A DNA stretch of 64,000 bases, taken from contig NC_080425.1 in assembly GCF_029873635.1 (NCBI RefSeq), forward strand, positions 40,985,390-41,049,389, read 5' to 3'. This DNA comes from Malania oleifera (Eukaryota; Streptophyta; Magnoliopsida; Santalales; Ximeniaceae). Below the pieces are notes generated by a model, which was given only the letters and a program-made list of their open reading frames with translations, did no database searches and was not told where the DNA came from. Shown here piece by piece: positions 1 to 64,000 of the stretch. The position numbers were made by a program, and so were the translations under genes. Within the stretch, counting starts at the first letter, position 1. Each line of letters starts with the position of its first letter.

Positions 1-786
1 GTGTGTAAATAGGACATTTTTCCATTTTTTCATGTACCGAAAACCTGATAGATTCATGCAAACAATTCAAAAATAATCTGCATCGTGCAAAAATCATTTA
101 GTTTGAGCATGCGAGAATCTATATCCACTATCAACATGCAATTCATAATGTATTGTATCAGCCATGCAGTTGGCATTCCAAATAAAGCATTCGAAGTAGA
201 TTCATCAACAATTAATATAGACTATCCATTAAATAATAAATTCATTTTACAAGCAATGGATAGTGGCATTTAGCTCAAAGTAGTTTATAAAAAAATTATC
301 CATTCATAATATAATCATTTAGTAATGATGGATAATAGCATTTAGCTTATCCAAGTCATCCAAAAAATATAAGCACATATTAAAAATGATCATTGGATGA
401 ATTTTAAAGAACTCTCCCTCAATTAAACAACCTAAGCATTTTATCTTATGATCTTAATTTTCATCATTTTATGCTTAACTCTAATCTATAAAATCTAACA
501 GGGGATATGCTACAGATGCATTTGAAAATGATTAATCTTTTAAGCTTCATGATAAGTTAGGGTTATAAGATATAGTATTATGATAAATTTCTTAAACCCC
601 ATTGTTGTGGGATTTACAAAGATATGCTATGTTTGAAATATTTCTACTTAAGCATATACATAGTATCATTAAAAGAATATTGTCCATTTGAATGAGATTT
701 ATTTAAACATGCTTATGAGGTTTAATTTAAGAATTGATAATGATATAAGCACGCACTAGCCAATATTATCATATATTAACCAATCA

Positions 787-832
<46 letters not shown>

Positions 833-1208
833 GCGTAGATTGGATAAGATCATTAAGACTCATTCATATATTGGCTAGATTTTCTTAGGGTTCTTAGTAT
901 AACAATAGTGTATATTAAGGTCTAGAATTTTGAGCATTATACACTATTTAAGCATTTAAGGCATTCTAACCATATTTACAACAATTTCTAAAATCTTATG
1001 AGTATTTAAAAAAAAATATTCCTATTTAGTTTCTCATAAGATGGCATGCAATCATAGAAATATTATATAATTCACAATAATAATCTAACACAAAATGCAT
1101 CAAGTGAATCATAACATGAACTAACTAATAAATTAGAAGGAGGAAAGATATACCTTTGTGTTTTACTTCTTCTGAAGCGTTCGAGCTCGTAGTGGTGTCT
1201 TTTTCTCT
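1..1208. other. AT-rich intergenic stretch
   Basis: No gene is recognised. The sequence is strongly AT-rich with stops in all frames. It holds a (TA)n microsatellite at about 790-830 and many short A/T runs. It ends where the (CAA)n tail of the RTE LINE begins. Confidence 0.6.
790..830. repeat. (TA)n microsatellite
   Basis: About 20 uninterrupted TA dinucleotides, seen directly. Similar AT arrays occur at 1589-1616, 1639-1660, 23938-23961, 26299-26330 and 36009-36032. Confidence 0.95.
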
Positions 1209-1388
1209 CAACAACAACAATAAAACCAAGCCTTAGTCCCACTAAGTGGGGTTGACTATTGAATCATTTTCCACCAATTTATGCGATCATGGACCATTTC
1301 TTTTGATCGATTCAAGAATATTAAATCCTTACTCACTATCTCCTCCCAAGTTATTTTAGGTATACTTCTATCCCTTCTACTGCCCCCC
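1209..1388 (-). mobile_element. RTE-clade LINE, 3' terminal piece
   Basis: On the minus strand this ends in a TTG-repeat tail (plus strand ACAACAACAA at 1210), preceded by the hallmark block read on the plus strand as CCTTAGTCCCACTAAGTGGG. Such a tail and block are typical of plant RTE (BovB-like) LINEs. It is the 3' UTR of the element whose reverse transcriptase lies at 4009-4690; a solo LTR at 1389-4007 separates the two. Confidence 0.75.
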
Positions 1389-1584
1389 TGTAATAACCTG
1401 AGAAAAAATAATTTAAAAAATAATAATTAATTAATTGGAACACTATTAAATTAATGTATTAAATAAACAAATAAAAATAAATAGTATGAAAAAAAGTAAT
1501 TATTAATTAATTAATGAATTAATTAAATATTATTAAATAAAATAAATAAATAAATAAAATAGTAAAGAAAAAAAATTGGAATAA

Positions 1585-1619
<35 letters not shown>

Positions 1620-2784
1620 AGTTTAATATATATAAAGTATAATATATATATATATATATTTATATATAATATGTTAGTTTAATGTATATAAATATGATAT
1701 AATATTAATAAGTTAAAGTAAGGTAAAAAAAAAAAAAGAAACAAAAGATAAGGAAGCCTTTGGCTTCCTGCAAATTTTAAAGTTTCCTGCGCCAGCCTCT
1801 CTCTGTGTCTCTCCGTGCTCTCTCCTGCTCCTCGTCCACTCTCCGTCTCCGCTTCTCTCTCTCCTCATTTCTCGATGGATATTCGACTGATCGAGAAATA
1901 GAAGGTGTCGTTGGGTTCCTAACTCCGCCACCGATATTTCTACTGGAGCGGATTTGTCGTGGGAGCGGCATAGACATCATTCCTAGGAAAATGTATATTT
2001 TACCTAATTTCTCAATTTTTGGTTAAATCTGCTGTTAAATCGACGATTAGGAACCACCACCGGGTCCTAGTCGTCGATATCGTCATTTTGGCGTAAGTAA
2101 TTTTTTAATTGAGGTTTTCTAGACCCTACTCCATAGCGAGAGTGAGATTTGAAAATTTTGAAAATTTGGCTAAATTTAAGGGTATATCTATTTATTTAGG
2201 AATTATGACTCTAGGAAATATTTAAATAATATTTTATTCAAGAATAATTTATTGGAGTTAGAAATTTTTGATTCAGGGTCCGGGTGAGCGCTGCAGGTAT
2301 TTTTCGGAATCCCTATTAGCGTAGTTCAAGAAACCAGGTAAGGGGAAAAATATATTAAATCAGAATTTCTATGAATTTAATGAAAAATTAAATTGTGTTA
2401 TATGTACGTGTATATGTTTCAGTATGGGTAAAATACAAACTGTTTAAATTATATTTTTTTCGGATTTAGGGCTGTTTATTAGATATGTATGTGTGAAAAT
2501 GAACTGATGAAAATGGAAAAATATTTTCATAATATTTATGTAAGACATGAAAGGTATTTTTAGTATATAACATTAAATGTTGGTTGACTTATTTTACAGG
2601 CAATGTATGAATTTTATTGCTAAATTGTGTGGCATGGGTAAATAGAATGTTGTGTGCAAATATATGTTAAATGTATGAGATGCAGGCTAAGTAAGTAAAA
2701 CAATGAGAATAAAATATGATATGGATAATGTTGCCTATGTATGTTAAATGCAACCATGTAAAGGTACAACAGCTGCAAGTCGGG

Positions 2785-2897
2785 TTAGCAGATTTTAGCG
2801 CATTTCTATGTGGACAAACTGATGACAGCTAAAAGGAGCTATGTTAGATTCTAGCGCATTTCTATGTGGACTAACAAATGACGGCTAAAGAGCGGCT
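2785..2897. repeat. ~57-bp tandem duplication inside the solo LTR
   Basis: Two adjacent diverged copies, 2785-2841 and 2843-2897, share TAGCGCATTTCTATGTGGAC followed by a similar ATGACRGCTAAA stretch. Confidence 0.75.
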
Positions 2898-3148
2898 GTA
2901 GTACAAAGGAATGAAATGAAAATGTTATGAAATGAAATGACAAGGAATGAAAATGCAGTGAAATGAAATGTGAAATGTGAATGACACAAATGGAAAAGAG
3001 TCACTTAAAGTGAAACACAAGGAAATGTTAAGTTATGAACATGAAAAAATGTGAATGATTGAATAATGATGGAAAAATTGATGTATTATGATATTAGAAG
3101 TATTTATGTATGTAGAACATGTTATGATTGGGTGAGGCATACTCTTTG

Positions 3149-3495
3149 CCTGAGGGCTTGCTGAGTAAGGCGAGTGCACTAGTAGCTTCAGATGTGGCAG
3201 TAGCTGCATAACGCACTAGGCCAGAGGGAACTTACTTGTATGGGAAGGTAGAATTTCATATCCTTAGGGCCTTTGTCGGTAAACTATTGTTGAATGCGTG
3301 AGTACGAGATCGGTTTAACACTTGAGGGCTTACTGAGTAAGGTGAGTGCCCTGATATGCTTAAATCGTGACCTTCGGGTTGCTAAATGTATGAGAGCAGA
3401 GGGGTACTACTTGTATGGGCGGGTAATCACCCCTATCCTTGGGTAATCTCGTGGGTAAACCTTTGCATGTGATTGTTAGGTTCAGAAAACGATTT
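3149..3495. repeat. ~172-bp diverged tandem repeat inside the solo LTR
   Basis: Two copies, about 3149-3319 and 3320-3495. Both open with TGAGGGCTTRCTGAGTAAGG and both carry ACTTGTATGGG followed about 25 nt later by TATCCTT and then GGTAAAC. The period of about 172 bp is close to satellite-monomer size, but only two units are seen. Confidence 0.7.
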
Positions 3496-4008
3496 CAATG
3501 TTATATGGTGATTTGCAAATGAAATAAAAATGATATCTATTTATCTCATGTAGGTCACACGCTATTTTAATATATGGTTTCTTCCCTTACTGAGATGTGT
3601 CTCACCCGAATATGAATTTATCTTTTTCAGGATTTCCTTGAGTTCGAGCTTAAAGAGCTCGAGATTTTATAGCATTTTTGGTAAATAGAAAAAGAAAATG
3701 GTATATTTTTATGTTAGTTTTGATATGTATATTTCATGTTTTATAATTTATGTTTTAAGTTTTATAAGATATGGATAGTTGTGAAACATACTGGTATTAG
3801 TGGATAATGTTTTGGAGACATGTATGTATTTGAATACTGGTGGATGATTAATTTATTATGGTTGGTAGTTAGAATTAGTAAACTCTAGTATTATGTTATA
3901 TGGAGATTATGGTTATGTTTTTCGCTGCGTATATTATGAGTTATGGATTATCAGGATATTATCAGGTATAACGTGCCAAACTCAGGTTTAAGGTTCGGGG
4001 CGTTACAC

Positions 4009-4690
4009 ACCCCCCCCCCCACAGTAACTAAGTCACTTTTCCTCACAGGTGCACTATGTGACCTACGTTGCAAGTGTCCATACCATTTAAATCATCCCTC
4101 CCTCTTCTTATCTTCTATAAGAACTACACCTAACTTACCACGAATATGTTCATTCCTTAATTTATCTTTCAATGTTATACCACTCATCCGTCTAAGCATT
4201 CTCATCTCGACAACTTTTACTTTTTGGATATTATGTTTCTTCATCGCCCAACATTTTGATCCATATAGCATAGATGATCTTATAGCTGTCCTATAAAACT
4301 TCCTTTTCAATTTTAAGGGTATTCTACGATCACATAGCACACTTGAAGCACTTCTCCATTTTACCCAACTTACTTTAACTCTATTCATTACATCATCTTC
4401 AATTTCTCCTTCAGCTTGCATAATAGATCCAAGGTATCGAAATCTACAAGTGCTATGTATTTCTTTATCATCAAGTTTAACTTTGTCTCCAATATTCCTC
4501 CTATCATTACTAAAATTACATTTCATATATTCCGATTTATTTGTACTTATCCTAAATCCTCTAGATTCCAAAGATTCTCTCCATAATTCTAACTCATCCT
4601 ATACTTCGTCCCTAATTTCGTCAATTAATACAATATCATCTGCAAACAACATACACCATGGGAGAACATACTCATCCTCTTTTTCTCTCT
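4009..4690 (-). mobile_element. RTE-clade LINE, reverse transcriptase C-terminal part
   Basis: The minus strand encodes the end of a non-LTR reverse transcriptase of the plant RTE type. The catalytic block reads LFADDIVLI (FADD codons at 4635-4646). It is followed by the thumb and C-terminal regions with ESRGFRISTNKSEYMKCNFS, FRYLGSIMQ, MLYGSKCWAMKK and EMRMLRRMSG, the usual order for this family. One in-frame stop (4599-4601) lies between the FADD block and the C-terminal reading frame (4092-4571), and the element is 5' truncated near 4690, so it is a dead copy. The 3' end continues at 1209-1388 beyond the solo LTR. Confidence 0.85.
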
Positions 4691-4739
4691 TGATTTTTCA
4701 AAATTCTTATGATTCCCCAAATCCTTAGCACTTATAAGA

Positions 4740-5081
4740 ACATACACTCATAAAAGCGTTAGTGACTAAGGCACAGTAAAAGTATGCATGGCACTCAAGA
4801 TGATATGCATTAAGTTCAAGTCATGCACTTTCAAATCATTTTCATCTTTGCATCACTTTTTTTGTACTGGGATATGATAACTCTGACAAATATTTTCCAA
4901 ATCCTCCAGTCAATTGATTTTACAAAAGCATTTTCAATAATCAAATGGTAAAATCTATATAATAAAAGTAGTGCAGGATTCGTAAAGGGTTTATCCTCAA
5001 AACAGAGATACACCGAAGATGAGCCGTTGCGATCTTTAGCATAAGTGGTTAAGCTTTTTGCAACGAGACTTTGATACCAAT
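4740..5081 (-). mobile_element. Internal leader fragment of LTR family A element
   Basis: This stretch follows the LTR at 5082-7010 on the minus strand. Directly next to the LTR edge the minus strand reads ATTGGTATCAAAGTC, a primer-binding-site-like sequence close to the initiator-Met type (TGGTATCA). No gag or pol is recognised before the sequence gives way to the RTE LINE at about 4690-4740, so only a short internal piece remains. Confidence 0.5.
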
Positions 5082-7010
5082 TGTGGGAATTTGTGTGATC
5101 CCAAGAGGGGGGTGAATTGGACATTTAAAACTTTTTCGCTAATTTAAACAATTACGTCGATTCATCACATCTCATATCTCATTCGAAATAAAACATGTAT
5201 GCAAAGTAAGTAAGCAATGTGTGCATACATAGACATGTGCTGCATATCTCATTAAATAAATTCTGTGTGCATGCAAGATGGTTATATAACAAAATATGAA
5301 CAAGCTTGCACATACTGAAATTAAAGTGCAGAAAGTAAATGAGATAGGGAGAGAGAGACACACGATATTTGTTATCGAAGCTTGGCCAAATCAGCTTATG
5401 TCCCCGTCTAGGGCATACTCCCCAAGGATTAAACTAAATCTACTCACTTAAATGGGCGGAGCAGAAGCCGTTTACATCCTCTCCTTACGGGGTAAGGAAA
5501 ACCTCAACTCAAATATAAGGTTGTGCCCAACTTGTCTCACTTACGGGGCTAAAACTCCCAAATTCAATTTTTGGGCTGAACCGAACTGATCTCACTTATG
5601 GGGCTGAAACTCCCCAGTTCAATTAATGGGATGAACCCAACCAGTACAATAAAATCATTTTTGTACATAAAAATGCTTCTGAAAATACAAGTAAAGATGT
5701 ACACGTTTAAGCTCTACAATGCACTCTAATATGATATGAGTTATGCTCAGTAGAGTAAGGGTGTTTTTTAAAAGATGATATTGCAATCTTTGAAAAGAAT
5801 GTATATGATAAAAAGCTTCAAAGATTTAAATCCTACAAAAGATTTTCTCCAAACAATATTTTTCAAGAACAAACTGGAGAATCTAGGGTTTTGATTTCAA
5901 ATGATTTTGCACAACAAAAATGTCTATACAAATTACTTAGCTGTAAAAATGATTTACAAATAAATGAAAAAGAGTTTTGGAGAGTAAAAGATTTGCCCCA
6001 AGAAAAGAGTTTTACAATAAAATGTGTTTTGGGGGAACTTTGATTAGGATAAAATTAGAGAGAAAAGTTGGCTAATCAAAGTTGCTAATCTAAGTTATGA
6101 AAGGGGTATTTATAGTTTTTCAACAAAATATAACCGATTGGAACCTATTGGGAATTTTAGAAAAGTTTAATCCCAATTACCCTTAATTATTCGCGGTAAA
6201 AATATGGCAACTTGAGAGTTTCGGTCGCCCGGTCCTTAGGTCCGGTCGCCCAAACAGACACAGATAGAAAAGTTAATTTTTCATGTTTGAGTGCCCAAGG
6301 AAAAATTTGGGTGGCTGAGCCAAGGCGATTTTCCAAAAGATCGAGGTTCAGTTGCCTGGTGAATGGTTGAATTTTTTGAACCTTATAATTCAGTTGCTCA
6401 GGGTGATTTTGAACCACAGGTTTGGGCACCCTAGGACAGTGAAAAAAGTGACTTTAGGAGTTCGGTCACCTGGTGATGCTTAGTTCAACACTAGGACGGT
6501 CGCCCAAGCCTTAGTCAACAAATTGACCTCCAGCTAGTTCAGTCGCTTGAACTATTTTAACTTTCTAAGTTTGATCGCCCAAAGCCCAATTTTTTTACCT
6601 TAAATCATTTAAACCTTTTGTATGATTTTGGCTTTTATGAAAAGGTTTGTCTTCCAAAATTTTAGGTCTCCTAAGGTCAATCTATGGCCAACTAAGCTAA
6701 CCCAAAAAATCCAACGTCAATCAACCGAATCCCCAAGGTCAATCTATGGTCTTGAGTATTAAAACATATCATGCAAGTGCATGCAATATTACATACGAAA
6801 ATAATAAAAATTAATGCAATACAATTAAACTCAAATGTCTTCTTCTTCTCCTTTGCTCTTTGACATCATGAAATACACCAGTTTTGAGCTTTTAAGTCCT
6901 GTATTGGCTTTCATGTTCTCTTGATCTTATGTGTGACCTGAATTATACATGTTTAACACACATAAGAGGCATTTGTGTTTATCACAGAGATCGGACTCAA
7001 AAAGCCAACA
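5082..7010 (-). mobile_element. LTR of unclassified family A (copy A)
   Basis: Plus-strand TGTGGGAATTTG at 5082 to AAAAGCCAACA at 7010 gives TG...CA ends and about 1.93 kb. On the minus strand it starts TGTTGGCTTTTTGAGTCC and ends TTCCCACA, followed by a primer-binding-site-like sequence. A minus-strand TATA box (CTATAAATACC) is at about 6104-6118. Two further partial copies of this family are in the window (24350-25733 and 54163-54590), recognised by the shared start and a shared region with ATGCATGC-like and AATAATAAAAATTAA motifs. Upstream of TATA there is a spread of CGGTCGCCC motifs. The superfamily is not assigned; the copy is old. Confidence 0.6.
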
Positions 7011-7165
7011 TAAAGCAATGCATATCATCCCTTTCTAATGACATACACAGCACAAACATAAAGAAAAAAAAAAAACATATATAACCATGCATATACACGT
7101 AAACAAACACACAATCACACAAGAGGTAGATCAACTCTCAAAATCCCCAGTGGAGTCACCAAAGT
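7011..7165 (-). mobile_element. Leader of Tat-like element with primer binding site
   Basis: Adjacent to the LTR edge the minus strand reads TTTGGTGACTCCACTGGGG, which resembles the tRNA-Arg-type primer binding site used by plant Tat/Ogre gypsy elements (established for the family). Only about 155 bp of leader remain before the family-A LTR. Confidence 0.55.
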
Positions 7166-9404
7166 TGTTGACACCGGTGGCCCGTTTTGATTGCCAACAT
7201 GTTTGGTGACTATATGAAAACAAACTAAGTAAAGAAAACCAAGCCATTTATTTTATAAAATAGAGTCACCACTTAATTTATTTTTTTTTTTGAAAAGGTA
7301 AAAACAAAGGGAAAACTATTTTGAATAGATATTGGGTCCTAGAATACCATTGTGAATAGGAAAGATAGTCATTTAAATTTCTTTTTAAATGAAATTTGAA
7401 GACCTAGCACCCTAAGACACCCATTCCAAGGATGGTAACTCTACATACCTTGTGTGTGTGTCCCCCATTTTAAAAATTATTTTAAAAAAATAAGGAATAT
7501 ATCGAATGGCAGTAATAGTTGATTGATCATGTACAAAGGTCAGTCAACCACTCACTACAACTTTCATTGTTTTAATTTGTTTTTTTTTTATAAAAAATTT
7601 AGACTTTAAATCTCTTTTGAAAAAGGTTTTCACAGAGTTTGCTCGAAGGACTTAACCCCATGAAAACTCTACTATTTTATCCCCTTTCAAAACAACACAT
7701 ATTTATGCACAAAGAAAGGAAAACAAGAAGGAAAAAAGAAAAAAAAATGATTTTATGTTTTTGATTGCTACGGCTAAGTCCACATATGTAGATTGCCTAC
7801 ATATCTTTCAAAGAGGAATCAAAACCATCTATAGTTCACCAAAACATATTCAAAGTTAATTTTAGAAAACATTTTGATGAAATCCTTGAAATCGCTTGAA
7901 AACACTTGAAAAATTTTGGAGTTTTGATTTGAAAAATCTTTGTTTTATTAAAAAAAAAAAAAACTTTGACTTTTCAGTGAGTCCTTTGCAAAATAGAGAT
8001 TTAAAACCAATTTTTAGTTTGAAAACATGACATTTTTCTAACCCCAAACCCTTAGGTTATTACTTTGGTGGGAGAACCACATACCAACCTTGAAAATTTG
8101 TTTTTTAGAAACTTGAAAACTTTGAAGAATGTCCAAAAGCCACATGATGGGCATCTAATCCACGTTGTTTTTATTTAAAACTTGAAGTCACTTGAAACCT
8201 CTTGAAACTTCTATTTTAAGATGAAACATTGGTTTTCATGGAAAAACCACCAAACCATATTGAAATATTAGCATTCAAACTAAACTATACACTCTAGAGA
8301 GTGTTTAGACCCAAAAACAACATTAAAATCCCAATAAAATCTTGAGCAAATGGCTAAATATTTGGCCTTTAGATGCACTCGTCGATTGGTGGCAAAAGTC
8401 AATCGACTATTGACTTGTAGCCAACAACTACTTTTTAAGCTATGGGTTGCAGGCATGGTTGACAGTCTATACGTCCTCACCTAGGAAAATACAAATTTGA
8501 AGCAAAAAGTTGCGATTCTTTTGAAAACTAATCTATAATTCTACTCGAGAAAAACCCTAGATGACATATAGACAATAAAACACGTAATATGGCACCATAC
8601 ATGCTTTCATGTAAAAGTCAAAACAATGCTTGAAAATAACAGAGGAGTAGGCAACGTGACTAACCTTATGATGCTATCTCAAGAGTATGCAAGTGGGGAT
8701 GCTCTTATTCTAATGCACACACGCCGAAAACCAAAGACGAGAAGAATGTGTGAACGTAAACTCTTAAATCCAAGCTGAAAGAAACTTTATTCCCAATCCA
8801 AAGGTACTCAATATCTCCGTGTTTTTCTCTATTAATTTCTTTCTTACTCCCACTTGAATGTTCCTTGAAAGATCTTCCAATGGTTTATTTATAAACCACC
8901 CAAGAGATGGAGGATAACAACACCTTGAGTTTGAATTTCAAAAATTCAAATTTAAACTAATAACCACCAACCAATAGTTATCAACTGCCCTAGTTGTTGC
9001 CTTATATGGAGCAACTTCCAAGACATTTGGCAGGCCCAAATTTAATAGCTAACCAAATGAGGACAACTCAAGAATTTTGAAAATTCACTATGTTGGTCGA
9101 TCGCCTACAAAGGTTGGTTGACCTTTATAAGGTGGCATCAAAACTAGAGAAGGAAAAAAAGTTCGATCAACCACCAATAAGTGATCGGTTGATTGCTTAT
9201 GCTGCAACTTTTCTTCTTGAAATTGAGCTTAATTTTTTGTACTCTCATCTTGGTCTTATTAAATTGGGTGAAAAAAAAAAAAAGATTTTTGACACACTTA
9301 AATCTTTATTGTTGTGTAGATTAATCACCTTTTATTGAATCTCCATCGATGACTATTTCTTGGGTTCAATTTTTTATTTCTACATTTTTTTAATTGTGTT
9401 TACA
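7166..9404 (-). mobile_element. LTR of a Tat/Ogre-like Ty3/gypsy element
   Basis: Plus-strand TGTTGACACCGG at 7166 to TTGTGTTTACA at 9404 gives an LTR of 2.24 kb with TG...CA ends. It is read on the minus strand because the Tat-like primer binding site abuts its 7166 edge. About 90 bp inside that edge the minus strand has GTGGTGACTC, matching in position the GTGGCGACTCC near the 3' end of the solo LTR at 15744-18558. A minus-strand TATA (TTTATAAATAA) lies near 8884-8894. GGTCGATC/GGTTGACC-type motifs lie upstream of it (9090-9200). No coding domain is seen; it is a fossil. Confidence 0.55.
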
Positions 9405-11872
9405 CAACATTTTTAGGGGGGGAAAAAAAATGTTGTACAAACAATATTGAGCATTTACTATGGAATGGCTTGCATAGTTCGATTTGTCTTTGATCTCTCT
9501 ATTCATACTACACTGATATTGAGATTTATGGTTTGATGTCAAACTCATGCACTAATTTTTCTTAGTTAGATAATTTGAATGTTAGTGATCCATTATTTAT
9601 TTCTTAATATTTAGATAATCCTGTTTTCTCTATTAATTAGGTCTTGTTAAGTTTCATGTTAAGTTTGTGGTGAAATCTTACTTGAAGTAGGCAAAGAAAG
9701 CTTCTTCGCCAATGAAACACTCCTCCAACTGCACAGGTGTGTTCCTTGTGTTCAGTCGCTTGCATTAATTAGGTCATGTCAAGTTTGTGTTGAAATCCTT
9801 ATTGCTTGCTGCTAAATTGACCTCAATATGTATTGATGCCAATCTTGTGCTGTAATGTATGCCATTTGTGATAGTCTTCCTACTGTAATTTAAAAATCAT
9901 TGAAAGCTAACATATATAAAATAAAATAAAAATGTTCATGTATTGATGATTTGAGAATAGCGTGTGCACAACTCAAACAAACTTCTCAATCGAAGTTTAG
10001 AGAATGTGAAAATTTGGAAAGCAATTCTATTTTTTAGAAGAAACAAATAGAATTGAACCTACTTCAATTTCTTCTAAAGAGCACTAGAAGAAAGAAATTG
10101 GGGCAATAGCATCACAAAAATTGAGTGGAAGTAAAAAATTCATCATACTAATCTAAAATTTGTAGGTGGTCCAAAATTGTCTACTAATTAAGAATTTCAT
10201 GTAGGGCTAGTAATAATTCTTGGAGACATCCTATGTTTTAGAATGTAGTCACATGATAAATGGGTGTGGGTGTGACCTTGAGCATTTGTGCACAAGCGTT
10301 GTAGGGAACACATGAGTTTATTTGCTCTTGGACTTGGCTTTTTTTAAGCAAATAAATTACCTGTTGTTTTAAAGCTATGGTTTATCTTTAAAAATTTTAA
10401 TTACTATTAAACAATGCATTACATTAGTTGAAGTTTGAGCTTGTGTTCATATGGAAATTTGAATGAAAATTTCGACCATGTGTTGTTTTGTTATTTAATT
10501 CAAGATGTGCAAACTATTCATCTTAGGCTTCCTTTTAATATGGCAACGTATGCTCCTTGCATTCTTTGTTTTCTCGCTCAAATTTTCTTTTCTTTATTAA
10601 AAAAAAGAAAGAAAGAAAGAAATTGGGGAACCCAATAAATTCAATTAGCCACCCTAATCACTATCTTAAACTTCTAGGCCAAATTCTTCATCAATTAATT
10701 TTTTTCTATACCTTGTTACTATCAAAAACCAAATATATATTTTTCCAGTTCTGCCATGGCAGCATAGCAGAGAAAGTGATGAATGGTTGGAAGTAACTTT
10801 TTCTGCATAGGCAGTAAATAGCCAGTGGCATAGGATGTGTCCTTTCATCGTTCTGGATTCATGTTAAGGGATAGGAAACTAAGATTGGATGAGGGGTGGG
10901 TTATGGAATGTGAATTTGAGTTAATTCAAAACTGGAATATGTCAAACACAGGTACCCTTGAAAAATAAGTGGTGGATATAGAAAGTCATATTGTCGAGAT
11001 CTATCTCGTTCGTAAGCCTTGAAAGTCCATTTTTGTCCAAACTTCATCTCATATTGATGAGGCAAGCAAGTTTGAAGCAAAGAAATTTCTTAGTTTGAAA
11101 ACTCTTCAAGTCTTTCGAGTCTCTGAACCTTGCTAGGGCATTTGCATATGATGGCTTTAGTTTGGGAAGCTAAAGCCAAATTGTTAGCCGCAGTATATTT
11201 TGAATTACGGGACAATACCAAAATATATGGCTACAAATAGCATACACTAGAAGAAAAAAAAAAAAAAAAACCCCAAAGCAGCAGCAGCAGCAGCAGCTAA
11301 GATGGTCCAAGAAGAATAAAGAGTTTCATTCAAATTGTGATGTTTATTCTTGTGATTTATTCCAATTATAGTTATTGTCATATCTAGATGACCATAATTC
11401 TAAACCACCTTCCAGCCACATATATTTGGAAGGAGATGGTCAAATAACAAATTGTATTAGAATTCGATGGTTAAATTGGAATATACCGTATTTCGGCAGT
11501 CTCCAATACTATCATAGCTCACTTTCAAAAACTTGGATGTTAAATAAAAACAGTGGCCTGCACTGCACACATCAAGAACATATAGGGAACAACTACATAT
11601 CCTAATAAATTAAAAACATGTCAGCAAAATTCTGTTGAAATTATTTTCACATATTAACAGTTTCTCACTTTAATATCATAAAAGGGAAAAAAAAAAAAAA
11701 AATCTATAAGCACCCTCAATTAGCTGCATTTTGGTACAGAAATCCAATAAGTATTGAACTTTGCGATGCAGTCATTGCGAAAAAATGTCCATTGCAAAAA
11801 TATGTCCAAGTTTTCATTCCACAAGACCATCTAATCCCCTGATTGTTTTGGTCTAGATAGCAATTCTGGTTC
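9405..11872. other. 3' flank of the CMC4 gene, no recognised gene
   Basis: Low-complexity AT-rich DNA with a GAAA run near 10603-10620 and a (GCA)n run at 11278-11297. No exon or transposon family is recognised. The CMC4 3' UTR must begin at 11872 and run leftward, but its end cannot be placed. Confidence 0.5.
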
Positions 11873-11975
11873 TTACTTCGAAATCCTCAAAAGGTCAGAA
11901 ACAGAAGCACAATGTGTTGAGCTGTAGTTGCATTTCTCGCAACAAATTTGCAGCGATTCAATGGCTTTAAGGCAC
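11873..11975 (-). CDS. CMC4: CMC4 exon 2 (terminal coding exon)
   Basis: Encodes residues 29 (last base) to 62 plus TAA (11875-11873). It opens CLKAIESLQICCEKCNYSST, carries the second and third CX9C pairs and ends DLLRISK. The acceptor on the minus strand is TTTGTATAG|G after a run of T. The reading phase matches exon 1 exactly. Confidence 0.88.
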
Positions 11976-14900
11976 CTATACAAATTTAAAAAAAAAGTAA
12001 ATTATCAAAAAAGGAAACTGTAAATAAAATTTAATTGCTTTCGCCAGCTGCATAAAGATGATATATTCGGGACTTTTAAGCAAATGTACAGCTAGAATGA
12101 GTTTTGTTCATTGAAAATAAAGGCTAAGCAATGTTTTCAGTTCATGAACCACATAGAATAGTGAAACTGCTCTGAGGAGGTAATATTAAATGAAATATCA
12201 GAGCATTAAATGCAGGCAATTTCATCAGTCCATTGAATCAAATTTGGGAGGATCCACTTCAATCAATCCAAACAGATGAACAAGCTCACAAATGATTTTC
12301 AAAGTTCAGCACAATCCAGCACATGGCTGAAGATTCATAGATGATTGGTGCTAATGCTAGTATATGGACAAAACTACTTATCATAAGGTAAGCCTAGGTG
12401 TCTGTTGATTTTTGTCGCCATTGGAGCTCTTTTCAGAAAATGAAATCAGAAAACAAGCAAATTACTCCCCATAGCAAACAACCACACGCACTTTGGCTCA
12501 ATGAAAGCTTGGAATGCTATCCATGGCATGCTGCTTGATCATTACATAGGAAATATGATCAATGCAAATACTATCATAAGTCAACCAGGCCTGGTCATTT
12601 TTTTGGACTGGGTTGAAACATGAAAGTTAAAGAAACAATTTCAAACCTAAACAACTCTTTGGGCATGAATGGTTTCTTCATTTTAGGGACAGGTTGAGGG
12701 AATTAGAGTCAACCACACATGGCCCACTTCCAAGGTCCACTTCCAATCATAAACAATGCCTCAGTAGTCAATTTTAAGAACTGTGTCCAGAGGATACTGA
12801 AAAATGGCAACTGCATCAGTTCACCATCAAACTTTCCACCAGTGTGGGCCTCACAGTTTTGAAGAAATGAAGGCCCAATAACAGTGTCAGGATACAGACC
12901 TACGGAAAAAGTGTGTGAGCCCCCTCCCCTCCCCTCCCGCCCGCCCTCAGTTTTAAATCTCCTATTGAAAGTAATACAAATTATACTTAGGCTAACACTC
13001 ATTAAAGGTGTGCCAGCAACCCAACAAGACAAATTTTTAGTTCAAACTCTAATAATTCAACTCTAATCATGGAATATATAGGAGTATGTTCAACTTGAGT
13101 TATAAATTGAAGCAAAGCTCAAATAGCAAACTTTTGGAGATCACAAGAATAGAAAAGCAACAAGCTTCTATATTAGATTTATGCCTCCTAGGATGCCACC
13201 CACTATCACATGCAATTGTAGGTTGAAACTGCTTTATATTTTCTTTTAAATGCTAAGGCTTCAATCATGACTTTGGTCACAATTTTTTTTAACACAAAGA
13301 AAGAAACAGAAGTGGCAGGCACACCGACTTAAATAATCATATCATTGAACCAAATGATGATGATGAACAGCTCAAAGATAATATGATAGAATACACAATG
13401 ATTCTGAAATTTGCCATTCACTTTAGTACCACAGATGATGTGAGTGACATGTGAACATGTTTTAGCCAAGTTTATCTGTGAAAAACTATTGCAGATTTCA
13501 CAGATTAATAATATGAACACACACTGAAATAGAACTGGCCATCAAGGAGTATGAAATTCCTAAGGAACAAAATCCATGAACATCAAATAAGTGCGCACAA
13601 AGTAACCCTACTGATTTGCCAGTCCAAAGAAAAAGAAGCAAAGATGCAATCACATGCAAGTGCAATGAACAAACACATCAAAACTACAAGCCAGCCATTG
13701 TTGTCTAAATAGTAATAACTATGTACTAGACTGTCAGCGATGGAATGTACATACATTCACCCTGTTGTGAATCAGATGCTTAAAAACACACAGAATTGAA
13801 TCATGCTAGCTTTAAGAACTTGAAGATCTCTTTTGGAGAATAGTTGATTGCAGGCAGCTCAGTTAGTGGGTAAATCCCAATATCCATGAAAGACACAAAA
13901 AAAAATTCAAAAGAAGGATGCAAAATTTTAATCATGAACCGCATAAAGTCCCACAAATACGAACAACATAATAGGTCTGTCTAGAAGTTTGAAACAATTA
14001 GACATAAGTGTAGCAATAAACAAGCATCCTTCTTCCCACATTTCAAGGTTTATTTCCACAATCTACAACTTGAATGTTTTGGATAAATTTCTAGTTATTA
14101 ATGATGTAATTGTGAAGTGCTATCTTGCTTAGTCCTTATATATTCCAAATCGAAGAATTATTTTAATGACAATAACTTTAGTTTCTAGGCATAATTCAGG
14201 GTTGTGTACATGTTTACAGATGATTCAATATTGAATCAAGTCTGGATGATTTAACAGGGATTAGTTCCTCCCAATTTACTTCTACTGTGTTATAAAACAG
14301 AACTGTAAACAACTTTATATATATACATAAATACATACATGCTTGTATATGTATATATATATATAAGCAAACAAATGTACTTTCACATTTTTAAGTGTTC
14401 TATGTTACTTGAAGTATAGGTAATATGTGTTGTTGCACTCATGTGTCAGATTCGTTATATCCTTTATAGAGATTAGGAGTGTACAATATTTACTGAAAAA
14501 CCAAAAACCCACCCAAAACCGGACCAAAATAATTTTGGGTTCAGTTTTCAGTTTCTGTTTCGGTTCTTAAAAAATAGGAACCAGACCAAACTGAAAAACT
14601 GAAAAAAAAAAAAAAAAAAAAAAATCCTATATAAACATATATTAATTATGTCATGCAATATAATATCAAAGGGTTTAGCTAATATTAATATATTTATAAG
14701 TTCCTTAACTAATATTTTCCAGGTAATTCCCTTTTGAACAAAATAATTACATCTTCATTATCTTAGCCTTTCTTAAATTTTAATCATAGTACCCTGACGG
14801 TAATTTTTCTACAAAAACGGCTTGGGAGGCAGTGAGGAGCAGAAGTGATAATATTGTGTGGAATGACTCGTTCTGGCATTCTTTATTGCCCAGAAGAATC

Positions 14901-15798
14901 TCAATGTGTTTATGGAGAGCCTAATTTAGATGCTTGACTGTAGATGATAGAATTCAGGTCAAAGGAATATCGATAGCTTCGTCTTGTGATTGTTGCGTTC
15001 AGAGAAGTCGGGAAAATATTGATCATATTCTTTCTTTAGGCGAGTTGGCTTTAGAGGTTTGGCGTCGGGCTAGTGTGGTGTTGGGGATTCCTTTCCAATG
15101 ATCCCATCCCTAGAAAAACAGAATGGCAAATTGGTTCCACTATGCTCAAAAATCGTCTATTAAGGTATTTTAATCGGGCTGATTCCGTGTTTGATTACGT
15201 GGTGCCTCTGGAATCAAAGATATAAAACGAGAATGGACGGAGTTTATCAAAGTGCAGATTAGATGTGGAGAAGTATTCGATTCTAGGTTAGTTTTATAGC
15301 TGAGAGCACCAATTCTTTTCAAAAATTGAAGAAGTCGGACATTACGATTTTGAATGAATTTCAAATTAAGCATCAGGGAATTTGCGACAAGCCAATAAAA
15401 TTATTTTGTAGGTTAAACCTCCAGCAGGGTGGATAAAACTTAATTGTGATAAGAGTTGTAGGGGCAATCCGAGTACTTCAGGAGGTGGAGGAATTATTTG
15501 GAATTGCCATGGCATGGCAAAAACGATTTTTTCAAGTTATTTTGACAATAGTACAAATAATAGTACGGAATTAAAAGCAATCAAGGAAGAAATTCGTTTG
15601 TACAAACGTTTGCATTATTTTAATGTGATTATTGAAAGTGACTCGCGAATTGTAGTTGATTGCCTTCGAAAAGGTAAATGTATTTTGTGGTATCTTTGGG
15701 ATTTTTGGAAAGAGCTCGTGGTGGAACTAGAAGGAGTGAACGTTGTAGACACCCTATTTTTGCCCTAACCAAATAGAACAAGGGGTCCCCTCTTATTA

Positions 15799-15830
<32 letters not shown>

Positions 15831-16031
15831 TTCCTATATTATTAGTACTTTACTATTATTTTGCTTGTATTTTTATTATCATTATTATTATTATTTTTCA
15901 TTTTTATTATTATTACTAGTACTTTCACTATCTTTATTTTCTTTTTACTTTACTATAATTATTATTTTTTATTTATTTTATTGTTTGTGATATATTATTA
16001 TTATTATTATTATTATTATTACTGTTATTTG

Positions 16032-16087
<56 letters not shown>

Positions 16088-19000
16088 TGTTATTTGTTTT
16101 TTATTTATTAGTACTATTAGTATTATTTATTTTCCTACATTATTATAAGTAATTTATTATAATTATCTTATCTTTATTATTTTTATTTTTACTATAATTA
16201 TTTATTATTATTTACTATTAATAGTAGTATTATTTTTATTATTATTATCTTATGGATACTTATATTATTATGATAATTATTATTATTATTATTATTTCCT
16301 TTTTCATTATTACCATAAGAATAAAAGAAAAAAAAAAAAGAGAAAAAAAAAAATCAAAGAAGGAAGGTTGTATTAGGGTTTTCATTTTTTTTTATTATAA
16401 AGCAAAGAGGGGGCGCACACACGGCCGGGGGCGCTGCGCACAGCACAGCCACAGAGCCAAAAATACCAAAAAAAAAACCATCTTCTTCTCTTCCTTCCAC
16501 CTAGCCGGATCCCTCACCCTTCAACCTCCCTTCCTCCTCATCTCTCCATTCTCTCATTATATCCAACTCACCTCACAACCACTGCACTCGCCTCATAGCC
16601 AACTCACGGCTTGACAATACCTCCAGCAGCCTCCAGGCCCTCCTCCAACAGCCGCCAGGCTTTCCTCCATCGCCACCCTAGGCCCCTGCTCCGTTCGAAG
16701 CTCCGGCACCACTAGAAGCTCAGGGCGGCGCTGCACACACAGGGCAGCGGGGCGTACAGCAAAAAAAATAAAAAAAAACCTACTTTTGATTTTTGCTTCG
16801 CCGGCCGCTTCTTCTTCCCCTCATCTCCGGTCACCGTTCGTCAACTCCGCGCACAGGCCGCACCACCAGCACAGCATCCCAGCCGGCCCTATCTGTCTCT
16901 CCCGGCCACCACAACCGAGAGCCACTCAGCTCTGCAGCCCCTCTGCATAGCTCCGGCCACGCGGAACAACCGTCAACCACCACCGACGCCGGAAGAGTTC
17001 TCTTCGTCATCGCTGCTCAGACACCGTCGCCTCTTATCACTAGCCATTACTTCGCCCATTGCCGTCGTCGTCTCCTTCTGCTGCTGCAACTCCTATGACC
17101 CATACTCAGTTCCTGCAACCCCCTGGTGAGTTCCCTTAACCCATACACACACACACACACACACACACACATGTGGGTTCTTTTTCTCTTTTTATATTTT
17201 TTTTAGTATCATGGAGTTTTATTTTCTAAATACTTTCTTAGATGCAACTATGATTATATTTTTGTTGGGATACTGATTAATTTATTATTAGTGTTACAGG
17301 ATTTTTGTTGGGAGTTGTTTCGGTGTCTAAAGGTCGAATCTTTGTTACATTATCTTGACATATTAAATATTTTTATTGTTGTGGTTGGTATTTTACACTA
17401 ATTAATTTATTATTATTGATGCAAATTCTTGTTGGGAGTTTCAGTGTTTAAAGGTCATATCTTGGTTACATTAGATGGACATATTAAATATTTTTATTGT
17501 AAATTTATTGTTGTCGATAGTATTTTAATGGTGGATCTTTATGTTTAGGTTGTTGGTTGTTATATTGTATCATCATGGAATTTATAATATTTGTTCTTAA
17601 AAATTTTAATCTCCAAGTTCATATTTTTGGTGTTAGTATTCATGTGTGTTCATAGCTTAAAACTTTCCTATCGCTTGTATATCATTATTAGTAAGATTAT
17701 TATTACGCTGATTGTATATCACTATTAGTAACATTACTGTATTCATTAGATATTATTATCAATATTATTACTACATCGATTACATCAGTACTATTATCAC
17801 ATCGATCTTACTAGTATAAGCAATCCGTTGCTTGCATATTATTATTAGTATTATAGGTGTTGGGTTAGCAGTAAAATTATACCCTTTTGTACATGATTAT
17901 TGGTAATATTATTATATTGTTCGTGTATTAATATTAGAAACATAAGTATACTACTTGTACATTATTATTAATATTATTGTAATTATCATCATCATTAGCA
18001 TTATTATTATTTTTACTATATTCTATTTTAAAGTATACGTATATTCGATTGTGTTATTTTTAGTATTTGTATTAGCTTGTTGTTATTTTAGTATTACTAT
18101 ATTTTAGTTATTAAGTACTTTCGATTTTAATCCCTATGATTTTATTGCGGGGGGTATTAGCCTTTGGGCTTCACGTACCCTTAAGCTCTGAGAGAATATA
18201 TATGTATATATTTATTTATTTATTTATCTATTTATTTTTCATAGGTATTTATAAATTCACAAAAAGGAGCAATTTAAAGACTTATTAGATTAACTTAGGG
18301 ATAATTTCAAATTAATTAGGTACCGTTCGTAAGAACGGGCGCGTAGGGGGTGCTCGTACCTTCCCCTAGCGTAACCGAACTCCCGACCCCAACTCTGGTG
18401 ATGTAGACCGATTCTACCCCTAACGGGGTAGTAATCATGTGTTCTAACCGCACTAAAGGTTAGTGGCGACTCCGACATTCCATGTTTTTCCATGAAAATA
18501 TAAAAATTGATTTTTAGTTCGCCGCCCGGGGCACACGCGCTCCCGGGACGTCGCGACAAATGTCATGGTGATGCATCAATATAGGGAAGACAATAGTGCG
18601 GCTGATTTTCTTACTAAAGAAGGAGAAATGAGAACCAATGTAATCTACGAAAAACAGTACCTTCTACCACGTTATCTGAAATGTATTCTTCATATGGATA
18701 GGTGGGGCCTCATTTCCGTTCATCGTTAGTTCAACTCTAGATTTTTATTTGGTGTATTTTGATTTGTTTTTTGTTATATTTATGTTTTTATCTTCTTTGT
18801 TAGTTATGTTTTAGTTTTGTTATCTTGATTTGGTTGGTTGTTGGTATTATTTTTTTGGGAGGATTTTTCTATAATCTCTCTTTTGTTTATCTTGTAACCA
18901 CGTTATTCCTCCACTAAAAGTGAGGGTATATTAATAAATAAATGGAAGTGCCGCCTTCTTTTAGTAAAAAAAAAAGTGAAAGAGAGAAATGGCTTTTATA

Positions 19001-20839
19001 AAGCTGGGGAGGCTCCCCTCCCTCATGAATTTTTGAAGTGGGACAAAAAGAATAGGAGATCCGCATACATGTTGAATGGCTAAAGTCATTACTCAATGCT
19101 CCCCATCCATTCTTGTCCCACATCGGATATGGTAGATATGTGAAGTCTCTCCTTCCTCTATAAATATAGGTTGTCCCCATCTACTTGATCACCAATCTGG
19201 CTATGCTTGCATTTAGTGTGCCTAGCGCACATTAGACTCCCCATCAACTTGTTTACCAATTGAGGTAGGCTGGCCTTTAGTGCGCCTAGCCCGGATTAGA
19301 CTCCCCATGTTGCAGTTGAGTCCTTGAAATTTAAATATTTCATAGCTTGAGAGGCCAAAAATTTTAGAGGTTTCCAAATATGGGTTTATTATCCAAACCA
19401 AACCTTAGAACTGCTAAACCGATTAGAGAGAAAACTGTTGGTTCCGGTTCGGTTCGGTTTCGGTTTAGTAATTTTAGAAACCAAAATTTGCAGCTTGGTG
19501 TTTGGTATTGGCTAAGACCAAATCACACCGAATTGAATTCACCCATAATAAAGACTTCAATTTCATTTTACTGCAGGTACTAGTGCTCATAGTCATACCC
19601 CATGCTAATATGCTACATTGGGTGGATATATGGACTCCAAGATGAAGCAAAGCAATAAGCATCAAAGCTTATAAGCATAGTGCTCATGTTAACCTCATTT
19701 TCCCTTCTTTTCTTCCTATATGGTTAGGAAATTGGGTTGCACAATTCATTTAGGATAAATGAATATTTTAGTTAATTTCTTCCTGTAGACACCCAGTTAA
19801 TAGATCATCAGTTCGTTCATTTCACCTCCTTAAGAAGGCTGACTACCGAGCACAAATGACGACCAAAATTGTGATGGAGTTCTACAAATTGCGTCTGGAT
19901 GGGCCAATATTTGTTCCCAGCACAAATCAGGTCAATTGATTAAAACCCTCAATGGGCCATCCTTCAACCATGTTATTTAGATCGTTTGGAGTTGCTTAAG
20001 CCAAGCCAAGAATTTTGTCCGGGGTACCTGCTCCCCTATACTAGGATGTGAAGTTCCCATGCCGACAACAGACGATCAATCATCAATTTTTCACGGCTTT
20101 CCAAAAACGATATCATTACATGGTGGTGAACTAACCAAAAGCATGGTTGAAAGATGGTAATCCAATAGTCATATAACATAACTAATTCACGATTTAATTA
20201 AATTCCATCAAGCATAAAACAGCATCGTCTTCTGTTTCATTTAGAGTTCAGCGTATTATTCACTTCATAATCCTAGCCGGGAGAAGGAAAAAACAAAAAA
20301 AAAAATTCAATTAGGGAAACTTTTGATTAGCAGTTAAAGACGTTCTTCTTTTCTCGTTTTTGAGATGCACAATTAGTGCAATTTATTGTCCTTTAAGAGC
20401 TTAAGTAAGCGCTAAAAAGAACAATTCCTAGATATTTCATCATTTAGACAGAGCAGCATAAACAAACAAAATTCAAATTTTCCTTCATCGTTCCCCCTTA
20501 CTCTCTTGTTATCCAAGCAGCTAAACAAACGGTAACATAATTAATTCAAATTAAAAAAATCGAAACTTTTTCTAATCGAATAATCATTCGCGTGTTGAAG
20601 CAAAATTTTTGAAAGGAAATTGAAGTCATGAAAGAAAAGCGATCGATTGGTTGATCAAAGGAATTGTCGCGAGAAGGTGGAAACTCTAATTATTCAGCTT
20701 GGAATCAAGATATCAATAAAAGAGCTTCGATCAAAACGGAAAAAGAACCGTACTTTTGAGGGAGGAAATTGTTCTTGGAAAGGCAAGCTTGAATGTTGCA
20801 GGCTTCCTTCTTGCAGGGCTCTTTGCTCCGCTGAGCCAT
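11873..20839 (-). CDS. CMC4: CX9C motif-containing protein 4 (CMC4/p8-MTCP1 family), two exons
   Basis: Minus-strand host gene: exon 1 at 20839-20754, exon 2 at 11975-11873, an 8,778-bp intron between, giving 62 residues. Family members are small proteins imported into the mitochondrial intermembrane space and folded by the Mia40 disulfide relay; their exact role in plants is not settled. Seen here: MAQRSKEPCKKEAC start and cysteines at residues 9, 14, 19, 30, 40, 41, 44 and 51. These form C9-X9-C19, C30-X9-C40 and C41-X9-C51, the family signature. There is no cleavable presequence, as expected for Mia40 clients. The intron splits the lysine codon before C30 (AA|G) with GT donor and AG acceptor behind a pyrimidine-rich tract. 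Length equals the family norm and the frame is open, so the gene looks functional. The intron is crowded with transposons. Confidence 0.88.
14790..15743 (+). mobile_element. L1-type LINE with RNase H domain, left piece
   Basis: Plus-strand reading gives the C-terminal half of a plant L1 ORF2. First comes a zinc-finger-like RT tail (TAWEAVRSRS, WHSLLPRRIS, HILSLGELALEVWRR). Then comes a plant RNase H domain: WIKLNCDKSCRGNPSTSGGG (15430-15489), NNSTELKAIKEEIRLYKRLH and IIESDSRIVVDCLRKGKC. Frameshifts and stops lie between these blocks, so it is a dead 5'-truncated copy. The RNase H domain is interrupted at 15743 by the solo LTR and resumes at 18559. Confidence 0.75.
15744..18558 (+). mobile_element. 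Solo LTR, Tat/Ogre-like, inside the L1 LINE
   Basis: Starts TGTAGACACCC and ends GACGTCGCGACA, 2.8 kb with TG...CA ends. Flanking 5-mers AACGT (15739-15743) and AATGT (18559-18563) are a target duplication with one difference. The LINE RNase H reading continues across the insertion in the same strand. There is no gag or pol inside, hence solo LTR. It contains a long ATT trinucleotide region (15797-16306), a GC-rich leader-like part (16410-17100) and an (AC)n run (17150-17172). GTGGCGACTCC near its 3' end parallels the LTR at 7166-9404. Confidence 0.7.
15797..16306. repeat. ATT/TTA trinucleotide-rich region
   Basis: About 500 bp dominated by ATT triplets with interruptions; the longest clean runs are near 15991-16020 and 16038-16087. 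It lies inside the solo LTR. Confidence 0.9.
18559..18975 (+). mobile_element. L1-type LINE, right piece with 3' UTR and poly(A)
   Basis: Resumes the RNase H domain after the solo LTR: NVMVMHQYREDNSAADFLTK then YLLPRYLKCILHMDRWGL and a stop at 18727. The 3' UTR is T-rich and ends TTAATAAATAAATGG ... AGTAAAAAAAAAA near 18975. It is the 3' end of the element starting at 14790. Confidence 0.75.
18994..19166. promoter_or_regulatory. Divergent pair of snRNA-type promoters (USE + TATA)
   Basis: Plus strand: GTCCCACATCG at 19115-19125 is an exact match to the plant snRNA upstream sequence element (RTCCCACATCG), followed after 33 nt by TATAAATA (19159-19166). Minus strand: GTCCCACTTCA (19044-19034, 9 of 11) followed after 33 nt by TATAAAA (19000-18994). 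A 33-34 nt gap is the spacing known for Pol II-type plant snRNA genes; the U6/Pol III type is about 10 nt shorter. No known U-snRNA sequence follows on either side. It could instead be part of a repeat family whose terminal region carries such a promoter. Confidence 0.55.
19181..19308. repeat. 64-bp tandem duplication downstream of the USE/TATA module
   Basis: Unit 1 is 19181-19244 and unit 2 is 19245-19308. Both start CWACTTG, contain TTTAGTGYGCCTAGC and end ATTAGACTCCCCAT. It begins 14 nt after the plus-strand TATA box, where a transcript would start. Confidence 0.8.
20754..20839 (-). CDS. CMC4: CMC4 exon 1 (start exon)
   Basis: ATG is the complement of 20839-20837, and the exon encodes residues 1-28 plus two bases. 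It reads MAQRSKEPCKKEACNIQACL and then SKNNFLPQ, containing C9-X9-C19. The donor AA|GTACGG is at 20753-20752. This ATG is chosen because it gives the family's MxQ...EPC start; the upstream 5' UTR is GC-rich. Confidence 0.88.
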
Positions 20840-22300
20840 CTTCGATTCCCCTGAGTCCCTGTCTCCCGACCTGCTGCAATCTTCAGTGAGTTAGAGACGT
20901 GCCGAAAACAGGAGCCGAGTCGGTCGAGTCGGGAGATTCGGTGAAGTCGGTGTGCCGGATGCAGTTTGCGTTCATGAGAAGCAATTCTTTTAAGTTTTTT
21001 AAATTATTTTATAAAGATTAAATTTTTACTATCGTGTATTCCCTATCATACATTATTGCATTATTAACTGAAACAGTTGGGAGCATTAATCTGGACATGA
21101 AAAAAAATAGGTCACCAGATAAAATTGAATTGCAGTAATCGGAATTAGAATGGATAATAAAAGTTATGAGAGGATGAATGTGGATTTGGAAATAAAAATG
21201 AACTTGGGAGATTATCTTAGACTTTACTGTATCATATGATTTTAATATAATAAATATTTATTTCTACTATATTATATGATTTTATTATAATGAATATATG
21301 TTTTAAGAAAAAAGAAGAACACTTATTTACCTTTAAAAGTGAACAAAATAGAAGTCAAATAAATTTTTTTAACTAGAATGATAGAAAATTTATCATTTAA
21401 ATATTGTAAAGTTATTCGAAGTGAAAGTCTAACCTGTCGATATCTCTATTTTAATCAGGCATTCCCATGGAAACCTGGTGTAATAAAGTTAGCTTTGAGT
21501 CCGAAATGAAATCTTTTTTCAACAAAAATCAAGTCCTCGAGTCCTCTAGTTTCATACTTGAGTCCCAATATTTTATTGCAAGTCCTAGGAATTTTAGAAA
21601 AAATAGAGCCTCATTTTATTTCGAGTTTCAGTTAATTTTCGAGTTTCATTTGTTTGAAATATGATTTTTTCCAAAAAGATTGAGTCCATTTTTTTGTTTA
21701 GTTTAAATTAGAGTCAATGCCACTCAATATCAAAATTAATTATGGATTAAGCCCCATAATCACAAAAAAAAGTCCTCAATCTTAGTTTGAGTTTTCCTAA
21801 TTTTTTATTAAATTCTTTGAATTTTGAAATTGGGTCCTTTATTGTTAATTTGAGTCTTAGATCTTAAAGTGAGTCTTTTAATTTTTGAAAAAAAATTAAG
21901 TCTTTTAATACTTGAAATCGGTTTTCAGTGGAATCACAAGTTCACTTTATTACCTGGCATTCTTAGGCAAGGTCAAAATTTGAAAAAGCAGATAAGATCA
22001 CATTTTATTGAAAGGGGAGGGGGACATGTGCCCAATTGCAGTGCCGGGTACACGCATGAAGTGCAAAATACAAAAGAAATGTACATACAGAGAAATAAAA
22101 TGACATACATACATAAGAAATAAAGTACTGGAGATATGCAGGATGTACAAAAAGATGTTGCAGGGAAAACAACCTGTGGGTACATACATCACAATACAGC
22201 AAAAAGGAAACTACAAAAATAAAAATAAAAAGATAGTGGGTTTGATGCCATGCCTGCCACTCCCAAACTGCCACCTGGAAGCACCCCAAAAGGCTCGCAA
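20840..22300. other. CMC4 upstream region and intergenic DNA
   Basis: The first 120 bp (20840-20960) are GC-rich with repeated GTCGG motifs and probably hold the CMC4 5' UTR and core promoter. No clear TATA is seen. From about 21000 the sequence is AT-rich and no gene or repeat family is recognised. Confidence 0.45.
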
Positions 22301-22399
22301 GTCCTAGGTTGCCACCTGGACCTTCACTTGCTCACAAAAAGGAAAATAGTGCAATTGGTTAACAGAAATTCAAAAAATGATAAAATAAATCACACGTGC

Positions 22400-22840
22400 A
22401 GGTTGTTAAAGGGAATTATTCCCTAACATGGGCCGTTGGTGGGAAAATTGGTTAAGGAATTGGCACCAAATGCACTCTCAGACTCCCTATAAATAGGGAG
22501 TCGTAGCACTGTAGATGGACACCTCTCAGGGTACAAAAGCACCCTGCAAAAATTGAAAGAAAAAGAGAGCGCAAAAGCACTCTGCAAAAATTGAGAGGAA
22601 AGAGTAATTAGGAGAAGCAAGGGAACTCTGCCAAAATACAGAGGGTGGAGAGAGGGTCGAGAAGAGAGAGAGAAAGATAGAGCAGAAGCTCTGCCCAAGT
22701 TATAGAAAGCAGAGGACCCTGAAGAAGTTCAAATACAAAAGGCCGAGGAGCTTACTCGGGTCACTCACTCGATTAGACACTAGACTCAAAAGCATTCAGA
22801 CTCGAGTCTCCTCTCGTCTTCTACCTCTGCCCCCTACCAT
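22400..22840. mobile_element. LTR-like segment with palindromic TATA
   Basis: Contains TATAAATA at the centre of a palindrome (22481-22502), then GCAAAAGCACYCTGCAAAAA-type direct repeats (22538-22590) and a GA-rich stretch. This layout suggests a retrotransposon U3/R region, next to the gypsy gag fragment. The edges are not resolved. Confidence 0.35.
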
Positions 22841-22849
22841 AATTACCTC

Positions 22850-23913
22850 TCCTTCACTAGCTCCGACAAGATCCCTGCTGATAGCCTGAAGGTGTGGACC
22901 TTTTCTTCTGTCCCTGCTCGTTTGCACCCATCCGCTCACCAACCTCAGCCACAGCTGCTCTATCTACCAACTCAGCAAAGTCTTACACTTTCAACACTGC
23001 CACCTGCTTATAAATTTCTCGCTTCAGACCTTTTTCAAACTGCCTCGCCTTCTTAATATACGGGGCAAAGCGGGATAATTCTATGAACGTGCTGGACTGA
23101 CTGTTGTCTCTGCTTCAGATTCAGGAACTCCTTCACTTTGGCCTCCCTGATAGTGGCCGGAAAGTACCCGTCGAAGAACAAATCTTTAAATTGACATCGA
23201 GTCAAAGCTATAGGCACCACCCTTTGTTCCTCCAATAATTTCATCACAGTCCACCATCTTTTAGCCTCCTCTGTCAGTTTATAAGTGGCAAATAAAACCC
23301 TCTGCTCCTCTGTGCATTGTTGCACTGCCAAAACTTTCTTTGTCTCTTGCATCTAGTTTTCAGCGACTGCAGGATCCGCTCCTCCTAAAAATGCTGGAGG
23401 ATTCATCTTGGTAAATTTCTCTATCGTGCACCTGTGGCCTGCAGACGGGCTTCCCTACTCTTTGGAACTCCATGCGATCTCAACTATGACCTACTAAGCC
23501 ACACTGCGTAATACTGCATCTGAATCAACCCTACCTGCACCTGAGGGCCCTGCACCCTCACTACCATTGGCATGAGCACTGCCACTACCCGGGTCCATCC
23601 TAAAAAGATAATAAACATAGCTTAGGGACCTCATCCTTACAACTTACGTATCTAACCAAAACTCATATTATCCCTTTATATTGACATCCCTATCTTAATT
23701 CAAGATCAATTCTACACTTCAGAAACACAACCCGACAATAGTTTATTACAGCTTTCCTGAAATCGTCACCCCGGGAAAGGCATAGAAATCACCAAGGAAG
23801 TCTTGCCTCTAAACTGCTGAACAAAATCCCAAATCCTTTTCCTATACTCTGGTATTGTTTTCACTACACTCTAGAGTCTACAGAACCTAACAACTTAGGC
23901 TCTGATGCCAAAC
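22850..23913 (-). mobile_element. Ty3/gypsy gag fragment with primer binding site
   Basis: Minus-strand reading shows a gypsy capsid domain ([47 protein letters not shown], 23352-23053). Upstream of it on the minus strand is a leader and a primer-binding-site-like TTTGGCATCAGAGCC (plus 23899-23912). No pol is present. Broken fossil of a chromovirus-like element. Confidence 0.7.
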
Positions 23914-24340
23914 TATAACAACCTGCCTATTTTTCCATATATATATATATATATATATATATTTCCACATAATAATAATCCTACTAAACTGTTATAGTCG
24001 TAATCCACCTGGACTCATGAGTATTAGGGATATATCTGTTATACAACTCTGATACCTAAGTAGTGGGAAACATTAAATTACATACGTGCCATAAAACACC
24101 ATAAATCATACCAAAGTTCTATTAAATCTATCACATACATATACATACAGTCATCCACAAAAGACCAAAAAGTACTCCTATGGTCTCAACCTAAAAATTC
24201 ATCTAACCCTAACTCATCTACTTACCCTACAGATAGGGTAGTCCAGTCCTCTCTGTAAGTTCTCGTCGATGAAACACACGTCCATGTCGGCGAGCCTAAG
24301 AAGTCTGTTCGTTGATGAGAACTCCGCACTTGTCGATAAT
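23914..24340 (-). mobile_element. 5' LTR remnant of the gypsy gag fragment
   Basis: Begins directly beyond the primer binding site with plus-strand TATAACAACCTGCC, similar to the start of the solo LTR at 1389 (TGTAATAACCTGAG). It contains an AT microsatellite (23938-23961). The far edge runs into the family-A LTR near 24340 and is not sharply defined. Confidence 0.4.
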
Positions 24341-24349
24341 ATCCTGTTG

Positions 24350-25733
24350 AATCCCTTTTTGAAAAATCCTTTTTCTCTCATTCCTTTTATTATTTAATTA
24401 TTATAATTCTTTAGATCACTACAAATACTCTCAAAGATGATTTTCAAAATAAAAGTTAAGTGAGAGTAAAAGTTATGGATCAACAATACGAATGCCAAAA
24501 AAAATGTACTCTCTTCAAGAATATTTTTGAAATAAAAGAATGGAAGAAAATTGGAGAGATTTGTTTGAAAAAATTTTTCCTAAAGAAGAGATTTTTGCAA
24601 TAAAAATGATTTTGGGGAACTTTTATTAACAAGGGATTTAAGAGAAAATTTAGGTTAATCAAAGTTACTAATTTGAGTTATGGAGGGAGTATTTATAGAT
24701 TTTCAAGAAATCTAACCGTTGAGGGACACACTTAGTATTTTGAAAAAGTTTAATTAAAAAATTAATGAATTTTTAGCCCTTAAAAAATTTTAAACCCAAG
24801 AGGTTCGGTCGACCCAGGTAAAGGTTCGGTCGACCAATTTTGTAAGTTCAGTCGACCAGGGCAAATTTGAACTAAGGATATGGTCGACTGTCTCAAGGCG
24901 ATTATGAACCCTTTGTGGGTTCGGTTGACCAAGACAAAGGTCGGTTGACCATTCATATAGATTTGGTTGACCAAACTCTTTTTGAACTATAAGTTCGGTC
25001 GACCAAGTAGTTGGAAAAAGTGTATTTGTATAGGTCGGTCAACCGAAGAAGGTTAGTTCAAAAACAATTCGGTCGACCAAGACATGGTCAACATTTTTTA
25101 TTCCAGGGCGAACAATGGTTTAGTCGACCGTGGTAATATAACACACAATCGGTCGGTTAATCAAGCATGCCAAAATTATAAATATGCCCTCGGTGCGAGT
25201 TCAGTCGACTGAGGTCGGTCGACCGAGACTTTACAGTATATGCCTCACGTGGCAGGTTCGGTCAACCGAGTCATTTAGTACGTGAGGGTTCGGTCGATCG
25301 AGGCTTATTAACTAAGCCAAAAATCCAACGTCGGTCAACCGTGTTTTTGCCCCGATTTTGACCATAACTAATTTAAATCTTTTTGTATGATTTAGTTGTT
25401 AAGAAAAAAGGTTTTCTATGAAGTGTGTTGGTCCCTCTGGTCTATCTACGGTCGTTTTGAGCTTTCATCCACATAATGCAGACGTATGCATTATTACATA
25501 CCAAAATAATAAAAATTAAATGTAATACAAATAAAATCAAAATGCGTTTTTCTTTTGCCATTTATTTTCCATGGAATTCGCAAGGAGAGTGAGCTTTATG
25601 TTTCTGCTAGCTTCCATTTTTCGATATCTTATGTTCGTGCTGAAATGAAAAACCTGTTCACATACTAAATGCACATATAAGATACTAGAACCTTGTCAGC
25701 ATCAAAACATGGATCAGACTCAAAAAGTCAACA
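24350..25733 (-). mobile_element. LTR family A, copy B (partial) with motif array
   Basis: Shares with copy A (5082-7010) the minus-strand start (plus AAAAAGTCAACA at 25733), the region before it, and the area around the minus-strand TATA box (CTATAAATACTCC, about 24687-24700). The 3' part of the LTR seen in copy A at 5082-5700 is not evident here. Between start and TATA lies the GGTCGACC array. It abuts the gypsy LTR remnant on its left. Confidence 0.6.
24797..25345. repeat. Dispersed array of GGTCGACC-type palindromes
   Basis: About 17 occurrences of TTCGGTCGACC or close variants (GGTTGACC, GGTCAACC, AGTCGACT, GGTCGATC) in about 550 bp, with irregular spacing of 15-60 bp. The core GGTCGACC is its own reverse complement. 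In LTR orientation it lies upstream of the TATA box, where U3 enhancers sit. Confidence 0.85.
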
Positions 25734-26119
25734 ATTGTAACCCAAAGGTGTAAGCTTTAACATTATTCATAGTGAAAACCGAAGTACTGCTCCTGTGGAC
25801 GTAGGCTTCTGATGAACCACGTATATCTTATGCGTTCTAGTTATGTTTTGCTTGGTCTTATTATTATTTGATTACTTTTTAGTATATTTCATCATTGAGT
25901 GTTTGCATTAGTGAGTGTTGAGTGACTTGTGATTGATTTTGTGCTTCCATTACGCATGTTCTGATCAAACGAAAACACCAACAGTATAATCGCTATTTCG
26001 TTTCTCAAAATTAATTACACGTATGGAGAATCAAGATTATGAGGAATCAATTGATTTTAAAACTTTAGAAAAGTAGAATTGAAATTATTTTAATTAAATC
26101 ATTTATCTATCCATGCATA

Positions 26120-26295
26120 TAGGGGTGGGAAAATGGGTCGAAACTTGACGAGTGACCCGTGACTCGTCCGTTTAAATCGGATTCGGGTTTGGTAGAAGTT
26201 GACCAATTTATAAGCAGGTCAACCAAAACCCGACCTGTTTAATAAATGAGTTAGGCGAGTTTGGGTTGGGTACCTGTCGGGTGACCTGTTTAATT

Positions 26296-26341
<46 letters not shown>

Positions 26342-26652
26342 GTATATTACATTACAAAATATATTAATTAAAGAGATGTACTATTTTCTACATTTTATGT
26401 TTTTTTGTTAAGATATTAATAAATAAAATAAAAGAGTGCAATTTTTTTAATGAAAATATGTCATTTTATATGGAATGTTTTAAAAAATTTTAAATAAATA
26501 AATTATATTTTTAAACGGGGTCTTAATTGGTACCCATTTATTAAATGGGCAAATTTGAATTTATATGTTAGTCATTTGTTAACAAACAGGTCAACCCGAA
26601 CTCGTTTGCAACCCCTTTAAACTCCACCCGCTAACCCATTTTGTCACCCCTA
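26120..26652. mobile_element. hAT-like MITE (533 bp)
   Basis: Terminal inverted repeats TAGGGGTGGGAAAATGGGT (left) and, reading inward from the right end, TAGGGGTGACAAAATGGGT. Flanking 8-mers CATGCATA (26112-26119) and TATGCATA (26653-26660) differ at one position, fitting a hAT 8-bp target duplication. It has no coding capacity and carries a (TA)n array at 26299-26330. Confidence 0.75.
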
Positions 26653-26660
26653 TATGCATA

Positions 26661-28860
26661 ATTTGTAAACGTCGAAGTAAAACTATAACTTGTATATTGA
26701 AAAGGATTTATTTTTATTTTTGTAGAAAGATGATTGTAGAAAATTGATTGAAAACTGCCTTGATTATACACACACACACACACATACTTGATCGGTTTGT
26801 GTACTGATGAGAATGTAAAATGTCATATTTTTCTCCCTTAAAATGTACTCATTATTCTTATATTTTGATTTAGGATGCAAATAGAGACGTTAAGTGGAAA
26901 ATGAAGTTAATTGAGCGAATTTGGACAGTTTCAATATTGTTTCGTAATCTAAGCATAACTTTCTCATCCAAACTTTGATTGAAATGATTCAAGATGCTAT
27001 GGAACTCCAAGAAAGAGTTCTACAACTTTCATGCTTTGAGTGTTGAGAGATACTAACTGCATCAAGGTCGAAATCAGGTTTCAAGTTGCTGCACGTGCAC
27101 TACTAATGTTTTGGAACGTTCCTCAGCCTGTAATTCTAATACGCGGATCTGATGCGGTTTGTTTTCAAAAGTTTCCAGATTTGGTGCACAAAAAATTTCA
27201 ACTTTAAAAACCACTTTCCTAGTTATATTAGGACTTTATTTTATTTTTAATATTTTCCTTAATTAGTTAGATTTTGATATTGTTATTAGAATATTTTTAG
27301 GAAATTTGGTTATTATTATTAGAATATTTTTAGGAGATTTGGTAGGCTTCTAATATGGGGAATGAATGTGTAAAAGGAAGAGAAATCATCAAACTTCTCA
27401 CAGGCCTCTCTCTCCCCTCTTCTCACATGCCTCTCTCTCTCTCCCCTCCTCTCTAACTTCTCCTTCGAGTTTTCATCATGGCCCTGAATGGCTAATTTCT
27501 CCTTTGAGTATCAGATGTTCTTCTGTGCCTATTTTTTATTTTTGTCTCGTTTAATTACTAGAAGGCCTACTAATTTATTATTTGTTGCAATCTACTGCTA
27601 GGTTAGATATCAAATCCATAATTGTTTGATCCCTTTAATTTGTGAAGCAACTAAGATTTAATGATTTGCTGCACCGAAAATTATTAGCTCTTAGGAAGAA
27701 TGCTCAACTATATTAAATGCAACCGCTTGTGCTTGTGTTGTTTAACTTTATCGATTTCTCTAATTCTTAAGGCTGCTACTAGATTAAACCTTTAGCGTTT
27801 GTCTTGGGTTGTTTAGTAGTTAGGGTCAATTAGATCGCTTGTTTCCTAATTAACTGCGACTAAGGAGAGAAAGGAAAATAGTTCAAACGGTGAATATTCA
27901 AAGTGTAAATCAATATATACTTGCATCACGTATTTTTAGGAGTTTAGGTTTTATATTTGGTTGCTTGCCATAGCACACCATGTACTTTTTTTGGTTTATC
28001 ATAAATCCAACTCAAGTTTAGGCTCAAGTTATTTATTTCCATGTCAAGATAAATTGAATCTAAAAATAATATTATTAGAGGCCATTGAAAATGATCCTTA
28101 ATTAAATTTTGGTGAAAAATTAAATCATCCAAACCGTTAAAGTTGACACTAATTAGGATGGAGGGGACTCAATCTAATAATTAATTTAAAATATAGTGGA
28201 CATTGCTTAATTTGAAAATTTAGAGGAAATATTAAAAATAATTCTAAACTTTAGGAGGGGCAAAATAAAAATAATCCTAAAATTTTTTAGCACAAACAAT
28301 GGGCGTTTGGTTTGACTATATCTATAAATGTTATAGGGATTTGATCATTTTCAAATTTAATCGGACACCAAAATCGTAGAAAGAAATAAAATATTTTTAA
28401 AAAATTTAGGCATATCCTATTCCCACCCTCATGGTAGGTAAGTTAATAGAAAATTTATTTTTATGAAAATTTTATTTTTAGAACCAAGCTGTTGTTATTT
28501 TGAGTTGCTGGACATCAATGCCCTTATATATAATATAACATTATTACATGTTATTATTATATTTAAAATAATAAATTATTAGTAAAATAAAAAAAATATT
28601 ATTGTGTCATAATATGATATACAGTTAATACTTTAAGAGATTATATCGCTATAATTATCTCATTTACGTATTTAATAAATATTTAAAAAATGAAAATATA
28701 AATTACATTAAGTGTATATTCTTACTAGATTTTTTATTAAAAATAATTTATATATTATATAATAAATACCTTCTTAAAATAAATGTTAAATTTCATGTTA
28801 AACTAAATAAGTAAATACCGTTTTCAATATTTAAACCAAACAAAAATATTTCTATTTCCT
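26661..28860. other. Intergenic region between the two host genes
   Basis: AT-rich. It contains a CT-rich patch (27405-27460) and a long stretch (26860-27300) resembling non-coding retrotransposon leader sequence, but no family is recognised and no ORF has a known domain. Confidence 0.4.
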
Positions 28861-28919
28861 ACAATAGGGACATTCTACTTTTAGGACGGATTTGGTAATT
28901 GACATTATGGGAGTATTTC

Positions 28920-29007
28920 TCAGCGGGCACGCGCCCCCCACTCTGGTAATCTGCCCAGAGTGGGCTCAACTACTGTGCGTTGCGTATGAGCTCTCTCTAC
29001 TTCTCAC
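28920..29007 (+). promoter_or_regulatory. EI24 5' leader / core promoter region with 10-bp hairpin
   Basis: GC-rich segment just before the EI24 start codon. CCCACTCTGG (28937-28946) and CCAGAGTGGG (28955-28964) are perfect reverse complements separated by 8 nt. The GTGGGCT half resembles a site-II (TGGGCY) element found in plant housekeeping promoters. No TATA box is evident. Whether the hairpin is in the transcript is not known. Confidence 0.35.
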
Positions 29008-29111
29008 ATGGAGGGCGTTTTGACAGCGAAAATAAAGCAAGCAACTGTACTCTGGTTTGAGGGGTTCAGGGAGGCCTGTTGTCTTCATAGAGTCCTCGTC
29101 TTTTGTCTCAG
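29008..29111 (+). CDS. EI24: EI24 exon 1
   Basis: Residues 1-34 plus two bases of codon 35. Starts [11 protein letters not shown] and contains [13 protein letters not shown], the conserved N-terminus. Donor CAG|GTTACC. The ATG is chosen because it gives the family start MEG and lies just after a GC-rich leader. Confidence 0.9.
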
Positions 29112-32100
29112 GTTACCTCTCTGAATCATCGCCTTCCATTTCTCGCTCTTGTTTCTTTCGATGGCTTGATGTTCATAATTACCTTTACTTCTATATTACT
29201 TCAGGTCAAGAAAACTTTTGATCCGAACGGGACAGTGCTTTCTCTTAAATGGTTTGATTTTTCTGGGAAGGTATAATCTGCAGAGAGCTCTCTCTCTTTC
29301 TCTGGTTATTCTGGACTGAGTTAGTTGTAAATCTTCTGATGGATGATTACATGCGCACATTTTGTTGCAGTGGTTAAGGGATTCCGAGGATTTGTCTTCT
29401 GTTAACAAGCCCTTCCCACTCAAAACAAAAAAGGAAAAGAATTTTATGAACTTCATCTTGTTCTGGATTTGTTATAAGAAAATGTAGGAAAATAAAAGAG
29501 TTTGAAGTTGTAGTTTTAATTTTCATTGTTTTGATAACAAAATTAGGATCTTGGGATAGTCCATATGATCTTTAAGGGGTTGGAGTTTCCTGGTTTTGTT
29601 GAAATTAAAGCAACTCCAGACCCTCAGCAATCAAAGGGTGGGTATGACGTACACTTTTCATTTATCTGTATAATGTATACACCAATTAAAATTTTAGTGA
29701 CCTGACTTCTGATGTCCTGTACTGAAAATGAACAAAAAAGCACCCCCCAAGCCCTTAAGAGACCTGCTGGGCAAAAACAATTTGACTGATAAAATTTCTC
29801 TTTAGATTATTTTTAATTTAGTGGATGCTAGCAAAGTGAAATGTAATTTATGAGTATGACCATTCATCTTACTTCCCAATTGTATTTTAAAATAAATTAG
29901 TTATTAGTTTAACCATTTGGCTATAAATTTGATTACGCCTCTAGTAATCCCACATTTCTTTACATATCAATTTGAGTATTTTTGAATGCATAATTACTTC
30001 TATCTATCTTGTCAGCTGATATTTAAGACATTTGTTGGATGTAGAATTGTGCATTTGCTCTTACACATATAACGTGCATGCACATGCACATGGAGTAACG
30101 CCCCAGTGATGCCTCCAGTAGATGATGCCTTGGAATTACTCTGTTCTCATTATTCTCTATTTTCCCTGATCTCTCTTCCCAAATGAGACTGGTCACTCGT
30201 ATCAGCAAAGGGTAGTCTCTGATCTCTTTTCCTAAACAAGAGTGGTCTTCTTTCTTTGTTCTTGTGACTGTGGGTGATGACCAAGAGAATGTGTTAGGAT
30301 TCCCAGATCAATTGGGATTTCTAGCCAATATGATTCCCAAATCAATTAGGATTCTATTTAATGTTAGGATTATTTAATGTTTGTTAGTTCGGATCCCAAA
30401 TCAATTGGGATTTCTAGTTAATATAAGTCCTAAATCTATTAAAATTCTATTTAATGTTAGGATTATTTAATGTTTGTTAGGATTCCCAAATCAATTAAGA
30501 TTCAAGGGGATATATAACAATCCTAATAGGATTCGGTTTCTTTAGTCTATATATATGTGACCCCTATGGAGCTTTTGGCATTTAAGCAAGCAATGAAGCA
30601 ATAACAGAATTCATAGTATTTGGCTAATTTGGAGATAGATCCCCTTGAAGTGATCAACTCTATTTCTCTTATTATTTTCCATTCTTTAAATTTCCCCAAT
30701 TTCACCACGTTAAAATTCAAGGGTCTTATCATTTGGTATCAGAGCTGACATTCTTGTGGATGTCGTTTACCTGCCAAAAAAAGCAAGATTTTGGAATTCG
30801 TGATCTTCACTCGTACACAATGGCCTCAGAAAATCCAGCAGAGTCCTAGATGGAAGCTAGGCTAAAGGTTGAACTTAGCAATATGTTTAAGTCTCAATTT
30901 GAAGAGATCCAAGCATCGCTCTGTAAACTACTCAGTACATCTTCCCATAAAGAGAGAGAAGATGATTTCTCAACATCAGCTAATCATAGGGAGTAGTCAT
31001 ACATGCGTGAAGGAGGTTACCAAGGAGAGCGTGATCATGGTCCTTCTCGTATTAAGGTGGAATTTCTTCGATGGACAATGATGACCCCATCTGTTGGGTT
31101 TCTAGGGTTGAAAAATACTTTCGCTTTTACTGCACTCCAGAAATATCTAAAGTTGAGATTTCCACTATTAGTTTGGATTATTCAATGGTATGATTGGTTT
31201 GAAGCATGGTTTTAAATAAAGGCCGTGACCGTTACGTAACGCCGTTACGTAAAGGTTTTTTAGGTTACCGATACCGTTACACACCGCGAAATCGGTGGGA
31301 AGAAAAATCACGGCCGTAGCGACCGTTATGGACCGCAACCATTACGTAAAGGCCGCTATGGCCGTTACGTAACCGCTACAGGGCTATTACACCAAAAAAA
31401 TATTTTATTTTTTACTTTTTCTTATCACTTTTTCTCTCTCTCTTTCATATATCATTCTCAATATACCAAGTGGCAAGAGGGGGAAAAGATTATAATGAGG
31501 ATGACAATGATACAAAATTTACAATTTCTTTAAATACTCACAATAGATGCATTAATTAACAATTTCAAAATATTAACTTGTTAGGGAAATTTTTTTTTTA
31601 ATAATATTAGTAATGTGATATTTATGTTCTTTATTTTTCAACTTCAACTTTCTTTCTTTTCTAGCTATTTTATATTTATATTATTCGTATGTCTTATGTG
31701 TCTAATAGATTAATGGAGTGTATAATGTATTTTATTTTATTAATTCATTTAGCACACATAAGAATTTATCACAGATAAGAACAATGAGAAGTACAAATAC
31801 TCTTACACACGTAATTTTCTATCAATGATGTGTAAACTTGTTGCCCTTACCAAATAACTTAGTTACTCAAACTAAAGGGTCCAAAATACACTAAAACCCT
31901 TTCTAAGGTTGGCTAAAAGCTTAAAACATGCAAGTACGCTAATATGCACAAGGTTGTGTGTGCTCCAAAAAAATTCACGGCCGTTACACCCGCTTCCCGT
32001 TATGTAACATCCGCTACTCCTGCTTCCCGTTACACCCGTTACCGTTACGTTATGCTACCCGCTACCGTGATTTAAAACCATGGTTTGAAGTTCATTATGG

Positions 32101-35100
32101 AGTGCCTTCATGGGCAAAATTTGTTTCTAAATTACTTGTCAGATTTGGGCCCACTGGATATGAGAATATCAATGGAGAGCTTGCTAAAATACGCCAAACT
32201 AGCACATTGGAGTATCAAACACGATTTGAGCAGCTATCAAAGAGGACTAAAGATTGGAATGAAAGCCAACTTGTTAGTACTTTTATTGAAGGTCTCCTAC
32301 TTGACATTTGGCGTGAGGTCAAAGTGCGTCGGCCACAAACTATGATTGCTGCAATTTCCTTGGCACGGTTAGGAGAACAAAAGTTGGGAGAAGAATGACG
32401 TCGCTCTAACAAGACCATTAGCAAGCAGAATCACAGCAGCACTATCACACCATCTCCTCCTCACAATCCCCCTGCCAAACAATTGACTTAGGAGGGATGT
32501 AAAGAGTGAATGAAAAAAGAACTGTGCTGGCATTTTGATTAAAAATGGCATAGAAGGCACCGTTGCAAAAAAAGGACAATTGATGATTGAACTAGTGGAA
32601 GGGCCAGAAGAGGTTGAGGATGACCACCCTTATTCAGATTAGGAAGGTATGAAATCTAATAATAATGATGAATCCATCACTTCTTCAGTTCATGCTTTAG
32701 TTGGTTATGCTAATCCTCAATCCATGAATATTAGTGGCTTCCTAAAACGGCAACCTGTTACTATCTTAATTGATATGGGTAGCACCTAATAACTTCATGG
32801 ACACTAAAATTGCTAAACGACTAGCCTATCCTATGGAGCAATGTGAAAAGTTTGATGTGAAGGTTGTAGATGGAAGGGCCTTGACATGTCAAAGCAAGTG
32901 TCCTAAGGTTAAACTTACTATGCAAAATCATGGGTTGTATGTTGATTTCTTTTTGCTGCCACTAGAAACTATGAAGTGGTTTTGGTTATTGAATGGTTAA
33001 GGACTTTAGGTGATATGGCTTGGAATTTCTCTAAACTGGTTATGAAGTTCATTGTGAATGGCTAGAGAATGACTCTTAAAGGCAAATGTTGTGGTAATGT
33101 CACTTAAATTTCAAGCCATTGTATGGATAAGCTCCTTAAAAAGGAGTGACGTGGCTACCTAGTACAATTTCGTGTATCAAAGAGTTACAACATCCATCTG
33201 GGCAGGATGAAGGGTTAGAATCTCTTATTTCATAATTTTCTGACCTATTTGAGGAGCCATAGGATTGCCACCTCAATGAATGCATGATCATCGCATTCCT
33301 TTATTGGCAGATCATTTAGGTCATTTGCAAGCTGTACTCACCACTCTTCGTGAGCATCATCTGTTTGTGAAGAAATCTAAATGCAGTTTTGGTCCATTGC
33401 ATGTGGAATACGTTAAGCATATTGTTTCCCAAGAAGATGTTTCAGCTGACCCTTCTAAATTACTAGTGATAACAAGCTGGCCTATTCCACAAACGATAAA
33501 AATGCTGCAGGATTTTTGCGGTTGATTGGTTACTACCGCAACTTTTTCAAGGATTATGGAATGATTAGTGCTCCAATGGCCGCTCTACTGAAAAGGATGC
33601 ATTTAAATGGAGTAAGGAAGTTGAACAAGCCTTTGTCAAGCTTAAGCACACAATGACCACCACACCAGTTCTTGCCTTGCTAGATTACAATGAGATGTTC
33701 ATCATTGAGCCTGATGCATCAAGAGTTGACATTGGTGTAGTTTTAATGCAAGACAAACGCCCCATTGCTTTTACCAATAAAGCTTTTTCTACATCCCACA
33801 TTGGCACGATTGACAAAGAGATGCTAGCCATTGTGCATGCAACTACAAGATGGAGAGATTCTCGGAGTTTATTGCTGCTCAACGTTGAGGACAAGGCTGA
33901 TTTGAAAGAGGTGGGAATGTTAGGATTCCCAAATCAATTAGGATTTCTAATTATGATTCCCAAATCAATTCTATTTAATGTTAGGATTATTTAATGTTTG
34001 TTAGTTAGGATTCCCAAATCAATTGTGATTTCTAATTAATTTGAGTCCAAATTTTTTGGATTTTATTTAATGTTAGGATTATTTAATGTTTGTTAGGATT
34101 CCCAAATCAGTTAGGGTTCAAGGGGATATTTTACAATCCTAATAGGAGTCAGTTTCTTTACCCTATTTTGTATATGTGACCCCTATGGGGCATTTGGCAC
34201 TCAAACAAGCAATGAAGCAATAGCATAACTCATAGCCTTTGGCTAATTTGGAGGCAGATCCCCTCAAAGTGATCAACCCTATTTCTCTTATTATTTTCCA
34301 TTCTTTAAATTTCCCCAATTTCTCCACGATAAAACCCTAGGGTCTTATCAGAGGAGTCACTAGCATAAATGATTCAAATGACAACACCTGTAGATTCCAT
34401 AGGTCAGAAACTGTATGCCTCATATTCCTGTTAGAAACTTAGAAACTCATCGACATTGGTGGCATCGCACAATTTTAGATGATGATGACTCTTAATGGTT
34501 GAATTCTGGTGGTTGTGATGGAAGCTGCCGGTGTTCATGGTGGGCAGATGCTGGCGGTGAAGTGTTTATTTTCCTCTGGAGGCTGGTCAGGGTGCTTTCT
34601 TCTCTCAAAATAACTTTGGTATCTCTCTTATCTCTCTCCCTCCCCCCCTCTCTCTCTATGTTTGGTGATGAAAATTAAAGGGAAAACAATTGTACTGATA
34701 AGAAAAGCGGGTGGCACCTTGGGGCTGGGTTCCTTTTTGGTGCAAAGGTGCTGGTGAATTCTAGTGGTGAATTCTAAAAGAATTCAAAGGCATTGCTGAG
34801 GCATTACCTACAGGAGGTATCAATAGAGCATTGCCATGTGCATGCACGCATGTGTATATCAGAACTGAAAATTTTTGACTTCTTGATGTTTACTCTTTAC
34901 TTCCCTGCAGTATCTTTGTTCTAAAGTCAGTTGTCATCCCAACGCTGCAATGGATATTACCTGATCAGTGGCCACAAATTAGCTCTCAAGAATCATACTC
35001 TTGTGGTGGTATTTTGAAATTTTATTCCTTTCTACATGTTGGGCTTGTACAACTCTTTTATGTAAGTACAACTGCATAGATTGATGTGTTTGTGATTGGG

Positions 35101-36005
35101 ATAAAAGCTTAGTCATTGATCCATTAATGTCATTGTTTGTATAAAAATATATATGCACACAGGTTCCTTCATAGTTCATATACCCTTTTGTGCAATGTGT
35201 AACCATTATAAGAGTTGTATGCTTTTTGATTTGTGATGGTATTTAACTGTCTTGGCATTTCTATTGTAGAAGGGTTTAAATATAGGGAATTGGAGGAGCT
35301 TGCTTCTTAGTTTTGTGCGTTAGAGGACTGTCATATTTCAAATAGTAGGGTGAGTATTTTGGATTCTATGCGTAGGTTTCTTGCAAGTAATCTTTTTTTT
35401 TTTTCGTTTTGTTGGGGTTGGGGGTGGTGGTGGTGGTCATCTTATCAAGTCTAATATGCCTTTCTTTCTTCATTGTTATATTTGGGAGACGAGAGCCCAT
35501 TCTAAGACCACGGCATTTGTTTGGTTGTTGGCCCCTCATGGAGTTAACATCAACAATCCTTGTGCAGGAGGAGATGTTCTGAGGCATTGCCCCTAGATGT
35601 TTGTTTCTGTGTTCATATCTCATCTATTTGTACACTGTCCATTTTCTTGGGGCATGTGGAATATATTGTTCGGATTATTTGGAAAGGATTGGATGTGCCT
35701 ACTAGGTATTTCTTTCATTGGGTTTAAGAAGTGGAAGGATGTTGTAACTTTGTGCAGGTGTTTGCTATTTGCTGTTATGTGGTGATTCGGTTAGAGTGGA
35801 ATGTGCATATTTTCTCTAGAAAGAAGTTGTTTTCAAGTTTTCTTTGGAACAAGACTTGGTACTTGGCATCTGTTTGGGCTTTTTGTTAAGGGTACATGTT
35901 TTGAGGATTTTCTGCAGGATTTGAAGGCTTTATTAATATGATTGTATTTCATTTATTTTATAATTTTTTTTGACTCCTTCATTTTATATTCCCTGCTCCC
36001 TATTG

Positions 36006-36036
<31 letters not shown>

Positions 36037-37366
36037 ATAAAAAAGGTGTTGTACCCTTGAATTGTGGTGTTGCATTGGGCTTATGGGTTGTCATATCCTA
36101 ATTTCACATGCCCTTTATTTAGTTATTCTTATAGTAAAGTATGTAGCATTTAAGCATGTTACCCGGCTCTATGCATTATCTAAGGTGCTATTTGGTATCA
36201 TTGTCATTATGAAAATGGAAACTAGAAACGAAAACTAAAAACCAGAAACAAAAAATTAAGGACTGAAAATCAGCAACTTGTTTGGTTAGTATTTCTAAAC
36301 TATAACAAGTTAAAAATTTGATCTAACAAATGCTCATTTTTTTCCTTGAATCAAATAACAATTACAAAAAAAATATGACTAAAATAATAAAAGTACAAAG
36401 TAATATAAATTATAAATATTATAATAAAAATAAAAACTATTATAGTTATTTTATTTAATTATTATATTTCAAAGTTCACTTTACAAGAGCAATCTTATTG
36501 TACATGACAATTGAAATATAGTAAATATTTTGTAATGGATTTTATTATTATTTTTAAATTTTTATGGGGCATTTTTTAATTGAATTATGTTTAAAATTTA
36601 TATAATAATTTTATTTTAATTTCACCAAAAAATGCAGATGAAATGAATGATTAAATTCAAAAAAGTAATTCTGGATACTACAATATTCTTGCAATAGGTT
36701 GCCAAAACAACTAAAAATCATAAAATTTGGTTTTCAGTTTTTTTTTTTTTCCGTAAATAGCTGAAAACCGTCAACAAAAATAGAAAACTAGCAACATAAA
36801 CAATCACGTTTTCATAATCTGTTTCATCAATGTACAAAAACGAAAACAGAAAATCGAAAATAGCAATGATACCAAAAGGGCCCCAAGTATTTCATACATT
36901 TTTTGTAAAATTAGTTTTGAATTTGGGTTTGAAAAACAAAAGTAAAATAAATGCCAAAAGATTAGGGTAAAACCACAAGAAATTTTTCCACTTCATGTAC
37001 AAGTAGGGCTGTATGACCAAAATGAGGGCTTCATGCATGGGTGAAAGTGATCAACATGCTTCATCAAGAATGATAAATACCATTCTTTTAAATCTGAAAT
37101 AAATTGAAGAATTAAAGCAGAAAATACAGTACTTGGGGGTTAAAGATGAAGAGGTGAAGGTTAGGCCGTCCATTTGGCAATTGTGTTTTAGGCAGGAAAT
37201 AGTGTGTATACCTCTTTTCATTTTTTTTAGTGACTTCCTTTTGTGTTCTGTAATTATGTGTTTAGTTGGGTCATATTTGTAAATATGTGTTAGTTGTAGT
37301 AGTGGTTTAAGTGCTGGATATGCAAGTTGATGTACAGTGTTTTTGATTTTAATTTCAGACTGCAGT

Positions 37367-37424
<58 letters not shown>

Positions 37425-40400
37425 GTTGCTATCCTTCTTCCTTCTAATCCTTTGAATTCTCTCTCTGTATCTGAATTTTCTCACTCATCCTACATCAAAT
37501 TGGCATCAGAGCGCAACCACGATCACATGCAGCCATTCAAAGTCAGAAATTGCAGAAAATTGCAATCATGCCCTGGATCTTGAAACACTAATTTTCACCA
37601 AGCGAACCACAACATCCCCTCACCACCAAAATCGGACACCGCTGAAACCCCCTCCCCTTCAATATCATCTCCATCCGACAAGGGGTGTGCCCCCAATGCC
37701 CCATTAGAAGCTACCCCAGCCGGTGGTCCCTCTAAATCCCTCATTTCTCACTATACCGCCACCCTCACTAGAATCCCCACCCCCCGATCGACCACCAGTT
37801 GGAACCACATTGTGGTGGCTCACCTGTCCCACTCACTGGCACGCTTGCTGGACTTCTCCTATTTTCCTAGACTTGTGAGATATTGCTTCTAGCTTTGAGA
37901 ATTTGGATTTTCTCCTGATATTTTGAAGTTTTCTGAGTGAAACTCGAATTATGAAGCTTGGTTCACATTTCTATGGTCAAATTCAGCCTAGTCTTGGACT
38001 GCCAAAGCAAATTTCAGAGTTTTGAATCCTTGCCATTATTCAGATTGAGGTCCAGCTGCTGTTTGAAGGCTGTTTCTTGAGGATCTGAGAATAGGGAGTT
38101 AAGAAGTTGCTTGGTGTACCTTGAGAATTTGATGGTGAACTCAATTTGGACTCAAAATATTTGGTGAGGTGACCAAATGCTTACATTTTCTTCACTAATG
38201 TTTGTATGACTAGGGAATATTTGTAATTGCATAATTTCAAGTTTCTTGTTACCATCTTGGAAAAACAAAACTGCTGTGTCTTGTAAATTCCCCTAGTTGA
38301 CTCATAATTTGAATCCTTGTTCATTCCCATATCTGGTTCATTCCTTGTTGCCATGTCATGTGACCGTGTCCATTCATATGCATTATGTTCTCTAGCTTCA
38401 TGTGTGTGCATTGTAGTAATTTTGGGGCTCACATCACTTGTAGTCAATTAGAGTCTTCCTTAGCATCATTGCACCATATTGCATTAACCATGGTTACCAA
38501 CAAAAACATTGAAACCAATCCCACTATACTTGCACCAAATGGTATGCAATCCTTATTTGCTCGGTTAGACACTCTTCAATAGTTTGTGGACCAAAAATTT
38601 GACCACCTCGTACAACAGTTTGGCCAAGTCATGAAGATCTTAGATAAATGCCTTGCTGTAGAAGATGTAGAACCATTAATTGGATACCCTAATGAGTCCC
38701 CATATTCAGTAAGGTCAGCCCAGGGTATTCTTCCTACTCTGAGGGTTCCTTTATAGTACCTAACAATATGAGTCAGGCTCCAAAATAGATGGGTAGGCTA
38801 GTTTAGCTCCTCCAACCTCAACAGAATCTAGAGTCTAGGTTTAAGGAAGGTAACCTTGAGGAGTTTCATGATATAGAGTACCAGCCTAACCCTAGGCATG
38901 CTCCACTATGAAGTTGCTACAAAAAGGGTCAAGGTGGATGTGCATGCCTATGATGGGAAATTAGCCTGAGCTCCTTTTTAGATTGGGTATTGGAGATGAA
39001 GGATTTCTTTAAATGGTACCATGGACAAAATTCAATTTTCCAAGATGAAACTTGTAGGACCAACAAAGAAGTGTAGGCAAACTGTGCAACAAACCCTTGA
39101 ACTGTTGGGTGTACCTCCTATTACCCAGTGGGAAGCAATGAGTCTACAATTGAAAGAAAATACATCCCTCCTTCCTTTAAGATCTAGTTGTTCAATGAGC
39201 TTTTGGACCATAAATAGACTTTTACTGTAACCAACTAATTGATTTGAGCAGTTGATGCTGTTAAAGCTTGATATACATTGTTGGCCCACAACATAACAGC
39301 TTAAGCTTTTAGGTAAAGTGGTAATCTAACATGGTATCAGAGCTGGTTACTAGGAGGTCTTGGGTTCAAGTCTTGTTTCCTGCATTTATCATGTGGTGAT
39401 TAAAAAAATATTATATTCTTTGTAATGGGTCTTAATCCATCGTGTGTATCTCTCCACGTGCTGTTGGGCTGCATGTGCGGAGGGAGTTTTAAAGCTTGAT
39501 ATACATTGTTGGTCCACAAGCTAACAGCTTAAGCTTTTAGGTAAAATGGTAACCTAACAGATGCTTAGGAGTGATATTGTTCAGGTGACACCTCACACTG
39601 TGGCTAGGTTTATGAATGGTCTTAAGTAGGATTTTAGGTGATAGGTTGAATTGTTCTCACTAGAGTCTTTTAGAGGCAGCTTATCAGAAAGCTCTTGCCA
39701 TTGAAAAGTACCTCAATAACTCTTGTAGGTTTTCATCTTAGGTGAGTGAGTCTCGCCATTTCAGATCCTTTTCTCAGCTTAGGTCCATCATCTATCCCTA
39801 GAGAAAGTTCTGCAAAGCGAGTCCTAGCATTTTATTCGCTCTATTGAACCTAGTATTCCTCAGGCTAGTAGGTATCTGTGCAGTGTCATTATTGTCATGC
39901 TAGAGGTCGTATTGCTGCCCTTTGTCCCCAACAAGTCTTAGCTTTAGAGTGTGAAACTAATGATCTGCCTGATTGTCAGGTTGTAAATGCTGTTGAGTAC
40001 TTGGGAGATGAGGGTGAGCTTGTTGATGATATCAAGGAGGATGACCATCGTGTTAGTGTGGTTAGGTCCACTTACCATGGATAGTGAAAAGTGGAAACGA
40101 ACCACTATTTTACACATTTTCATTCATTGTGGAGGTAGGACATGTAAGTTAGTTATTGATGGGGCTAGTAGCATGAATGTGATCTCCAAGGCTGCTCTAG
40201 GTAGATTGAACCTTAAGGGAGAGCCATACTGTCATCCTTTTAAGGTGAATTGGGTAAAGAGGACAAATCTACTAGTTACCGAGAGGTTTCTTGCACCCAT
40301 CCAAATGGGAGATTATAAGGATAGGGTCTATTGTGATGTACTCCCGATGGATGTAGCCCATGTCCTGTTAGGGCGACCATGGTTATTTGATCATGACATA

Positions 40401-43400
40401 ATCAATCATGGTAAGGAAAACACTTATGTGTTTTGGCACAAAGATAAAAATATAATCTTGACCCCTACCAAGCCCACTCCTAAGAATCGTAAGTTAAGGA
40501 GCAAGATAGCCCTTCCAATCCTAGTTCAAAGAAGCATTCACTTGCTTGATCATAGGGCTTTTGAGTGAGAGAGCATGGAAAACAGATGCATTTTATAGTC
40601 ATTGTCAAGAGATTCCTATTGAGGATTAAGTGTTTTATTGTGATTACCACCTATGCAAGACGTTTAGCATGCCATCGGTCTCATTCCAGGTTCTCAATTA
40701 CCTAACTTGCCACATTATTGGATGAACCCTAAAGAGTGTGCTGAATTGAATATGTAGGTAGGATAACTCCTTGACAAGGGCTTTGTGAGACATAGCCTTA
40801 GTCCATATGTAGTACCGGTTCTTTTAACTTTGAAAAAGGATGGATCTTGCAGGATGTGTGTGGATAGTAGAGCCATCAACAAAATCAGCATCAATTATAG
40901 GTTCCCTATCCCTAGACTTGAGGATATGCTTGCTATTCTAGTTGTCTCTAGTTGGTACTCCAAGATTGACCTGTGCAGTGGGCATCGCCGAAGTAGAATT
41001 AGAATAGGAGATGAATGGAAAATAACTTTAAAGACCCAGGATGGTTTATTTAAGTGGTTGGTCATGCCTTTTGGACTCTCCAATGCTCCTAACACTTTTG
41101 TGAGATGACACATGTTCTACAACCATTCATAGGAAAGTTACTGGTGATCTACTTTGATGATATACTGGTCTGCAGTAAAACTAGGGATAGCACTTGATAC
41201 ATATTCATGAGGTCTTTATCACCTTAAGGGAAGTGAAATTGTTTGGTAACCTCAAGAAGTGCAGCTTCCTATAGTCTAGTGTGCTGTTTCTTGGTTTTAT
41301 GATCTCTGTGCAGGGAATAGCCGTTGATCCAGAAAAGGTTAGAGCCATTAGAGAGTGGCCTGAGCCTAGGACTGTTATCGAGGTTCATAGTTTTCACAGT
41401 CTCGCTACTTTCTATAGGTGATTCATAGGGCATTTTGGCACCATCATGGTCCCTATCACTGAGTGTTTGAAAAAAGCAGAGTTTCATTGGATCCCATCAG
41501 CTGCTAGAGCCTTTACAGAGGTTAAACAAAAGATGATTGAAGCACTTGTACTTTGGCATTTAGGTTTTAGTAGAGTTTTTGAGGTGGCTTGTGATGCCTC
41601 TGGGGTAGGTATAGGTGGGGTCTTGAGTCAAGAGGGACATCCTACAGCATTTTTCAGTGATAAATGCTCAGATGCCAAACAGAGGTATATATGATAGAGT
41701 TTTATGCTTTAGTGAGATCCCTTCAACATTGGAGATACTACTTGTGCTACGTACAGTTGAGTTTGCTTATAATAATTTTGTGAACAGGTCCACGGGTAAG
41801 AGCCTGTTTGAGTGTGTATTCAGTTATAAACATGTGCACCCATTGATCTTGTCCCTTTGCCACCAAATGCCCATATTTCTAAGCCTGCCGAGTCTTTTGT
41901 TCATCACATTCAAGAATTGCCTGCTGAGGTCATGTGAAAACTTGCTATGATTAATAAGGATTATAAACTTGCTGTAGATGTTACCGTAGGGCTTGAGAGT
42001 TCAGTGTAGGTGATAGTGTCATGGTTCGCATAAGACCTGAATGTTGCCCTATAAATTCATTTATAAGGCTCCATGCTCATGCCATTGGCCCTTTCCTCAT
42101 CCTAAAGAAACTTGGACCTAATGCATATTTACTTGATTTACCTACTCATATGACCATTAGTCTAGTTTAATGTTGAGGATTTGACACCTTAATAAGGCAC
42201 TTTTGAGCCTCTTGGTTTGCCATTTGGTGCTCATGCAGGTTCAGTAGCTCCTCAGCCTCCCTCTATTTCTCAACCACAAGAAGCAGTAGAGTCTATCTTG
42301 GATGATGAGTTTGTAACATCTCCTAACTGTGGTTTTCATCACTACTTGGTTTGGTGGAGAGGTCGTCTTGAGTCAGACGCTACATGGCTTGCCAAGGATG
42401 ATGTTCGTGAAAGTGCTCCTGACTTGCTGGAGTCATATTTTGCATTCCTGCTGAGCTGAGTTCCTGTCAGCTGGGGGAGAATGATAGAGGATCATCTACA
42501 TCCCCTAGGCCGCCCATTCAACACACGAAGTTTTAGGAAATAGCGTGTATGAAGGACCTCTTTGTTTTTTTTTAGTGACTTCCTTTAGTATTTTGTAATG
42601 ATGTGTTTAGTTGGGTCATATTTGTAAATATGTGTTAGTTGTAGGGGCGGTTTAAGTGCTGGACATGCAAGTTGATGTATAGTTAATTTGATTTAAATTC
42701 AGGCTGCAGTTTTTCTTTCTTTGTCGTTCTTGCAGTTTGTTTGTTTTGCATCACTTATGTACAGCTCCAGGTCTGCCCTCTGATACATTAATAAGAATAG
42801 AAAAGATTTAAGGACAAAAATACCACCACTCACACAACCTTACATATTTTTCTTCTACCACTCCCCCTTAAGCTAGAGGGGTATAAATATTGCCTCGCAC
42901 CAGCTTGTTACAACTGTAGGCAAGGCGGGCATAATAAAAGCTTTGTGAAAATATTGTCAAACTGATCCACCTATTTACTTACAAAGTCCTCACTACCTTC
43001 TTCAATTCAGCATCTCTCATAAAATGATAGTCTACTTCAACATGCTCTGTCCTCTCATGGAAGACTCGATTTCTGGTGATATAAATGGTAGCTTGATTAT
43101 CGTGAAGCATATCTATTAGTTTCACTACCAAGAATCCAGTCTTTAACATAAGAGACTTGAGCCACATAAGCTCACTCACAACATGAGCCATAGCTTGGTA
43201 TGCTGCTTCAGCACTAGATATTGCTATAGTTCTTTGTTTCACAAATGTATAGTATCCAGTAGTAGAACTTTGATCATCAACAAAGCCATCCCAATCTACA
43301 TCAGAGTTTCCCATGATCTCACAATTTTTATTACATTTATATACCAAACATTTGGTGGGAGAACATACCACAAAATCTTAGAAAGAGCAGCCCAATGTAG

Positions 43401-46400
43401 TTGTTTGGGATTTTCCATAAACTAACTCACTACCCACACTGCAAAAGATGTTAGGTCTAGTCAAGTAGATCAACTCGAGAACTGCCTATAGTGATGTTTT
43501 TCTTCAAAGCCTAGTTCAACACCTGTAGACAACTTCATGTTTCGGATCCATAGGAGTCCAAGTTATATTTTGCTCAGATAGATTCAACCCTTTCCCACAC
43601 TATACAATCCTAATACTAGGAAAGTAACGCGGAGTACGTACCCAAATCCTTGATTTGAAATTTATCTTGAAGCCACTGCTTAACATTTGGAATCCTGCTC
43701 TGGTCATTGCTAGTTGTATGATATCATCAACATAAACTACTAGAAGGATCACTCTCGTCTCCTTTTTGCAGACCAAAGAATGAATGATCATAGTAGAGAT
43801 GGCCAAATATAGAGACCACCACACTAAACTTGCCAAACCAAGCTTGAGGAGACTGCCTTAAGAGCATAAATAGCCTTATGCAGTGCAACCTACATACTTC
43901 ACCATCATGGCATCCTCCCCTTGAGTGACCACCATACCCAGGAGGTTGCTCCATGTATACATCTTCCAACAAATCTCGATACGAAAGGCATTCGGCCAAT
44001 TGTATTTATTCTGGCAACTAGAGGCTCTTAAAAATAATCAATCTTGTTTGTTTGGCTGTACCCCTTGGCAATTGATCAAGCCTTAAGCCGTTCCATTGAG
44101 CTGTTAGGAAGATATTTGATGGTGTAGACCCAATGACACCTAACTGATTCCTTACCAGGAGGAAGATCCACAAAGTCTCATGCCCCTCGACTGGCCAAGG
44201 CATCCATTCCTACATCCATTGTATGCTTCCACCTAGGGTTAACGAGGGATACGGCAGTGTGAGGAAGTGGTAGAAACAATGGAAATAGACAAGGCAAAAG
44301 AACACATAGGACTAGGAAGGTGAAGAACTAAAACATAATGAGCAATAGGAATGCAACTAAGGGCTGCTGAGTACGTGTTTGAGTACCCTTTTGGTGAGCA
44401 GTGGGCAAATCCATATGGATTTCGAGACCCAGAAATAGAAACAGTGATGGGCAGAAGAGGTGGTTGGTTGCATGGTGGCAGTGATATCTGTGCTTGCTTT
44501 CCATCGTTCATAAACCCTCAATTGTTTTTCTGGGTTGGTAACTATTGGATTTCGAAGAGGAGAAGATTTCTAGAGAAGGAGAATGGTAGGAACATGAGGA
44601 TCAATACATGAGGGGGGATCATAAATTGTTGATGGACTCAAAATAGATTCATCCGAGAAGGACCCTGCACTAGAGAAATAAGGTGCCCCCTTAAAAAGGT
44701 GACATTTGCACTTGCATATTTCTTATGAATGTGGGGATCATAACATCTATAAGACTTCTCAAGTACCTGAAAAAGTCACATTTAGATGAGAGAACTTGTC
44801 TTGATTAGTATGTGGAACATGAACAAAACAAGTGCACCCAAAGACATGAGGCACAATAGGGAACATGGATGTTTTTGGGTACATGATGAGAAAGGGAATT
44901 TGTCCTCCTAGAACACTAGAGGGCATAAGCAGAAAATAGGCTGTAAGAAGAGCATTGGTTCAGCTACTCCATGTTGTTGAAGGGTATGCATACATGATGT
45001 TTGATGAATAATCCTTTTAGACAAGCAGAAAGACTGAAGCTCGTTCTAAACAAATTCAAGTGAATACCAATGCCAAGCTAAGTTTTTATTTTTTGGTAGA
45101 ATTGAGTGAATACATTAAAAAATTTTGACCTATCTTTTAACTAATAGATCTAGGTCATATGTAAAAAGTCATCCACAAAGGACACAAAATGTTGATGACC
45201 AGTCAAATTATTGACTCTACACAGACCCCTAGTATTTGAATGAACAAGAGAAAACAATCATTTAATATGTGACTCAATTCTAGATGGAAAAGATGCTGTA
45301 AAATGCTTTACCAATTGACACGCAAAACACTCAAAACCAGAAATAGACTTGAACATATGAAAAACTTAGTTTTTGAAGAGATGGGTGACTCAAATGAGCG
45401 TGCCATTGATCAAGAGAAACAACATGAGTAGAAATTGAGGAAGTGGTATGACAAGAACTGGATCTACTACCAATAGCATCAAAATAGTGCAAGCCGTTCT
45501 TCTCAACCCCTCCCCCAATCCTCTTTTTTAATTTGAAGATCTTGAATAAAGCAATGAGAAGGAAAGAAGGTCGTAGAACAATTATGAGATTTAGTTAATT
45601 GACTAACTAATAATAGGCTTGCGGGAAATTTAGGCACATTAGCACATATAATGCAGAACAAAGAGGTATAGAAGGAAATGAAAGAATATTGCCACAACTA
45701 CAAACTCATTTAATTGAACCATAGCAAGAGTAACTTTTTTTTTTTTTAAGTAACAAAAGAAGAGATTTCATTGAGAAGAAAATAATTTACAAAAAGGAGA
45801 ATAAGACTTCTCCCATAAAATATCTGGAAAAATCCAGAAAAAAAAAACTAATAAAACAAATAAAATTTTGGAAAAAATTAGAGCGAAAGATTCCTCCATT
45901 CTTGCAGAACCCCCGGAAAGCTAACTCCCTTGAAGCACCCAAAGCCAACACAACATAAAGAGACTAGGTATTGAATCTTCTCCTAGACCAGCTGCCAATG
46001 CAATTTTCTCCCTGAAAAAATCCGTGCATTACACTCCACTCATAATCCTTAGAACCCTGCAAAAATGCCGCATTTGCAAAATGCAGCCTTCTCCTTCCTT
46101 CTTCCAAAGCCCTCAAAATAAATAGACAACATTCCCTCCACCGATGCTGGGCAAACCCAAGTTTCTGCTTACACACCAAATTATTCATTCCTGATTCTCC
46201 AAGCATAATCACAAATCTAAAATAGGTGAGGTGCTGTTTAAGAATTCAAATAACAGAGCACGCAAACATCTAAAGATAAGGCCTTGAAAGTTCCCCTGAT
46301 CTGCAACAGGTTATTAGTATTGATTTTATTAAGCACAATCAGCCAAATGAAATCCTTATTTTTTGGGGAGATTTTGCCTTCCAAATAAAATAATATAGGG

Positions 46401-49400
46401 GATAACAAGAATTGGAATGGGTCAAAAACTAAAAAGATGATTTAGAAGAATACACCATCGAATGATCCAAAGCCCAAGACCAAGTATCTCTAGCTGAAGA
46501 AAGATTAAATTTTTTCAATAATGATAACAAAGAGGAAAGTTCTGTCACCTCTATCATTTAGAAATCTTCTGAAATGAAAGTTCCAAGAAACTAGATGGCT
46601 ACTTGAATCAAGAGTAATTTGAGAGTGTAAAGTAGGGAGTTTCAAGGACTAAAACAAATTACGGCTACCTGCCATATGGGAGGAGGCACTACAATCAATT
46701 TCCCGAGGTGAAGAAGTCGAAGAGGCAAGAAGCCCAATTGGGAAGGGGCCATAATGGTATTAGATGTAGAAGGCTGAGTTTGGAGTGGTTGAACCCTGCA
46801 AAGTTTTGTTATACTCCTAGACACAGTAGATGATGTACTCAACTCACTAGTGGAGTGCCGAGGTGTACTTGAAGTTCCAATAGTGGAATCACCCTTGGTA
46901 GAGACTTATTGGCCCAAGTTGGTTTCTCATGGAGATCCTAACAGCGACGTATGGTTTTCCTTACAAGAATGTGTGCAAATTCAGGAATTGCCACGACGAA
47001 CTCATCATCTTGATACACTTTCCTTAACATGGTTGGAGGCAGTGCTGGCCGTGGCTGAACTATCATGGGAAAAGAAGGTTGAGTGCCATCTTTGGTGATA
47101 CATTGGATTCTGGTATATGCTTCATTCATGGATGGTATGGATTCATTGGCAAGAATTTAATCATGGCTGGGTTGAAGCTCGGTACTCAACCCAAACAAAA
47201 ACTTGGTAGCAAAAAACTCTCGTTTGGCTCTTAATCATTTCAACATTGGAGCTAATTGGTTGATAAATGTTGAGTTCTTCCCACATAGCTTTCAAAGTGC
47301 CATAGTACTCACCCAAACAAAAACTTGGTTGCAAAAAACTCTTGTTTGGCTCTTAATCATCTCAACATTGGAGCTAACTGGTTGATAAATGTTGAGTTCT
47401 TCCCACATACCTTTCAAGGTGCCATAGTACTGACTAATGGACCTGCCTTCTTGGTCATATTTGAAAAACTTTTCATATTGGTTAAAAACATGAGTTTGAT
47501 TTTTATCTTGTGAGAAGCTTTGACAGAGATCATTCCGTACGGCCTTGGCTGCTCTATGAAACATCACATTCCAGCAATCATGGCTTTGTGCAATTCCAAA
47601 GCAATATGTCATTCTCTTCATCCTATCTTCATACTCCTTGGTGTTTGGAGATGGAGGAGAATGCAACAAATACTTTGACTTCCCTTCTGCATTAATACAC
47701 ACACACACACAGCCAGAGACCACAATAGGTAGTTGGAGGATCCAGTCAATTTGGTGGCTGTGATCCATACGTTAATAGTATTAGCTGAAGCTCTCTCTGT
47801 AGAGGCCATCAAAAGCACCCCCATACACTACAATCAGCGCGCACCAATGTCAGGAATGAATAACACAGAAACTCTGCAAAATCAGGCAGCACACATAAGC
47901 AGAGAACAACGCCCACACACAGGCATAGAGGTGTACTTCAGATTTTAAAAGTTCCAGAACTTCGAGAGGAAGCTACGGCCACAGAACTGAAGTTACAGTA
48001 TCCTAGGAGGAATCACGGACATAAATAGTCTCTCATTCACCTGTTAAAGTTTTGAGCATACACAGCAGAGAAGACCACACTTTGACCATACAGAACAGGG
48101 TAGACCACAACGAAGCCCTGTAGACACTTAGGCAGCAGTGCAGATACTCCACAACCATCCTGCCATCTGCTAGAAGCATAGGCAGGCATGAAAACAATAA
48201 GTACAACATTATAATTGTGTCATCACTAAAGTAGCTGTCAGAGGAAACATTAGAACAACAACAACAGTTCATGAGGAACAGTAGGGTGCTGTCTTTACAA
48301 CATGAGTAACTACCATGAACCACACAACACCCACAAGTGTGGCTTACAGTTGAGAGGAGAAGGATAATAAACCCTAAACAACTCTCAAACTGGGACAAAA
48401 TCTCTAATTTAAGGGTTGAAAAGGGAGAGAAAAAGAGAGGAAGAGAAGGGCTGTAACCGCATTAGGATAATCTGGTCTAGAGAAACTATCACGTCCATAT
48501 TTCTGGCATGCGACTGGCCGTGACTCCATCTAAAACTAGATGGAGGCAGCAGGCCCAAAGAAGAACTAAATTTTTGCCAAAATCATCATTTGGATACAAG
48601 TAATAAGCTAGGTAAGAGAGAGTATTTGTTAAAACACAAGATACATGCTTATATTTCATAATGCAGTCAAAAAGGTTTTACATTCACCATCAGGCTCGTT
48701 ACATTGGGCTTTATTTTACATACAACATCTTTCACTCTTCCTGGACCACACATGTTAACAAAACACATGCTTTGTGTCTTCTTGCCAACTTGTAGTACTT
48801 GTCAAAAAGTGGCGATCTCTTTGGAAAACTCATCTAGCGGAGCTTTCTTGGAGTCCAATTGAACCTAAAATTTTTATGAAAGTAGGATGAGCAACCATGA
48901 ACTCAGTAGACATTCTTAATCCCCCTTATTCATATAAGGATTTCACCATTTTAAGATGTGACTTTTTTACATGCATGTTAATCACACCGTTATGAACACA
49001 TTCCTCATTAGTGAGAAACTATTTATGCCTATGATTCCTCCTAGGATATTGTAACTTCAGTTTTGTGGTTGTAGCTTCATGCTCAAATTCTGGAACTTCT
49101 GAGATTTGGAGTGCTGTTCTGTGCCTGTGTGTGCTGCCTGGTTTGGCAGAGCTGCTGTGGTATTCATTCCCTGTACTGCTGTGCACTGATTGTTGTGTAT
49201 AGGAGGTGTTTTTGATGGTCTCCATAGAGAGAGCTTCAGCTGATACTGTTAATGTACAGATCACATCCATCAAACTGGATGGATCCTCCAACTACTTGTT
49301 GTAGTCTCAGATTCTCAGGCAGTGTGTGTATATATTAATGCGAAAGGGTAGTCCAAGTATTTGTTGCTTTTTTCCTTCGTCTCTAGACTCCCAGGAGAGA

Positions 49401-52400
49401 GAATGACATATTGCTGGTGTGGTTGTGGAATAGCATGGAGCCACGAATTGCTGTAAATGTGATGTTTTGTGGAACAACCAAGCCATATGGGATGAACTTT
49501 GCGAAAGCTTCCCAATAAAAATCAAACTCGTGTTTTTGACCTATATGAGAAGTTCTTCAAATATGACCATGGCGGTCAGTCCATTTGTGAGTACTATAAC
49601 ACTTTGAAGGGTATGTGGGAGGAACTCAACATCCATCAACTAGTTAGGTCTGACATTGAGATGATTAAGAGGCAAAGAGCAGAGTTTTTTTGCTGCCAAG
49701 TTTTTGTCTAGGTTGAGTCTTGAGCTTCAACCCATTCGCCATCAAATTTTTTTCTATTAAATCTATACCATCCATGAATGAAGCATATACTAGAATATAT
49801 TGTATCACCAAAATGACTCTTAATCTTCTTCTCAAGCTCCTGAAGCCGATTTTTTTGGAGTGTACAAAAGAAAACCCAACAAACATGGTCAAAGCAAGCT
49901 AGCAAAGAATTCCAGCACCAGAAGCTAAAGATCAAAGATAGATTTGGAAACTGCTCTATCCCAAAAACATATAACGTGGTTTAAATTTGTCTTTGCCTAT
50001 GGTGTTTTGGGCTGATATGCTGATGTGACCAAACATTATCTTCATCCACTTCCAGAACTGGTGATCAATGAAAGAATCTCTAATTGAATTTATTTCATTA
50101 ACATCCTGCATTAGATGTTATCTTGAGGTCTAAAAATATTTTGTTTGTTTTGTTTTAATGTTAATTGTGCTCTTGTAGTTTTTCTTTTTTCAAGGACTAG
50201 AATGTTTATATTAAATATAACTGCTGAATATTTTTGAAACTATCATAGAAATCAAGTTTAAATTGTTTGTTGATTTGTTTATTTTGGCTTTTCTTTGTAA
50301 AATGAACATTATTATTTTATTAATTTTGATTGGTTCTGATTGCTCAACTCGATTATCCCTTGCAGATATTTTGGTTCTATCCATTGTACATATTCAGCTT
50401 TATCTTGAGCAATATCTGGTATTGTTTTCTTTTTGTGTGTGTGTGTGTGTGTGCGTGCGTGTGGGGCTTTGTCCGTCATGTGGTTTGTTAGATTTCCTTA
50501 ATGTGATGGAAACATTAACAACCCCCACCCCCATCCCCCATGAAAAAAATAAAAATAAAATTAAAAAGGTAAAAATACCTGCCTATATTGTTGAAGTCAC
50601 TTCTGTTCCACTTTCATTTTGAACCAACCCAGAGCAGTTCAGACCTCCCATCTTGCTAACTAAACAACATTAAGTTCTGTTTGCATGATCATATTCTTCC
50701 TAATTCAAGTTTGTGTTCAATTCAGCCATTAGGCAATTTATTTGGCAAATTTAACTTTGCAACACACTTCTGAAACTGATTTATGGCTTGTCCATCCTCT
50801 CTTGGGCTAAAAATATGGAAACAAACCATTTCGTTGTTGCATTTCAATCTCAGCAATGCTACGGTTGAAAAATGTGGTGTATGTGCCATCTGATGCAAAA
50901 TGTTGAATTAACCTCTCTGTGTGATGGAACTGCACGTCATGTGATATCTGATGCAGAATATAAAATACTTTGGAAGGACTTCTGCATTTCCTTCTTTCTT
51001 GATCTTATTGGTATCTCTATGCATTTGATTATTTTTTGTTGTTAATTTTATATACATCTTGTAATTGTTAAGGTATGAGCAAACATTGTTAACTGACTTA
51101 TTCTAAAATAATGTTTATATTCATGCACCATCTGAAGTGGAATCAAGCTTTGTCAGTGATATAAGTGTGTTTTTGGTTGTTCATCGGTTGTTCTTTTGAT
51201 GAACAACCAAAAACAAGTGGAAAAGGGGTGGAGGCCCCTTCTCGCTGCCCTGTTGGAATTCTTGTTGACCGCGGTTGAGATTCCTAAATCTAACAGTGTC
51301 AGCTGGAGGTGCTTGGACTGTGGATCATCAAACACCAGGCCAGAGGAAAAGATTGAGATGAGAAGTGTGTTCCAGTGACCTTTGCCAGATATATCCTATT
51401 CTGATGCCATCAAAGGAGGTTCAGTGTTGAGGATAGATTCTGGAATGGCAACAATTCGCAACCATAGGGACTGGGAGGGGGGGGGGGGGAGTTTCTTATC
51501 AGGCATCCCATCTCAATGTGAGAAAATCAGAGGCCCAAGCCAGCTGAGCAGAAGAAAACAGAAGCTGTATGGATCATTAAAAATAAAGGCCCAAATGCTA
51601 AGAGCTCAAACTCATAACTGCAGCAAACAAGGCCTCTGTTTGAGATGAAGAAGGACCTTACTTCAACAAAGGAAAGTAGAAGAGGTTGATGGCAGAGGTC
51701 AGAGGACAATCTATTACCAGGAGAACCTGTGGCAGAGTGCTTTGCTGAAGGGGATTTCACGATCAGAAAAAACATTGATGTTAACACCAAACAAGCTGAT
51801 CCTTCAACAGCAGCTCATATAGAGATGATGAACATGATTTCAGAAGGAGATATGGAATGCGATTCGCTGTATGATTCAGATGAAGAGATGGGTAGCATAT
51901 GCGAGTCTGAGAAAAAGCTTCTAGTTGATCAGATGATAGCTGTATTTGATGAAGAAGGATTGAATCAGTTTTTTGAAGCTCCCGACGAAGATCTTGAAGA
52001 GGATGGGGCAGATAAGGGGGAAATTCTTGGAATTGAGTTTGCAGCAAATGGAGAGTGTAAGCATTCACTTGAATTCAGATCTTGCATAATTGTGACCAGG
52101 TGAAAGCTTTAAATAATACGGGAACTTTGCCTTCTAACCCTGGCATGGGATCAGTCCCTACCTTGTATCTAAGTCGGTTGCTTCTTTTTGTGGTGTTGGG
52201 GAGGATCACACTTGGAAAATTGATTGTCTTTCAAGGGACCCTTGCACATCTAAAAGTAGTAAAGGCATTCTTCCCATCCCTATTCAATCTACGCCTTCTT
52301 CAAATACTCTTTGTCATAGGGATGACTTTTCTAAGTGGGAGGGCTGTTATCCTAGTTCTAGCGGAGGTGAGAGACTGCCTAGACCTGCAAAAACTTCTTG

Positions 52401-55400
52401 GAGACATGAGTTTGGAATTGGTAGACCTTGTTGGGAATGTGGTTAGGTTAGGTTTGAGTCCTAGGACGTATAAGAGAAGGAAAAAGAAAGCAAGAAAGGC
52501 TAGAAGTAGCAAAAAAATCCGCTGTCTTCAATTAGTTATGGGGTTGGTAAAGGTTTGGGAAGGGTGGTAAACGTGTAAGAATATGAAGATAGTTAGTTGG
52601 AATGTGAGAGGTTTAGGTAGCTTGAGGAAGAGGAGTTTGATTATGGTCATTTTGGATAATAATTCCCTTGATATTGTCCTTATTGAGGAAACTAAATTGG
52701 AATCGAAAGATAGTGGCGTAGTGAAGACTATTTGGGGTGGGATTTGTTGGAAACTTGGAATTGGGGATTTTTGTCTTCATGTGGTGCTTCAAGGGGTATT
52801 CTTGTCTTATGGGACCCACAATCTATTTTAAAAGTTGATAATTTAACGGGGTTTTTTTTCTTTGTCAGTTTTATTTGAAGTGAGAGGGAGGGGGCAGTGA
52901 TGGGTCTCTTTAGTTTAAGGACCTTCTAGACCTTCGCTGAGGAACTCTTTTTGGGTAGAGGTTTGCTTTATATTTGGCTTTTGTTCCCCTAGTGGATTGT
53001 GGGAGGTGATTTTAATGCGGTTAGATTTCCTAGAGAGAAGAAAAGGGGGTGGGGGTGTGGTGGAGTTGGATGTATCACAATTATGCTCAAGTTTCATTCA
53101 TTTATCAGGGATTGTGGGTTGAGAGTTCCTACTTCAGGGAATGCTTTGTTCAGTTGGACTGTTGTGGGGGAAAGAGTGGTGGCTAGTAGATCGGATAGTT
53201 TTTTGTTTTGTAGTGAGTGGGAGGATGAGTTTCCCAACCTCTCTCATACCACTCTTCCTAGGACTACTTCCGATCACTTCCATATTTTGTTGGAGTCTAG
53301 TAAGGTGTCGTGGGGTCCTACCCCCTTCAGGTTTGAGCACACGTGGTTGAACCATGCGACATTTAAACCTTTGGTTATGGATTCTTGGGGAGAGGAAGCG
53401 GAAAGAGGCTAGGAAGGTTTTTGATTCATGGGAAAATTAAAACGATTGAAGAAGAAATTGTAAACTTAGAATAAGGGGGAGTTTAGAGATGGTAGAATTG
53501 AAAAATCTAGTCTTTTAGGTGAGTTGGTGGGTTTGGATACAAAGAAGGAGGAGGTTATTTTGTCGGGAAGTGAGGAGGCTAGATTTGTCTCTATTAAAAA
53601 TGAGTTGGAAGAGGTGATTTTTCAGGAAATGAGGAGTTGGAGGCAAAAGACCAAATTCAACTGGGTGAAAGATGGTGATTGTATTTCCTCTTTTTTTCCA
53701 AAGATGGTAACAAGATGAAAATTTGATTAGGGAGCTAGATTTGGGGATGGCAGGTTTACGAATGATCAATATTTGATCACATCTATTATTACTGATTTCT
53801 TTCGTAATTTGTATTCGGAGGAAATCCATAATAGACCAATGATTGAGGTTTAGTTTGGGATTCTATCTTCGATGATTAGATGCATTGGTTAGAGAGACCA
53901 TTTGATGAGGAGGAAGTTGGGGGGGGGGGGGTTTGGTCTTTGGGATGGATAAAGATAAGGATCTAGGTTTTTACGGTTATAACATGGCTTTCTTTCAAGT
54001 TTGTTAGGAGATTGCTAAGGGTGATTTGTTTAAAGTTTTCATTAATTTCTATGGGATTGGGATTTTGAGCAAGAGTACCAATTCGTATTTTATAGCCTTG
54101 GTGCCTAAGAAAGCTAGATCTTCCAAGGTTGATGATTTTAGACTTGGTTCAGATTGGCCTCATAAGATTTGTCCCTATAATTGTAAGTGTGATGCATGGG
54201 GACCTATGGTCAGTCTACGGCGAAGGCTTTAAGCCCAAAAACCTGGCGTTCGGTCGACTGAAGTCTGTGTATGGTCATTTGACTTCCCTACGATCAATCT
54301 ATGGTCCCGTCTAAGAATTAGGTTCATATCATGCAGATGCATGCATTTATTACAGACCAAAATATAAAAATTAAATGCATATACAAATACAATAAATGTC
54401 TTTGTCTTTTGCTCTTTCTTCATGGGATACGCCAAGCTGTGTGTATGCTTTAAGTCCCGTCTTGGCTTCCATTTTCCGGTATCTTATGTTCGTGCTAAAA
54501 TTAAAGCCTGTTCACACACTAAATGCACACATAAGATACTGGTGGTTAGTCAGCATCAAAACAGGGATTGGACTCAAAAAGCCAACAAGTTAGAGCTGGA
54601 AGGAGGTCCTATCCGGTTATTTAGAGACAGTGAAGACTGGACGGTGTTGTGGGAATTATGGAGGTTCTCAAGTGGTGGACGTAGGGTGGCGGTTGGTGGT
54701 CCACAGTTTTCGGGGAAATTATGGTTTTCGATGGGAAGGGATTGATCGCAAAAGCACCAGAGGGTGGAGTAGGCTTCGATTCAGCTAGGCTAGGTATACT
54801 CAACATCACTATCCATTTGGCCTAAGTATTGGAAAAAAATTGGGGGCTTTTAAGGGAGATTTGGCCCAATTTCAACTAGTTAGTCTCTTTAAGGGAGCTT
54901 TTGAGGGTTTCAGAGATGTCTAATGCAAAATAGATTTTGGTGGCTAAAAATGAGACTGTTTATTATTCACAAGCCCATGCTCCAGGGGCCCATGTATAGA
55001 CAAAGATGCTATACAATTGATCCACTTCATGCCCATATGCTAATTCAGAAGATTGGGAAAGGTGAGAGTTGTACAGTTGAGCCTCATGCTACGATGGGCT
55101 TTACACAGGGGGAGAACAATTGGTATTTCTTTAAGCAGAGCAAACAAGAGGAGGAGAATCAGATTTAAACACATATTCTTCAGCAAAAGGGGTTTGTGTG
55201 TGTGAGCAGCACATATCCTATTCTGATGGACAGTGAAATGAGGGAAGGAATGTTCTAAAGGTTAAAGTCCCTGAGAGGGGTTTCTTTGAAGGATGAAGGC
55301 CCCAGTATGCAGCAGGAGGCAACTTTGATTGCGGATCAGGTTGGGAATCATGACAGTGTGAGTTCCAGCAAAAACAAGGCGAGGATGCATATGGAGACAA

Positions 55401-58400
55401 AATTTGAGATTACTGCAAAGGCAACATTATCACGAGTGTATTCTCAATAGGGGCAGAAGAGTGGAAAAGGAGGACTCCTCAATTGAGAGGTATTCTGGTG
55501 CAGATGATAGGAAAGTTAAACTTTTGAGAAGACATGCTGATAGCAGCTTTTACATTGAGTAGTCTTTGATCGGGTTGAAAATGATCTACCAAAAATGGTT
55601 AGTGAAGGAAATTCTATTGGGAAGAAGAAATGGGGCGATGTTTTAGATGAGAAGATGAGTTGGATAGTGATTTTGATAATGATGGAGGGCTACTTATCCA
55701 CGAGATTTGTAAACAACTCAGATCAGAATCATATTCTTTTGACCTCATGTTTGGGAGCATGGATTTTGGATCTTGGATTTTTATTTGTGTGAATTTGCAC
55801 AAAATGCAATACAAAATTTTATCAAGTTTCGTCCAAATCCACACAAATCTAAATCCAAGGCCCGAAATCTATGCCCCCAAACACTACTTGATGAAATTTT
55901 GGATTCAGAGAAGGATAGAGTAGACAAGGATGAGTAGACTGAGCCTCTTCTTGGCTTTTGGTTTCAGCATTTGATGGATAAAATGGGTTTGTGGTTAGCT
56001 AATTTAGAGGGCAGGAAATCCGCTTGGATGGTGGTAAGGGTATGGCTAAGAAAGCTCAAAGGGAATTGACAAATTTACAATGCTCTATTAACTATGAAGG
56101 AAACTGAAAAATGGGCTTTCTTCTATAGTGTTTATTAGATCTTGGATTGGTGGGCTGTTCGACTTTGGGCTTTTCTTTTTTTCTTTCTTTGTTTTTAGCT
56201 TTCTTTCTTAAGGCCCCTCGTCCTATTTTGTTTGTATTCTTTGTTCATATATCTTATATATATATATATATATAAAATTTCCTACCCACCACTACATTAT
56301 GAAAGAACTCATAAAAAAGTTTGAGAAGATCCCAACAGTCCTTAAAAAAATGCCTTCATAAATCCATTTGTCACATAACCCTTATCTCTATCCATTTCAA
56401 ACAGTGCGCTTCTAACGACTATGCTTTGCCTGCGGAAATAGGGAACTGATCCAGCCCCTCAATCATAGTCATAGCTCTTCCCCCTTCCTCCTCTAAGGAA
56501 CAAGTTAGTAAGTACACATGCAATGCAGTCAGGGTCCATAGTAGTCACCCTTATCATCCTCTAATCCTTTTATAAAATTCTTCCTCCTCTTAGCACTTGC
56601 CATCCGGTGAAAGAGTTTCGTCTACAACCTCCTCAAGGACCTTAACCCAGTTCATTCAACACTTTTGCCTTTAGCTAACCTCTTCCCTCAAAAGGACCTT
56701 GCTCAAAGTCATTCAAGTGAACTCTTCTTTTAGCTGCTTCTTTTGAGATAAGTCCCTCCATTGCTAATCTAACTATAATACCTTATTCCTGTAAAATATA
56801 TTTATTCAATGAGCGCACATCAACAAAAACCACACATTCCAAAATTTGACCTTTTCTTTTTATATATTTCAACCACCTCATAAAACAAAAACCCTCCCAT
56901 CCTTCCTCACAAACTTACCTGACCTCTACCTAGCCAATCGAAAAAAACAGTAAGTTGTTAGCCACATATTTTCAAATTTAAATGGAGTTAGCCCCACTTC
57001 ATAGGATTAAATTCGAGTAGAAATCACTCTTGGAAGCACTTCTTGAGTTAAGTTAGGAAAGGAGGCCTCCCAAACTGTATTGAACGAAAATCTATGAGAT
57101 AAAAAATGGTTTTCTCACTCTCGCTCTTGCTCTATTTCGCTCTTGCGAGATCCTTCATTTGCTCTTTCTATGGCTTTGATTCAAGTTGGTGTAAATTAAA
57201 AGGAAGATTTTGGGTTTGCATTTGGAAAAGATTGAGGAGGGATGCTTTGTTCATTTGGAGGAGAGATCTCGAGTTAGGTCTTGGTGGAGTAGGATCATTC
57301 TTTTAGTTGCAAGATGGGTGTGCGATTTGTCTTTCATAATCTACAATTGTAGCATTTCTCTTGTGACAAAACATTTAGTAGACTGCTTTTTTGCCCAGTG
57401 AGTAGATCAAATCACAAAAGGTAAATTTTTGGAAATGGGAGGGTGATCGACCAACAAAAAAAACTCCAATCTTCATTTTGGGGGGCTTAAAATGGGAAAA
57501 TTGGCATAGCTTTGTTGAAGCTTTGGAATCGGTGGGAGGTACGTAAGAGATTCCTAATTCCAAGAGAGAGGTTGGGGATGAATTTGCACAACTTAATAAT
57601 CATCGGACTTGGAAGGATGTCTTGGTGGGTGATTTTTCGGCAAAGGTCTAGAAAAGTGGGTGGCGTTGTGGCAATTGTGGAGGTACAATGCAATTTTCGA
57701 CGGATGTGGCAGCAACGGATGATATGGAGGACATCACTTCAGCTAGGGTTTCTGATGAGGAGAGGGCTAAAGATTGGAAGCCCAAGAGTAATGAAGTGGT
57801 CTTAGAGTTGGGTGGGTCAGGGATTGTATGCATTGCTTTGAACTTGGGTTAGCTGATGGGTGCTACTGGGCTAGACTTAACTATATTTAAAGGGCAGCCT
57901 GTTCCAACTAATTTATCTTCTCGGGAACAGAAATGGATGGGCATTGTAAACTTGGTCTTGGGCAAAGGGAGAAGGTGGAGGAGAGACCACCTTGTGGTAC
58001 CTCTCTTCTGATGGGGGTGGTTTTTGCGTATGAGCGACATGAGCTGTTTTTTAGTGGGAAAAGGGATGGGGAGAGGTGTATATTAAAGATAGATGAGTTT
58101 ACCAAAGGGATTCCTATGGAGGATGGTTGTCAGGAGGTACTTATGGAGGATAATGGTTCAATCTTTTTAATTGGGCATGAATATGGTGCAAGTTCCAGTA
58201 ATGACAAGGTGAGGATGGATGGGGTTAAAAATCCTCGGCTTGCTGAAAAGCCAGCAACATTAAAAGTTCACACTCATTGGAGGCAGAAGAGAGAGAAAAA
58301 AGGTTGATTTAATTGAGAAGCTTTTCATGGCAGATGGGAGGCCAGTTAAGTTCCTCAGAAAACAGTGTTCTTATTTTTTACATTGAGGATTCAAATGGGT

Positions 58401-59016
58401 TGAAAACAGATATAAAAAAGAAGGTTAGTGGGAAATTCCTTTGGAGAAGAAGAAGAAGTAGGGTGATGTATCAGATGTGGAGGGTGATTTGGTTAGTGAC
58501 TTTGATTGTGGCGAAGGGCTAGTCATAGATGAGGTTTGTGAACAACTTGGTCAGATTATTATTATGATTTTATGTGTGCTCATTCCTTGCAGTCTTCATC
58601 TCCATTGGAGAGAGGGACCTATTAGTTCAAGGAATGTTGAATTAGAAGAGGTAGAAGGCAAGATTGAGTAGAATGAGGCCGGTGCTGATTTTGTGTCTTG
58701 TCTTCAACATATTCTGGATAGAAAAGGCATGCAGTTTTAGCTGATTCAGAAGGAAAGGAAGTCTGCTTGGATAGTGGCAAAATTAAGGTTTGGAAGGGGC
58801 AATGGGAATTGTCTAGTTTGCAGTGTGGCATTAATTATGATGGGAAAGGAGTAAGGACTGGAAGGAGGTTTTCTTGGGTAGTCTCTTGTTTAGGCTTAGG
58901 TAGGGTTTTGGGTGGTGGGCAATTGTGGTTTGGATTGTGGGCAGTTGTGGTTTGGGTGGTCGTAGATTTTTGTTTGAATAAATTTTCTTTGAAGATTCCT
59001 TGTCCTCTCTTGTTTG

Positions 59017-59061
<45 letters not shown>

Positions 59062-62000
59062 ACATCTTCTTTTATAAAAAGAAAAATCTCAATCCTAATA
59101 GCTACTGACCTGTTACCAGCAGCAAACCAGGTGAAATGAACTTTAGAAAGAGGCATGTCCCTTAAATTACCATCCCTGATAAATAAGTCTAAACCCTTCC
59201 TTCATGCAGGAAGTGATCCTCAAACCTCCATTTCTCATTAGTGGATTTGATAACCTTAAAAGTCTCCCCTAACCACCAATTTGAAAAACAGAAATCATAA
59301 ACTGCTGCTAGTTCATCCCACCAAAAACACCTCAACTGAGGACAATTAGGTCCATAAACTGAGGTAGTTCAAATCATTTGGTGATGTCTATTGGAGTAGA
59401 ATTATATATAATATTCTTGTTTCTTTCGGAATGTTGCTATAATTGGTGATTATTGTTGTTTTTTTGTTCTGTGCTTCTGTACTAAGTATAATTGATTTCC
59501 TTTCTTGTTCTACATTTCCCTTTCAGTTTATTCAAACTGTTTTTTTTTAGAAGTCTGCATATGCAGTTTTTGAAAGTTGTCTTTCCAGGTACATTGACAT
59601 TGCTAAATATGGTTTTGTTGCGATGGGTAAATTTGGGCCATCTATGGCAGAAACCGTAGGCCGAAAGGAGTCATTGAACACACAGAGAATTGCCCACGTA
59701 GTTAAACCTGCGGGCCTTGGGGGGTAAAGTATCATCTTAGTTGCTTTTTCATGGTTTTATTGAATGGAGTCATTGTTGCTGTATGGACATATTTCTTTTA
59801 GAGAGAAAAAAAATTCTATTTGACAATAGATGTCTTATTTGTGTGTATTATTTTTGTGCAGTGTTATATTTGGTATGGCAGAACAAGTCTATTCAGTCCT
59901 ACTCTTAAGCTTCTTCTTCGTAGAGGTGAAATGAATTCTAATATGCTTTTTACTTTGAGAGTTGCTGTTCATTTTATTTCTTTAGATAATAATTTGTTTG
60001 GTGTTGCATTTCCTTGATCATATTTCATGAGCAGGCATGTGTAGACTGTGTTTTGGTTGAAAGTATAGTTACTTCATAGAAACAGACTGACTAGTAATTG
60101 GGAGTCATATTCAGGTTTATGCGACAGGATTCATACCCTATATTGGGAAGGCACTCAATTTTCTGCTTCTTTCCTGGATGTATGCCTATTATTGTTTCGA
60201 GTATGATGTGAATTTCCACCCTCTGTTTTATATGTTGAATTTATTATTGCCTGTTTCTCATTGGAAACTTCAATATTTTAGGTACAAGTGGAATCTTACT
60301 GAAATGGGCTTGGACAGAAGGCTGGACTTCTTTGAATCCAACTGGTCATTTTTTTTAGGTTTTGGTAATATGCCTTTTAACTGGAGTTGATTGCTACTCA
60401 TCTCTTGCATATGACTTTTCTATGGAGTGTACTGCTTGGTTTTGTGTGGCTAATTTTTATTTTTTATTTTCTGCTATGTAACTTCCTAAATCATAAACAA
60501 AGAATTAAAAAGTCCACTGGACCAGACAATGGCTCCTGACATAAACAAAATTTCATAGTTATTATGTTTCCTTATTTATATGGTTCATCTGTTATCAAGG
60601 TCTTAAATTTCGATTTTGACTAAAATTTCAAATGCCAAAAGTACAGAAATTTCAATCTCAATGTCAATTTTGATTTTGATTTGGAAAAATGATGGAAATT
60701 AGTGGTAAAGCATTGAATTCTTTAGTGGAACTTTAGTAATGATTAAAGACATAAGAATGTAAGTTTTAGGACAAATATGTTATAAATTAAATACATCTTT
60801 GTTGTGTGTGAAGCGTAATAGTTGTAAATTAAACATACTTGATTAATATGAATGATTCATAAATCAATTAAATATTATTTATCATATAAAATAAAGATAA
60901 TTCAGACATGAATGGTTAAATAAAATATTGTTGGTAATATCTAAGTTTCATTTTTCATATAAATTCAAAGGCCTTGTATTCATAAATCAATTAAATTTTA
61001 TTTATTATATAAAATAAAGATAATTTAGCAATTAATGGTTAAAATAAAATATTGTTGGTAAGTTTCATTTTTCATATAACTTCAAAGGCCTTGTATTGGT
61101 CTTTTGTTTAAAAAAAAATAAATAAATTGAGAGAGAAATTTCACTTGCATTGAAATCTTACATTTTAATTCCTAGAAAAGTTCATTCTATGGTTGAAATT
61201 TCGAAAAGCTTCTCTAAAATTTCGAGATTTTGATAAATTTTGGAAGATTTGTTGAAATTCCCATGGAAATTTTGTTAGATGCTCCCACCATGGTTTCTTG
61301 CCTGCCATTGTTAGAATCAACACCTCTTGACACAAGAGCAGAGCTCTCAGGGTCCAGGTTGAAACCAGGTTTGGTGTTGCGCAGCATGATTTTTCTCGTT
61401 GACTCCTCATGTCTAACTTCAGAAAAAACTTCCCGAATCGAGGGCAATGGCTTCCTGCCAAGAATGCGGCCTTGGACCTCGTCTAAACTCCGATTAAGGC
61501 CGGCTAAAAACATGTAAACCCTGTCGTTTTCCTCTCTCTTCTTGTGGTGAGCATGGTCGTTCGAATTCTCCCAAACATCATCATTACACTGATCAAGTTC
61601 CTGCCATAACGTTACCAATTTGTTGTAATAAGTAGTAACATCGTGATCATTCTGCTTGGATCTCCATAGTCGAGTTTTCAACTCAAATATTTGAGAAGAA
61701 TTCTCCAGGTACAAATAAAGATCTCGAACGGCCTCCTAGACGTCTTTAGCAATGGGAATAAATAGGTGAGATTTTCCAATGGTAGGTTCCATGGAATTGA
61801 TGAGCCAGCAAAAATAAGAGAATTTTAGGACTGCCATTTTTTTAGATTAGGCTCACCAGCAGCAGGTTTCAATATTTCGCCAGTTAAATGCTCCATTTTG
61901 CCTCTTCCATCGATTGCCAATTTTACGGACTGAGCCCACTTGAGATAGTTGTGCCCATTTAGTTTTGTAACCGTGAGATAAAGGGCTGAATTCTGGGAAT

Positions 62001-62710
62001 AGTAATCGGCAGATACAGGCTTGGGAGGAGTAGTGGGATTGGGCGGAATGGTTTCGGAAGTACCGGAAGAGCTGGTAGGATTTCTTTGGGCGGTCATCGT
62101 CAACGTATACGACATCATCAGAAGAGAGAACAAAATAGAAAAAGAGCACGAGGCTCTGATACCATGAAGGTTTTTTGAGAAGAAGAATAACCATTCTTAT
62201 TAAATTTCAAGAGACTAGATTACAAGATAAATAGCAGAGGAAGGCCACCAAATTAGGAAGGCCACAAAATCAGCAAATCAAATCAGCAGATCTTTAGGCT
62301 AGAAAATAGGAAACAGAAAATACTAGAATCTGAAATAGTAATTTCAGATTTTATTTGTAAAAAAAATATAATTTCCTAATTTATTCCCTAGAAATCCGAC
62401 AGTGGCTTTCTGGGATGAGTGTTAATCAAAACTGGAGGAGGTGGATTAGGTTAAGGTATTTTATATTAGTTTCTCCTATCAATGCAGATTAAATTTTTCT
62501 TATATTGATAAGAATCGTTGTGTGTTCGATGAGTAAAATTGTTAAATAAAGAATGAAAGAAGTCTGAGGATCAAGTAGATTTTGTTAAAATTTTTTAAAA
62601 TATGTTTAGTCATACATAATGTTCTTCAGAGAGTTTAAATGGTACAGACAGTGACATAAGATTGTCCTTGGTGAGTTGTAGTTAATATTTTCATTTCTTG
62701 ACCTCATCAT

Positions 62711-62751
<41 letters not shown>

Positions 62752-62943
62752 AATTGAACATCTTAACTGGAGTTCTCTTTGGTGGCCATATGTCCCTTTC
62801 AAGTTCTCTATTCACTATAATCAGGACTATTTATCTGCTTAACTGGATTGCATATGTAACTTTCAGGTAATCCTTGTGTTCTGGCTATTTTCTTTTTCTC
62901 TCCACTTGTGAGCTATGGGGTTATGGCCATGCTCTTTCCACTG
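29008..62943 (+). CDS. EI24: EI24 / etoposide-induced protein 2.4 homologue (nine exons, 3' end off window)
   Basis: Plus-strand host gene. Exons: 29008-29111, 29205-29270, 34911-35061, 50366-50418, 59589-59723, 59862-59925, 60115-60200, 60282-60364, 62867-62943. All introns are GT-AG and phases agree, giving 273 uninterrupted codons. EI24 proteins are multi-pass ER membrane proteins linked in animals to autophagy and apoptosis; the plant role is unclear. Family blocks seen: [10 protein letters not shown] (20-29), [20 protein letters not shown] (37-56), [79 protein letters not shown] and [17 protein letters not shown]. Hydrophobic segments fall near residues 45-75, 100-125, 178-200, 205-220 and 245-273. 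About 50 further residues are expected from the family. Introns 2, 3, 4 and 8 are swollen by transposons. Confidence 0.9.
29205..29270 (+). CDS. EI24: EI24 exon 2
   Basis: After a 93-bp intron. Encodes [20 protein letters not shown] and two bases of the next serine codon. Acceptor TTCAG|G, donor AAG|GTATAA. Confidence 0.9.
30292..30731 (+). repeat. 5' LTR of the intron-2 gypsy element
   Basis: 440 bp, TG...CA, followed by TTTGGTATCAGAGC. It carries a TATA-like CTATATATATG near 30547. Confidence 0.85.
31205..32082. mobile_element. hAT-like MITE inside the gypsy gag region
   Basis: 878-bp insertion with perfect 13-bp terminal inverted repeats CATGGTTTTAAAT and a perfect 8-bp target duplication GTTTGAAG (31197-31204 and 32083-32090). 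Subterminal regions are rich in GTTACGTAAC-type palindromes and CCGTTAC repeats (31230-31390 and 31978-32060). The core (31400-31950) is AT-rich with no transposase. The 8-bp duplication points to hAT; it is non-autonomous. Confidence 0.85.
33918..34350 (+). repeat. 3' LTR of the intron-2 gypsy element
   Basis: 433 bp, homologous along its length to 30292-30731. No clean 5-bp target duplication is seen outside the pair (GAATG left, GAGGA right). Confidence 0.85.
34911..35061 (+). CDS. EI24: EI24 exon 3
   Basis: Residues 58-107: [20 protein letters not shown] and onward to [19 protein letters not shown]. Acceptor CCCTGCAG|T, donor TAT|GTAAGT. The preceding 5.6-kb intron holds a gypsy element that does not touch the splice sites. 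Confidence 0.9.
35270..36045 (+). mobile_element. L1 LINE 3' fragment in EI24 intron 3
   Basis: Plus-strand reading shows the zinc-finger RT tail [20 protein letters not shown] (35618-35677) and [14 protein letters not shown], typical of the end of plant L1 ORF2. The 3' UTR runs to a (TA)n array (36009-36032) and an A-rich end. 5' truncated, with stops and frame changes. Confidence 0.7.
36183..36885. mobile_element. MITE with GGNNC...TTTGGTATCATTG ends
   Basis: Left end GGTGCTATTTGGTATCATTG. Reading inward from the right end, GGGCCCTTTTGGTATCATTG. These inverted repeats match at 15 of 20. The interior is AT-rich and non-coding. The target duplication was not resolved, so the superfamily is open. 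Confidence 0.55.
37147..37494 (+). repeat. 5' LTR of the chromovirus
   Basis: Begins TGAAGAGG and ends CATCCTACA before the primer binding site. It contains a (CT)n(CA)n microsatellite (37366-37418). Homologous to 42482-42730. Confidence 0.7.
39259..39559 (+). mobile_element. TRIM element (301 bp) inside the chromovirus gag region
   Basis: Two 73-bp terminal direct repeats (39259-39331 and 39487-39559) differ at about six positions. TGGTATCAGAGC, an initiator-Met primer binding site, follows the first directly, and a purine tract GCGGAGGGAG precedes the second. A perfect 5-bp target duplication GATGC flanks it (39254-39258 and 39560-39564). There is no coding capacity. These are the defining parts of a terminal-repeat retrotransposon in miniature. 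Confidence 0.9.
42482..42730 (+). repeat. 3' LTR of the chromovirus (partial)
   Basis: Starts TGATAGAGG after the GGGGGAGAA purine tract. It shares GTGACTTCCTTT, GTTGGGTCATATTTGTAAAT and GTTTAAGTGCTGGA with the 5' LTR. Similarity fades after about 42720, where copia sequence begins. Confidence 0.7.
45734..46608 (-). mobile_element. LINE-like retroposon inserted in the copia element
   Basis: 875-bp insert beginning on the plus strand with a T run (minus-strand poly(A) tail). It is flanked by perfect 9-bp direct repeats CAAGAGTAA (45725-45733 and 46609-46617), a target duplication of LINE type. The minus strand carries an 82-codon frame (46212-45964, [20 protein letters not shown]) with no domain I can name. 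Probably the 3' end of an L1 LINE; a retroposed transcript is the alternative. Confidence 0.6.
47187..47430. repeat. ~122-bp tandem repeat inside the copia gag region
   Basis: Two nearly identical adjacent units (about 47187-47308 and 47309-47430), each with CCCAAACAAAAACTTGGT, GCTCTTAATCAT and GATAAATGTTGAGTTCTTCC. The close match suggests a duplication later than the element's insertion. Confidence 0.85.
48031..49018. other. Spacer between two inverted copia pieces
   Basis: About 1 kb, possibly including remnants of the copia LTRs (48031-48480), with no coding homology. No primer binding site is recognised. Confidence 0.35.
49019..49830 (+). mobile_element. Copia gag fragment, inverted relative to its neighbour
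   Basis: Plus-strand copia gag ([37 protein letters not shown], 49505-49650) preceded by the same leader and gag start seen on the minus strand at 47.7-48.0 kb. It is a second copy of the same family in opposite orientation. Only the 5' part of the element is present; fossil. Confidence 0.75.
50366..50418 (+). CDS. EI24: EI24 exon 4
   Basis: A 53-bp exon encoding [17 protein letters not shown] plus two bases of tryptophan 125, a hydrophobic segment conserved in the family. Acceptor TTGCAG|ATA, donor CTG|GTATTG. It sits between a 15.3-kb and a 9.2-kb intron. Confidence 0.88.
50419..51160 (+). other. Start of EI24 intron 4, no recognised element
   Basis: Follows the donor of exon 4. Contains a (GT)n run (50434-50462) and a C-rich patch (50521-50538). 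No repeat family is recognised. Confidence 0.45.
51168..51215. repeat. Perfect 18-bp hairpin with 12-nt loop
   Basis: TGTTTTTGGTTGTTCATC (51168-51185) and its exact reverse complement (51198-51215), with loop GGTTGTTCTTTT. It lies in EI24 intron 4 just upstream of an L1 LINE. Function unknown. Confidence 0.85.
51380..54162 (+). mobile_element. L1 LINE: ORF1-like region, endonuclease and start of RT
   Basis: ORF1-like reading 51729-52103 (acidic, no motif named). ORF2 starts at 52583: [19 protein letters not shown], then [13 protein letters not shown] (53002-53040), [15 protein letters not shown] and [20 protein letters not shown], the ordered motifs of an APE-type endonuclease with catalytic E, D, N and SDH. 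The RT N-terminal part follows (53524-54150): [34 protein letters not shown]. Frame changes separate these blocks. It stops where the LTR-A fragment begins. Dead copy. Confidence 0.8.
54163..54590 (-). mobile_element. LTR family A, copy C (fragment)
   Basis: Plus-strand end CAAAAAGCCAACA at 54590 matches copies A and B. It shares ATGCATGCATTTATTACAGA-like sequence and a GTTCGGTCGACTGAAG motif (54250). Only the 5' part of the LTR (minus orientation) is present. It separates the L1 RT from a different L1 ORF1 piece. Confidence 0.6.
54591..56290 (+). mobile_element. L1 LINE ORF1-region piece 2
   Basis: Resembles the piece at 57090-59100 over a long stretch: GTGGGAATTATGGAGG with GTACAATG-like sequence, an acidic region with GACTTTGATTGTGGCGAAGG-like sequence and ATTTGTAAACAACTYRGTCAG. 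It ends in a T-rich stretch and (TA)n array near 56252-56274. No endonuclease or RT follows. Many stops. Confidence 0.5.
56291..57089. other. Unclassified segment between L1 pieces
   Basis: CT-rich on the plus strand. No domain or repeat family is recognised in either strand. Confidence 0.4.
57090..59100 (+). mobile_element. L1 LINE ORF1-region piece 3
   Basis: Plus strand: ORF1 start area (57190-57310: [17 protein letters not shown] and a following RSWWSR, the usual plant L1 ORF1 N-terminal block), RNA-binding-like region to about 57830, then the variable acidic region to 58900. It ends with a (TC)n run (59020-59058) and an A-rich tail. Like piece 2 it has no endonuclease or RT after it. 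Dead copy with many frame breaks. Confidence 0.6.
59020..59058. repeat. (TC)n microsatellite
   Basis: About 19 TC units. A second CT array of similar length is at 62711-62748 in EI24 intron 8. Confidence 0.95.
59589..59723 (+). CDS. EI24: EI24 exon 5
   Basis: Completes the W125 codon and encodes [20 protein letters not shown] through VVKPAGLGG. The hydrophilic loop with [12 protein letters not shown] is the variable part of the family; DIAKYGF and KPAGLGG are conserved. Acceptor TTTCCAG|G, donor GGG|GTAAAG. Confidence 0.9.
59862..59925 (+). CDS. EI24: EI24 exon 6
   Basis: Encodes residues 171-191, [20 protein letters not shown] plus E, a hydrophobic conserved block. Acceptor TGTGCAG|T, donor GAG|GTGAAA. 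Confidence 0.9.
60115..60200 (+). CDS. EI24: EI24 exon 7
   Basis: Residues 192-219, starting [20 protein letters not shown] and ending WMYAYYCF. Acceptor ATTCAG|GTT, donor CGA|GTATGA. Confidence 0.9.
60282..60364 (+). CDS. EI24: EI24 exon 8
   Basis: Residues 221-247, starting [20 protein letters not shown], the most diagnostic EI24 block. Acceptor TTTTAG|G, donor TTG|GTAATA. Confidence 0.92.
60858..61100. repeat. 123-bp tandem duplication
   Basis: Unit 1 starts CATAAATCAATTAAAT at 60858 and unit 2 starts with the same bases at 60981. Both end in CAAAGGCCTTGTATT. Small indels separate the copies. Confidence 0.8.
61214..62164 (-). mobile_element. Ty1/copia gag fragment in EI24 intron 8
   Basis: Minus strand: [20 protein letters not shown] (near 61960) and the capsid region 61714-61214 ([48 protein letters not shown]). 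A TGGTATCAGAG primer binding site lies at 62153-62163, next to the LTR. No pol follows; it is a truncated fossil of a different copia lineage from the one at 42.7-48 kb. Confidence 0.8.
62165..62401 (-). repeat. LTR of the intron-8 copia fragment
   Basis: Plus-strand TGAAGGTTTTTTGAG to AAATCCGACA, 237 bp with TG...CA ends, adjacent to the primer binding site. It is the 5' LTR in minus orientation. Confidence 0.6.
62867..62943 (+). CDS. EI24: EI24 exon 9
   Basis: Residues 249-273: [20 protein letters not shown] then MLFPL, ending at a codon boundary before GTATAT. The expected following block (FVLTATGSE-like) is not found before base 64000, so the last exon or exons lie outside the window. 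Confidence 0.9.
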
Positions 62944-63515
62944 GTATATATTCATCATTTATCTTTATCTTCTTCTTCTTCTTCCTTTTTTTTTTTTTTT
63001 TTTTAAATTTATTTATAAATTTAATGCTTATGTATTGATTTTTTGCTTACATTGTTGAACCATACTGATGATGGTAAATTTATATGTTTGTTTTTTGTAC
63101 TCGCTCTTCCTCCACGTATTCTTTTCATGTGCACCCTGCTTTAAGTTTATTCTATATTGTTAATCTTACTGTTTTTAGCTGCCAGTTAAGATCCAATGAT
63201 GTATTAAATTATAACCTAGTTTTAGTGGGGGAAAGTGTAGCCTTTTTGTCCATGCATCCAATCGCATATATCAGAAGCTTATCAAACTGAAATATCCAAG
63301 ATGTTACCCCATCAGTGTAATGTGAATATCTATATGAACTATGATCTTACCAGTTTGAGTACTGTGACAGGCCAGCACCCTATCAAATTATCTATTTTTG
63401 TTTTATTTGACTGAACCATTTCAATTTGATAGAAGTAACTGGTTTGGTACTTTGGTTTGGTCTCCTAAAATGTATTCTTCATGTGAGTCGGGGTTTTTGG
63501 GACCTTTCTTCATTT
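62944..63515 (+). other. EI24 intron 9, left part
   Basis: Non-coding, with a T run (62985-63004). The next EI24 exon was looked for and not found here. Confidence 0.5.
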
Positions 63516-64000
63516 TCAATCTTAGATCTGACATATCCTTAGCAGTGGCAGTGGTGAGGCAGTTTATGGAAAACCCCAAACAACCACAATACGATGTTGT
63601 TTGTAAAATTTTGCAGCATCCCAAAGGCTCTCTTGGTGAAGGTTTAATATATAATGTAATAGAAATTGTGAGATTGTGGGATACTTGGATGTAGATTAGG
63701 GGGGCTTTGTTGATGATTGAAGGTCTACTACTGAATATTGTGCATTTGTGGGAGGTAATCTTGTTGTGTGGCGTAGCAAGAAACAAATTACTATTGCAAG
63801 ATCTAGTGCTGAAGCAAAATATCGTACTATGGCGCATATTGTGTGTGAGAAAACTTATGTGGCTGAAGTCTGAGATGGGATTTCTTGGTCACGAAGCCTA
63901 TGGATAGGTTTTTTGGTAGTAGTGGTACTCAAGCTGCCGTTCATACTGCTATCAATCAACTGTTTCATGAGAGGACAAAGAACATTGTCATTTGTGTGGG
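63516..64000 (+). mobile_element. Ty1/copia RT tail and RNase H fragment, running off the window
   Basis: Plus-strand reading shows LRSDISLAVAVVRQFMENPK and then RNase H blocks (SSAEAKYRTMAHIV near 63800, NQLFHERTKNIVI near 63955-63993). Similar in sequence to the copia RNase H at 42979-43371 but in the opposite orientation. Broken; the 3' end is outside the window. Confidence 0.7.

Follow-up and report, generated by a model that had tools for sequence, protein, structure and literature searches.

The Promoter Pair and the Transposon That Carries It

In the window, i.e., the whole stretch of 64,000 nucleotides analyzed here, two promoter modules, each composed of a USE and a TATA box, point outward and form the center of a non-autonomous DNA transposon of hAT type, which occupies positions 14474-14791 and 18977-19547 and is split by a LINE (14792-18976) (Table 1). 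The earlier note, made from the letters of the window, had described an exact USE and a TATA box on the plus strand and a USE matching 9 of 11 consensus positions together with TATAAAA on the minus strand, with 33 nt between USE and TATA box on either strand and 70 nt between the two USEs, and all these elements and distances were reproduced. Homology among the genomic copies extends over about 900 bp, and the part that is missing to the left of 18977 was located at 14474-14791 by comparison of the copies. The insertion between the two parts is 4.2 kb long and is assigned to a LINE on account of an RNase H (RVT_3) piece (Pfam, E 6.7e-8) and of its terminal run of ten A at 18966-18975; a target-site duplication of the LINE was sought and not found. 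Between 15790 and 18540 the LINE reading frame is apparently broken by A/T-rich sequence, (TTA)n runs and other repeats, and a second insertion may be nested there. The window copy is an old, LINE-broken one, and no gene piece was recognized in it.

Table 1. Features of the element in the window and gene pieces captured by other copies of the family.
Feature	Position or locus	Strand	Remarks
Left target-site duplication	14466..14473	.	ATAGAGAT; 6/8 bases match 19548-19555
Left part of the hAT-type element	14474..14791	+	Terminal repeat TAGGAGTGTACA at 14474; 75% identity to L012 (346 aligned columns)
LINE inside the element	14792..18976	+	Gap between the two homologous parts; RNase H (RVT_3) piece at ~15.4-15.8 kb
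Right part of the hAT-type element	18977..19547	+	Right end CACCCATA at 19540-19547; based on genome copies
TATA box, left-facing promoter	18994-19000	-	TATAAAA; retained in the family alignment
USE, left-facing promoter	19034-19044	-	GTCCCACTTCA; 9/11 consensus match
USE, right-facing promoter	19115-19125	+	GTCCCACATCG; 11/11 consensus match
TATA box, right-facing promoter	19159-19166	+	TATAAATA
64-bp unit, two head-to-tail copies	19174..19301	+	Directly past the right-facing TATA box
Right target-site duplication	19548..19555	.	ATAAAGAC; 6/8 versus the left duplication
Captured piece: protein kinase	L055		Pfam
Captured piece: Nodulin-like	L023		Pfam
Captured piece: carbohydrate phosphorylase	L038		Pfam
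Captured piece: ribosomal S17e	L054, L057		Pfam

Upstream of one U2-like copy in the same genome (L078), a hand count gives 77 nt between the beginning of the USE and the U2 start (ATAC). This distance, when applied to the window, predicts transcription starts at about 19192 on the plus strand and about 18967 on the minus strand; since the latter falls inside the poly(A) of the LINE, the left-facing promoter of the window is probably dead. The rightward promoter is intact in sequence. As the earlier note had it, neither side runs into a known U-snRNA: at gathering score Rfam returned zero families over the whole window, and at the locus it gave four sub-threshold matches to unrelated families (E 2.8-8.6). 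A tRNA was also sought at the locus, and none was found.

A Dispersed hAT-Type Family

With 18977-19330 as a query, the genome to which the window belongs (1.49 Gb, 510 contigs) was searched, 40 of the 52 candidates being scored. At least 42 matches were obtained, the window included, the others being 68-91% identical; among the matches listed, 12 of the 13 large contigs are represented, C12 being the exception, although it does appear in the searches made with other parts of the family (567, 473 and 355 first-look candidates, 40 scored in each). The family ends are TAGGGGTGTACA...CACCCCTA, with short terminal inverted repeats (TAGGGGTGTACA / TGTACACCCCTA) and with AATTCACCCCTA as the right end of subfamily C; the first subfamily comparison had given TAGGGGTGTACAAAATTTACC and AATTCACCCCTA. 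With one mismatch allowed, the genome contains 551 occurrences of the left terminal 21-mer and 0 of its backward control.

Thirty loci (L039-L068) were picked from the 21-mer list by the 21-mer alone. An 8-bp duplication was exact in 16 of the 30 and imperfect by one mismatch in 6 and by two in 1; in the other 7 none could be found. These loci represent 28 independent insertions, because L039 and L040 go back to one insertion whose surrounding segment was duplicated, and L042 and L043 belong to a single element as its opposite ends. The former two, at about 35 kb and 85 kb of contig C1, are oppositely oriented, share an identical 8-bp duplication and mark an inverted segmental duplication close to the beginning of C1, while the latter two (C1:5635848-5637637) form a mirrored element in which both ends are left-type arms with the left module in each. 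In an earlier set both ends were in reach for 15 of 29 loci, with duplications matching at 8/8 positions in L017 and L018, at 7/8 in L013, L021 and L029, and at fewer in the rest; some loci, e.g., L010, L016 and L022, were miscut by the automatic end finder. Further reading of L060, renamed L069, revealed a complete element of 2037 bp with an exact 8-bp duplication, and two other loci read further, L070 and L071, are interrupted or truncated by Ty3-type sequence.

Duplications of 8 bp flanking such ends are typical of hAT elements. The same association is found in PMC8903248, and from its ends the family is classified here as a non-autonomous member of the hAT superfamily. Neither a transposase nor an autonomous element was recognized inside the copies read, nor was a hAT-like frame in L069. 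The genome contains at least 150 matches to hAT domains (150 scored of 1711 candidates), none of which was tied to the family ends in a by-eye comparison with 100 listed terminal repeats. On contig C3 (92888865 and 92880448) a hAT dimerization domain and one exact terminal repeat are separated by about 8.4 kb; the domain is on the outer side of the repeat and is probably unrelated to it.

Arms and Captured Cargo

The left module of A-type copies points leftward at a distance of 303-357 bp from the left end. The right USE, measured in 21 A and B copies, points rightward and begins 338-372 bp before the right end; arms are longer in subfamily C, with about 406 and 411 bp in L018. The distance between the USEs is 70 nt in the window, about 300-577 nt in those A copies having both modules that were measured, and in L069 it reaches about 1355 nt. 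The description of the pair as compact does not extend to the family, in that A-type copies with both modules hold about 0.3-1.36 kb of cargo between the promoters. Pfam recognized coding pieces in 5 of the 6 cargo fragments submitted (Table 1); judged from these domain matches, fragments of host genes lie between the ends of the family, which is what distinguishes Pack-TYPE elements.

No left module could be aligned in L023, L033 and L038, and in the B-type left arms that were aligned coding-like sequence extends into the arm and the module is gone, while in L046, L051, L052 and L061 it persists with about two mismatches. The left module, missing from subfamily B, is thus dispensable, and the right module is the constant one. 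Long terminal inverted repeats were considered as the source of the symmetry and rejected: in forced alignments of left with right arms from four elements, agreement is mainly limited to the outer 12 bp, the AACCGAACC-type repeats and the surroundings of the USE, so that simple inversion of one arm does not appear to account for the other. The 64-bp tandem units of the window (19174-19301) give cross-matches in several other C copies too.

Recurrence of the Promoter Modules

The possibility, raised in the earlier note, of a repeat family using this promoter turned out to be correct: the family is dispersed and of hAT type, and the 33-nt spacing recurs in its copies and subfamilies. Among the 30 loci L039-L068, a plus USE with at most one mismatch is followed by a TATA-like box at exactly 33 nt in 23, and the mirror minus module, with the box at 33 or 34 nt, is present in the left arm of 15; the backward pattern gave 0 and 0, and first-order resampled sequence 0.0 over 20 rounds. 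Additional plus gaps in these loci were of 34 nt in 2 (L042/L043) and of 35 nt in 9, the latter representing a second register of TATATATT boxes, and additional minus gaps were of 31 nt in 4 and 32 nt in 1. As to the remaining loci, the complete element L069 (L060 read further) carries both modules with gaps of 33 and 34, L049 and L059 carry the right module with 2 USE mismatches and gaps of 33 and 34 (hand count), and truncation or interruption by Ty3-type sequence affects L050 and L066. Defined by its sequence, an outward snRNA-class promoter is found in nearly every sampled copy with a readable right arm. Along C1 up to 83.1 Mb, an exact USE accompanies 7 of the 11 exact terminal repeats, in the same orientation and at a distance of at most 1 kb.

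The subfamily alignment comprises 30 rows from 29 distinct loci (L020 and L028 are the same), the window's copy being L009. The expectation that the spacing would be conserved among genomic copies was borne out for the minus gap, which is 33 nt in 23 of 26 rows and 32 nt in 3 (L023, L033 and L038, with unrelated minus-side sequence, and L026, which lost the minus TATA box, are set aside), but only partly for the plus gap: in these older copies it is 33 nt in only 20 of the 29 rows that retain the USE (L019 lost it) and drifts to 29-42 nt in the other 9. The minus USE has at most 2 mismatches in 26 of the 27 rows with homologous sequence.

These copies also bear on the idea that the pair is a chance coincidence of motif-like words. 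The window contains 13 USE-like sites with up to 2 mismatches versus 14.0 expected from shuffles, and, if nothing but the window is considered, the minus USE is not significant and has the quality of a chance match, as such a coincidence would have it; the modules, however, recur across copies while the controls give 0, and since the genome copies keep them the minus USE is settled as genuine. Chance is refuted by these copies, and its probability is practically negligible. USE words number 1934 in the genome versus 734 for the backward word, an excess that the family helps to explain.

Spacing, Descent and Mobility

The right-arm TATA box is TATTTAT in subfamily A, TATATAT in B and TATAAATA in C, and the spacer between USE and TATA box differs in sequence among the three, its length being 33 nt in all of them. 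In the 21 A and B right arms a single distinct gap event was counted in 51 USE-TATA columns, versus 40 in 406 downstream columns, and this one lies inside the TATA box and leaves the spacing unaltered. Pairwise identity in these arms is 0.91 for the USE, 0.80 for the spacer, 0.93 for the TATA box and 0.975 for the terminal repeat, the other bins, cargo edge excepted, having values of 0.60-0.88. In 11 full-length C copies the identity is 1.0 and 0.97 for the TATA boxes, 0.84 and 0.83 for the USEs, 0.75 and 0.79 for the spacers, 0.76 between the USEs and 0.53-0.90 in the other bins; here the TATA boxes alone stand out, the USEs not exceeding several left-arm bins (0.82-0.90) and the spacers being ordinary. 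In the 30-row C alignment the promoter columns are top-scoring, on a measure that penalizes gaps in a column. Taken together, these comparisons provide moderate, not strong, evidence that the spreading lineages kept the promoters.

The promoters could be passive passengers, i.e., a pair acquired once by an ancestral element and copied along with the arms, hardly active if at all and irrelevant to mobility. Copies that share descent share spacing as well, so that common spacing alone is no proof of function, subfamily B has lost the left module, and USE conservation in C is not above the best bins; on the other hand, the spacing is exact although the spacer sequence has changed among A, B and C, and gap events between USE and TATA box are few. 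On balance, we regard passive inheritance as unlikely, though well worth keeping in mind. It appears fairly probable, instead, that the modules are inherited, outward Pol II snRNA-type promoters of Pack-hAT elements, which lineages have kept because the promoters aid mobility. The family, its ends, duplications and cargo, and the recurrence of the spacing in three right-arm subfamilies are direct observations, and the window's pair forms the center of one old member of this non-autonomous hAT-type family, which is Pack-TYPE in its habit. The arms of the fullest copies extend from the terminal repeat to a USE farther inside, each of them holding an outward USE-33-TATA promoter of the plant Pol II snRNA class, and enclose variable cargo that consists partly of captured gene fragments; the equal spacing on both strands is inherited with this architecture. 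The snRNA factors and Pol II would use these promoters, with transcripts running outward through the arms, and arm transcription or factor binding would help mobility by providing open, transposase-accessible ends to the lineages that kept them. A further step, that the family has made the snRNA transcription machinery a part of its mobility, so that outward promoters keep the ends transcribed and open to the transposase and gene capture in A-type elements stays inside the USEs, is speculative and rather doubtful at present.

Polymerase Class and Possible Products

The rule invoked in the earlier note, that the gap is 33-34 nt in Pol II snRNA genes and shorter in U6, agrees with the readable genes of this genome, where it is 34 nt for U2 and about 24 nt for U6. 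Three of ten U2-like upstream regions (L074, L078, L079) contain a USE and a TATA box at 34 nt, L081 shares this layout except for CATAAA as its box, L075 shows a USE-like word but no TATA box, and five have no USE; among eight U6 upstream regions, five (L084-L087, L089) have a USE and TTAATAA at 24 nt (hand count), two a USE without a clear box, and one no USE. According to PMC9845283, USE and TATA box are four helical turns apart in Pol II genes and one turn less in U6 and U3. With a gap of 33-34 nt, compared with 34 for U2 and about 24 for U6, the transposon modules fall in the Pol II class, and their combination of a USE (RTCCCACATCG) with a TATA box at 33-34 nt is, in sequence terms, that of a Pol II snRNA-type promoter. 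A Pol III type-3 (U6 class) promoter, for which a gap of about 24 nt is expected, was rejected.

As to the products, plant snRNA genes carry a 3' box, CAN3-10AGTNNAA, as given in PMC545797 and PMC5079582. A scan of 21 A and B right arms detected this box in one (L069) and in none of the other 20. A plant U-snRNA gene was rejected for want of this box and of any known snRNA downstream (Rfam), and a conserved small RNA past the right TATA box was rejected too, since the predicted folds of the 21 arms disagree. The proposal of a compact bidirectional promoter for unrecognized small RNAs is, as worded, unsupported, given the missing box, the discordant folds and the cargo that separates the two promoters in A-type copies. 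A true pair of genes for capped, stable small RNAs, mobilized by a transposon, would fit the Pol II snRNA spacing and the block with a short hairpin that many A and B arms share after the TATA box; yet this hairpin is broken in several A copies, and with the box missing in 20 of 21 arms, discordant folds and no Rfam match such genes are very improbable. The missing 3' box and the disagreeing folds would, rather, favor a role for transcription of the arms as such over a role for one particular RNA.

Relation to Known Systems

Taken singly, hAT elements, gene capture of the Pack-TYPE kind and snRNA-type promoters are all well known. A DNA transposon needs no RNA template, and non-autonomous DNA transposons are usually held to retain only the sequence required by the transposase; a precisely spaced snRNA-type promoter kept through several subfamilies and captures would point to a role for transcription of the arms. 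The closest likeness is with Pack-TYPE hAT elements (Pack-hAT), which are non-autonomous and have hAT-type ends, 8-bp duplications and captured gene fragments (PMC8903248), but whose description, in the part of that paper available, includes neither promoter nor snRNA, whereas the present family carries outward USE-33-TATA modules in one or both arms. USE, TATA box and Pol II-class spacing are shared with plant Pol II U-snRNA promoters, as presented in PMC545797, PMC5079582 and PMC9845283; unlike those genes, the family has no snRNA, mostly lacks the 3' box and is dispersed by transposition. USE promoters outside the classical snRNA set have been described for plant telomerase RNA (PMC12133305) and for the interface-induced miRNA loci of Cuscuta campestris (PMC10226582), the latter being reported as Pol III-consistent and driving miRNA hairpins, in contrast to the Pol II spacing found here, with no miRNA seen. 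A mobile-element promoter complexed with TBP and the snRNA factor SNAP50 is known from the trypanosomatid Pr77 (PMC8190864), but Pr77 belongs to protist non-LTR retroelements and the present family is a plant DNA transposon. No description of a plant DNA transposon with a plant snRNA-type promoter was found in searches of an open-access library.

The interest of the locus resides in the family, with its hundreds of hAT-type terminal repeats. If the promoters do aid mobility, hundreds of insertions would scatter outward snRNA-class promoters beside host genes. The family is also a warning that a USE and a TATA box alone are not evidence of a small-RNA gene. Exact USE words occur, in addition, at four loci (L003-L006) within LTR- or TRIM-looking, not hAT, sequence. 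Plant LTR and TRIM elements, too, have USE-like words close to their start, and these four loci presumably resemble them.
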